From Verrucomicrobiia bacterium (GTDB taxonomy: Bacteria; Verrucomicrobiota; Verrucomicrobiia; Verrucomicrobiales; Akkermansiaceae): a stretch of 46,540 bases of DNA. The notes beneath the pieces are model-generated. The model saw only the letters and a list, made by a program, of their open reading frames with translations. It had not been told where the DNA came from and did no database searches. This document shows, in pieces, positions 1-46,540 of this stretch; the first letter of the stretch is position 1, and each line of letters begins with the position of its first letter. The stretch spans positions 1 to 46,540 of the forward strand of contig JAUIJD010000035.1 in assembly GCA_030431475.1 (NCBI GenBank). The letters run 5' to 3'. Made by a program: the position numbers and the translations under genes.

Positions 1-330
1 CTGTAACGGCTGCGACCGGCGCGGTCGCTCTTGATGATGGACGTGGATTCAGACGTAGATGCCATAGCTCCGCAGACTATGGCCGAAATGCGAGATCCGA
101 ACAGAGGGGTTCTGTTGGGCGCTTACGGCCCGAATACGGCACGAAGGCGGCCGCCGGAGGGTAAAAGGAGGGTAAAAGGAGGGCCTTGGGGCCCGTGTCG
201 GCGGCCGTCTCGCCCCCAGGACGCCCCCACTCGGCCATGAGCCGCCTTTTGGCCGCGTTCGAGCCGAAAATCGACCAACCCATCGACCCGAACCAGCCCC
301 GTTCAGCGACCCGACCCGTCAGGGATCAAC

Positions 331-529
331 CGAGGTTTTCCGACAGTCTCGTTGAGGCTGTCGGAAAACCCTCGGCTGAAGCCGAGCAGGCCATTGGAAC
401 GCTTGAGAATCGGCCAGACGCGCACGACCGCGCAAGCCGCAGCAGAATACTCGATTCTCAGGCCCTTTAACGCTGTTCATCTGCCCTCCTCATTCTGCGC
501 CCGGGGTTATCCGACAGTCTCGTTAGCCG
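331..529 (-). repeat. Rearranged attC-like structured repeat region
   Basis: On the minus strand the TAA stop of the upstream gene lies inside GGCTAAC (528-522). A GAGA spacer follows, then an arm CTGTCGGATAACCC (517-504) that pairs, with one mismatch, with GGGTTTTCCGACAG (371-358). This is attC-like, but the expected closing GTTAGCC is missing. Instead, a second copy of the arm (CTGTCGGAAAACC, 346-334) preceded by CAACGAGA follows directly. On the plus strand 334-346 and 358-370 are a perfect 13-bp inverted repeat with an 11-nt spacer. Inside lie a 6-bp hairpin with a TGAA loop (371-386) and a 9-bp inverted repeat (404-412 with 452-460). The likeliest reading is a fusion of two attC sites after deletion of a cassette; a MITE-like element is the alternative. 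Confidence 0.5.
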
Positions 530-1044
530 ATTTCGATTCGATTCGCTGGAATCCCGGCTTGTAGTAGGAGATTCTGGCACTGAGCCATACTTGCCTCCTT
601 CGTAAAGGCAAAGAGGAACGGCGCATGCGAGACGTAATAGAATCCAATCTTTTGCGCGTCTTGCAGTGCCTCAAGCTTCGCCATACGCTGGCCCCGTCTA
701 TCAAGGTCCATTTGCCGATAGTCACTCTGGTCAAAGGTTACCACTGCATGAACCGCGTCTTCGGTGAGCTGATCGATTATCCTGGCAATCGTAACGTGCG
801 TTCGTCCTTCGGCTTGGTTGTCCTCACCGGGAAGCCGGATACCAGTGTCCGGGTCATTTAGAATTGAGAATGGATCAGAGCGATTGTCGAATCCAACGGG
901 AATACCCGTCATAGTTGTGAAGTCAACGGCGAGGTCATCGGGGATAAAGCGCGGGTCGGCACGGAGTGGAGCCCATTGTTCGAGCAATTGGTGCCAGAGA
1001 CGTTTCACGCAGTCGTAGGAGTCTCCCAAGTATACCCGTTTCAT
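523..1044 (-). CDS. Cassette-borne hypothetical protein (173 aa)
   Basis: I do not recognise this family. The protein begins MKRVYLGDSYDCVKR and has several well-spaced motifs that look conserved: LNDPDTG, a VVTFDQSDYRQ segment and YYVSHAPFLFAF near the C-terminus. It has no signal peptide or membrane segment, so it is probably cytoplasmic. The start at 1044 is preferred over the upstream ATG at 1122, because the upstream stretch would overlap the attC-like site at 1051-1180. The gene starts 7 bases after the putative cassette boundary GTTAGCCGA. Its TAA stop is embedded in GGCTAAC, the first box of the next attC-like site, as is usual for integron cassette genes. Codon use is less GC-biased than in the rest of the window, consistent with transfer. 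Function unknown. Confidence 0.7.
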   Translation of the reverse strand: MKRVYLGDSYDCVKRLWHQLLEQWAPLRADPRFIPDDLAVDFTTMTGIPVGFDNRSDPFSILNDPDTGIRLPGEDNQAEGRTHVTIARIIDQLTEDAVHAVVTFDQSDYRQMDLDRRGQRMAKLEALQDAQKIGFYYVSHAPFLFAFTKEASMAQCQNLLLQAGIPANRIEIG

Positions 1045-1050
1045 TTCTTC

Positions 1051-1180
1051 GGCTAACGTCAGAGAACAGGCGACACCGACCCCCATGGCGGCACTCCGAT
1101 TCTCAGTGCCGGATTGAATCACCAGAGCGGAAACGTAACAAGGCCGCTGTGAGGTTTCGCCTGCTTCGGCTTTGTTAGCG
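1051..1180 (-). other. attC recombination site (integron cassette)
   Basis: Read on the minus strand, the site opens with CGCTAAC (1180-1174) and closes with GTTAGCC (1057-1051); the six-base core GCTAAC/GTTAGC pairs perfectly. Inside each outer box is a 6-nt unpaired spacer. Then come inner arms GAAGCAGGCGAAACC (1167-1153) and GGTGTCGCCTGTTC (1077-1064), which pair except for one mismatch and one extra G in the 5' arm. This layout of outer box, spacer and inner box with an extrahelical base in the 5' arm is the canonical attC structure. The bulge orients the site with the minus-strand genes. An apical hairpin (GGCACT 1090-1095 with AGTGCC 1105-1110) adds to the fold. The toxin gene's TAA stop lies inside the first box. 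Confidence 0.85.
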
Positions 1181-1441
1181 CTGGTCGGAGCACGGGTGAA
1201 TATCGACCACCTTCACCTCGTCTGCCGGCGCGTCAATCCACCATGTCACAGCGAATCCCGCGACCTCGGTCACCTCGTAGGGCCTCGCAGTCTCCGGATC
1301 AGTACGACTGTAGTCACCACCCAGATGCGCGATCTTGCCAAGGATCTGCAGGAAGCTCACCACCGCAGTTCGGCGCTTCCCGGTTCGGGGAAGGACCTCA
1401 AGCGCCTCAAAATGGACGTAGACCCGGTAGTCCCGCGCCAT
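1175..1441 (-). CDS. RelE/ParE-like toxin of a type II toxin-antitoxin pair
   Basis: An 88-residue basic protein with the length and outline of RelE/ParE-superfamily toxins: an N-terminal strand (RDYRVYVHFEALEVL), a helix with basic residues (PRTGKRRTAVVSFLQIL), and C-terminal beta strands ending in a VKVVDIHPCSDQR tail. Family members either cleave mRNA on the ribosome or poison gyrase; the sequence does not say which. Its ATG overlaps the antitoxin stop by one base (TGATG, 1443-1439), so the two are translationally coupled with the antitoxin first. The TAA stop falls inside the attC first box, marking it as the last gene of its cassette. Assignment rests on size, context and fold-like pattern, because this superfamily is very divergent. 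Confidence 0.7.
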   Translation of the reverse strand: MARDYRVYVHFEALEVLPRTGKRRTAVVSFLQILGKIAHLGGDYSRTDPETARPYEVTEVAGFAVTWWIDAPADEVKVVDIHPCSDQR

Positions 1442-1626
1442 CAGCTCGTGGCAAGGTCCTCAACGCTGATCCAACTCTCCTTCGTCTGGTCGGAAACCCG
1501 GCGGCGGACCCGCTCCCAATAACCTTGGTCCTCCTCCAACTCGAGTTCCGTGAGAAACGAGGAGAGCTTGTGCCTCTCCTCGCCAGAAAGCGCTTTGATC
1601 TCTTCTTTGAGCTGGTCGATCGACAT
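1441..1626 (-). CDS. Antitoxin of the cassette toxin-antitoxin pair
   Basis: A 61-residue acidic, helical protein (starts MSIDQLKEEIKALSGEERHK) with the size and charge expected of a small addiction-module antitoxin. It lies directly upstream of, and overlaps by one base, the RelE/ParE-like toxin gene. The N-terminal amphipathic helix (residues 1-30) would mediate dimerisation or toxin contact, and the acidic middle (TELELEEDQGYWERV) probably wraps the toxin. No clear HTH or ribbon-helix-helix DNA-binding fold is visible, so autoregulation is uncertain. A sigma-70-like promoter sits just upstream and would start the transcript at or next to the ATG, giving a leaderless message. Confidence 0.7.
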   Translation of the reverse strand: MSIDQLKEEIKALSGEERHKLSSFLTELELEEDQGYWERVRRRVSDQTKESWISVEDLATS

Positions 1627-1632
1627 GGGAGC

Positions 1633-1660
1633 AGGATAGCCCCGTTCGACTGGATTTCAA
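1633..1660 (-). promoter_or_regulatory. Candidate promoter for toxin-antitoxin cassette
   Basis: On the minus strand TTGAAA (1660-1655, five of six matches to the -35 consensus) is followed after 16 bases by TATCCT (1638-1633, four of six to -10). The antitoxin ATG lies only six bases beyond the -10 box, so the natural start point falls on or beside the A of the ATG. That predicts a leaderless or near-leaderless mRNA. A promoter inside the cassette is common for toxin-antitoxin cassettes, which must be expressed wherever they insert. It has not been tested here. Confidence 0.5.
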
Positions 1661-1704
1661 CACCGGAGCAGCCCCGCCGGGTCCGCTACTGCGCAGCCTT
1701 TTTG

Positions 1705-1711
1705 CGCTAAC
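1705..1711 (-). other. Cassette upstream boundary (GTTAGCG)
   Basis: On the minus strand GTTAGCG (1711-1705) precedes the toxin-antitoxin cassette. It is the exact complement of the CGCTAAC box that opens the cassette's own attC at 1180-1174; the match extends to 8 bp. In integron cassettes the first bases of the cassette complete its attC in the excised circle, so this self-match marks the crossover point. No attI or attC half could be found to the right of it, and no integrase gene lies nearby. Confidence 0.6.
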
Positions 1712-2145
1712 AGTCTATTGTATCGAGTCGTGGTTTTCAGGGGAGATCCCGGCCGACGGCAACAATGTTATCCCGTCCGTGGAACGTCGTGGAGCTTCCG
1801 GGTTTTGCGAGTCGTCGAGGGTCAGTTCTTGGGAGCGGTGGGCGTTCTCGGCCGGGTCTCCCGGGTCCTTCGCCCAGCTCCGGGGCCTGTTCCGAATGGC
1901 ACTACCTTGCGCCGACCCGTCGCGGAACATCCCAAAGCGCCACACCGTCGCCGCAGCGATCGGAGGCGGGGCGCCCCCGTCCCGCAACCCTCCGTGGTCG
2001 CCGACGCCGCAAGGCCGGCAGGCCGGGGGCGGCCTGCCTCCAATCCTGCCATGCCGGAGTCGGCCTTGGAAGGGATCGCAGTGGCGTACGGAAGTGCCAT
2101 CCAGCCTATTGCCGGCGTCCCTTCCGGCCTGAAGTCGAAAGCCGC
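1712..2145. other. Intergenic stretch without a convincing gene
   Basis: About 430 bases between the cassette boundary and the acetylesterase gene. The open frames here overlap on both strands and encode Arg/Pro/Gly-rich compositional sequence, so none is called. The only distinct structure is an 8-bp perfect hairpin (GGCAGGCC 2017-2024 with GGCCTGCC 2031-2038). It lies about 110 bases beyond the stop of the minus-strand gene and has no T-run, so it is at most a weak, non-canonical terminator. Confidence 0.5.
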
Positions 2146-2955
2146 TTACTTCCGGTAGCTCCGGAACGGCCTCCCGCGGAGGTCATCGAGTTCCTCGACC
2201 AGGGTCTCGGCGTTGAGTTTCGCGCCCTCCGCCGTCGTGTGGGTGCCCTTGTCGGCGAACAGGGGCTCGACCTTCTCGAGGCCGAGCTTCGCGTATTTCT
2301 TCCCGACCGCCCCGGCGAGGTCGACGTAGTGGACCCGCTCCTTGCGCGCGCAGGCCTCGACCCAGTCGCTCCACTCCTCCCAGTCGGGGATGTACTCCCC
2401 CTCCCCGTCGAAGCGCTTGTGCGGCACCGGCGAACACAGGACCACCGTCGCCCCCTTGTCCTTCGCGGTGCTGGCGAAGTGGCGCAGATACCAGCCGTAG
2501 CTATGGACGGTCTCCACCGTACCATCCGGCTTCTCCACGTCCTCGGTCTCGTCGCCGATCCCCTTCACCGACCCACGGAACTTGCCGCGCTCACCAAGCG
2601 GCCCGACATCGTTGTGCCCGAACTGGATGATCACGAAGTCGCCCCGCTTCAGGCCGTCGACGATCTCCTGCCAGCGACCCTCGGTGTGGAAGGTGCGCGA
2701 CGAGCGACCGCCGATCGCCCGGTTGACGATGTTGATCTTCTCCGGATCAAAGAAGGCGCCGAGCTCCTGCCCCCAGCCGCGCATGTCGCCGTGGCATTTC
2801 ACCGTCGAGTCGCCGGCGATCCAAAGCGTCGGCAGGTCGTCGCGATCGGCCCGCTCGCGCGGCTTGCCGCGGTCATCGACCACCGGACGGTCGTCCTCGG
2901 CGCCGAGGGCGGGAACCAGGGAGAGAAGAAGCGCAAGGAGCAGGCGTCGTTTCAT
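2146..2955 (-). CDS. Secreted SGNH hydrolase, rhamnogalacturonan acetylesterase-like
   Basis: A 269-residue SGNH/GDSL esterase. It has a signal peptide (residues 1-19, ending ALGA), block I AGDST with the nucleophile Ser50, block II IGGRSSR, block III FGHND, and a C-terminal Asp/His motif (DKGTHTTAEG, D235 and H239). The order and spacing match the rhamnogalacturonan acetylesterase-like branch, which removes acetyl esters from pectin rhamnogalacturonan I and similar glycans. Export would place it in the periplasm or outside the cell. It is the second gene of a minus-strand pair, 51 bases after the 3007-4374 gene. It faces a GH127 arabinofuranosidase gene, which fits cooperation on pectin side chains. 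The substrate is inferred from family and context. Confidence 0.85.
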   Translation of the reverse strand: MKRRLLLALLLSLVPALGAEDDRPVVDDRGKPRERADRDDLPTLWIAGDSTVKCHGDMRGWGQELGAFFDPEKINIVNRAIGGRSSRTFHTEGRWQEIVDGLKRGDFVIIQFGHNDVGPLGERGKFRGSVKGIGDETEDVEKPDGTVETVHSYGWYLRHFASTAKDKGATVVLCSPVPHKRFDGEGEYIPDWEEWSDWVEACARKERVHYVDLAGAVGKKYAKLGLEKVEPLFADKGTHTTAEGAKLNAETLVEELDDLRGRPFRSYRK

Positions 2956-3006
2956 GCCCGCACCCTAGCCCATCCCGCAGAGCGATGACATCCCCGCTCC
3001 GGGGGA

Positions 3007-4374
3007 TCACCGCCGGGCCGGCTTCAGCTTTGGATCGTCGAGGTCGAGGCGGTAGAGGAACTGGTTGTAGTCGTGCCGCGGCGTCTGCTCCGGATTGTCG
3101 GTGAAGGTATGCGTGTAGGTCCCCTCGAAGAGGAGGACGGGGTCGTCGGGATTGGTCAGCCAGCCGTCGATCTGGATGTTGTAGAAGGTGTAGTTCTCGT
3201 GGGTCGCCACCTTCACCGCCGGCCCCCACGGGCCCTGCGGGGTCGCCCCCTCAAGGTACCACACCTCGCCGAAGGCCGAGGTGCCGAACTTCTCCTGCAG
3301 GATCATGATGAAGCGCTCGCGGTGACCGCTCCACCCCACGGCCGCCGAGGCGACCTCCACCTCGCCGCCATCGACCGTCTTGAACCTCCTCGGATTGTCG
3401 ACCTTCTCCCAGGTCGAGCGGTCCTTCCACGCCTCGTAGGTCGGCGGGCAGCGGAAGTTGGGCGGGCCGTTGAAGTACAGCCACTCCTTGCCCGCATCGT
3501 CCTTCCAGAACACCGGATGACCGTCCGGGTAGGGACCGGAAGGCCTCTTCTCGTCGCCTTCCTTTTCCCAGAAGGTCAGCACGTGCTCGAAGTTCTCGGC
3601 GCGGTCGTTCCACTCGACGAGGCCGAACTCCTCGGGTGCCAGCTTGCCGCGGATCTTGGCGTAGGTCGCGACCAGGTGCTCCTTCCCGCTCCGGTCCGGC
3701 AGGGCGACGAAGCCCGACAGCCAGGTCGGCCCGTCGCCCGGCATCTTCGCCACGCCCCGCGGCACGCCGGGCTTTTCCTCGACGTAGTCGTAGCGGATCG
3801 CGGTCGGCGGTTTCAGCGACAAAAGCGGCCGGCGCTCGGTGACGGCCGCGGAGGTATGGAAGATCCCGAGCGGATAGCCGGGCAGGTCGGTGTCGCCCCA
3901 GATCCAGTGGAGCTTCCCGCCGTAGAGCGCGGTCTGCACGGTGTCGCAGCCGGTGATCCCGCTCTCCTTCCAATCGCGAAAACCGCCGCACTGCTGCGCC
4001 TCGGCGAACAGCCCGGCACCCGTCAGGCGTCCGAGCCGCTTGGCGATCTGCTTGCGCTCGATCTCGATGCGGAACGTGCCGCCGGGCTCCGGCGTGAAGC
4101 GCACCCCGCGGTAGCCGAAGCCGTCCTTCGGCATCTCGTAGCCGTGCGAGAACACCGTCAGCCACGTTTCCCGTCCCATGAACTCCGGCAGGTCGAAGGC
4201 GACCACCCCGGCGTTGTCGGTCCAGAACGAGACCCGGCTGGTGGTGGTCAGCTCGACCAGCGGCACCGGCCAGCCGTTCTCCTTGTCGACCACTTCGATC
4301 CGGCACGGCTTCACCGCCGCGGAGGCAACGGAGACGACCGCCAGAAGCACGCAGGGAAACATCGAGCTCATCAT
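3007..4374 (-). CDS. Secreted propeller-like protein (DUF4185/GH43-like outline)
   Basis: A 455-residue exported protein with signal peptide MMSSMFPCVLLAVVSVASA. Residues 20-120 look like a carboxypeptidase-regulatory or Ig-like beta domain (LVELTTTSRVSFWTDNAGVV). The rest has the aromatic, Asp-rich repeats of a five-bladed propeller (HWIWGDTDLPGYPLGIF, GPYPDGHPVFWKDDAG, GEVWYLEGATPQGPWGP). Such proteins are often annotated DUF4185 or GH43-like, and no confident catalytic triad can be assigned by eye. It heads the minus-strand pair with the SGNH esterase and is transcribed divergently from the GH127 gene across a 115-base gap. A role in glycan binding or cleavage is inferred from context. ATGs at codons 2 and 5 are alternative starts. 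Confidence 0.6.
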   Translation of the reverse strand: MMSSMFPCVLLAVVSVASAAVKPCRIEVVDKENGWPVPLVELTTTSRVSFWTDNAGVVAFDLPEFMGRETWLTVFSHGYEMPKDGFGYRGVRFTPEPGGTFRIEIERKQIAKRLGRLTGAGLFAEAQQCGGFRDWKESGITGCDTVQTALYGGKLHWIWGDTDLPGYPLGIFHTSAAVTERRPLLSLKPPTAIRYDYVEEKPGVPRGVAKMPGDGPTWLSGFVALPDRSGKEHLVATYAKIRGKLAPEEFGLVEWNDRAENFEHVLTFWEKEGDEKRPSGPYPDGHPVFWKDDAGKEWLYFNGPPNFRCPPTYEAWKDRSTWEKVDNPRRFKTVDGGEVEVASAAVGWSGHRERFIMILQEKFGTSAFGEVWYLEGATPQGPWGPAVKVATHENYTFYNIQIDGWLTNPDDPVLLFEGTYTHTFTDNPEQTPRHDYNQFLYRLDLDDPKLKPARR

Positions 4375-4489
4375 CTTCCGGCCTACCCCTCCGCGTCCGG
4401 CGCCCTTTCATGCCTCCCCACCCCCGATTGAGGGGCCGCACGCATCCCTCCCCCCGGAACATTCCCGGTGCCTTCCCCGTAGCACTCCC

Positions 4490-6337
4490 ATGCGTCTTCG
4501 TTTCAAAACCGCCCTCCTGCTCGCCGTCGCGGCCGGCCACCCGGTGCCGGCCGCCGAGATGCTGCCACCGGGCGACGTGCGCCTCGCGGACGGACCGTTC
4601 CGGGCGGCCCAGCAGCGGGATCTCGACTACCTGCTCGAACTCGAACCCGCACGCCTGCTCGCCGCCATGCGGGAAGCCGCGGGGCTGGAGACCAAGGCCC
4701 GCCGCTACGGCGGATGGGAAACGCGCGGATCGGGCATGATCGGCCACTACCTGAGCGCCTGCTCGTGGATGAGCGAGGCCACCGGCCATGCCACCCTGAA
4801 GCAGCGCGTGGACGCCATCGTCGCCGAGATGCACGCCTGCCAGGAAGCCGTCGGCAACGGCGCCCTCTATTCATCTCCCTGGGAACGCCGCGTGTGGTTC
4901 CCCGCCCTGGAACGCGGGGAGCCTCGATTCACCCGCGTCGTCCCCTTCTACACCGGCCACAAGACGCTCGCCGGCCTGCGCGACGCCTGGCTCGTCGCCG
5001 GCAACGCCCGGGCCGGCGAGGTCCTGCGCCGCTACGCCGACTGGTGCGTGGAGGTCACCTCCCGCTTGACCGACGAGCAGTGGATCGAGCTGACGAAAAC
5101 CGAGTTCGGAGCGCCCGGTGAAGTCTTCGCCGATCTCCACCTCCGCACCGGCGAGAAGCGCTACGCCGAGCTGGCGCGGCGTTTCCACCGGCCGGCGACC
5201 CGCGATGCGCTCGCCGACGGCGACGGCTCGGTGCTCACCGGGCTCCATGCCAACACCGAGATCCCCGTCGTCGTCGGCTATCCCCGGATCGCGCGCTTCG
5301 ACCGCGACCCCGTCTGGCGCAAGGCCGCCGTGAACTTCTGGCAGGAGGTCACGCGACGGCAGACCTTCGTCTTCGGCGGCAAAAGCATCTGGGAATGCTT
5401 CATCCCGCCCCATGAGCACGAAGCCCAGCTCCAGCGCCTCTGCGGTCCCGAGACCTGCAACAGCTACAACATGCTCAAGCTCACCCGGGCGCTGTGGGAA
5501 GCCGACCCCGAGCCGCGTCACCTCGACTACCTCGAGCACGTCCTCCACAACCACATCCTCGGCACCATCAACCGCGAGGGCGATGGCGTCTTCGCCTACT
5601 ACACCCCGACCCTGCCCGGGCACTACCGGCGCTTCTCCCGCCCCTTCGATGCCTTCTGGTGCTGCGTCGGCAGCGGCATGGAAAACCACGCCCGCCACGG
5701 CAGCTACCTCTACGCCCGCGACGAAAGCCGCTTCCTCGTGAATCTCTACATTCCCTCCACCGCCCGCTGGCCGGAGCGTGGGCTCACCCTCACCCAGGAT
5801 TCCGACTTTCCGGCGTCCGACCTGCACCGCCTCCGACTCGATCTCGAGTCGCCCCGGTCCTTCACCCTAAGCCTGCGCCTCCCGAAATGGGCGGCTCGCC
5901 CCCGGGTCCGGGTCAACGGCGAGGAGGTCGAGGTGCCGGACGCGCCGCGGCTCGAGCTCCCGCGCGAGTGGCGCGACGGCGACCTCGTGGAAGTCCACCT
6001 GCCCGCCACCCTGACCCAGCGCTCCACGCCCGGGGAAGGCCGGTTCCGTTCGTTCTTCCACGGTCCCCTGCTGCTCGCCGTGCCGATGGGAACCGCGGGG
6101 CTGGACGACGCCGACCTCGTCGCCGGCGGCGACGAGGACTTCGAGCAACTCGGGCGCAAGCGGCTCCCGCTCGATCGCGTCCCCGGCGTCCCGGGATCGG
6201 CCGACGAGGCGCGCGCCCGGATCCACCACCGGGAGGGCGCGGACTACCGGCTCGACTCCGATCGGGGCGAGGTTCCTCTGATTCCCTTCCACCGCATCGG
6301 CAGCCAGCGCTACGCGGTGCATCTCCCGGTGCGATAA
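4490..6337 (+). CDS. GH127 beta-L-arabinofuranosidase (DUF1680)
   Basis: A 615-residue exported enzyme. The start at 4490 gives a short signal peptide (MRLRFKTALLLAVAAGHPVPA), whereas the longer frame to 4178 would overlap the divergent gene. The catalytic (alpha/alpha)6 barrel carries the GH127 signatures: WECF (Glu302, candidate acid/base), GPETCNSYNM (Glu321, Cys323) and WCCVGSGMENHARHG (Cys391, Cys392). In characterised GH127 enzymes the Glu-Cys plus Cys-Cys set binds zinc and one Cys is the nucleophile. C-terminal beta domains follow (residues about 430-600). The family releases L-arabinofuranose from pectic arabinan and hydroxyproline-rich glycoproteins. Together with the divergent esterase pair it forms a pectin side-chain block. 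Confidence 0.92.
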   Translation: MRLRFKTALLLAVAAGHPVPAAEMLPPGDVRLADGPFRAAQQRDLDYLLELEPARLLAAMREAAGLETKARRYGGWETRGSGMIGHYLSACSWMSEATGHATLKQRVDAIVAEMHACQEAVGNGALYSSPWERRVWFPALERGEPRFTRVVPFYTGHKTLAGLRDAWLVAGNARAGEVLRRYADWCVEVTSRLTDEQWIELTKTEFGAPGEVFADLHLRTGEKRYAELARRFHRPATRDALADGDGSVLTGLHANTEIPVVVGYPRIARFDRDPVWRKAAVNFWQEVTRRQTFVFGGKSIWECFIPPHEHEAQLQRLCGPETCNSYNMLKLTRALWEADPEPRHLDYLEHVLHNHILGTINREGDGVFAYYTPTLPGHYRRFSRPFDAFWCCVGSGMENHARHGSYLYARDESRFLVNLYIPSTARWPERGLTLTQDSDFPASDLHRLRLDLESPRSFTLSLRLPKWAARPRVRVNGEEVEVPDAPRLELPREWRDGDLVEVHLPATLTQRSTPGEGRFRSFFHGPLLLAVPMGTAGLDDADLVAGGDEDFEQLGRKRLPLDRVPGVPGSADEARARIHHREGADYRLDSDRGEVPLIPFHRIGSQRYAVHLPVR

Positions 6338-6379
6338 CCGCTTGCCCCCGGCCCTGCGAGGCGGCATGCCCTCTCCCCG

Positions 6380-6697
6380 ATGTCGGACCTTTCCTCGCTC
6401 GGAGAAGCACGGATCGACGAGGCGATCGCCTCGGGCGAGCTGACCCCGCCGCCCGCCGGCACCGACATCGATCTCGAGAACTACTTCGCCACCCCCTCGG
6501 CGTGGCGCGCCGGGTTCTCGATGCTGAAGGGCCACGGCTTCACGCCGCCGGAGCTCGAGCTGCTGAAGCGCGCCGCCACTCTGGAGTCGGCGCTCGACGA
6601 CGCCCCGGACGCGGCCGAGCGCCTCCGCCTGAGGCGCGAACTCGAGGAGTGCCGCGTGCGCTACCGGATGGCGATGGAGCGACGCCGCGGGGGCTGA
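6380..6697 (+). CDS. DUF1992 (DnaJC28-like conserved domain) protein
   Basis: A 105-residue cytoplasmic protein with the DUF1992 pattern. It has an N-terminal helix ARIDEAIASGEL, a Pro/Gly turn, LENYF, and then the helical segment (GFTPPELELLKRAATLESAL) leading to a charged coiled coil (DAAERLRLRRELEECRVRYR). The molecular role of this family is unknown; eukaryotic DNAJC28 carries the same domain. It starts 42 bases after the GH127 stop and may be co-transcribed, although no functional link is evident. Confidence 0.8.
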   Translation: MSDLSSLGEARIDEAIASGELTPPPAGTDIDLENYFATPSAWRAGFSMLKGHGFTPPELELLKRAATLESALDDAPDAAERLRLRRELEECRVRYRMAMERRRGG

Positions 6698-6868
6698 TCC
6701 CGCCGCGGGAATCCCGGCGCCCCGGCACCGATCCGGCCCGCGCCCCCGTCGGGTGCCGTATCCCTCATTTTTGGGGGAAAGGAGGAGTGGCCCCGGTCGC
6801 GATCCTGCGCGAGAGTTCCCCCGCTCCCGGTTTTCCGGCGTCACCCACCCAGCCTGCATTTTCACCCC

Positions 6869-9800
6869 ATGCCCATCCATCGACCGGTCCTCCTCCTGCT
6901 CGCATCGCTCGCACCGCTCGATGCGGCCGACGTCTCCCTGACCGGGAGCGACGCCTTCGGAGACTCCTCGTTCAACACCGCGGGGTTCTGGGACAACGCC
7001 GCCGCACCGGCTCCCGGCAACGACTACTTCACCGGCGACTTCCGCCTGCGCACCCCGGCCGACGGCGCCAGCCACCTCTTCGCCGGCGACTCCCTCACGG
7101 TGAATTACAGCGCCGACGACGCCGAAACCGGCCTTACCTACAAGGGCACCGGCACCGGCGGCGTGATCACCGTGGACGATCTCATCCTCGACGGTGGCCA
7201 GCTGATTCATCTGAACGGCCCCGGCGACCTGTGGCAGCTCGACGGCGCGATCACCGTGGCCGCCGATGCCCGGATCTGGGGCAGACAGGGCCCCATCGAC
7301 ATCCTCGCCGACCTCGGCGGAGCCGCGGCGATCACCATTCCGCAGGACGACAACAATCCCAACAACCTCGTCCGCTTTCTCTCCGGAAACAACACCTTCA
7401 CCGGCGACCTCGTCGTCGACGGGAACTTCACCCTCGCCAACGGCGGGCGCTTCGTGTTCGCGCCCGCCGCGACAGGCGTCAGCAACTCGATCACCGGCCC
7501 CACGGCCGACGGCGTCTCGCTGGAGGGCATCATCGCCATCGACACCACCAGCGCCGATCCGACAAGCGGCAGCAGTTGGACGCTGGTCGACGCGTCGAAC
7601 ATCAACTACACCGCGACCTTCTCGGTCGATGGTTACACGGCGGGCGCCGGCTCTCCCGGGGCGCGCACGTGGACCTCGGGCGACGGCGCCTTCGCGTTCG
7701 ACGAAAGCAACGGCACGCTCACGCGGCTCGCGATCAACGAGGTCCAGCCGCTCACCCCGGATGCCTCCACCCTGATCCTCTACCACTGCGACGATGCGGC
7801 CGGGCAGAACGGGGTCGCCGACAGCTCGGGCAACGGCTTCGACGGCATCCAGGGCACCGGCACCGGCGACACCCCCGCCGACCTGAACCTCGTGCCCGCA
7901 AGTTCGGCGACCGGTTTCGGCACCGCGCTCACGCTCGGCCTGAACGACGGCGTCGGCATCGACTTCGACGGCAGCGGCACCTGGGCCTTCAATGCCGAAC
8001 CCGGCGACGTCTTCGACATGACCCAGCTCGGCAGCGACGCCTCCGCCACCTTCACGCTCGAGGCGATGGTCAACCTGCCCTCCCTCGACCAGGCCGGACC
8101 GATGCACCTGTGGAGCGGTGACGATGAATCGGGCCGCACCTTCCAGTTCCGGATCAACGACGGCGGCGTGCTCAATTTCGACCTGATCGAGGCCGGCAAC
8201 GGCGGCGGCTTCACCCACGACCTCGCCACCGTCGCCGGCACCCATGCCTTCGCCCCCGACGAGTGGTTCCACGTCGCGGTGGTCTACGACGGCAGCGGGG
8301 GCCCGGGCGCCGAGGTGGTGCGCTTCTACTGGACCCGCGTCGACAGCGGCGCGACCGAAGCCAACCTCCTCGCCACCAGTCCGCCGGGGGATGTGCAATG
8401 GGACGACAATGCCGACAGCCCGATGAGCTTCGGGAATGAAAGCCGGCGCTTCGGTGGCTACGGCGAGGGCGTCCAGGGGCTCATTGACGAAGGCCGGATC
8501 AGCACCACGGCCCGTGCGGCGTGGGACTTCATCTTCTCCGGACCGGCCGGCAGCCTCGATACCGACGACGACGGCATCACCGACGGCGAGGAGGTGATCC
8601 CCGGAGTGGACGGCTACATCACCGATCCGAACGACCCGGACACGGACTCCGACGGCCACTCCGACGGCGAGGAGGTTCTGATCGGCTCGGACCCCACCCG
8701 TCGCGGCATCGTCCCGGTCGCCACCCCGCTCATCGACGCCTCCACCCGCAACGGCAGCTTCGAGTTGATCGACGGCGCGACCGGGCAGCCGAACGTCTTC
8801 GACTACGACACCGACCCGAACGGCGACGTCGACGACTGGACCTATCTCGGCGGCGCCATCATCAACGATGCCGGCTCACACGCCGAGGCCGGCTGGTCCG
8901 CCGGCTTCGCCACCGAGGGCGAGCGTTTCGGCTTCGTCCTGCAGGACTACGCCATCTTCAACCTCACTTCCCACACTCTTTCCGATGGTGATGTGATCCG
9001 TTATCAATGGGACCGCAGCCCTTCCGACATGAGCCACTACGGCCATCTGGCCTACGACGCGGCCGGCTCCGGAAACGCGGGCGACATCGTGCTGCTCCCG
9101 GCTTCGGAAGTCCTCGTCGCGGATGGCGGCGGCGCCATCGGACGGGATTTCGGCGGAATCTTCGCCATCGACGCCACCGAGCATCCCGCCGCGATCGGAA
9201 AGGAACTCGCCTTCGTGCTCGCGGGTGCCGACGACGGGGGGGTGGCGCGCTGGGACAACGTGCGGGTGGATCTCCTCACCCCCGGCACCGACGACGACGA
9301 GGACGATCTTCCCGATCACTGGGAAACCGCCTACGGCCTCGACCCGAACGACGACGGCTCGACCGACCCCGACCAGGGCGCCGCGGGGGATCCCGACGAC
9401 GACGGCCTGACCAACGCCCAGGAGCTCGACTACGGAACGAACCCGGTCGTCGCCGAGGACCCGCTGGCGGACACGGACGGCGACTACCTCCCCGATCTCT
9501 GGGAGCTGGTCCACCTCGCGACCCTCGACCAGAACGCCTACGACGATCCGGACGACGACGGCCACAACCATCAGGCGGAACGCGTCGGCGGCACCGGCCC
9601 GCTCGACGCCGCCTCCTTCCCGACCTTCGAAGCGCCCTCGGTGGCCCTCATGGCCGACACCGAGGTCGCCCCCGACGCCTGCATCATGCCTTCAAATGCG
9701 ATCTATGGCCGGGCGATCAACGGACTCTCCTTCCAGGACCAGATCCTCCTCACCTTCAACGGCCGTCAGTACACCGCGTGGTACGACAACAACGGATCGA

Positions 9801-11275
9801 CCCAGCGCGTGGTGGTTGCCCGCCGCACGATCGACGGGCTTTCCGCCGGACCGTGGGAGGTGTTCCAGACCGACTCCGAGTTCACCAACGGGGATGAGAA
9901 CTCGTGGGACGCGCACAACGTGATCGCGTTCGGCATCTGCCCCACCGACGGCACGCTGCACCTCGCGTGGGACCACCACAACCACACCCTGCGCTACCGC
10001 CGCTCGGTGCCGGGACTGTGCACGACCAACCCCGGTGCCTGGGGCGCCGGCATGCTGCTCCCCGAGCAGAACTGGCTCGTTTCCGGATCGACCACGTGGG
10101 ACGTGACCTACCCGCAGTTCGTCGCCACCCCGGACGGAGGCCTGACCCTGAACCGGCGGATCGGCAGCTCCGGCAACGGCGACCAGCTCTTCAGCCACTA
10201 CGACCCGGGCACCGGCACCTGGAGCCCCGAGACGATGTTCCTCAACCGCACCGGCAACTACCAGGGATCCACCAGCCGCTGCGCCTACCTCAACGGCCTC
10301 GACTACGGGCCGGACGGCTCGATCCACGTCACCTGGACCTGGCGCGAGGGCGCGGGTTCGTCCAACCACGACATCTGCTACGCCTATAGTACCGACGACG
10401 GCGTCACCTGGCGCGACAACGACGGCACGGTCATCGCCGACACCGGCAGCGGCGGCTCCATCGGGCTCGACACCCCCGGCATCGTGATCAAGGAGGTCGC
10501 CCCGACCTCGCTGCTGATCAACCAGCAGACCCAGTGCGTCGACCCCGATGGCCGCGTGCACGCGATGATGCTCCACCGCCGGGAGGATCCCGGCTTCGCC
10601 TATCCGAACGTGACCAACTGGGTCTACTCGACCCTCGGCACCGCGTACTACCACTACTTCCGGGATCCCGTTTCCGGGGAATGGACCCAGCGCCGCATCC
10701 CCCCGGAGGTCTTCCCGGTCGGGTCCCGCCCGCAACTCGGCTACGATGCCGACGGCAATCTCTACGCCGCCTTCGTCTCCTACGACGTCTCCTACAATGT
10801 CTACCCCGGCTACGATGCCGGAGTCCTCGCCATCGCCAGCGCCTCGAAGGCGTCGGAGTACACGGACTGGGAAGTGGTGCAGGTCGTCGAGACGCCCGCC
10901 GGCTTCACCGGCGAGCCGCTGCTCGACCAGGCGCGGCTGGTCGAGGACGGCATCCTGAGTGTCTACCTTCAGGAAGACAGCCCGTCCACCAGCTCCGGAC
11001 CGACCCCCCTCCATGTCTACGACTTCCTGATCGGCCTGCCGGATCCGGGTCTCGACATGCCCCCCCGCCTGATCCTCTCGGGCACCGACGTCATCATCTC
11101 GGTCTTCGGCGAGGCCGGCTTCGACTACGGGATCGAGACGAGCACGACGCTGGGTGACGACTGGACCCCTTTCGGACCGCTCCTCCCCGGCACCGGATCG
11201 CTGCTCGCCTTTCCCCATCTCGACGGCCTGCTCGACACCCGCCGTTTCTACCGGATCTCCCGGAGCGCGCCCTGA
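6869..11275 (+). CDS. Giant secreted PATR/LamG/TSP3/BNR_4 protein, candidate polysaccharide lyase
   Basis: A 1468-residue exported protein. In order it has a signal peptide (1-19), autotransporter-associated beta-strand sequence (about 100-260, with SGNNTFTGDLVVDGNFTLA), a LamG/concanavalin-like domain (about 299-551), TSP3-type calcium repeats (564-611), a beta-sandwich with an NGSFEL start (628-807), more Asp-rich repeats (808-912), a BNR_4 propeller (about 930-1390) and a C-terminal domain ending RRFYRIS. The propeller has SWDAHNVI (His1016) and LAWDHHNHTLRYRRS (His1036, His1037). The 20-residue His-His spacing and WDHHNH motif resemble PL24/PL25 ulvan lyases, where two His residues act in beta-elimination. 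Lyase activity is inferred, and non-catalytic BNR_4 proteins exist. Its transcription unit ends at the terminator at 11360. Confidence 0.75.
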   Translation: MPIHRPVLLLLASLAPLDAADVSLTGSDAFGDSSFNTAGFWDNAAAPAPGNDYFTGDFRLRTPADGASHLFAGDSLTVNYSADDAETGLTYKGTGTGGVITVDDLILDGGQLIHLNGPGDLWQLDGAITVAADARIWGRQGPIDILADLGGAAAITIPQDDNNPNNLVRFLSGNNTFTGDLVVDGNFTLANGGRFVFAPAATGVSNSITGPTADGVSLEGIIAIDTTSADPTSGSSWTLVDASNINYTATFSVDGYTAGAGSPGARTWTSGDGAFAFDESNGTLTRLAINEVQPLTPDASTLILYHCDDAAGQNGVADSSGNGFDGIQGTGTGDTPADLNLVPASSATGFGTALTLGLNDGVGIDFDGSGTWAFNAEPGDVFDMTQLGSDASATFTLEAMVNLPSLDQAGPMHLWSGDDESGRTFQFRINDGGVLNFDLIEAGNGGGFTHDLATVAGTHAFAPDEWFHVAVVYDGSGGPGAEVVRFYWTRVDSGATEANLLATSPPGDVQWDDNADSPMSFGNESRRFGGYGEGVQGLIDEGRISTTARAAWDFIFSGPAGSLDTDDDGITDGEEVIPGVDGYITDPNDPDTDSDGHSDGEEVLIGSDPTRRGIVPVATPLIDASTRNGSFELIDGATGQPNVFDYDTDPNGDVDDWTYLGGAIINDAGSHAEAGWSAGFATEGERFGFVLQDYAIFNLTSHTLSDGDVIRYQWDRSPSDMSHYGHLAYDAAGSGNAGDIVLLPASEVLVADGGGAIGRDFGGIFAIDATEHPAAIGKELAFVLAGADDGGVARWDNVRVDLLTPGTDDDEDDLPDHWETAYGLDPNDDGSTDPDQGAAGDPDDDGLTNAQELDYGTNPVVAEDPLADTDGDYLPDLWELVHLATLDQNAYDDPDDDGHNHQAERVGGTGPLDAASFPTFEAPSVALMADTEVAPDACIMPSNAIYGRAINGLSFQDQILLTFNGRQYTAWYDNNGSTQRVVVARRTIDGLSAGPWEVFQTDSEFTNGDENSWDAHNVIAFGICPTDGTLHLAWDHHNHTLRYRRSVPGLCTTNPGAWGAGMLLPEQNWLVSGSTTWDVTYPQFVATPDGGLTLNRRIGSSGNGDQLFSHYDPGTGTWSPETMFLNRTGNYQGSTSRCAYLNGLDYGPDGSIHVTWTWREGAGSSNHDICYAYSTDDGVTWRDNDGTVIADTGSGGSIGLDTPGIVIKEVAPTSLLINQQTQCVDPDGRVHAMMLHRREDPGFAYPNVTNWVYSTLGTAYYHYFRDPVSGEWTQRRIPPEVFPVGSRPQLGYDADGNLYAAFVSYDVSYNVYPGYDAGVLAIASASKASEYTDWEVVQVVETPAGFTGEPLLDQARLVEDGILSVYLQEDSPSTSSGPTPLHVYDFLIGLPDPGLDMPPRLILSGTDVIISVFGEAGFDYGIETSTTLGDDWTPFGPLLPGTGSLLAFPHLDGLLDTRRFYRISRSAP

Positions 11276-11359
11276 GCGGGCACGGGTGCCTCCGAATCCC
11301 CGGTGACGCCCGATACCGAAAGAACGGGAAAGGAGTCACCCACACGGTCGCTTCTCTCC

Positions 11360-11389
11360 GCCGGCTTCCCCACGGAAGCCGGCGTTTTT
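11360..11389 (+). terminator. Strong intrinsic terminator
   Basis: A perfect 10-bp GC-rich stem (GCCGGCTTCC 11360-11369, GGAAGCCGGC 11374-11383) with a CCAC loop is followed by GTTTTT. It lies 85 bases past the stop of the BNR_4 protein and separates it from the next giant gene. This is the clearest rho-independent terminator in the window. Confidence 0.92.
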
Positions 11390-11542
11390 CATGGGTGGGC
11401 TCGCGTTGGTGGCAGCGTGGAATTCGGAATCCTGAGAATCCCCCGGCGGAACTGCGGTTGGGGACTTCGCTGCCCGGAAACATCTCGACTTTTCCAGAAC
11501 TTGCTGATGCCGTGGCAGATACGCACATCACCTCGGAATCCC

Positions 11543-14500
11543 ATGTCCCTCACGTCGCCACTCCTCCTCTCCGGCCCGTTCTCCAAGCCCTTTCTGCTAC
11601 GGGTCGGCCTCTGCCTCGCCCTGATCGGTGCGCTTGTCACCTCCGCTTCGGCCGAGCCGCTCGCCGGTCGGATCACCGATTCGGCCACCGGCGCCTCGCT
11701 CGGCGGGGCCAAGATCACCCTCACGCCCGCCGGCGGCGGCGATGACCTCGTCGCGCTCTCCGATGCCTTCGGCTACTACCGCCTCGACGACGTCCCGACC
11801 GGCAGCCACAGCGTCACCGCCAGCCGCGGCGGATACGTGCCGGAAACGGATCCCGCGGTGGTCGTCTCCGCCGGACTTCTGACCCCCCGCGACTTCGCGC
11901 TCGATCCGCTTTTTCCCGGCACCGCGACCTTCGACATCTACGCCCAGGTCAACGACACCAAGACCGGCATGGCGCTCTCGGGCGTGCCGGTCCGGCTCCA
12001 GCGCTACGGTGCCGATGCCGGCGATCCGCTTGAGGAGACCTTCACCGAGCTGACCAATGAGGACGGGCTGGTCGAGTTCCGCGGACTCCGGACCGGGCGC
12101 TTCACCTTCCGCTTCAACGACTCCGACGACGGAGCGCCGAAGCTCGGCTGGGGCAGCCTCAACCGTCCGACGCCCGTCCTCCTCGACAAGCACCACTCCG
12201 CCATCGCCCAGCTGCTGCCCGACGCCAACACGCTCACCATTCACATCGAGGGCCCCGACCCGACGGATCCCGAGGCGGGCATCGGACCGCTCGAAGGCGT
12301 GCTGGTCGAGCTGACCGGCTTCGACGACACCGTGCCGCTGCCGATCGGCTTCATCCCCTTCCTCGACGACCTCGCCGAGGAGGCGGTGATGCTGCTGCCG
12401 CCTCGGACCGGAGTCACCGACGCATCCGGCGATGTCGTCTTCACCGACCTGCCGACCATCCCCTACCTCGTGAAGCCGAAGAAGCTCGGCTACGTGCTCC
12501 CGCCCGAGGCCCCGCCGACGCCCGCGGTCTTTCCGGAAAGCGGCAGCCTTCCGGCCTCGGAACCCTACGTCATGGACCTCGATCCGGCCGGAACGATGGA
12601 CATTTTCCTGATCAACGACGAGTACGACACCACCTCGCCACCCGACTCGCCCATCGGCATGCTCGAGGTGAAGGTGCAGGGGATCGAAGGCACCCACACC
12701 GAAGGCATCGAACGCATCACCCTGAGCTCGCCGCTGCCGCCTTCCGGTGAGTTTCCGATGGGGGCCAGCCTCGCCGAGATCCCGGCGCTTCTGCCCGGAC
12801 GCTACCGGGTGAGCGTCGATTCCCACCACGTCACGTCGCCCTTCCTCGTCGCCGACTACGCGCTCTCGACCATCGACCTGCGCTTCAGGGGCGAACGGCT
12901 CGTGGAACTCGCCCAGGGCGTACCCGGCGATGTCGTGCTTCCGGTAAAAGTGGTGCCCGCCAGGATCCGCGGTCGTTTCTACGTCGCCGAGGAAGCCGAC
13001 ACGCTCGGCGCCCTCCGCGACACCCACCCGGATGCCCATCACCTCTGGGAGGGGCCGATCTACCAGCGGACCGCCCAGGCCGGCATCGAGTTCACCGAGT
13101 CGGACACCGCCGGCCTGCTGATGCCCGGCAGCGAGGTGATCGCCCTCGACGCCTCCGACGACGGCACCTTCACCGCCACCGTGCGGCCGAGTTCGTACGG
13201 CGTCGCGATCCCCTCGATGGACGGCTACTGGGGCTCGAACTACAGCAGCCACAACACGACCACCGGCGAGCGTTTCGAACTCGGCTGGCCCTATCCGGTC
13301 ACCCCCTCCATCCCGATCCCGCCCTTCGGCAGTCTCGGCGTTCCGCTGAGTTCCGGCGACGAACTGGAAATGGACCTCTACGTCCGCAAGCAGCTCTTCT
13401 ACCTCGAAGGCAGCGTGCCGGCCGGCGGCATCCCGCCGACCAACGACCTCGTCCTCGCCCGCAGCGACGATGGCTCGACGCTGGTCACGACCGCCTTCAG
13501 CGACCTCGCCCTGCGCGGTTCGGGAAGCATGACCCTCGACGGCGGCGGCACCGCCCCCTTCTCGCTCCTGACCGGGGCCTTTTCGTCGAGCGGGGCCTTC
13601 TCGCCGACCAACGCCCTGCGCTTCCGGTCCACCGTCCCGCCAGGCACCCACTCGCTCAGCCTGATGCATCCGGTTTACACCGCCGGCTTCAGCGCTCCGC
13701 CCGCCCCACCGGGCCCGACGGGCTCGATCACGCTGCCGCACTACGGGCACCCGGGCGAAGCGGTCGGCGACATCCCGGCGCTGCCGCTCCACCGGAGTGT
13801 GGATCCTTTCCTGCTGCCCCCGCCGATCCTGGCCGAGCTGATCTACGACGGTGAGACCGAGCTGGAAGCCGAGTTCTACGGCCGCACCTTCGTCGATGAG
13901 GTCGCCACTCCGGTGCTGCGCTACACCCGCAGCATCCCCGCCTTCGTGCAGGCACCCGATCTCGGGGACCGCCTGTTCGCCATTCCCTCCGGCGGACCGT
14001 TCCGGATGGCCGAGGGGAGCTGGACGGTTTGGTTCGAGGCGGACGGCGATTGGTACAAAGGGAGCGTCTATGCCGATGGGGGACCCGGGACTGTGACCGT
14101 CTCATTCTTCCTCCACGACGAATGGGAAACGAGCGAGGCGGCCGGCGACCGCCCGCCCGAACGGTCCTACAAGCTCCGTGTAAGAGCGGTCAGCGAGGCC
14201 GATCCGACCTTTCAGATCCCCGGCATCGGGGTGGATTTCGACCCGGTCGATCCCAGCGGGGAACTCACGACCCCCGCGACTGGCTGGGCGGAACTGCCGG
14301 GTTGGACCGGCGACTCGGTTCCGATCTCCACCGAGGATGGGAAATGGCTGCCGGCCTCGGGCACGCCGGGCGCGCCGACGAGTTTCACCATCGAAATCGA
14401 TCCCGATCCCGCCGACCCGGTCATCTCCGTCACGCTGCGGATGAAACGCGGCATGGCGGTGAAGGGGCGACTCACCGACCTCGATTTCCCCGCCCGCGGC

Positions 14501-17500
14501 ATCCCGGGCGCCGAAGTGGTCGTCCGCAACCGCCACGGCGTGCGCCTGGCCGAGGCGGTCACCGTCGCCGGCAGCGAGGGGCCGGACCCGGAGGGCTACT
14601 TCGAACTCGGCTCGCCGCTGCCGAATGCCGAGGTCATCTTCCTCGACGTCGCCGCCCGCGGCTACCGGCCGAAGCGCGTCCGCGTCGCGCCGAACAACGA
14701 CGGACCCGACGGAACCCCGGTCGATATCAACCTCACCGCCGAGCCGGACCGGATCAAGCTCGTCCAACTGCCGACGCCGAGCTTCCTGAGCACCCTTGAG
14801 AGCTTCGACCGCCGCGGCCCCTTCCTGCCCGGTATCCGCAAGAGCGCCAGCGCGGGTCCGCTGGTCGATGACGACGACGTGATCATGGACTACGACGTGC
14901 GGGTCCGCCCGGCGACCTTCCCGCTCGACCTCAAGCCCTTCGACACCGCGGCCGGCGCCGAGTCGCCCGATCCCGTGCCGCCGCCGATGCTCACCGACCG
15001 GGTGAAATACGTCTGGATCGTCGATCCCCGCTCCTTCGCCACCGATCCCTTCAAGGACGACGCGGTCCCTTCGCCGCCGCCGGTCCTCGGAGACGCGCTC
15101 TTCAACGAAGAGATGGCGGCCTGGCTCGAGGAAATCCGCTCGAAGCCCAACCTCTTCTACCGCCGCATCAGCATGCTCGGCGACGCCTCCGGGGAGCCCT
15201 CCGGCGAACCCGGCGACATCGCGGCCACCGGATCGATCGACCTCGCCAGCCTGCCGCCCGGCGGATTCCTGCCGGTGGTCGTCGCCGAAACCGAACACGG
15301 CGCCTACAACTACTTCACCCTCGAGCACACCGGCGACGACGCCCACAAGAACCTCTTCGGCCTCACCCTGCCGGCGTGGCTCAACCAGTTCGCCGACCAC
15401 CTCGGCACGATTTCCGCGATCCAGAACGGCGGCGTGAGCCTGCAGATGAAGAACATCGTGCCGGCCGACCTGATCGTTCCCCGTCCCTCGGTCACCGGCG
15501 ACATCACCGTCTCGCCGGAAGGCTTCCTGACCTACACCTACGGCCTCGGCGTCAACGTCCGCGAAGGCGGCGACGTGCCGGCGGCGGGGCTGCTGAAATT
15601 CGGATCCGGATTCGCCGGCGTGGCCATCGATGGCGTGGTCACGCTCGAAATCGACGGCGCCGGGACCGACACCGAGGCCGGCGAGGTCGCGAGCATCAGC
15701 TTCTCCGGCGAAGTCAGTGCCAACCAGACGGCCGATCTCGACCTGGCCGCCTACGTTCCGAAATCCGTGCCGCCGCGGGTCGCGAAGAAGATCGGCGAGG
15801 CGATCAAGAACGACGTGAAGGCCAAGGTCGTCGCCGGCGGCAGCGCGAAGATCAAGACGCTCGAGAGCCTCCAGCCGCCGACGCCGATGCGCGGCACGCT
15901 CAAGCCCCTCGAGCGCAGCGTCGAGATGACCACCGCCGCCGGCATTTCCGCGCCGATCGAAGTCAACCTGACCAGCGTCGCCGAGAAGGCGCCCTACGTC
16001 GGCCCCGTGTTCGTTTTCCTCAACCGCAGCAAGGCGGCCCGGCTCAAGGGGCTCGTCACCCCGTCGGCCGGCGCCGCGGTCACCCGGAAGCTCACCACTC
16101 GCTTCCCGCGACTTGAACCGGCCAGCGGCGACGACACCACCGCGACCTATGAAACGAAAGACTACACCGACGACAAGCCGCTCACCCAGCGCCGCACCTT
16201 CTTCGGTGAGGAACTGGTTCCCTTCGAGGTGAACTTCGACACCAAGCGGGCGCTCTGCCTCGGCTTCACCACCGGGCTGCGCTTCGAGGTCTTCAGCAAC
16301 CGCATCGGCGCCCAGGGCACCCTCAACGTCACCGGCAACGAATGCCGCCTGCCGGTGGCCCCCGGCGGCGGCTCGATCGGCGCGCTGGAGATCGAGATGA
16401 ACCGCTTCGCCGACTGGCCGCCGATCAAACGCATCACCGGCGACCTGACCGGCGAGGTGAAGGGCTACCTCGACGCCTATCTGGTCAAGGTCGAGAAGAA
16501 GTGGACCTGGCCGCTGCTCCACATCGACCGCCCGTTCAACACCGAGGCCGTCTTCCTGCTGGTCGAGATGGATGTCGAGGAAACCACCTACTCGGTCGCC
16601 ACCGCCCCCTCGGCCACTTGGCTCGGCACCTCGCCGCAGCTCATCCGCGGCATGTTCACCAACGCGCAGTTCGAGCTCGCCGCCGCCGGCAGCGGCGACG
16701 ACGCGCTGCTCGTCTATATGGATCCCGACGGCGGCAGCCTCAAGCTGCGCGGCGCGCTGCGCACCAGCGGCAGCTGGGCCGCTCCGGTCGATATCGTCAC
16801 CACCACCGGGATGACCGCCGCCACGGTGCACCCGCTCGACGGCGGCGGCTGGATGGTCGTGTGGGCCGAGATCGCCCCGGCCGACGCCTCCAAGGTCAAC
16901 CCGCCGGTCACCCTCAAGTCCACGACCTCAACCGACGGCCTCACCTGGACCGCACCGGTCACGATCGGCAGCCTTCCGGGCGCCGCGCTGGAAATGAAGC
17001 TCCTGCCGATGCCCGGCGGCGACCTCGGACTGATCACCGTCTCCTCCGATCCGACGGCCGGCGCGGAAGTCGTCGATCTGACCGGCTTCGAATACTCGGC
17101 CGCCACCTGGAGCGGTCCGACCACGGTCTTCGACGGCGCCATCCTCGCCTCGTGGGATGCCGCCGGTCCGGGCTTCACCGGCAGCGAGCCCGCGCAGGTC
17201 GCGCTGCTCGGCACCGACGGGCTGCTCTACACCACGACCTGGGACGGCACCGCATCGCCGGCGCCCGCCCTCTTCACCCCCGAACCGCTCGGCGGCACGG
17301 TGCGGCTGGCCGCGGGACCCGCCGACACCTTCTGGCTCGCCTCGGCGCTCGAGGGCTCGGGCATCGGACTCTGGACCAAGCCCGCCGCGGGAAGCTGGGC
17401 GGCGCTGTCCACGCCCTTCCCCGGCGAAATCGCCGACGACCTCGCGCTCGGCGTGACCGACGATACTTCTAGTAGCAAACTCTCGCTCTCGTGGATCGGC

Positions 17501-18655
17501 GGCGGCACCGACTCGTCGCTGCGCACCGCCTACCTCGACACCGCGGGCACGGTCACCACCAGCGACGCGCTCACGCTCAACGGCGCGCTCGGCCAGTACG
17601 AGTCGCTGAGCTGGCAGTCCCACGCCGGCGCCCACGCCGGCAGCCTTTTCGCCCTCCACCGCCACACCGACGGCGAGGTCGAGCTGCGGGTCTTCGAACC
17701 GGTGAGCGACGGCTCGCCCTTCACCGGCGACCGCGACACCGACACGCTGCCCGACCTCGACGAGCTGCGCATCGTCGATCACGACCCGGCCGACGCCATC
17801 GACACCATCGACCATGTGCTTGCCGGCGACGACTTCGACGGCGACGGCTCGCTCAACGGCGCCGAGATCACCGCCGGCACCGACCCGACCGATCCGCTGA
17901 GCTATCCCGGCCAGCTCGTCGAGGTCGAGGCGACCGAGCCCGACTGCTTCGAGTTCGGCACCCTGCCCGGCACCTTCTTCATCAGCCGCGCCGGCGACGC
18001 CTCCACCGCCCTCACCGTTCACTACGCCATCGGCGGCAGCGCCACCAACGGCACCGACTACTCGATGCTGGCCGGCAGCGTGGAGATCCCGGAGGGACTC
18101 TACGGCGTCACCGTGTTCGTCCAGCCGCTCGCCGACACCGAGGCCGAGGGCATGGAAACCGTGAGCCTCACCCTGACGACCGACGCCGCCTACTCGATCG
18201 GCGCCGCCTCCAGTGACACGATCGCCATCGCCGACCTGCCGATGGACGACTGGCGCTTCAGCAAGTTCACCAGCGGCGAACTCGCCGATGACGGGATCAG
18301 CGGCGAGGAGGCCGACCCCGAGTTCGACGGTCTGGTGAACATCCTCGAATACGCCTTCGGCCGCGAACCCAAGCTCAACGACAGCTCCGCCCCGACCAGC
18401 ACCGTGCTGCTGACCGACGGCTCCAGCGACTACCTCGCCCTCGTCTATGTGCGCGAGACAGGTAGCTCGGACCTGCTCTTCGAGCCCCAAGTCTCGTCCG
18501 ACATGGACGACTGGTCGAGCGGCGCAAGCCATACCGAAACCGTGAGCGTGACCGACAACGGCGACGGCACCGAAACCGTGGTCGAGCGCGATCTCACTCC
18601 GACCAGCGCCAACACGCGCCGCTTCATGCGGCTCGATGTGCAGAGGATTCCCTGA
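11543..18655 (+). CDS. Giant secreted multidomain protein (CarboxypepD-reg, Calx-beta)
   Basis: A 2370-residue exported protein. The start at 11543 begins the signal peptide (cleavage near residue 37, TSASA); codons upstream to 11303 lack one and overlap the terminator. Residues 38-100 form a carboxypeptidase-regulatory-like domain (LAGRITDSATGASLGGAKI), and a similar one lies near 970-1060. The middle is long, beta-rich and low in Cys. Residues about 1680-2060 contain sialidase/BNR-like strands (DGLTWTAPVTIGSLP). A calcium-type Asp repeat (about 2066-2122), a Calx-beta domain (about 2129-2229, GSATNGTDYSMLAGSVEI) and a C-terminal domain ending NTRRFMRLDVQRIP follow. No catalytic site is evident. 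A cell-surface adhesive, matrix or stalk role is inferred from the domains. It may be expressed alone after the upstream terminator. Confidence 0.8.
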   Translation: MSLTSPLLLSGPFSKPFLLRVGLCLALIGALVTSASAEPLAGRITDSATGASLGGAKITLTPAGGGDDLVALSDAFGYYRLDDVPTGSHSVTASRGGYVPETDPAVVVSAGLLTPRDFALDPLFPGTATFDIYAQVNDTKTGMALSGVPVRLQRYGADAGDPLEETFTELTNEDGLVEFRGLRTGRFTFRFNDSDDGAPKLGWGSLNRPTPVLLDKHHSAIAQLLPDANTLTIHIEGPDPTDPEAGIGPLEGVLVELTGFDDTVPLPIGFIPFLDDLAEEAVMLLPPRTGVTDASGDVVFTDLPTIPYLVKPKKLGYVLPPEAPPTPAVFPESGSLPASEPYVMDLDPAGTMDIFLINDEYDTTSPPDSPIGMLEVKVQGIEGTHTEGIERITLSSPLPPSGEFPMGASLAEIPALLPGRYRVSVDSHHVTSPFLVADYALSTIDLRFRGERLVELAQGVPGDVVLPVKVVPARIRGRFYVAEEADTLGALRDTHPDAHHLWEGPIYQRTAQAGIEFTESDTAGLLMPGSEVIALDASDDGTFTATVRPSSYGVAIPSMDGYWGSNYSSHNTTTGERFELGWPYPVTPSIPIPPFGSLGVPLSSGDELEMDLYVRKQLFYLEGSVPAGGIPPTNDLVLARSDDGSTLVTTAFSDLALRGSGSMTLDGGGTAPFSLLTGAFSSSGAFSPTNALRFRSTVPPGTHSLSLMHPVYTAGFSAPPAPPGPTGSITLPHYGHPGEAVGDIPALPLHRSVDPFLLPPPILAELIYDGETELEAEFYGRTFVDEVATPVLRYTRSIPAFVQAPDLGDRLFAIPSGGPFRMAEGSWTVWFEADGDWYKGSVYADGGPGTVTVSFFLHDEWETSEAAGDRPPERSYKLRVRAVSEADPTFQIPGIGVDFDPVDPSGELTTPATGWAELPGWTGDSVPISTEDGKWLPASGTPGAPTSFTIEIDPDPADPVISVTLRMKRGMAVKGRLTDLDFPARGIPGAEVVVRNRHGVRLAEAVTVAGSEGPDPEGYFELGSPLPNAEVIFLDVAARGYRPKRVRVAPNNDGPDGTPVDINLTAEPDRIKLVQLPTPSFLSTLESFDRRGPFLPGIRKSASAGPLVDDDDVIMDYDVRVRPATFPLDLKPFDTAAGAESPDPVPPPMLTDRVKYVWIVDPRSFATDPFKDDAVPSPPPVLGDALFNEEMAAWLEEIRSKPNLFYRRISMLGDASGEPSGEPGDIAATGSIDLASLPPGGFLPVVVAETEHGAYNYFTLEHTGDDAHKNLFGLTLPAWLNQFADHLGTISAIQNGGVSLQMKNIVPADLIVPRPSVTGDITVSPEGFLTYTYGLGVNVREGGDVPAAGLLKFGSGFAGVAIDGVVTLEIDGAGTDTEAGEVASISFSGEVSANQTADLDLAAYVPKSVPPRVAKKIGEAIKNDVKAKVVAGGSAKIKTLESLQPPTPMRGTLKPLERSVEMTTAAGISAPIEVNLTSVAEKAPYVGPVFVFLNRSKAARLKGLVTPSAGAAVTRKLTTRFPRLEPASGDDTTATYETKDYTDDKPLTQRRTFFGEELVPFEVNFDTKRALCLGFTTGLRFEVFSNRIGAQGTLNVTGNECRLPVAPGGGSIGALEIEMNRFADWPPIKRITGDLTGEVKGYLDAYLVKVEKKWTWPLLHIDRPFNTEAVFLLVEMDVEETTYSVATAPSATWLGTSPQLIRGMFTNAQFELAAAGSGDDALLVYMDPDGGSLKLRGALRTSGSWAAPVDIVTTTGMTAATVHPLDGGGWMVVWAEIAPADASKVNPPVTLKSTTSTDGLTWTAPVTIGSLPGAALEMKLLPMPGGDLGLITVSSDPTAGAEVVDLTGFEYSAATWSGPTTVFDGAILASWDAAGPGFTGSEPAQVALLGTDGLLYTTTWDGTASPAPALFTPEPLGGTVRLAAGPADTFWLASALEGSGIGLWTKPAAGSWAALSTPFPGEIADDLALGVTDDTSSSKLSLSWIGGGTDSSLRTAYLDTAGTVTTSDALTLNGALGQYESLSWQSHAGAHAGSLFALHRHTDGEVELRVFEPVSDGSPFTGDRDTDTLPDLDELRIVDHDPADAIDTIDHVLAGDDFDGDGSLNGAEITAGTDPTDPLSYPGQLVEVEATEPDCFEFGTLPGTFFISRAGDASTALTVHYAIGGSATNGTDYSMLAGSVEIPEGLYGVTVFVQPLADTEAEGMETVSLTLTTDAAYSIGAASSDTIAIADLPMDDWRFSKFTSGELADDGISGEEADPEFDGLVNILEYAFGREPKLNDSSAPTSTVLLTDGSSDYLALVYVRETGSSDLLFEPQVSSDMDDWSSGASHTETVSVTDNGDGTETVVERDLTPTSANTRRFMRLDVQRIP

Positions 18656-18699
18656 AATGGACGCGACACGCCCGCCCCAACCTTGTTGGATGAGGCGTC

Positions 18700-20439
18700 G
18701 TGAGCATCCGTTGGAAACTGTTCCTCTCGCTGTTCGTCCTCACCGCCGGCGTCAGTGCGCTGGTGCTGGGGCTGGCGGAGCGGGAGTTCCGCGCCTCGAC
18801 CCGCGAACAGGTCGGCGCGCGTTTCAAGGACCAGATCGACAGCCTTCTCACGAAACGTGCCGAACGCCTCGCCAAGGTCCGGGACGCCTGCGCGAAGCTG
18901 GCGGAGGATGAAACCGTCCGCCGCCGACTCCGCGATCCGGACACCCACGACGCGCGGGATTTCCCCAAGCGCCTCGAGGCCGTCCGCGGACGCCTCGACG
19001 ACCGGACACGGGGCCGCGAATCGATCCTGACCGGTGTCGTCACCCTCGACGGCGAACTGCTGCCGCTCGGGCGCCCGCTTCCCACCCCGCTCCGTCAGCG
19101 GCGACGCCGGCCGCCGGAGGAACTCCGCGATCTCGCCCGTCAGCCGTCGCAGGAGGTCGCCTACGTGATCCTGGAAGCCGAACGCGACGGCAAGACGACG
19201 CGCGACGCCCGGGAGGTCGTCGTCACCCCGGTGCGCGAGGGCGACGAGATGCTCGGCTGGTTCATCATGGGCATCGACGCCCGCACCCGCGACGAGCAGA
19301 TCTTCCAGCGCGCCGAGGAAATCTCGGGCCGCGACGCCCGCACCGGTCTGGCGGTCGAGGACGAGTGGCTCGTGCCCGGACTTTCCGAGCAGGGAAAACA
19401 ACAGCTCGCCACGATCCGCGCCGGAACGGAATGGGGCGATGATCGCCCCGACCTCGTCGAACTCGACGGCGAACGCTACTACGTCGCTTCCGCGCCGCTG
19501 AATCCCGGCTCTCCGCTCGGGCGCGGCGAGCAGGTCACCCTTTTCCCCATCGGCTCGCTCATCGATGCGGTGGCACAACTCCGCTGGAAGGTCGCCGGCA
19601 TCGCCGGACTCGCCACGCTGGCGTCGGCCGGCATCGCGCTGTTCCTTTCCGCCCGCTTCAACCGCCCCATCACGGCGCTCGTCGCCGGCACCGAGCGGAT
19701 CCGCCGCGGCGAGTTCGACGAAGAAGTCGAGGTTCGCTCGAAGGACGAGTTCGGCCACCTCGCCGGAGCCTTCAACCGGATGACCCGCGACCTCGCGCTG
19801 AAGGAACGCTACCATGAGGTGCTCGGAAAAGTCAGCGACCCCGCCGTCGCCCGGCGACTGATGGAAGGCGAGCTCGAGCTCGGCGGCGAAGTGCTCGAGG
19901 CCGCCGTCCTGTTCTGCGACATCCGCGGTTTCACCGCCATGACCGACGGCATGCCGCCCGCCGCCGTGATCGACCTACTCAACGAACACATGACCGCCCT
20001 CACCGGCGTCGTCGCCGAGCACGGCGGCGTGGTCGACAAGTTCGTCGGCGACCTCGTCATGGCCCTCTTCGGCGCGCCGCAGTCCCACGGCGACGACGCC
20101 CTGCGCGCCGCCCGCTGCGCCATGGCGATGCTTGAGGAGCGTCGCAAGCTCGACGAGTCCACCGGCCGGGTGGTCGAGATCGGCATCGGGGTCGCCTGCG
20201 GACCGCTGGTCGCCGGCTGCATGGGGTCGCAGGACCGACTCAACTACACCGTCCTCGGCGACCGCGTGAACCTCGCCTCCCGACTCTGCAGCGCCGCCGA
20301 CCCCGGCGAGGTGGTGGTCGATCAAACGGTGGCGGATGCCGCGCGGGACGAATTCACGGTGGGAGCGGGCACGACGATCGCCTTGAAGGGATTCGCCAGG
20401 CCGGTGGCCACCTTTGCCCTGACCCCGCGACCCCGGTGA
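18700..20439 (+). CDS. Membrane class III adenylate/guanylate cyclase with HAMP
   Basis: A 579-residue signalling enzyme that makes cAMP or cGMP. It has an N-terminal membrane helix (KLFLSLFVLTAGVSALVLGL), a periplasmic sensor (about 30-285), a second helix (about 290-315, GIAGLATLASAGIALFLS), HAMP (about 316-370, RFNRPITALVAGTERI) and a class III catalytic domain (about 395-579). Metal-binding Asp407 (FCDIRGFT) and Asp451 (DKFVGDLVMALFG) are present. So are Lys447 and the LNYTVLGDRVNLASRL region, with the transition-state Asn and Arg, so the domain looks active. Lys447 favours ATP. The start is GTG at 18700, 44 bases after the preceding stop. The ligand of the sensor domain cannot be read from the sequence. 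Confidence 0.92.
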   Translation: MSIRWKLFLSLFVLTAGVSALVLGLAEREFRASTREQVGARFKDQIDSLLTKRAERLAKVRDACAKLAEDETVRRRLRDPDTHDARDFPKRLEAVRGRLDDRTRGRESILTGVVTLDGELLPLGRPLPTPLRQRRRRPPEELRDLARQPSQEVAYVILEAERDGKTTRDAREVVVTPVREGDEMLGWFIMGIDARTRDEQIFQRAEEISGRDARTGLAVEDEWLVPGLSEQGKQQLATIRAGTEWGDDRPDLVELDGERYYVASAPLNPGSPLGRGEQVTLFPIGSLIDAVAQLRWKVAGIAGLATLASAGIALFLSARFNRPITALVAGTERIRRGEFDEEVEVRSKDEFGHLAGAFNRMTRDLALKERYHEVLGKVSDPAVARRLMEGELELGGEVLEAAVLFCDIRGFTAMTDGMPPAAVIDLLNEHMTALTGVVAEHGGVVDKFVGDLVMALFGAPQSHGDDALRAARCAMAMLEERRKLDESTGRVVEIGIGVACGPLVAGCMGSQDRLNYTVLGDRVNLASRLCSAADPGEVVVDQTVADAARDEFTVGAGTTIALKGFARPVATFALTPRPR

Positions 20440-20494
20440 CCTCCCCCGAAGGTGCCGCTTGCGGGCCGCCGCCCGGATCATCCATGCTGAAGGC

Positions 20495-21577
20495 ATGATG
20501 ACCCGCAGACCGTTCCTCCGCACCACCGCCGCCTCCGCCCTGGCCACCTGCCTCGCCCGCGGACAGGGCGACACCGGAGGACGAAAGCTCGGCTGGGCGC
20601 TGGTCGGTCTCGGCTCGCTGAGCACCCACCAGATCGCCCCGGCGCTGGCGAAGACGAAACACGCCCGGCTGGCCGCCATCGTCACCGGCACCCCGTCGAA
20701 GGCCGAGGATTGGAAGAAGCGCCACCAGCTCGACGACGCCCACATCTACGACTACGAGAGCTTCGACCGGATCGCCGACGACCCCGAGATCGACGTCGTC
20801 TACATCGTCCTGCCCAACGGCATGCACGCCGAATACACGATCCGCGCGGCGAAGGCCGGCAAGCACGTGTTCTGCGAGAAGCCGATGGCGAACACCGCGG
20901 CCGAATGCCGGGAGATGATCGCCGCCTGCGAGGACGCCGGAAAGCGTCTCGGCGTCGCCTACCGCTGCCAGTTCGAGCCGCACCACCGTGAGGCGATCCG
21001 CTTCGCCCGCGAGAAGGTCTTCGGCCCCGTTCGCCATCTCAACGCCGCCTTCGGCTTCCGCATCGGCGACCCGAACCAGTGGCGCCTGAAGAAGGATCTC
21101 GCCGGCGGCGGCGCGCTGATGGACGTCGGCGTCTACGCCCTCCAGGCCTGCCGCTACCTCAGCGGTGAAGAGCCGGTCGAGATCATCGCCCAGGAGACGA
21201 AGACCGACCCGAAGAAGTTCAAGGAGGTCGACGAGACCATCGTCTGGTCGATGAAGTTCCCCTCCGGCATCACCGCCTCGTGTCAGACAACGTACGCCTA
21301 CGGCGGGATGAACCGCTTCGAGGCGATCTGCGACCAGGGCCGCTTCGGCATGGACCCCGCCTACAGCTACGGTGGGCTGAAGGGATGGACTTCGCGCGAG
21401 GACGTGCCGCTGTCCTTTCCCCAGATCGACCACTTCAGCGCCGAGATCGACGCCTTCTCGAAGGCGATCCTCGACGGTGGGGAGTTCGGCCCGGAGGGCG
21501 AAGACGGGCTCCGGGATCTTGAAATCGTCGAGGCCATCTACCGCTCGATCCGCGAAGGCCGGGCGGTGAGGCTCTAG
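20495..21577 (+). CDS. Tat-exported Gfo/Idh/MocA oxidoreductase
   Basis: A 360-residue NAD(P)-dependent oxidoreductase. The N-terminus MMTRRPFLRTTAASALATCLA carries a twin-arginine signal, so it should be exported folded with its cofactor, as glucose-fructose oxidoreductase is. The Rossmann fold follows (GWALVGLGSLSTHQIAPAL), then CEKPMA with the conserved Lys, and the C-terminal GGGALMDVGVYALQACRY segment, which holds the usual catalytic-site Asp/Tyr region. The family acts on sugars or sugar derivatives; the actual substrate is unknown. The start at 20495 is chosen over an upstream TTG at 20459, because only the ATG begins at the Tat signal; 20498 is an equally good ATG. Confidence 0.9.
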   Translation: MMTRRPFLRTTAASALATCLARGQGDTGGRKLGWALVGLGSLSTHQIAPALAKTKHARLAAIVTGTPSKAEDWKKRHQLDDAHIYDYESFDRIADDPEIDVVYIVLPNGMHAEYTIRAAKAGKHVFCEKPMANTAAECREMIAACEDAGKRLGVAYRCQFEPHHREAIRFAREKVFGPVRHLNAAFGFRIGDPNQWRLKKDLAGGGALMDVGVYALQACRYLSGEEPVEIIAQETKTDPKKFKEVDETIVWSMKFPSGITASCQTTYAYGGMNRFEAICDQGRFGMDPAYSYGGLKGWTSREDVPLSFPQIDHFSAEIDAFSKAILDGGEFGPEGEDGLRDLEIVEAIYRSIREGRAVRL

Positions 21578-21582
21578 CCCGG

Positions 21583-21605
21583 ATTTCCCACGTTCCGTGA
21601 GAAAT
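21583..21605. repeat. 10-bp stem-loop after the oxidoreductase gene
   Basis: ATTTCCCACG (21583-21592) and CGTGAGAAAT (21596-21605) form a 10-bp hairpin with one mismatch and a TTC loop, 6 bases past the stop codon. No T-run follows. A second small palindrome (GCCAGA/TCTGGC, 21610-21623) lies just beyond. It could be a processing or attenuation structure, or a copy of a dispersed palindromic repeat. A genome-wide search would tell these apart. Confidence 0.45.
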
Positions 21606-21730
21606 GCAGGCCAGAGGTCTGGCGGGGAACCCGGGACGGCGCGCAGGGACCCGATCGTGACCGGTGCGATCTTGCCGTCCGGCGCGAAAGCTGCTGTATT
21701 GCCGACTTTCCCCTCCGTCCCCCTCCCCGC

Positions 21731-24700
21731 ATGACCTTTCCCCGAATCCTGCGCCGACTCGGCGTGCTGGCCGGCCTGCTGCCCGGAATCTCCGCGGCGC
21801 AGAGCGAACCCGAAAAAGTCTACGTGCCGAAAGGCGGGTCCGAGGTCCGTGTCGTCACCCTCGTCAACTTCGGCCCCGGGGCCCAGGACTTCATCGTCAC
21901 CGCCGCCCAGGATGCGAACCCCGGCTGGACGATCGGTTTCGGCGCCTTTCCCGGCCCGCCCTTCGCCAACATCACCGCCGAGGTGTTCGGACCCGGCTAC
22001 CAGACCGGCCTGATCGAAGAACTCTTCGGTCGCCAGTTCGCCGTGCTCTTCGAGACGGACGGCGCCGACTTCGGCGACACCAAGTCGCTGACGACCACCG
22101 CCTACAACGTCGGCAATCTGGTGATCCCCTACATCCAGGTCGAGTTCGAGGCCGAGGTGATGAGCGGGGACCTGGTGCTGCGCGACTTCCAGGAGGTGGT
22201 CACCGTGCCGCCGAACGGCCCGCCGCCACCGCCCTCCAAGCTCGGCGACGACGTGCACACGCCCTACAGTCCCCCGACGACCATCAATGCCGCGACGGCG
22301 ACCACGGCGGCGCGCTATCGCGTCGACATCGAGAACGAGGGCGACACGGTCCAGTCCTTCGTCCTGACCGTGCAGGAGCAGGGCTCGTCGGACTGGGCGC
22401 CGAAGTATCTCATCGGCGATCTCGATGTCACCGAGGGCCTGCGCGCCGGGGGCGTCCTGTTCCCCGACATGAACCCGGGGGAAACCCGCAGCGTTTCGGT
22501 GGAAATCCTGCCGGGCCCCGGAATCACCACCGAGGGAGATCAGTTCGCAGCGGCCTTCATCCTCAATCATCCCGACGAAGGCGACGTGATGGACGCCGTG
22601 GTTGCCGCCGGCGAGTACTTCGCCGGCGGGCTGGAGGCGGTCCTCGAGGCCAAGCCCGGCGCGACCACCGACGACTTCAACCTCGAACTCACGATCACCA
22701 ACACCTCCGCGCAACCGGCCACCAGCATCGTCCCGCTGATCGATCTCGGCACCGAGGGCGAGCTCGACTTCGACTACACCGGGCCGGCCACTCCGGCCTC
22801 GGTGGCGACGCTGGCACCGGGCGCCTCGGCCTTGTTCACCCGGCCGATCACCGTTGACGGCGAGGGCGAGGTGACCGTCTCCGCCGGCGCCCGCGGCATC
22901 CTCCAGAACGCCTCGGGGCAGATCCGCCCCGGACTCTCGAACGTCGCCGAGGCCGAAGTGAGCGCCCTCCCGATTCTCGAGATCGTCACCGACCCGGATC
23001 GCGTCTTCAAGAAGGACGAGGTCTTCGTCGCCAAGGTCATCGTCCGTCACCGCGGGGAGGGATCGAAGACCTATGAGTTCCCTTCGGCGTTGATCGCCGA
23101 GGATCCTCCCCCCGCCGAGGATCCGATGGCCCGGCTCATGATCCGCGAGTTCGAGACGCCGGAGCCGTTCGTGCTCTCCGAAGGCGACTCGATGCGGGAA
23201 TTCCCCGTGACCGTCCTCGCCGAGAACCGCGGTGGCACCAAACTCGTTTCATCGATCGAGGTCACCGACGGCGAGGGAGCGATGTCGACCGAGAACGCCG
23301 AGCGCGCGGTCATCGTGAGTCCCTTCGAGATCACGACCACCGTCACCCCCGAGGAGCTCCGCCTCAACCAGACGCCGCTGGAGAAGCTCGGGCCCCGGGC
23401 CACCGCCCTCAACCAGGAGCGCCTGGCGATGGAACAGCCGGTACTCCGCAACCTCTTCGAGATCGAGATGACGGTGAAGAACGCCAGCAGTTCCGAGGTC
23501 GCCAATGTCAACATTCCCGGCATCCTCGACATCCTTTCCTTCATCTCCAGCAAGGAGGAGGAAAGCCTCGGCGTCCCCCTCACCCCGCTCTTCCTTTACC
23601 CCCCCGGCGCCGCCCGGATCGACCTCCAGGACAACAGCGAGACGCCCGAGATCGACGACGTCACCCTCGCGGCCGGCGAGAGCGCGGTCTTCGCCTGGGT
23701 GCTCGAGGCCTACGACGGCAACACCGATCCCGAAAGCGACGACTCCCTGAAGATGGAGTTCGAAGCCGTGGTCCTCGGCAGCATCGACGGACGCAACGTG
23801 CAGGACCGCGGATCCGCCGAGTTCCGCATCGTCGACAAGCCGCTCGTCAAGTGGGGGATCCGGCCCAAGGACGGACGCACCGCCTACCTGTCGGGACAGA
23901 TCGCCCGGGTCGACGGATTCCTGGAGAACATCTCGGGCGAGAACGGCAACGATCCGAAGGACCTGCTGGTCATGATGTATCCCCTGCAGGAGGGAAATCT
24001 CGGCGGCGGCTTTCCGAAGAAGGCCGAATTACCCAACGACGCCTTCCCGAAGTACTACGAGATCTTCGAGTTGCCCGGCGAAGGAGAAACCCGCATCGAT
24101 ATCGATTCGTTCTTCGTCTCCTTTCCCGCGCTCACTCCCACCGAAGGCACCGTGCGCTACGGCATCCGCGTGTGGATTCTCGAGGACGACGACACCCTGA
24201 CCAGCGCCGACGACCAGGCGGTCATCGACGACGACTGGAGCGATGAGTTCGAGGTCACCTTCCAGGCCAGCCCGCGTCTGATCAGCGCCGCCGAGCAACG
24301 GCGCAAGGAATGCATCGCGCTGGGGATCTGGCCCATCGTCTGCGGCTTCGAGGAAGGCCTCTTCGATTTCTCCCAGGGAATCTACGGCCTCGGCACCTTC
24401 ATGCTCTCGGCCGTCGAGACCAACGCCAAGCTCTACAACGGCCTCATCGCCTACGAGATGCTCGCGATGAAGTCGCTCTTCGACGCGGCGCGGGGCGAAC
24501 CCGACGCCTTCGACGAGCTGTTCCGCGACAGCTACGACAAGTACGTCCAACTCGTCGAGCTCGGCGTGATGGCCGGCGAGGCCGGCAGCAAGGTCCCGAT
24601 GGTCTTCGACGCCTTCGTCCAGCAGAGCGGCGATGCGATGGTGTCCTTCTTCGACGCCGCCTTCGAGGGCGACATGGAGGAGGTCCAGTTCCAGATCGGG

Positions 24701-27400
24701 CATTTTCTCGGAGCCAACCCCGACCTCCTGCTCGAACCGCTCGCCGTCGGAATGACCTACGCCCGGCTCGCCCGCTCGGCCCGTGTCGCCGAGGCCGGGG
24801 CGATCAACGACGTGATCGCCGCCCAGCGTCTCGCCGATCAGGCGAGGCAGCAGCAGGGCGTCAGCCAGCGACTCGCCGCCGCCAAGGCGGATCCGTCCGT
24901 CACCGACCTCTCCTCGGCCCTCCTGCCGGGAGACAAGCTTTCACGGCGCACGCTCCTCGATGTCTTCGGCGTCGACGAATACCAGTTGAAGCGGCTCCAG
25001 GAGATCGCCCGCAACAACGGCGTGATGATCTCCTTCCGCTCACGCTCGCGCTTCGCCCGGTCGCTTCTCGACAACAACCTCGCGTGGCCCAAGCCGCAGG
25101 CGCTCAAGTTCAAGTCGGTGAACCGGATCGACATCGACTACCTCGGCTACCGCGAAGGCACCGACGCCATCCTCGAGATCGTCGAGCCTCCGGTCGAACT
25201 GCTCGGCAAGACCGGCAAGGACCTCGAGAACGCCCTCGACGGCTACATGGAGGGCATGAAGTCCAACTTCCCCGAGTTGGCACAGAACGACGTTCTCTTC
25301 GGAGAGGTGCGGAACCGCCTGAAAACCCGCACCAAGGAATGGGACGACTACGCCCCCGCCCTCGAACTCAACGGCAGCGGCGAGTCGGTCGTCTCCATCC
25401 CCTCGAACTTCGAGGCAAACCTGCAGTTCGGAACGAAGAAGGAGCGGGACCTGATCCCGGACATCGCCCCCGAACAGGTGCGCTTCGTCAAGACCACGGC
25501 GGACGGAGGAGTCATCGACCCCGCCACCGGGGCGACCCGCAAGAAGTGGACGCTGGAGATGTCCGAAGGGGTCGAGGTCCGCGGCAGCGCCTCGGACATC
25601 CGCTACGACCCCAACGTCAACTACGACTTCAAGCCGGTGACCGGCGACCTCGACGTCATGGCCATCACCGAACCGAACGGTGGCATGATCCTCGATGCCG
25701 ACCGCCGCTTGAAGGTCTACAAGCAGCTTGCCGAAGCGGTCCAGATGCAACACGGGGAGAGCTTCACCTTCTTCATCGACAGCGCCCGGACGAAGTTCCT
25801 CGACAAGAACACCTTCGGCCTCCCCGGGGCCGAGGCCTTGTGCACCATCTCCCCCTTCGGCGACCAGACCCCGACCGCGGCCTTCTTCGTCAAGTCGCTG
25901 TCGATCATCGAGGGGCTGAACCAGAAGTTCCTGCCGGTACGGGAGGCCATCAAAAAGGCCGACAAACTGAAGCTCACCGACGGCAAGTTCGTCCTCGAAA
26001 AGGGCAAGACCATCGTCACCCGCAGGCCGGACGTGACCGGCGAGTACATCGTGATGGCCGGCGCGGAGATCAACTCGCTGATCGACCTCCAGTTCGTCAG
26101 CCGATTCCGACCGCAGATCCTTCAGGAGACGATCGACTTCTACAAGAGGATCCAGCCCTTCTTCATCCCGGTCTACATCGCCAAGTGGATCGGCATCGCC
26201 GACGACAGCGAGAACTTCGCCCGTCCGAACCCCGCCTCGAACCTCCTTTCCCCGCGCGGCCCGCGGCCGATCGGGGTGATGGATCCCCCGCTGCTCCAAC
26301 TGGCGCGAAACCCGGCCACCGGCGGGACCGAGCCGATGGTGTGGGAAGAAGGCAGCGGCTGGCGCTTCATCACCGATGCCGAGGCGGTCGATCTCGGCGC
26401 CCCGGGCATCCTCGACATGCTGCCGATGAGCTACCTGACCGGTCCCGTCGAGCGGAACTCCACGACCCTACCCATCGCCTCGATGGCCGAACTCGGCGCC
26501 AGCGGCGACTTCTTCGAGGTCGGCGACCGCATCCTGATCGCGCCCGGAAGCAAGCTCGAGGAGTTCGGCACGCTGCAATCGGTCGACCCCTTCGTGCTCG
26601 CCATGGGCACCATCTACGCCCACGAGGCCGGCACGCTGGTGGCGACCCTCGGGGAAGACGACACCGACCGCGACGGCGACACCTTGACCGGCGCCGAGGA
26701 GATCGCCCTCGGCACCAACCCGGACCTCTTCGACACCGACTACGACGGCATCAGCGATGGGGCCGAGGTCCTCCAGGGCAGCGACCCGCTCACCTGCGAT
26801 TGCCTCGCCTTCTCCGAGTTCTCGGTCGATGGGCGGGAAGTCGCCCTCTCATGGGACTCAAGCCTCGGCTATCGTTACCAGCTTCAGGGCTCGACCACCC
26901 TGCTCCCCGGGAGCTGGACCGTGCTGCGCACCATCACGGGGGACGGCGGGGCCGTCATCCTCGACCTGGCCGAGCCCTTCCCCGACTCCGACCGGGGCTT
27001 CTTCCGCCTTGAGGTGGATGGCGTGGACGATGGTGACCTCGACGGGTTGACCTCCCGCGACGAACTCGGGCTCGGCACCGATCCGGCGAAGGCCGACACC
27101 GACGGAGACGGCATCCTCGACGGCGATGAGGAGAAGATCGGGACCGACCCACTCGATCCGGACTCCAGACTGGCGATCTACACCTCGGAACTGCTGGACT
27201 CACTCGGGCTCTACACGGTGCGTTTCTCGAGTTCGGCCGGCGTGACCTACCGGGTGGAGAGTTCCACGAGCCTGTCCCCCGGGTCGTGGCGGGAGGAAGC
27301 GGTCGTCACCGCCATCTCCTCGGTGACCGTGGTCGAAGTCCCCGCCGACCTTGAGAACGAGGCCGCCCGCTTCTACCGGGTCCGGGCCCTGGTGCCGTGA
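21731..27400 (+). CDS. Giant exported protein with edema-factor/CyaA-like cyclase region and TSP3 repeats
   Basis: A 1889-residue protein with signal peptide (1-23, LLPGISAAQS). Residues about 25-845 are beta-rich Ig-like repeats. Residues about 850-1060 are helical and hydrophobic, like linkers of polymorphic toxins. Residues about 1085-1400 resemble the edema factor/CyaA/ExoY cyclase: NNGVMISFR (Arg1103), Lys1121 and Lys1128 (7 apart, in KFKS), VTGDLDVMA (Asp1306, Asp1308) and QHGE (His1341). CyaA has FR, K58/K65, DID and QHGTEQNN in the same order. The Asp-to-His gap is shorter here and the Asn after the His motif is absent, so activity is doubtful. TSP3 calcium repeats (about 1643-1800) and two copies of an RFYR-type C-terminal domain close the protein. 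It is not related to the class III cyclase nearby. Confidence 0.6.
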   Translation: MTFPRILRRLGVLAGLLPGISAAQSEPEKVYVPKGGSEVRVVTLVNFGPGAQDFIVTAAQDANPGWTIGFGAFPGPPFANITAEVFGPGYQTGLIEELFGRQFAVLFETDGADFGDTKSLTTTAYNVGNLVIPYIQVEFEAEVMSGDLVLRDFQEVVTVPPNGPPPPPSKLGDDVHTPYSPPTTINAATATTAARYRVDIENEGDTVQSFVLTVQEQGSSDWAPKYLIGDLDVTEGLRAGGVLFPDMNPGETRSVSVEILPGPGITTEGDQFAAAFILNHPDEGDVMDAVVAAGEYFAGGLEAVLEAKPGATTDDFNLELTITNTSAQPATSIVPLIDLGTEGELDFDYTGPATPASVATLAPGASALFTRPITVDGEGEVTVSAGARGILQNASGQIRPGLSNVAEAEVSALPILEIVTDPDRVFKKDEVFVAKVIVRHRGEGSKTYEFPSALIAEDPPPAEDPMARLMIREFETPEPFVLSEGDSMREFPVTVLAENRGGTKLVSSIEVTDGEGAMSTENAERAVIVSPFEITTTVTPEELRLNQTPLEKLGPRATALNQERLAMEQPVLRNLFEIEMTVKNASSSEVANVNIPGILDILSFISSKEEESLGVPLTPLFLYPPGAARIDLQDNSETPEIDDVTLAAGESAVFAWVLEAYDGNTDPESDDSLKMEFEAVVLGSIDGRNVQDRGSAEFRIVDKPLVKWGIRPKDGRTAYLSGQIARVDGFLENISGENGNDPKDLLVMMYPLQEGNLGGGFPKKAELPNDAFPKYYEIFELPGEGETRIDIDSFFVSFPALTPTEGTVRYGIRVWILEDDDTLTSADDQAVIDDDWSDEFEVTFQASPRLISAAEQRRKECIALGIWPIVCGFEEGLFDFSQGIYGLGTFMLSAVETNAKLYNGLIAYEMLAMKSLFDAARGEPDAFDELFRDSYDKYVQLVELGVMAGEAGSKVPMVFDAFVQQSGDAMVSFFDAAFEGDMEEVQFQIGHFLGANPDLLLEPLAVGMTYARLARSARVAEAGAINDVIAAQRLADQARQQQGVSQRLAAAKADPSVTDLSSALLPGDKLSRRTLLDVFGVDEYQLKRLQEIARNNGVMISFRSRSRFARSLLDNNLAWPKPQALKFKSVNRIDIDYLGYREGTDAILEIVEPPVELLGKTGKDLENALDGYMEGMKSNFPELAQNDVLFGEVRNRLKTRTKEWDDYAPALELNGSGESVVSIPSNFEANLQFGTKKERDLIPDIAPEQVRFVKTTADGGVIDPATGATRKKWTLEMSEGVEVRGSASDIRYDPNVNYDFKPVTGDLDVMAITEPNGGMILDADRRLKVYKQLAEAVQMQHGESFTFFIDSARTKFLDKNTFGLPGAEALCTISPFGDQTPTAAFFVKSLSIIEGLNQKFLPVREAIKKADKLKLTDGKFVLEKGKTIVTRRPDVTGEYIVMAGAEINSLIDLQFVSRFRPQILQETIDFYKRIQPFFIPVYIAKWIGIADDSENFARPNPASNLLSPRGPRPIGVMDPPLLQLARNPATGGTEPMVWEEGSGWRFITDAEAVDLGAPGILDMLPMSYLTGPVERNSTTLPIASMAELGASGDFFEVGDRILIAPGSKLEEFGTLQSVDPFVLAMGTIYAHEAGTLVATLGEDDTDRDGDTLTGAEEIALGTNPDLFDTDYDGISDGAEVLQGSDPLTCDCLAFSEFSVDGREVALSWDSSLGYRYQLQGSTTLLPGSWTVLRTITGDGGAVILDLAEPFPDSDRGFFRLEVDGVDDGDLDGLTSRDELGLGTDPAKADTDGDGILDGDEEKIGTDPLDPDSRLAIYTSELLDSLGLYTVRFSSSAGVTYRVESSTSLSPGSWREEAVVTAISSVTVVEVPADLENEAARFYRVRALVP

Positions 27401-27515
27401 CCGCGCCCGCCGGATGCCTGGCGGAGGCTGAATTTCGTTGGCAGCGCCCCGCCGCTTGATTACCTCATGGGAAGCCGAAGGGCCGCTCCGGTCCGAGGCA
27501 TCCACTCCGACCACC

Positions 27516-27881
27516 ATGCGTGCCCTTCTCCTGCTCTTCCCCGCTCTTCTCGCCAGCTGCGGCCCCGTCGTTTCCCAACGCGAAGTCCTCGGCCGGGCCC
27601 GGGCCGAAGTCGTCCTTCGGGAGAGCTGGGGCGACTCCGCACTCATCCTGGTCGACGAGCGCCCGAATTTCGCGTGGTCGACCTGGAAGGTGAAAGCGGG
27701 AGCGATGGACTACAGCGGCTACCCCACCTACGAGGGACTCGATTTTCTCCCGGGCACCGAGCGGGAGCTTCAATTCACCCGCAACGGGTGCCTGATCCAG
27801 TACGACCACCGGATCTCGGGCTGCAGCGGCCGCTACCGCTACGGCCCCGCGCCCTCCCCGGCTCCCATCTCGGACAAATAG
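27516..27881 (+). CDS. Small lipoprotein of unknown function
   Basis: A 121-residue lipoprotein. The start at 27516 gives MRALLLLFPALLASC with lipobox LLASC and lipidated Cys15. The upstream frame to 27438 would add 26 non-signal residues. The mature part has no recognised domain. It is short, with aromatic strands (FAWSTWKVKAGAMDYSGYP) and two further cysteines (NGCLIQYDHRISGCSG) that could form a disulphide in the periplasm. It lies 115 bases after the giant toxin-like gene and 70 bases before the prolyl oligopeptidase gene, all on the plus strand. Confidence 0.75.
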   Translation: MRALLLLFPALLASCGPVVSQREVLGRARAEVVLRESWGDSALILVDERPNFAWSTWKVKAGAMDYSGYPTYEGLDFLPGTERELQFTRNGCLIQYDHRISGCSGRYRYGPAPSPAPISDK

Positions 27882-27951
27882 GGCACGCTTCCGGCGCCCG
27901 GATCAATTCGCCATCGACGGCGCGCGTTGCCGTGCCACGCTGCCGGCGCCC

Positions 27952-30027
27952 ATGGTCAGCCCCTTGCTCATCGTCGCCGCCACCGCCATCTCCTATCCGG
28001 AGTCCCGCACGCAGAATCTCGTCGAGACCCTCCACGGCACCGAGGTCTCCGATCCCTACCGCTGGCTCGAGGACGACCGCTCCGACGAAACCGAAGCCTG
28101 GGTCAAGGCGCAGAACCGGGTGACCGAGACCTACCTCGGCACCCTTCCCGGCCGGGATGAGATCCACGACCGGCTGGCCGACCTCCTCGACTGCGAACGC
28201 TACGGCAGCCCGCGGCGGTACGGCGAACGCTGGTTCCACACCTACAACTCGGGCCTGCAGAACCAGAGCGTGCTTCGCGTCGCGGATTCGCCGGACGGCG
28301 AGCCACGGCTGCTGCTCGACCCGAACCGGCTTTCCGATGATGGCACGGTCTCGCTCGCCGACTGGCAGCCCAGCGAGGACGGCGAACTGCTCGCCTACGC
28401 GGTCTCGCGAGGTGGCAGCGACTGGAACGAGATCCGCGTGCGCCGCGTCGACACCGGCGATGATCTCGACGATCACCTCCGGTGGGTGAAGTTCAGCGGC
28501 CTCTCGTGGCTCCCCGACAACAGCGGTTTCCTCTACAGCCGCTTCCCCGCCACCGACAGCGAGGACGCGCTCACCGAGCGCAACGAGAACCACCAGGTCT
28601 GGCTCCACCGGATCGGCACCGAGCAGTCGGAGGACACCCTTGTCTATCATCGGCCGGAGCATCCCCGGTGGACCTTCGGCGCCGGCGTGACGGAGGACGG
28701 GGACTACCTGGTGCTCCACGCCCGGGACGGCGAGACAACCCACAACCGGAGCTACTACCGGTCGCTCGACGCCGACGACTTCATCCCCCTCCTCGATCGA
28801 GCCGATGCCTTCTACGGCTTCATCGGAAACGTCGGGCCCGTTTTCTACTACCGCACCAACCTCGACGCGCCCCGCTACCGGGTGATCGCGGTCGATACCC
28901 GCAACCCGGCGCGTGACCACTGGCGGGAGGTGATTCCCGAGCGAGACGAGGTGCTCCAATGGGTGTCGATGGTCGGCGGACACCTGGTGTGCGGCTACCT
29001 CGAGGACGCCCGGAGCGAGGTCCGGATGCACGACATCGACGGAAGCCTTGTCCGCAACATCGAACTGCCGGGGATCGGGTCGGCCGGCGGGTTCCGCGGC
29101 CGGTGGGAGGACGACCACACCTACTTCGGCTTCAGCAGCTTCACCGAACCCGGCGCGATCCACCGGCTGGACATCTCCAGCGGAAAGAGCGAGCTCTGGC
29201 GCCGGCCGCGTTTCGACTTCGACGGCTCGCGCTACGAGTCGCGACAGGTCTTCGTCGAGAGCAAGGACGGCACGCGCGTCCCGCTCTTCGTCGTCCACCG
29301 GAAGGGCCTCGAGCTCGACGGCTCGCATCGGACGCTGCTCTACGGCTACGGCGGCTTCAACATCAGCCAGAAGCCGGGCTTCTCGGCATCGCGGGCCGTC
29401 TGGCTCGAGCGCGGCGGCGTCTTTGCCCTCGCCTGCATCCGGGGCGGCGGAGAGTATGGAAAAGAGTGGCACGATGCCGGGATCAAGCTCAACAAGCAGA
29501 ACAGCTTCGACGACTTCATGGCCTGCGCCGGCTGGCTGGTCGATCACCACTACACTTCCCGTAGCCGACTCGCGATCCAGGGCGGCAGCAACGGCGGCCT
29601 GCTGGTCGGCGCCTGCATGACCCAGCATCCGGAGTTCTTCGGCGCCTGCCTTCCCGCCGTGGGGGTGATGGACATGCTGCGCTTCCACAAGTTCACGATC
29701 GGCTGGGCCTGGGAGCGCGACTACGGCAGCCCGGAGGATCCGGAGCACTTCGCCAACCTCCTCGGCTACTCGCCCTACCACAACCTCAAGCCCGGCACCC
29801 GCTACCCGGCCACGCTGGTCACCACCGCCGATCACGACGACCGCGTGGTGCCCGCCCACAGCTTCAAGTTCGCCGCCCGCCTCCAGGCCTGCCAGGCGGA
29901 CGAAGGCCCGCCGGTCCTGATCCGTATCGACACCAGCGCCGGTCACGGCGCGGGAACCGCGCTCGAGAAGGTCATCGACCGCGTCGCCGACCAGTGGGCC
30001 TTCCTTGAGGCGAACCTCGAGGAATAG
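27952..30027 (+). CDS. Prolyl oligopeptidase family serine peptidase (S9A)
   Basis: A 691-residue S9A peptidase, the normal length for prolyl oligopeptidases, which cut short peptides after proline. The N-terminal YPESRTQNLVETLHGTEVSD and DPYRWLEDD match the family opening. A seven-bladed propeller covers about 70-420. The alpha/beta-hydrolase domain carries the nucleophile Ser546 (IQGGSNGGLLVG), the Asp loop (TTADHDDRVVPAHS, near 630) and the catalytic His (SAGHGAG, near 665), all intact. The N-terminus (MVSPLLIVAATAISYPES) has a short hydrophobic run that might act as a weak signal. It is convergent with the 30057 gene, with a 29-base gap and only a weak hairpin between them. Confidence 0.93.
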   Translation: MVSPLLIVAATAISYPESRTQNLVETLHGTEVSDPYRWLEDDRSDETEAWVKAQNRVTETYLGTLPGRDEIHDRLADLLDCERYGSPRRYGERWFHTYNSGLQNQSVLRVADSPDGEPRLLLDPNRLSDDGTVSLADWQPSEDGELLAYAVSRGGSDWNEIRVRRVDTGDDLDDHLRWVKFSGLSWLPDNSGFLYSRFPATDSEDALTERNENHQVWLHRIGTEQSEDTLVYHRPEHPRWTFGAGVTEDGDYLVLHARDGETTHNRSYYRSLDADDFIPLLDRADAFYGFIGNVGPVFYYRTNLDAPRYRVIAVDTRNPARDHWREVIPERDEVLQWVSMVGGHLVCGYLEDARSEVRMHDIDGSLVRNIELPGIGSAGGFRGRWEDDHTYFGFSSFTEPGAIHRLDISSGKSELWRRPRFDFDGSRYESRQVFVESKDGTRVPLFVVHRKGLELDGSHRTLLYGYGGFNISQKPGFSASRAVWLERGGVFALACIRGGGEYGKEWHDAGIKLNKQNSFDDFMACAGWLVDHHYTSRSRLAIQGGSNGGLLVGACMTQHPEFFGACLPAVGVMDMLRFHKFTIGWAWERDYGSPEDPEHFANLLGYSPYHNLKPGTRYPATLVTTADHDDRVVPAHSFKFAARLQACQADEGPPVLIRIDTSAGHGAGTALEKVIDRVADQWAFLEANLEE

Positions 30028-30056
30028 AGGGCTTCCCGGGCCAAGCCGTGATGCCC

Positions 30057-31664
30057 CTATCGGTTGACCAGCACCGAGTAGCGGAAGCCCAGCTCGACTT
30101 CCTCGCCGGCTCCGATCTCGAAGTCCCACACCAGCTCGCGGCGCGGATTCACGCTGCTCACCCCTTCGGTTCGAAGACGCTTCGCGGGATCGCGATCCGC
30201 CTCCAGAAGTTCCCCTGAAAACTCGGTCCGGATGCTCATGGTCACCGGCTCCCCCCGCGAGTTGCGAAGCTTGAGCGTTCCCCTCACCTTCGTGCGCTGG
30301 TAATCGTCCCCGCCGATCCAGACAATCTCGCGCTCGCCCTCTTCCTCGACTTCGGAATAGTCCGCCCGGACGCTCAGCGCCTTGGTGACCCGCAGGCAGT
30401 TGACCTGCCCCGGATTCACCCAATCGCTGCGGGTCTGGCCCCGGAAGCGCCCGCCATCCCGAATCATCGCCGGAGCCGTGGTCATCGGAAAATCGAAGGG
30501 ATTGCGGAATCTCACCGCATCCCACGGTTCATCGCTTTCGTCGCGCGGCTCCCGATGGGAGTAGCGGCCGCGGGCGTCCCTGGCATCCGGCACGACCCAT
30601 TCCACCACCCGCTCGTACGTCGCCTCCTTCTCGTCCACACTCAGCGCCAGGGCCTCGCCCGTCGCCAGGTCGCGGACCCCGATCGACTCGATATGGAGGT
30701 CGTCGCTTCCCGCCCCCGGCTCGCCGAGATCGGGCAGTCCTCCCGCACCCTGTTGATACGCGATGGAGTTCGAAGCGATGTTCTGCGTGATCGCAAGGCT
30801 CGCCCGGCCTGAGGTCCGCCCGAGCTGACCGAAGAAACCCGACAGCGTCGTGCCCGGCCAGAGTGGCGAGCCGACCTCTCCGAAACTGACGTTCGGAAAG
30901 CCCGAGATCAGACCTATCTCGGTTTCCTTCAGATCGAGCAGCTCGTTCCTGACGATGGCGCTCTGCTCGATCAGCATCCCGCCATCATCACCCAGCTCGA
31001 CCCGGTACGACGGCGCCCAGCTCATCCCGCGGGCGAGCCAGGAAACCTTCACCCGACCGTCCACGGCATCGCCCTCATCGACCTTGAAGCGAAGCACCGG
31101 CTTCTCCACCCACCTCTCCTGCGGCGCGAACCGACCGGGGGTCGTGATGCGGATGATCCGCGACCGCTGGATCAGGACCCGCTCCCCGTCGCTCGTCTCG
31201 ACGACGAGAAACGATCCACTGCTGGGTTCGGGAAGCGGAGCCGGCCGTAAAGAGATCCCGCCGAAGGGATCCGCCTCGTGGACGGCAGCCACATCCCCCG
31301 CGGGCAGTGCCCACACCGTTCCCTCATAGGTGGGGCCATCCTCCGTGACGACCTCGACCCGGCGCCCCGCCAGGTCCTTCTGGAGGTCTCCCGTCGCCCC
31401 TTCGTCGCGGACGACCTCGAGCACCTTCCGGGTTCCGCCCCGGGTTTCGATGGGACCGTTTCCTTCCACCGAGAAAGTTCCGTGTACGGCCATCGGCGCA
31501 TCCTCCCACACATACTCCCCCGCCTCCGGCGCGGGAAAGGAGGCCCGCAGGACGACGAGTCCGTTCTTGAACAGGTCCGCCCCCTCGATGGTGGGAGTGA
31601 CGGTCGTGTCGCCGAAGGCGAACGAGGCGAGGAGGACGGCGGACAAGAGCGGACGGGCGATCAT
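30057..31664 (-). CDS. Secreted DUF4139-like protein
   Basis: A 535-residue exported protein. The start at 31664 yields a clean signal peptide (MIARPLLSAVLLASFAFG); the frame above it lacks one. The sequence is beta-rich with SWLARGMSWAPSYRVELG, the characteristic DUF4139 segment, and later FRNPFDFPMTTAPAMI and a C-terminal beta barrel (ELVWDFEIGAGEEVELGFRYSV). The domain, often paired with DUF4140, has no established biochemical role. It is the second gene after GH43 on the minus strand (60-base gap) and may be co-transcribed, but a role in arabinan use is not implied. Confidence 0.65.
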   Translation of the reverse strand: MIARPLLSAVLLASFAFGDTTVTPTIEGADLFKNGLVVLRASFPAPEAGEYVWEDAPMAVHGTFSVEGNGPIETRGGTRKVLEVVRDEGATGDLQKDLAGRRVEVVTEDGPTYEGTVWALPAGDVAAVHEADPFGGISLRPAPLPEPSSGSFLVVETSDGERVLIQRSRIIRITTPGRFAPQERWVEKPVLRFKVDEGDAVDGRVKVSWLARGMSWAPSYRVELGDDGGMLIEQSAIVRNELLDLKETEIGLISGFPNVSFGEVGSPLWPGTTLSGFFGQLGRTSGRASLAITQNIASNSIAYQQGAGGLPDLGEPGAGSDDLHIESIGVRDLATGEALALSVDEKEATYERVVEWVVPDARDARGRYSHREPRDESDEPWDAVRFRNPFDFPMTTAPAMIRDGGRFRGQTRSDWVNPGQVNCLRVTKALSVRADYSEVEEEGEREIVWIGGDDYQRTKVRGTLKLRNSRGEPVTMSIRTEFSGELLEADRDPAKRLRTEGVSSVNPRRELVWDFEIGAGEEVELGFRYSVLVNR

Positions 31665-31724
31665 GCCGGCGAGCCTATCGGACCGCCGCCGTCCCGTCTG
31701 TAAATAGCGGGTCAATTTTCCGCC

Positions 31725-32801
31725 TCACTCACCCAGCGTGATCTCCGGCCATCCGTCCACCCACCGCATCTCGCGGATCCGCAGCTTGGCTTTGCCATGG
31801 TCCTTCAGATCGTAGGCGTGGAAGACCAGCCAGTCCTTCCCTTCGAAACGATAGGCCGAGGGATGACCGACCGCGGCCCAGTTGTCCCCGTCGCCGATCG
31901 CCATCACCGTCCCCCCGCCCCGCTGCAGACGTTTCCCCTCCCGGTCGAGGTAGGGTCCGCGAATGTCCTTCGACCGGCCGACGATCAACTTGTAGGTGCT
32001 GGCCACACCACGGCAGCAGCGGTCCCACGAGGCGAAGAGATAGTACCAGCCATCCCGGTGGAACAGAAACGGAGCCTCGATCGCCCCGTTCTTCATGCTC
32101 TTGTTCCGCTCCAGTTGCTCCGGGGTGTAGAGTGCCTCGTAGTCGAGTTCGGGATTCGCCGCGTCTCCGGCGTCCCGGTCGTCCACCGCGAGGTCGCGTT
32201 GGCGGGCCGCAAGCGTATGCCACTCTTCGCCGGGCCCCTCGACGATCCGTTTCAGATCGGGCTGCAGTTTCACGAGCTTCAAGCCACGCCAGAACGAGCC
32301 GAAGCTCATCCACGGCGTGCCCTTCCCGTCGATGATGACGTTGGGGTCGATCGCGTTCCACAGGTCGCGACCGGGCACCGAGCGAACGACGATGCCGTGA
32401 TCCTTCCAGCCGAAATCCGGATCCTTCCGGTCCAGCGTCGTATTGGTGGCCACCCCGATGGCCGAGGTGTTTCGGCCGAAGGCGGATACCGAGTAGTAGA
32501 GATACCAAGTGCCCTCGTGCTGGAAGATGTCCGGCGCCCAGATATCGCCCCCGAAGCTCGGGATCGTGGACTCCACCCAATCGGGCGTCTCCTCGAAGAC
32601 CGGAGGCTCGGCCGTCCAGGAATGGAGGTCCTCCGAGCGTTTCACCTGAATTCCGCGGCCCGTGAAGAAAAGATAGTAGGTGTCCCCCTCCTTCGCGATC
32701 ACCGGATCGTGGGCTTCGACCGATCGATCCTGCGCCCGGGCCGGGAGCCCTGCCACAAGCGCCGCCAACACGCCCACCATGATTCGGAATGATGCCATCA
32801 T
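31725..32801 (-). CDS. Secreted GH43 (arabinanase/arabinofuranosidase-like)
   Basis: A 358-residue five-bladed propeller glycoside hydrolase with signal peptide (MMASFRIMVGVLAALVAGLPARA). The three GH43 carboxylates are visible: HDPVI (catalytic base Asp), NAIDPNVI (pKa-modulating Asp) and GAIEAPFLF (acid Glu). The SFGGDIWAPDIF and VGHPSAYRFEGKDWLVFHAY segments are typical of the arabinan-acting branch (endo-alpha-1,5-L-arabinanase type). The start at 32801 is chosen because the extension to 32894 adds 31 residues with no signal and would overlap the divergent PEP-CTERM gene's upstream region. It complements the GH127 and acetylesterase genes 25 kb away for debranching pectic arabinan. Confidence 0.9.
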   Translation of the reverse strand: MMASFRIMVGVLAALVAGLPARAQDRSVEAHDPVIAKEGDTYYLFFTGRGIQVKRSEDLHSWTAEPPVFEETPDWVESTIPSFGGDIWAPDIFQHEGTWYLYYSVSAFGRNTSAIGVATNTTLDRKDPDFGWKDHGIVVRSVPGRDLWNAIDPNVIIDGKGTPWMSFGSFWRGLKLVKLQPDLKRIVEGPGEEWHTLAARQRDLAVDDRDAGDAANPELDYEALYTPEQLERNKSMKNGAIEAPFLFHRDGWYYLFASWDRCCRGVASTYKLIVGRSKDIRGPYLDREGKRLQRGGGTVMAIGDGDNWAAVGHPSAYRFEGKDWLVFHAYDLKDHGKAKLRIREMRWVDGWPEITLGE

Positions 32802-32942
32802 GACGACACCTTCGCAATCGACCGCCGGGCTGTCACCTCCCAAGAAGAGGGTAGGGACCGACACGCCGAAAACGCGGCTAACAGAATGCCACACCCCTTG
32901 ATTGACCGGTATGCGCCTCCCCTCCAGCTTTCGCGCTTCCTC

Positions 32943-33806
32943 ATGAAGCGTTTGTTCCCGATTTCCACCGCCCTTTTCGCCCTGGTTTCACCCTCCCTCG
33001 GCGGAGTGGTCTTCACCGACTCCTTTTCCGTCGACGGTGCCCCGGGCGCCCACTGGGTCACCGACACCGACGGAGACAGCACGCTCAACGCCACCGTCAA
33101 CGTCAGCGGCGGCGCCCTCAACGTGAACACCGGATCGGTCAGTGGACTTACGGCCGCGCGCCACAGCCTCCTGCTCACCGGAACCGGGGCCCCGACGCTG
33201 ACCTTGGCCTCCAACTGGACGGTCGAGGCGGTGGTGACCATCGCGGAGGACACCGCATTCGCCACCATGGCGGGCGGTGAAGGCGTCCAGGTGACCCTCG
33301 ACGTCCGCAATCAGCTGCCGGACACCGACGACCGGGCGCAGATCAACTTCGTCAATCTCAACTTCGGCTCGGAAACAGGTCCCGACCACGCGGTCCGCGG
33401 TGCGCACCAGATCGACGGCGTCGAGGTGGCCTCGATCACCAATCTGGGCAGCTCGACCTCGGCGCTCACCGCCACGATGCGCATGGCCTACGACGCCACC
33501 GCCAGCGAGATCTCCTTCGGCCTCGATGCGGGCGACGGCTTCATTCCCCTGGTCGCCCCGGTCGACACCTCGGCCTGGTCGATGACGACCGCCGACCCGC
33601 TGCTCCTGCGCTTCGAGCTCGGACTCGCCAAGTTCTCCCCCTCGGATGTGGGCGCCAACAGCACCTTCTCGATCGAGGACGGCGAGGCCAGCGTCGAGTC
33701 ATTCACGATCTACGACGAAACGCTGGCGACCAACACGGTGCCCGAGCCGTCCACCTGGCTGCTGTCGCTGTCGGCACTCGCGGTCGCGTTCAGGCGCCGC
33801 CGCTGA
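32943..33806 (+). CDS. PEP-CTERM sorting-domain surface protein
   Basis: A 287-residue exported protein with signal peptide (MKRLFPISTALFALVSPSLG), a LamG/concanavalin-like beta-sandwich (VVFTDSFSVDGAPGAHW to about 250) and a classical C-terminal PEP-CTERM tail: VPEPST, a hydrophobic helix WLLSLSALAVAF and RRRR. This tail directs processing by exosortase and archaeosortase-type machinery, usually with anchoring near exopolysaccharide. No exosortase gene is in the window. The start at 32943 begins the signal peptide, whereas the frame runs up to 32886 without one. Confidence 0.92.
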   Translation: MKRLFPISTALFALVSPSLGGVVFTDSFSVDGAPGAHWVTDTDGDSTLNATVNVSGGALNVNTGSVSGLTAARHSLLLTGTGAPTLTLASNWTVEAVVTIAEDTAFATMAGGEGVQVTLDVRNQLPDTDDRAQINFVNLNFGSETGPDHAVRGAHQIDGVEVASITNLGSSTSALTATMRMAYDATASEISFGLDAGDGFIPLVAPVDTSAWSMTTADPLLLRFELGLAKFSPSDVGANSTFSIEDGEASVESFTIYDETLATNTVPEPSTWLLSLSALAVAFRRRR

Positions 33807-33818
33807 ACACCGGGGCTC

Positions 33819-34457
33819 TCAGAGTTTCCGCAGCTTCAGCTTCCTCCACCGTACATCGTAGGGCCCCTGGTTCCAGGGGATGCCGTGTACCTGCAGGCCG
33901 ATGAATCCCTTGGGATGACTCGCGAACTTCTTCTCGTCGACGAGGTCGGAAACCTGCTCACCGTTCACCCAGACCTGGATGCGCGGCCCCTTGGCAACGA
34001 TGCGGTAGGCATTCCACTCCCCGTCCTTGAAGTGCTTGTGAGGCGCCCGCTTGTCGGCGGGTGTCATCCATCCACCACAGGCCTCGCCATAGAGGTAGCC
34101 GGACTCGGCCCCCTTCTTTCCGCTCGCCTCGATTTCAATCTGCGGACCGTTGACCCGCCCTTTCGGGCCCCCTTTCGTTTGCGATCGGATCTGAACGCCT
34201 GAATTGAGGCGATCGTGCACCTTCACCTCGAAGGTCAGCTCGAAGTCCCCGTACTCCTCCTCGGTGCAGAGGAAGCTGTTGGGACTGCCCTTCGTGGTGG
34301 TGCCCACGATGCTGTCGCCCTCGACCTTGTAGGTTGCGGTGCCATTCCGTTGGGTCCAACCGTCGAGGTTCCGACCGTTGAAGAGGTCCACCCAGCCGTC
34401 CTCTCCCGACGCGGGGAGCGCCAGGACCGTCGTCAGAATCAGAGCGAGTCGCTTCAT
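33819..34457 (-). CDS. DUF1080 (3-keto-disaccharide hydrolase-like) protein
   Basis: A 212-residue exported protein. The signal peptide is MKRLALILTTVLALPASG when started at 34457. The mature part is a concanavalin-like beta-sandwich: WVDLFNGRNLDGWTQRNG opens it, followed by EEYGDFELTFEVKV, NSGVQIRSQTKGG and GPQIEIEASGKKGAESGYLY. These are the standard DUF1080 motifs. Some members of this fold act on 3-keto-glycosides, but most are uncharacterised and very expanded in Verrucomicrobia and Planctomycetes. It is convergent with the PEP-CTERM gene, only 12 bases apart. Confidence 0.9.
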   Translation of the reverse strand: MKRLALILTTVLALPASGEDGWVDLFNGRNLDGWTQRNGTATYKVEGDSIVGTTTKGSPNSFLCTEEEYGDFELTFEVKVHDRLNSGVQIRSQTKGGPKGRVNGPQIEIEASGKKGAESGYLYGEACGGWMTPADKRAPHKHFKDGEWNAYRIVAKGPRIQVWVNGEQVSDLVDEKKFASHPKGFIGLQVHGIPWNQGPYDVRWRKLKLRKL

Positions 34458-34523
34458 CGCCCCCCGATACGACACCGGAGACCGGCCCCTGTCGCCTTTC
34501 ATGACCGGCCGACCAGGACTCGC

Positions 34524-35423
34524 TCAGGCCGTTTCCGGCAGGAAGGTCGGCATCATCACGCCTTCCGGTGCCTTGATCTCACCCAGGGCCTGCCCGACAT
34601 GGAGCTCGCAGTTCCTCGCACCCAGCCGGTAGAGCCCGGCGACCAGATCCCGGCACCGGGAGGGCACCAGAAACACCGGCGGAGCCCGCCGCTCGCGCCG
34701 GGCCTCGGCCAGGATCAACGACCGCATCGCCCCCTCGTCCACCGCCACCCCGGGCCCGAGCATGGCGGCCCCGGGGTGGTCGATCGCCGCCAGGAAACCC
34801 AGCACTCTCCCGGCTGCGTCGACCTTCACCGAACTCGACCAGATGCCCGCCTCGTTCCGGATGAACATCTCGATGTCCTTGCGCCGTGAGATTCCCAGCA
34901 AGCGCTCCTCGAGCGCGACGATTGCATCGACGTCTCCCGCCCGCGCGTCCCGCACCTCCGGATCGACCGCCGCCGTTCCGACCCCGTTTGGAAAGACCAT
35001 GTCCTGGAAAAGTTCATACGGCGCGAACCCGGCGCGCGTGTAGAGCGAGAAGGAGTCGAGGTTCATCGCACTCGACACCAACCTCACCGGCAGGCCGTCC
35101 GCCCGGCTCAGGATCTCATCCAACAACCGACGCGCCACCCCCTGCCCCGCCGCTTCCGGGGCGGCATTCATGATGCCGAGCGACACGTGTGTCGGACGCG
35201 GATGATAGAAACACGATCCCACCAGCTCCCCGGCACCGGTCTCGGCCACCAGGCAGCATCCGGGGTCGAGCGCCTCGTAGACTTCGGGAAACACGCGGCA
35301 CGCCTCCCAGCCGGAGGCGAAGATCTCGTGCCCGAGCCGGTCCTGATACCAGGCGTTGGTCGATCGATGGATCAGTCGCGCCACCGCATCCCGCTCATCG
35401 ACACGCATCGGACGGATCGTCAT
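34524..35423 (-). CDS. GNAT N-acetyltransferase with YitH-like C-terminal half
   Basis: A 299-residue cytoplasmic protein made of two GNAT-type halves. The N-terminal half (MTIRPMRVDERDAVARLI) has the acetyl-CoA pyrophosphate loop (PEAAGQGVARRLLDEIL) and the FSLYTRAGFAPYE segment. The C-terminal half (about 155-299, DARAGDVDAIVALEERLLG) follows the pattern of the YitH/Acetyltransf_18 region. The acceptor substrate is unknown. It lies 66 bases upstream of the DUF1080 gene in the same direction, without other clear partners. Confidence 0.85.
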   Translation of the reverse strand: MTIRPMRVDERDAVARLIHRSTNAWYQDRLGHEIFASGWEACRVFPEVYEALDPGCCLVAETGAGELVGSCFYHPRPTHVSLGIMNAAPEAAGQGVARRLLDEILSRADGLPVRLVSSAMNLDSFSLYTRAGFAPYELFQDMVFPNGVGTAAVDPEVRDARAGDVDAIVALEERLLGISRRKDIEMFIRNEAGIWSSSVKVDAAGRVLGFLAAIDHPGAAMLGPGVAVDEGAMRSLILAEARRERRAPPVFLVPSRCRDLVAGLYRLGARNCELHVGQALGEIKAPEGVMMPTFLPETA

Positions 35424-35470
35424 GACCGGATCCTAGGGCCCCGCCTGCGCCGGGTGAATCGAAACCGCCC

Positions 35471-36730
35471 TCACTCTTCCGGTTTCCCGGGGAAGCGCCA
35501 CAGCGAGAGCTCCCGTCCGTCCTTCACCAGCAGGCCGTCGTCGACCAGGGCGGGCGCCGTCCAGGTCCCCCGGGTCCCGAGCTCGTAGGTCTTCACGATC
35601 TCGCAGGCTTCGCGGCTCGACCGCATCACGTGGAGCTCGCCGCGATCGGTGAGCGCCATCACGTGCCCGGGCACCGCCAGGAACTGCGCGTTGTCGCCGG
35701 CCCGAGGTTCCCCGCGCCAGAGCACCTCCCCGGATTCCGGGTCGAGACCGAAGAGCTGCCCCATCTTGAAATGGGAAAACCCGTAGACCACCCCGTCGCT
35801 CACCACCGGGCTGCTCATTTCAAGGGAAACGTCGCGATGGCGCCAGACCCGCTCAGCACGCCATTCGTCCTCCGTCCGCTCGACCCGCACGGCGAACACG
35901 CCCCGATCCTCCCCACCGACCACGAAAAGCCCGTCGTGGAGCACCGGTGTCGGAACGTTCTGGTTGTTTCCCCGGTGGGGATAGACGCTTTCCCAGAGAA
36001 TCTCGCCGGACTCCAGATCGACCCCGCACAGCCCGTGGTGGTTGAACTCGACCAGCTGACGCACCCCCCCGACCTCCTCGACGAGGGGAGACGAGTAGCA
36101 ATTCGCGTGCTGGTCCTGCACCCACACTTCGGCACCCGTCGCGGGATCGAGGCAGAACAAGGCGCCTTCCTCGCAGCTTCCGGCGTGCACATACACCCGT
36201 CCGCCCTCCACCACCGGCGAGGTCGCGGTGCCCCAGTACGGATGCGTCTTGTCGAAGCGGTCCCGGAAATCCCTCTTCCAGAGCAGCTCGCCGTCCTTCG
36301 CGTTCCAGGCCGCCAGCGTGCCGGAAATGCTCATCGTGAAGATCCGGCCGTCGGCCAGTGTCGGTGTCGATTTCGGACCCCGCCCATGCCGCTCTCCGCC
36401 GCGGCCCGGTTCGAACTCGATCGGGATGCCCTCCCGCCAGACCGTCCGGCCGCTTCCGGCTTCGAGACACCAGACCACCTCCTCCCCCTCCAGTCGGGCG
36501 TGCTGATAGATCCGGTCGCCATCCACCAGAGCCGTCGAGTAGCCCTCTCCCACCTCGACCTTCCACACCCGTTCGAGCGACTCGGGCCAGACATCGGGCA
36601 CCTCGAACGCCGGAACGCTCGCGTCGCGCCCGTCCCCGCGCCAACCGGTCCACCCCTCGGCGGCTGCAGCGTCGGCACCCAAACCCACCCCCAACAGGGT
36701 GGAGAAGATCGACTGAATGGAAAACTTCAT
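35471..36730 (-). CDS. Secreted PQQ-like beta-propeller protein
   Basis: A 419-residue exported protein with signal peptide (MKFSIQSIFSTLLGVGLGADAAAA). The mature part is an eight-bladed quinoprotein-like propeller made of repeats such as GTLAAWNAKDGELLWKRDF, GALFCLDPATGAEVWVQD and GQLFGLDPESGEVLWRGE. These match PF13360-type PQQ-like repeats. There is no adjacent catalytic Asp/Ca site like that of true PQQ dehydrogenases, so cofactor binding is unlikely. Such proteins are common scaffold or outer-membrane-associated propellers in this phylum. The upstream frame beyond 36730 lacks a signal peptide and overlaps the next gene. Confidence 0.9.
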   Translation of the reverse strand: MKFSIQSIFSTLLGVGLGADAAAAEGWTGWRGDGRDASVPAFEVPDVWPESLERVWKVEVGEGYSTALVDGDRIYQHARLEGEEVVWCLEAGSGRTVWREGIPIEFEPGRGGERHGRGPKSTPTLADGRIFTMSISGTLAAWNAKDGELLWKRDFRDRFDKTHPYWGTATSPVVEGGRVYVHAGSCEEGALFCLDPATGAEVWVQDQHANCYSSPLVEEVGGVRQLVEFNHHGLCGVDLESGEILWESVYPHRGNNQNVPTPVLHDGLFVVGGEDRGVFAVRVERTEDEWRAERVWRHRDVSLEMSSPVVSDGVVYGFSHFKMGQLFGLDPESGEVLWRGEPRAGDNAQFLAVPGHVMALTDRGELHVMRSSREACEIVKTYELGTRGTWTAPALVDDGLLVKDGRELSLWRFPGKPEE

Positions 36731-36773
36731 GGAGGCCGTCACAGAAGCACGCCGGTGCCGACCCCGCAACCCG

Positions 36774-37532
36774 TCAACGCCTCCATCCACGACTCGAGAC
36801 CACCTGGCGCGGCGTCACAATGTCGAGCCGCCCGCCACGATGGACCGCATCGAGCTCGAACCCGGAGTACCACAAGCCGGCGACCACCAGGGTGGCGCAG
36901 CTGAATCGATCGCCGACCTCTTCCGCCTCGCCCGGCCGCCACGGCGCGTTCTTCCAGCCGAGCACGCCGGCGTAGTCATAGGCCCGCTTCGGGTCATGAG
37001 CCCGCTGGCACGCGAGACGGGCGAACTCCCCGAGCCGGTCGTCGTCGATCGAGCCCGTCGGGGGACGGAACAGACGCCACCGTTTTCCATCGAGATAGTC
37101 CAGGCCCTCGTCGGCATTCACCGCCTCCTTCATCGCCACCTGCAGCAGCCGCTTGCCCCTTCGCCCGTGAGGATCCGGCACGACCAGGGCGAGATGACCG
37201 TACTGGAACAGCTCATACGGCAACTTCTGGATCTTCCCCTTCGACAACGCCCCCAGCGCCTCGTCGTGGGACATGTAGAAGGTGACGACGTCCCCGAACT
37301 GCAGCTGGCGCTCCAGGTCTTCCGGGACCTCCCCGCCGTCGTGCCCGCCGATCTCCCGCAGCGCCTGTGGCTCGCCCCGTGCGGCCACCTTCGCCGACGT
37401 CCCGGCCCGTGGCGCCCGCTCCATCAGCGTGAAGGGCAGGCGCCCGCGGTGCATGGTGTCGCCCCCGCAGGAGGCGAACAGCACCACCCCGAGCATCAGG
37501 GCGGCCCATTCTCGGGATCGGATCGGATTCAT
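36774..37532 (-). CDS. Lipoprotein with YaeF/YiiX-like C92 permuted papain-like fold
   Basis: A 252-residue lipoprotein (lipobox LFASC, Cys22). The mature domain has a circularly permuted NlpC/P60 papain-like order: the His comes first (FQYGHLALVVPDPHG, His113) and the catalytic Cys later (DRFSCATLVVAGLWYSG, Cys212). This matches the C92 YaeF/YiiX family of amidase or peptidase-like enzymes that may act on cell-wall or lipid amide bonds. It is transcribed leftward. The divergent neighbour is the DUF6288 gene at 37639, across a 106-base AT-rich gap. Confidence 0.8.
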   Translation of the reverse strand: MNPIRSREWAALMLGVVLFASCGGDTMHRGRLPFTLMERAPRAGTSAKVAARGEPQALREIGGHDGGEVPEDLERQLQFGDVVTFYMSHDEALGALSKGKIQKLPYELFQYGHLALVVPDPHGRRGKRLLQVAMKEAVNADEGLDYLDGKRWRLFRPPTGSIDDDRLGEFARLACQRAHDPKRAYDYAGVLGWKNAPWRPGEAEEVGDRFSCATLVVAGLWYSGFELDAVHRGGRLDIVTPRQVVSSRGWRR

Positions 37533-37638
37533 TCCCTTCCCCTACACGACCCTGGCCAATTTATTGAATCGAAGTTTTCATACTCAACATCGAGGAATGT
37601 GATGAAACATTGATCTCCTGATCTGAGTTCTGAATCGA
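37533..37638. promoter_or_regulatory. AT-rich divergent intergenic region
   Basis: The 106 bases between the C92 lipoprotein (minus) and DUF6288 (plus) genes are markedly AT-richer than the surroundings, fitting a divergent promoter region. On the minus strand TTGAGT and a later AATAAA-type -10, 16-17 bases apart, are the best candidate pair. No equally good pair stands out on the plus strand. No clear operator palindrome is visible. Confidence 0.4.
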
Positions 37639-39111
37639 ATGAAGCCCCTTCTCCTGCTCGTCGTCCAACGGCTCGGTACGACGGGAGTCATCGCGCTGCT
37701 TCTGCTCGGGACCGGGGCCTCCGCCCTGCGGAAGCAACCGACCTGGGAGCGGCAGACGAAGGTCGCCCCCGACGCCCAGGCCGGCGGTTGGTTCATCAAC
37801 CTCGGCATCACCGGGGCGCGGGCAAAGATCCTTGTCGAGCGCCCCCGCGAATTCGAGATCGCCTATGTTTTCGCCGACACCCCGGCGGACGGACGGCTCA
37901 AGGTCGGAGACCGGTTGCTCGGCGCGAACGGACAGCGCTTCACCGCAGAGCACAAGTTCGGCTACGGGATGGACTTCTTCGGCTACGAAGGCCCGATGAT
38001 GGACCTGGGCAACGCCCTCGAGACCTCCCAGGGCGAGCGGGACGGCAAACTCGTCCTCGACGTGCTGCGCGACGGCCGGCCCCTTGAGGTCGTGCTCGAT
38101 CTCCCGACCGACTACGGCGCCTTCTCCGAGACTTTCCCCGACGACTGCCCCAAGACCGACCGCATCCTCGGGGAATGCCTCGCCTATCTTCGCGAAGCCC
38201 AACGCGACGACGGCCTGTGGGGTGGACGACCCGACGCCAACGCGTTCGCCGCACTGGCGCTGCTCGGGAGCGACGAGGCCCGCCATCTGCCCGCCGTCGA
38301 ACGCGCCTGCCGATCCTTCGCCCGCCAGACCGACGACCGGATCGACTACCGCGGTCTCGATTGCTGGAAATACACGCTCTACGGCATCGCCCTCGCCGAG
38401 TACCACCTCGCCACCGGCGATGAGTGGGTGCTGCCCGAGCTCGACGAGATCAAGCACTGGCTCCTCAAGGCCCAGATGGCCAACGGCGGCTGGGGCCACC
38501 GTCCGGCCCATCGGCCCGGTGGCAACGGCTACGGTGCCATCAACATCCTCACCATGCAGGCCCGGATGGCGCTCGCCCTGATGATGCGCTGCGGCCTCGA
38601 GGTGGACCGGGAACGCTTCGACGCCACCCGGGAGTTCGTCGCGAAAGGAACGAACTCCATCGGCTACGTGTGGTACAAGGATGGCGGCGCGAACAAGGCC
38701 GGCTACGCCGACATGGGCCGGACCGGCGCCTCGGCGCTGGCCCACCACCTGAGCCCCATCGACCGTGAAGCCCATCTCGAGGTCGCCCGGCTCAATGCAT
38801 CCTGCATCGGCAGCCACCCCGTGACCTTTCCCGACACCCACGGGTCACCGCTGCTCGGCCTTGCCTGGACCGGCCTCGGGGCCCGGGTCGATCCGGAGAT
38901 GTTCCGCCGGTTGATGGACCACAACCGCTGGCATTTCGCCCTCGCCCACTGTCCGGAGGGGAACTTCTACTACCAGCCCAACCGCGACAACAACCCGCAG
39001 GACTACTCGGCGGGCCCGCGTCTCAACGCGACCGCGGTCAACGCCCTCGTGCTCGGGTCGAAGTCCCGGAAGCTGCAGATCTCCGGCGCCCCGGCTCCGG
39101 ATGGGAAATGA
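37639..39111 (+). CDS. DUF6288-type protein: PDZ-like plus alpha-toroid domain
   Basis: A 490-residue exported protein. After a hydrophobic N-terminus (about 10-30, VIALLLLGTGASA), residues about 45-160 resemble a PDZ-like domain (GRLKVGDRLLGANGQRF). Residues about 180-480 are a helical toroid of prenyltransferase/terpene-cyclase or lyase type, with repeating motifs (ECLAYLREAQRDDGLWGG, WLLKAQMANGGWGHRP). This combination is known as DUF6288. Its activity is not established, and binding or cleavage of a polymer is a guess. It is divergent from the C92 lipoprotein and convergent with the DUF1501 gene, 9 bases away. Confidence 0.75.
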   Translation: MKPLLLLVVQRLGTTGVIALLLLGTGASALRKQPTWERQTKVAPDAQAGGWFINLGITGARAKILVERPREFEIAYVFADTPADGRLKVGDRLLGANGQRFTAEHKFGYGMDFFGYEGPMMDLGNALETSQGERDGKLVLDVLRDGRPLEVVLDLPTDYGAFSETFPDDCPKTDRILGECLAYLREAQRDDGLWGGRPDANAFAALALLGSDEARHLPAVERACRSFARQTDDRIDYRGLDCWKYTLYGIALAEYHLATGDEWVLPELDEIKHWLLKAQMANGGWGHRPAHRPGGNGYGAINILTMQARMALALMMRCGLEVDRERFDATREFVAKGTNSIGYVWYKDGGANKAGYADMGRTGASALAHHLSPIDREAHLEVARLNASCIGSHPVTFPDTHGSPLLGLAWTGLGARVDPEMFRRLMDHNRWHFALAHCPEGNFYYQPNRDNNPQDYSAGPRLNATAVNALVLGSKSRKLQISGAPAPDGK

Positions 39112-39120
39112 CGACGACCG

Positions 39121-40419
39121 TCAGGCGAACACGTCCTTGATCGGCGAGCCCTTGTCCGAAATCCGGAAGGGCCGCTGGCTGGGTGACATGATCACCTGGT
39201 CGTGCGGGATGCCGAGTGCGTGGGCGATGGTCGCGTTGAAGTCCTGGGGCGTCACCTCGCCCTCCTTCACGCGGGAACCGGTCGAGTCGGTCTCGCCGTA
39301 CTTGAAGCCCCCCTTCACGCCGCCCCCGGCCAACAGGCAGGTGAAGGCGGACGGATGGTGGTCGCGGCCGTTGTTGTGCTCGGACTTGATCTCCGGGGTC
39401 CGGCCGAACTCCGTGGCCACCACCACCAGCGTGTCCTTGAGCATGCCGCGCTTCTCGAGGTCGGTGATCAGTGCCGAATAGGCCTGGTCGAACTCCTGGC
39501 ACCGGCCTTCGACGCCGGCGAAGTTGTCGTAGTGGGTGTCCCACCCTCCGAGCTGCACCTCGACGAAGCGGACGCCGTGCTCGACCAGACGCCGGGCCAG
39601 CATGCAGCCCTGGGCGAAACGGCCGTTGCCGTACAGCTTCTTCGCCGAACCGGCCTCATCGTTCAGGTTGAAGGCTTTCAGGTCCTCGCTGTTCATCAGG
39701 CGGATGGCTTCCTGATAGAGTTCCTCGTAGGCCTTCACGTCGGCGTTCTCGTAGCGTCCGTGGAACTGCTGGTTGAGCCGGTCGGCCAGCGCCAGGCGAC
39801 GGTCGAAGTCCCCCTTCGAAACGGCGTCGGGCTTGCGGCTGTCCTTGAGCCCCTCGTTCGCACTGCCGATCGGCGCCGCGGCATACTTCGCGCCGAAGAA
39901 GCCGCCGCTGGTCAGGTCGGGAGAGGAATTGATCGCGACGTAGCCGGGGATTTCCGGATTGAGGCGGCCGCCGAGCTTGAGCACCCAGGCCCCGAGCGAC
40001 GGATGCTTCACCGTGCCCCGCATCGCATAGCTCGTATGCATGATGTAGGACCCCTGCTCGTGCGCGCCCTGACGCGAGGTCATCGAGTTGACGACGCACA
40101 CCTTGTCCATCACCTCCGCGGTCTTCGGCAGGTGCTGGCCGACGAGAATGCCGTCGGCCTTGCTCGGAATCGCCTCGAGCGGCCCCATCACCTCCTGCTT
40201 CCTCGGTTTCGGGTCGAAGGTGTCGAGATGGCTCATGCCTCCCGACATGTAGAGGTAGATGACGTTCTTGGCCCGCGCCTCGGACGGCACGTTGGCGGCG
40301 GTGGCCACGCTGGCTCCGAACATCGGGGCGAGGTGGACGCCGAGGTACCACCGCGCGGCGTTGGACATGAAGTGCCGGCGGGTCAGTTCGTCGTGGCGGC
40401 TGTTTTCGATCTCGCTCAT
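39121..40419 (-). CDS. Tat-exported DUF1501 protein
   Basis: A 432-residue protein with a twin-arginine signal (ELTRRHFMSNAARWYLG, residues 10-25). It has an alkaline-phosphatase/sulfatase-like DUF1501 fold: NVIYLYMSGGMSHLDTFDPKP at the N-terminus, VEVQLGGWDTHYDNF in the middle and VVVATEFGRTPEIK with NNGRDHHPSAF toward the end, which are the conserved metal-site-like motifs. The start at 40419 gives the Tat signal. It follows the DUF1549/DUF1553 gene by 16 bases; this pair is a standard co-occurring unit in Planctomycetes and Verrucomicrobia, and its biochemical role is not established. Confidence 0.93.
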   Translation of the reverse strand: MSEIENSRHDELTRRHFMSNAARWYLGVHLAPMFGASVATAANVPSEARAKNVIYLYMSGGMSHLDTFDPKPRKQEVMGPLEAIPSKADGILVGQHLPKTAEVMDKVCVVNSMTSRQGAHEQGSYIMHTSYAMRGTVKHPSLGAWVLKLGGRLNPEIPGYVAINSSPDLTSGGFFGAKYAAAPIGSANEGLKDSRKPDAVSKGDFDRRLALADRLNQQFHGRYENADVKAYEELYQEAIRLMNSEDLKAFNLNDEAGSAKKLYGNGRFAQGCMLARRLVEHGVRFVEVQLGGWDTHYDNFAGVEGRCQEFDQAYSALITDLEKRGMLKDTLVVVATEFGRTPEIKSEHNNGRDHHPSAFTCLLAGGGVKGGFKYGETDSTGSRVKEGEVTPQDFNATIAHALGIPHDQVIMSPSQRPFRISDKGSPIKDVFA

Positions 40420-40435
40420 GGGTCGGAAGGGTTTG

Positions 40436-42352
40436 TTACTGGAGGAAAAGGAACTCGGACGACATGACGAGCGCCGAGACGATGTTGCGATAGCCGGACT
40501 CGCCGGCGGCCTCAACCTCCTCGAGCATCCAGCCCATCTCCTTCTCGGAGGGCGGACGGCTGAGGATCGCGATGTAGAGGCGCCGGATCTTCTCACGATC
40601 CGTGCTCGCGCCCTCGAGGCTGCGGTAGAGATGGGCGTCGCGGTTGTGGACGAGCTGCTCCTGCACGAAGCCGTTCATCAGGGCCAGCACCTGCCCGACA
40701 TTCGGCTCGCGACTGTGGGACTCGATCACCTCGCGGTCCGCCTGTCCGAAAAGGAACAGCAGGTGCTCCCGCGGGGCCGGGCTCGGAAGCTCGCTGGCCC
40801 GCACCTGCGCGTTGCGCCCGTAGCTCCGGATCTCGCGTTGCATCGACATCATGTCGCCGCCCCCGCCCCCGCCCCCGCCGCCGCCTTTCTTCACGGCTGC
40901 GAGGAACTTGTTGAAGTAGCGACGCATCTCCTGCTCCGAATCGATCGCGAGGACCTCGTCGGACAACTCCTTCATGGTCTTGCCCTCGAAGTTCACCACC
41001 TTGCCGCGCACCCGGATCCTCGGGTCGGCGGTGCGCCGTGGCTTGGTGTCGGGGTTGCCGCTGGCGAGCGTGATCAGCGAGTCCCAGATCTGCTCGGCCG
41101 AAAGCCGGGTGAGCTGGCGTCCGTGGAAATCGTCGCCGGTCATCACCTTCGACGGCTTCGGATTCGGCACGAACTGGAAGGTCCGGGTGTTCAGCAGCAC
41201 CTTCTGGAAGGCCTTCAGGTCGTAGTCGAGCTCGACCATCAACCGGACCAGTTGGTTCATCATCGCCGGCAGGTGGGTGTCCGAGGCATCGATGAACTCG
41301 TCGACCGGTTCATACACCCCACGACCCATCACCCGCGCCCACATGCGGTTGGCGATCACCGAGGGAAACTGCTCACCGGTGCGGGTGGTCACCCACTCGG
41401 CCAGCTCCTGCCGCCCGTCTCCCGCGTCACGCCGGTCCGAAAGGCGAACCGTTTTCCCGAAGGGCGTGCGCCCGCCGATCATCTCCCCCGGTTGGCCGTC
41501 CCGGTACTGGTAGTCGCCGGGAAGCTCGATCCGCCCCTTGCCGCCGCCGGTGAGGGTCATGCCGAACACCTCGTCCCACAGCACCTGCGCCGCGGAATAG
41601 TCGATCGTGCGGCGCTTGTCGTCCTCGCGCAGCTCATCCCACAGCTTGCGCATCGGCTGCCGGTTGCCGGTGCCCTGGCCGTGCGTGAAGGCGGCGAGCT
41701 CGTAGAACTCCATCCGCTCGGTGTCGCCGAAAGGGTCGTCGTGGCACTGGGCGCATTCCATCCGCGACCCGAGAAAGATCCGCATCGAGTTCGCCATGTT
41801 GTCGAGCTCCATGCCGCGGTCGCGGAGGTAGTAGCCGACCGCGGCCTCCTCCGGGTCCCACATCGTGCCCCGGGCCGAAAGCAGGCGACCTGTCAGTTCG
41901 TCCCATGGCATGTTCTCGTCGATCGCCTTCCGCACCCACTCGCGATACGGCTCGAAGCCGCCCCGGTTCCCCGGCTTGGTGTCCGCCACCCGCAGCAGGT
42001 CGAAGGCCCAGTTGGCCATGTGACTCGAATAGCCGGGCGAATCGAGAAGGTAGTCGATCAGTTGCGTCCGCTTGTCCTCATCCTCGATCTCGAGGAAGAA
42101 ACGCGCCTCCTCGGCGGTCGGAATCCGACCGACCGCCACCAGGAAGGCCCGACGCAGGAAGGTCGCGTCGTCGGTCACCGCCGGGACTTCCATTTTCTGG
42201 CGGCGGTACCAAGCGGCGACGTGCTTGTCGATGTCGAGCGCCGCCTCGCGGACGAATGCAGGATCGTCCGCCTTGGAAGCCGGAGCCTCCTGCGCGGGAA
42301 GTGTCGCCAGGGGGAGACCGGCGAGCAGGGCGAGAATCGTGCGGATTTTCAT
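40436..42352 (-). CDS. DUF1549/DUF1553 protein with CxxCH motif
   Basis: A 638-residue exported protein with signal peptide MKIRTILALLAGLPLATLPA. The N-terminal half is DUF1549 (DATFLRRAFLVAVGRIPTAEE), with a single CAQCH motif (Cys200, Cys203, His204) able to bind one c-type heme, or another ligand, in the periplasm. The C-terminal half is DUF1553 (VIANRMWARVMGRGVYEP and FLFGQADREVIESH). A run of ten glycines lies between them (near residue 495), an unusual linker. With DUF1501 it forms a two-gene operon, first gene upstream. Members are often annotated PSD1/PSCyt2 surface proteins; function unknown. Confidence 0.9.
   Translation of the reverse strand: MKIRTILALLAGLPLATLPAQEAPASKADDPAFVREAALDIDKHVAAWYRRQKMEVPAVTDDATFLRRAFLVAVGRIPTAEEARFFLEIEDEDKRTQLIDYLLDSPGYSSHMANWAFDLLRVADTKPGNRGGFEPYREWVRKAIDENMPWDELTGRLLSARGTMWDPEEAAVGYYLRDRGMELDNMANSMRIFLGSRMECAQCHDDPFGDTERMEFYELAAFTHGQGTGNRQPMRKLWDELREDDKRRTIDYSAAQVLWDEVFGMTLTGGGKGRIELPGDYQYRDGQPGEMIGGRTPFGKTVRLSDRRDAGDGRQELAEWVTTRTGEQFPSVIANRMWARVMGRGVYEPVDEFIDASDTHLPAMMNQLVRLMVELDYDLKAFQKVLLNTRTFQFVPNPKPSKVMTGDDFHGRQLTRLSAEQIWDSLITLASGNPDTKPRRTADPRIRVRGKVVNFEGKTMKELSDEVLAIDSEQEMRRYFNKFLAAVKKGGGGGGGGGGDMMSMQREIRSYGRNAQVRASELPSPAPREHLLFLFGQADREVIESHSREPNVGQVLALMNGFVQEQLVHNRDAHLYRSLEGASTDREKIRRLYIAILSRPPSEKEMGWMLEEVEAAGESGYRNIVSALVMSSEFLFLQ
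40856..40886. repeat. GC-rich tandem tract encoding a glycine run
   Basis: A tract of about 30 bases made of repeated CCGCCC and CCG units, coding on the minus strand for the polyglycine run of the DUF1549/DUF1553 protein. Such tracts can vary in length by replication slippage. Changes in units of six or three would keep the frame; other changes would break the gene. Confidence 0.6.
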
Positions 42353-42858
42353 TAGGTTTATGGGACAATGGCCGAAATCCCGGGGGTCGTCAACCGACCC
42401 GGGATCCAACTCAAACCGCGCCTACGGCTCCTCCGACAACGCCTTTTCATCCGAATCCCCGGATTCCATCCCGAGCTCACGCCCCGACACGGGAAGCTCA
42501 CTTTCCATACCCTTTCCAATACTCCACATCGGGTGAATCTCATGATTTCGGGGCCGCCGGAACGTCACTGGACGGATTTTTTCTCAAGCCGGAGAACCCG
42601 GGCGCTCGTCCGGCGCAATCCGATACGGCTCATGCCCTTGGGAGGATTCCCAGGCCCCGCGATCCGGGCCGTGTGACCCCCCGGTCACGGATCGCTCCTT
42701 GACCTGCCCGCCCCATGTCCTTGCCATGGGGGCCCACTGTAATCCGCGAGGCCTTCACGTTGCCTCGCGCCGCGCGCCTCCCGGAAGAGGATCGGCCGCG
42801 CGTTTTGTCGATCGTCCTGAACGCCCGCTCCGCTCGAGCAGGCCAGCCTGTTATCATC
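42353..42858. other. Intergenic stretch upstream of betaine synthesis genes
   Basis: About 500 bases divergent between the DUF1549 gene and the GSMT gene. I see no convincing gene: the short open frames are Arg/Pro-rich and lack good starts. A minus-strand promoter candidate lies at 42365-42393. A small palindrome (CCATG/CATGG, about 42713-42729) sits 130 bases before the GSMT start. No riboswitch or osmotic-control element could be recognised. Confidence 0.5.
42365..42393 (-). promoter_or_regulatory. Candidate promoter for DUF1549-DUF1501 operon
   Basis: On the minus strand TTGACG (42393-42388, five of six) and CATTGT (42370-42365, three of six) are separated by 17 bases. The -10 ends 12 bases before the ATG at 42352, giving a very short leader. 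The -35 and spacing are good and the -10 is weak, so this is a candidate only. Confidence 0.4.
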
Positions 42859-43698
42859 ATGTCACATATCACCAAGAAAGTCGCCGACGACGAGGTCGGC
42901 CAGGACTACGGAGAGAATCCCACCGAAGTCCGCGAAACCGACAAGTACAAGCAAGAGTACGTCCGGGGTTTCGTCGACAAATGGGACGAGCTCATCGATT
43001 GGGATGCCCGCGCCGACAGCGAAGGCGACTTCTTCATCGAGGAGCTCAAGAAGCGGGGGGCGAAGCGCATCCTCGACGTCGCCACCGGCACCGGCTTCCA
43101 CTCGGTCCGTCTGCTCGAGGCCGGGTTCGAGGTGGTCTCGGCCGACGGCAGTCCGCAGATGCTCTCGAAGGCCTTCGAGAACGGGCGTCGCCGCGGGCAC
43201 ATCCTGCGCACCGTCCAGGCCGACTGGCGATGGCTCAACCGCGACGTCTACGGCAAGTTCGACGCGGTCGTCTGCCTTGGAAACTCCTTCACCCACCTCT
43301 TCGACGAACGCGACCGGCGCAAGACGCTGGCGGAGTTCTACGCCTGCCTGCGCCACGACGGCTGCCTCATTCTCGACCAGCGCAACTACGACTCCATCCT
43401 CGACAACGGTTTCTCGACGAAGCACGCGTTCTACTACTGCGGCGACAACGTCCGCGCGGCCCCGGAACACGTCGACGAGGGCCTGGCCCGCTTCCGCTAC
43501 GAGTTCCCCGACAAGTCGGTCTACCACCTCAACATGTTCCCGCTGCGCCGCGAGTACGTCGAGCGCCTGATGTTCGAGGTCGGCTTCCAGCGGGTGAAGT
43601 CCTTCGCCGATTTCCAGGAGACCTACCGCCAGGACGATCCGGACTTCTACATCCACATCGCCGAGAAGAAATACGAGATCAAGGACGAGGATTCATGA
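42859..43698 (+). CDS. Glycine/sarcosine N-methyltransferase
   Basis: A 279-residue class I SAM-dependent methyltransferase that matches GSMT (glycine to sarcosine to dimethylglycine, the first two of three steps in betaine synthesis). SAM motif I is at about 73-81 (LDVATGTGFHSVRLLEAG), followed by VVSADGSPQML and VVCLGNSFTHLF. The length and the DQRNYDSIL segment fit the family. The start at 42859 (MSHITKKV) is preferred to the in-frame ATG at 42715, because the extra 48 residues are not family-like. The stop overlaps the next ATG (ATGA), so the two methyltransferases are translationally coupled. It is likely induced by salt, but no control element was identified. Confidence 0.92.
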   Translation: MSHITKKVADDEVGQDYGENPTEVRETDKYKQEYVRGFVDKWDELIDWDARADSEGDFFIEELKKRGAKRILDVATGTGFHSVRLLEAGFEVVSADGSPQMLSKAFENGRRRGHILRTVQADWRWLNRDVYGKFDAVVCLGNSFTHLFDERDRRKTLAEFYACLRHDGCLILDQRNYDSILDNGFSTKHAFYYCGDNVRAAPEHVDEGLARFRYEFPDKSVYHLNMFPLRREYVERLMFEVGFQRVKSFADFQETYRQDDPDFYIHIAEKKYEIKDEDS

Positions 43699-44537
43699 GC
43701 CAGCAAACGGAATCCCAGGTCGTGGACATCGCCCGCGACTACTACGACAGCAGCGACGCCGACAACTTCTACTATCACATCTGGGGCGGCGAGGACATCC
43801 ACGTCGGCATCTACCGGACCGACGACGAGCCCATCCTCACCGCCAGCCGGCGCACCGTGGACACGATGCTCTCGCGCATCCCCAAACTGCCGGACAACGC
43901 CCGCCTGCTCGACATCGGGTCCGGCTACGGCGGCTCGGCCCGCGTGATCGCCCGCGAGCTCGGCATCCGCGTCACCTGCCTCAACCTGAGCGCGGTGCAG
44001 AACGAGCGGAACCGCACGATGACCGCCGCCCAGGGACTCGACGACCGCATCGACGTCCACGACGGCAACTTCGAGGAGCTGCCCTTCGACGACGGATCCT
44101 TCGACCAGGTCTGGTGTCAGGACTCCATCCTCCACAGCGGACGCCGCCAGCGCGTCTTCGAGGAGGTCGACCGCGTCCTCAAACCGGGCGGCGGATTCAT
44201 CTTCACCGACCCGATGCAGAAGGACGGGGTCGACCCCGGACTGCTCGAGCCCGTGCTCGCGCGCATCCACCTGCCGTCGATGGGCTCGACCGGCAAGTAC
44301 CGCGACTACGCCGCCGGACTCGGCTGGGAAACGGTCGACATCGATGAGAAGCCCGAGTGCCTGGTGCGCCACTACAGCCGCGTGCTCGAGGAACTCGAGA
44401 AGCGCGGCGACGAGATCGCCGAACACATCAGCGGCGACTACGTCGAGCGCATGAAGAAGGGCCTGCACCACTGGATCGAGGCCGGGACCAAGGGTGCGCT
44501 CGACTGGGGCATCCTCCACTTCCGCAAGCCTGCCTGA
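43695..44537 (+). CDS. Sarcosine/dimethylglycine N-methyltransferase
   Basis: A 280-residue SAM-dependent methyltransferase that completes glycine betaine synthesis (sarcosine/dimethylglycine to betaine). It shows the N-terminal IARDYYDSSDADNFYYHIW and GGEDIHVGIY segments typical of SDMT, motif I at about 72 (LLDIGSGYGGSARVIAREL), then QVWCQDSILHSG and LHHWIEAGTKG. It overlaps GSMT by four bases and is followed seven bases later by the BCCT transporter gene, a single operon for betaine production and handling. The cluster would let the cell make betaine from glycine instead of depending on choline. Confidence 0.92.
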   Translation: MSQQTESQVVDIARDYYDSSDADNFYYHIWGGEDIHVGIYRTDDEPILTASRRTVDTMLSRIPKLPDNARLLDIGSGYGGSARVIARELGIRVTCLNLSAVQNERNRTMTAAQGLDDRIDVHDGNFEELPFDDGSFDQVWCQDSILHSGRRQRVFEEVDRVLKPGGGFIFTDPMQKDGVDPGLLEPVLARIHLPSMGSTGKYRDYAAGLGWETVDIDEKPECLVRHYSRVLEELEKRGDEIAEHISGDYVERMKKGLHHWIEAGTKGALDWGILHFRKPA

Positions 44538-44544
44538 CGCCCCG

Positions 44545-46143
44545 ATGAGAAAACGCGGGAAGCGGCATGGCGAGCTCGAGCCCGATTTCATCAAGCTCGG
44601 TCCGCTGGAGTTCCACCCGGTCGTCTTCCCGGTCTCCGCGCTGGTCATCCTCGGATTCACCGTCTGGGGCTTCGTCCGCGCGCAGGCCGACGCGGCGGCG
44701 ACGGAGAAGATCTTCTCCGACACCCTCGACTGGCTGGCGACGAACTTCGGCTGGTTCTACATCCTCACCGCCAACCTGCTGCTCGCGGCGGTGGGCGTGC
44801 TGATCTGCTCGCGCTTCGGCCGCATCCGCCTCGGCGGGGCGGAGTGCAAGCCGGACTACAGCTACGGCGCCTGGTTCGCCATGCTGTTCTCCGCCGGCAT
44901 GGGGATCGGCCTCATGTTCTGGTCGGTCGCCGAGCCGATGTATCACTTCGGCTCGCCCCCCGGCATCCTCGCCAGCGGTTCGCCGGAGGCCGCCCGCGAG
45001 GCGATGCTCATCACCTTCTACCACTGGGGCCTCCACGCCTGGGGCATCTACGCGCTGGTCGGCTGCGCCATCGCCTACTTCGCCTTCAACCGCGGCCTGC
45101 CGATCACCATCCGCTCGACCTTCTACCCCATCCTCGGCGAAAGGGTCCGCGGCCCCTTCGGCCACCTCATCGACATCCTCGCGGTCGTCGCCACCCTCTT
45201 CGGCGTCGCCACTTCGCTCGGCCTCGGCGTGCTGCAGGTGAATTCCGGGCTGCACTATCTCTTTCCCAACCAGATCGCGGCCAGCGACACCGACGCCGGC
45301 ACCTCCGTCCAGATGCTCCTCATCGGCGGGATCACCCTCGCCGCCACCGCCTCGGTCGTCAGCGGTCTCGACAAGGGCATCAAGCGCCTGTCCCAGGGCA
45401 ACCTCATCCTCGCCGCGAGCCTGCTGGCGATGGTCTTCCTGCTCGGCCCCACCGCCCACCTGCTCGACGCGTTCCTGCAGAACCTCGGCAACTACCTCTC
45501 CCGCCTGCTGCCGCTGGCCACCTGGACCGAGACCTACCGCGAGGGCGAGGACGGCGGATGGCAGCACACCTGGACCATCTTCTACTGGGGCTGGTGGATC
45601 AGCTGGTCGCCCTTCGTCGGCATGTTCATCGCCCGCATCTCCCGCGGCCGCACCATCCGCGAGTTCGCCCTCGGCGTGCTCATCGTTCCGACGCTGCTGA
45701 CCTTCCTCTGGCTCACCGTGTTCGGAAACTCGGCCCTGCACGAGGAAATGGCCGGCGCCGGCGGCATCCTCGCGGCGGTCAACGACAACTACAGCACCGC
45801 CATCTTCAAGCTCTTCGAGCACTACCCGATGTCCCAGATCACCAACGGTCTCGCCGTCATCGTGGTCATCACCTTCTTCGTCACCTCCTCCGACTCCGGC
45901 TCGCTGGTCATCGACACCATCACCGGCGGCGGCCATCCGAAGCCGCCGGTGATCCAGAAGATCTTCTGGGCCGTGCTCGAGGGAGCGGTCGCCGCTGCCC
46001 TGCTCTACGCCGGCGGCCTCAAGGCCCTGCAGTCGGCCGCCATCACCACCGGCCTGCCCTTCGCGCTGGCCCTGCTGATGATGGCCTTCTGCCTCTTCAA
46101 GGGCCTGCGACGGGAGCGAACCGACCCGGGCGCAAATCCGTAG
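44545..46143 (+). CDS. BCCT family transporter (betaine/choline type)
   Basis: A 532-residue inner-membrane protein with about 12 transmembrane segments. Glycine-rich TM3 (AGMGIGLMFWSVAEPMYHF, about residues 117-135) and the aromatic box (WGWWISWSPFVGMFIARISRG, about 349-369) match the BCCT family. These contribute to substrate and sodium binding in BetP-like carriers. The trailing C-terminus is short, without the long osmosensing tail of BetP. In this context it probably takes up or retains betaine, complementing the two methyltransferases. The start at 44545 leaves 7 bases after the SDMT stop. Confidence 0.93.
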   Translation: MRKRGKRHGELEPDFIKLGPLEFHPVVFPVSALVILGFTVWGFVRAQADAAATEKIFSDTLDWLATNFGWFYILTANLLLAAVGVLICSRFGRIRLGGAECKPDYSYGAWFAMLFSAGMGIGLMFWSVAEPMYHFGSPPGILASGSPEAAREAMLITFYHWGLHAWGIYALVGCAIAYFAFNRGLPITIRSTFYPILGERVRGPFGHLIDILAVVATLFGVATSLGLGVLQVNSGLHYLFPNQIAASDTDAGTSVQMLLIGGITLAATASVVSGLDKGIKRLSQGNLILAASLLAMVFLLGPTAHLLDAFLQNLGNYLSRLLPLATWTETYREGEDGGWQHTWTIFYWGWWISWSPFVGMFIARISRGRTIREFALGVLIVPTLLTFLWLTVFGNSALHEEMAGAGGILAAVNDNYSTAIFKLFEHYPMSQITNGLAVIVVITFFVTSSDSGSLVIDTITGGGHPKPPVIQKIFWAVLEGAVAAALLYAGGLKALQSAAITTGLPFALALLMMAFCLFKGLRRERTDPGANP

Positions 46144-46272
46144 AGCCGCTCCCGTCCGCCCCCTGCACACGGTCCCCGCGACGCGCATTTCCGCGCCACA
46201 TGCGGCAAGGACCGCGTGGCGGCGGCAGCCCCTCCGGTGCTGTGCTTCCTCGAACCCATCCACGGAGAACCC

Positions 46273-46540
46273 ATGAAGAGCACCTTCGTCCACCCGCTGC
46301 CCAACCTCGAAGGCTACTTCGGCGACTACGGCGGCAGCTTCATCCCGCCCGAACTGCAGACGATCATCGACGAGATCTCCGAGGCCTACGACGAGATCAT
46401 CCGCGACGAGAAGTTCCTCGAGGAACTCGCCTCGCTCTACCGCCACTACGTCGGGCGCCCCAGCCCGGTCTTCCACGCCCGCCACCTGTCGGCGAAATAC
46501 GGCTCCGCCATCTACCTCAAGCGCGAGGACATCAACCACA
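46273..46540 (+). CDS. Tryptophan synthase beta chain, N-terminal part
   Basis: The first 89 residues of TrpB, cut by the window edge. It opens with [20 protein letters not shown] and [16 protein letters not shown], then the family stretch [19 protein letters not shown] and YLKREDINH, where the last His precedes the PLP Lys (not in the window). TrpB joins indole and serine to make tryptophan. No trpA or regulatory leader is seen within the window; the 129-base gap after the BCCT gene shows no attenuator-like structure. Confidence 0.93.

Follow-up and report, generated by a model that had tools for sequence, protein, structure and literature searches.

Arrays of attC-bearing cassettes that have no adjoining integron integrase gene (intI), known as CALINs, are the described systems closest to the locus reported here. 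Off-target insertion, loss of intI and rearrangement have been proposed as their origins (PMC8618304), their mobilisation in trans has been stated, and in Xanthomonas they occur away from the main integron locus (both PMC12444791). A Treponema likewise has attC but no intI (PMC3607928). Published work already covers integrons in Verrucomicrobiota, genomes with several intI, and CALINs together with their proposed origins (PMC8618304, PMC2426708, PMC9024848). Sites of the attI type are regarded as poorly described outside class 1 integrons (PMC9024848), and attI fragments are mentioned as forming part of cassettes in mobile integrons (PMC12901181).

The window, by which we mean the entire 46,540-nucleotide stretch analysed, is the whole of contig C70 in a draft genome of 4.73 Mb (109 contigs, 95.3% complete). 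Its minus strand holds an integron array of two cassettes. attC and cassettes share one orientation, with one attC intact and the second reduced to its R'' box. The array is CALIN-like but keeps attI and is as such a variant of the CALIN kind already known: it has in common with CALINs the attC-bearing cassettes and the lack of an adjoining intI, and differs from them by a head that resembles attI and is of the type found in integrase-bearing integrons and by its single intact attC. A first, sequence-only reading had called it a CALIN-type remnant or the end of a longer array. The CALIN description is apt for attC without neighbouring intI but not for the head, which is present as an attI-like core; moreover, the loss of the attC of cassette 2 to an IS-type insertion leaves the array short of the at least two attC that IntegronFinder 2 by default expects of a CALIN (PMC9024848). 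Along the minus strand from 1726 the order is attI-like core, cassette 1, cassette 2, a 168-bp IS-type element, a second IS end and an IS66 end. The features are:

1724..1805, minus strand: shortened attI-side region
1709..1726, minus strand: attI-like core, TCGATACAATAGACT^GTT, with the recombination point before or inside the GTT at 1711
1058..1711, minus strand: cassette 1 including its own attC
1441..1626, minus strand: antitoxin-like gene, 61 aa, directly upstream of the toxin-like gene
1175..1441, minus strand: toxin-like gene, 88 aa, with its stop codon in R''
1050..1181, minus strand: attC of cassette 1, about 82% identical to two sites of contig C60
522..1057, minus strand: cassette 2, its attC gone past R''
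523..1044, minus strand: cassette gene, 173 aa, with an ATG start and no assigned function
354..521, no strand: IS-type or MITE-like element of 168 bp with inverted ends and GTT flanks at 351-353 and 522-524
128..350, no strand: IS end of the DDE-transposase type, truncated by the IS66 end, 94% identical to C96
1..127, no strand: IS66-family element end, at the edge of the contig, matching both ends of a copy in C109 that matches PF03050 and PF05717

Two attC models were used, one built from 10 A-type sites of C60, C88, C22 and the congener G093 with the window left out (R1), the other from 8 B-type sites (R2); a mixed alignment of 17 sites, with only 7 consensus pairs, was rejected for model building. 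R1 places an attC at 1050-1181 on the minus strand (112.4 bits, E 5.5e-23), just where one had been proposed, and its sole other match in the window up to E 10 has an E value of 2.3. The attC layout claimed before is also seen in the fold, which pairs R'' with R' and L'' with L' and leaves one base of L'' unpaired. Folded as DNA, the site has z-scores of -2.62 (plus strand) and -1.68 (minus strand), so that folding energy on its own is modest evidence, and the window has no Rfam match at the gathering threshold. A strict motif scan, in which the window and a site of C60 were among the 8 matches and each matched on both strands, was replaced by the attC models. The second attC that was expected near 529 did not materialize: neither R1 nor R2 has a match there and R'' alone is left, because an IS-type element cut the attC of the last cassette at AAC. 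Searched against whole genomes (E up to 1), R1 finds at least 16 sites in the window's genome, at least 62 in the closed genome G048 and at least 13 in G093; attC matches at E up to 0.001 occur in 11 of the 18 genomes of the genus. The similarity of attC within a genome and the arrays beside intI and attI in G048, G093 and G114 are reminiscent of sedentary chromosomal integrons, whereas the window array has no adjacent intI and a genome has several arrays, some of which are orphans. In the window and those sites of alignment A3 that were inspected by eye, the unpaired L'' base is G on the coding strand and C on the recombining strand. In Vibrio repeats, the unpaired L'' base is G on the recombining strand.

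Cassette 1 starts with GTTAGCGC at 1711 of the minus strand and its R'' box reads AGCGCTAAC at 1182-1174; cassette 2 starts with GTTAGCCGA at 1057 and ends with TCGGCTAAC at 530-522. The 8- and 9-bp end matches claimed earlier are thus borne out; with the flanks crudely shuffled in dinucleotide blocks (2000 rounds each), such matches had frequencies of 0.0105 and 0.003, respectively. Likewise, the TAA stops of both cassette genes do fall within the R'' box. Among the listed arrays, 52 cassettes are bounded by consecutive attC matches and 40 have both boxes readable. The start matches the cassette's own R'' over at least 7 bp in 37 of these 40, compared with a mean of 4.0 and a maximum of 10 for shuffled partners (1000 rounds). 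The three misses are a unit holding a group II intron piece (L093), a unit holding a 1.6-kb element repeated elsewhere (L095), and one further unit (L072).

Cassette 1 consists of two small adjacent genes, as would a type II toxin-antitoxin system, and the pair is conserved in seven of nine relatives examined. Relatives of the 88-aa protein occur in 22 of 195 family genomes. It has no Pfam, NCBIfam or PADLOC match, to a toxin family or otherwise, and none among the plasmids searched, and the 61-aa antitoxin-like protein has no convincing Pfam or NCBIfam match; the conserved gene pair suggests that the 88-aa protein may be a toxin. The pair is also found elsewhere in the family (loci L122-L130), with the nearest relative (79%) on contig C77 of G093, a contig that has no attC among the R1 matches listed. 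The gene of cassette 2 is read from the ATG at 1044, as the GTG at 1122 that starts a longer ORF falls within attC. Matches to the longer ORF in two of 195 family genomes, one being its own, are confined to the attC-coded first residues, and the weak PADLOC matches of the 199-aa ORF to PD-Lambda-5_B (E 0.0047 and 0.017) lie partly in the attC-coded start.

At the head of the window array is a putative attI. Its 17-bp core, CGATACAATANACTGTT, searched with up to 3 mismatches, has three matches in the window's genome, all of them exact and each heading cassettes (C22, C65 and the window); the reversed control has one. Six exact copies of the 18-bp core occur in the 195 family genomes, all in this genus: the three just named, two in G093 and one in G048. 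Up to 2 mismatches give 34 places, and 17 with the reversed control, which makes most inexact matches probably chance; the six exact ones were used. On contig C182 of G093 the core has the usual layout, with an intact integrase gene on one side and cassettes on the other, and on contig C56 of G114 a copy with 3 mismatches adjoins an integrase that shares 64% identity with the G093 enzyme. We call this attI type 2. Type 1, GAATAAANACT^GTT and near forms, has 10 exact matches in the 18 genus genomes (reversed control, 1), nine at array heads (five with intI; four without, among the matches listed) and one, in G056, without attC and probably chance. The attI side of the window lacks about 200 bp that C65 and C22 have between two ACCACGA-TCG repeats, and a sigma-70 scan found no promoter pair at the attI core.

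The same heads emerge from a motif-free test in which the R'' box of the first attC is compared with GTT triplets upstream. A match of at least 7 bp after ACT was present in all 15 selected arrays (nine with intI, one of them broken, and six without), one of which had a second match elsewhere; with R'' boxes swapped between arrays, 12 of 188 pairings matched and none did so after ACT. Matching the first cassette with its own R'' therefore located attI in each of these arrays and gave two types that track integrase clades. As to the selection, 17 arrays were tried, L106, L070 and L096 were dropped (the latter two had no fitting match), G093:C22 was added, and C65 was left out with its cassette end interrupted. 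At L106 the method picked places other than attI, and the core was later found there by pattern. In a separate start/R'' run no match was obtained for L108, L109, L019 and L096, apparently owing to misreading of the box.

No integrase gene lies next to the array as in a complete integron: contig C70 has no TIGR02249 match, and ten integrase proteins match nothing there. The earlier statement that the window has no intI is correct; on other contigs the genome has an intact integrase (C75) and a broken one (C60). The C75 integrase (387 bits against a cut-off of 265) groups with proteins of two Verrucomicrobiia metagenome-assembled genomes (support 100/99), the nearest 66% and the other 59% identical; these best relatives are consistent with the verrucomicrobial origin named at the outset. 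The broken type-1 integrase of C60 (L017:3744-4907) matches its G114 relative at residues 5-82 and 250-425, with the middle third absent; the gap holds a GIY-YIG ORF, and the gene heads an array of at least four attC. The attI types follow the integrase clades: type 1 goes with a clade of nine rows (support 100/100; attI had been seen in seven of them when the tree was made) and type 2 with the integrases of G093:C182 and G114:C56 (support 100/99). With C75 in another clade and C60 of type 1, no type-2-clade integrase is seen in the window's assembly; the cognate enzyme may be encoded in the missing part of this 95%-complete draft. Integron integrases above the family cut-off are present in at least eight of the 18 genus genomes. 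Integrases of the two attI-bearing clades have frames of 418-553 aa (L071, L093, L097, L098, L103, L104, L105 and L110) with N-terminal extensions that the 325-aa C75 enzyme does not have. About 130 bp upstream of the intact C75 gene (L018 ~8520-8545) stands ACACT^GTTCG, resembling an attI core, and the contig ends before any attC.

The window is not the only array of this sort. Eight attI-headed arrays without intI are well supported, that is, by a core, an attC match, a 7- or 8-bp start/R'' match and no intI seen; they come from five genomes of the genus and comprise the window, C22 of the same genome, G093:C176, G093:C22, the 1.28- and 1.95-Mb loci of G048, G030:C5 and G120:C5 (for the last two, 3-kb loci were read, and no integron integrase is on those contigs among the matches listed). 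Weaker candidates are C65 and the 2.34- and 2.24-Mb loci of G048, whose heads have no full start/R'' match. The window's genome thus has three arrays headed by type-2 attI without intI (C22, C65 and the window). Several attI-headed orphan arrays within a single genome were not described in the open-access literature among the matches listed. No integrase remnant was detected with ten integrase proteins in nine orphan loci at E 0.01, nor in L133 and L135. Among 61 cassettes compared in closed G048, whole cassettes are 100% identical between the integrase arrays at 0.97 and 3.46 Mb and between those at 3.26 and 3.46 Mb. In addition, the orphan array at 1.28 Mb has a 661-bp cassette that matches two copies in the integrase-headed array at 3.26 Mb with 99.85% identity by BLAST, while the 60-bp flanks by one copy are only 45% and 25% identical. 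This is one of 10 orphan cassettes compared in G048 that is common to an integrase-headed array at that level; the first cassette of the 1.28-Mb array has 88% similarity to one at 0.97 Mb. The shared cassette suggests that an integrase present in trans may allow orphan and integrase-headed arrays to exchange cassettes, and the filling of orphan attI sites in trans becomes testable.

We consider it likely that the window holds an array that keeps attI and two cassettes, was filled earlier at its own attI, has been separated from its integrase and is probably decaying. An integrase of the type-2 clade would have recombined attI with attC at 1711 and so inserted the cassettes. The last cassette has since lost its attC to IS-type elements, which now cap the array. 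The route of orphaning and any activity in trans are presumed. The attI test indicates that some integrase-less arrays are neither headless debris nor off-target insertions. Chance resemblance to integron cassettes, to which the Rfam result and the modest folding z-scores might lend colour, hardly deserves credence and is refuted by the R1 attC matches in window and genomes, the 37 of 40 self-matching cassettes and the 15 of 15 arrays in the attI test. It also seems quite improbable that a distant integrase used a non-att, attG-like site and that the shared head is a dispersed-repeat hot spot. Loot and others have reportedly worked on attG. Insertion at attG uses a site other than attI or attC, whereas the head here is a conserved attI-type core. 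Every exact copy of the core that was found heads an array, the core adjoins intI in G093 and, near-identical, in G114, and attI types track integrase clades, all of which speaks against off-target insertion here. The differing chromosomal settings of the heads speak for it. Off-target insertion also seems to occur in the genus, since at 5.397 Mb in G048 (L114) a lone cassette with an 8-bp start/R'' match starts after AAC without an attI motif and is a candidate for such an event.

The main alternative to separation of the array from its integrase is that attI regions with their cassettes were copied to new places as mobile or duplicated modules rather than left behind after intI loss. In differing settings, the homology of type-2 heads has roughly one common left border, and in G048 the 1.28- and 1.95-Mb orphan heads share 87% identity over some 400 bp, their identity to the 3.46-Mb head being about 80%. 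However, the conserved left border fits either loss or duplication, as it may mark the functional part alone, and no vehicle or terminal repeats were identified; we regard duplication as unlikely. Simple deletion is conceivable instead: intI at 3.46 Mb in G048 is flanked by direct repeats (137 bp, 88%), and repeats of this sort also occur at orphan heads. Of 11 intI loci, this is the one with a substantial repeat pair, two others having 14 and 22 bp and eight none; the left flanks searched ranged in length from 260 to 2520 bases. Recombination between repeats is thus a possible cause of intI loss, though perhaps not a general one. It is tempting, if somewhat doubtful, to speculate further that the genus runs a distributed integron, with several attI platforms scattered along the chromosome, many without intI, and one or a few integrases that act in trans to fill and reshuffle them. 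This would provide several first-cassette positions per genome. A dispersed repeat of about 200 bp at 1882-2100 of the window recurs in C100, C75 and C35 with 83-90% identity. It was rejected as a scar of intI loss because it lies about 950 bp downstream of the C75 intI but in the opposite sense relative to the array, and because of the copies in C100 and C35.

With its attI region shortened and its last attC destroyed, the window array shows decay and may be dead. The AAC of the last R'' is directly followed by GAGACTGTCGG, the end of the GTT-flanked 168-bp element, and the same end, adjacent, belongs to an IS whose transposase C-terminus, in C96, matches PF13751. A scan of the fetched loci found this end at eight distinct places. 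At six of these it is preceded by AAC or GTT; the window accounts for three, C96 for two and C60 for one. The AAC that precedes the IS end in C60 and C96 belongs to a cassette's R''. The other two places (L102 and L027) have neither triplet before the end and look like chance. These ends fit an IS that has AAC/GTT as a 3-bp repeat at the attC core triplet, a putative element that we know from its ends, no complete copy having been seen. Such an element would be comparable to IS1111-attC elements and to group IIC-attC introns (the latter named in PMC12901181), which also insert in attC. IS1111 types have a DEDD transposase (PMC11187229), whereas the IS end in the window goes with a transposase piece of the DDE family PF13751 and an AAC/GTT repeat; an attC-targeting IS of this kind was not reported in the open-access literature among the matches listed. 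IS-type ends abut AAC/GTT of attC boxes at 350-354 and 521-524 of the window, near 127 of L017, and near 5173 and 5749 of L021. Group II intron pieces end the C22 and C65 arrays and lie inside or at the end of arrays at L024:6844-6913, L025:7600-8190 and L093:11307-11472, all on the minus strand.
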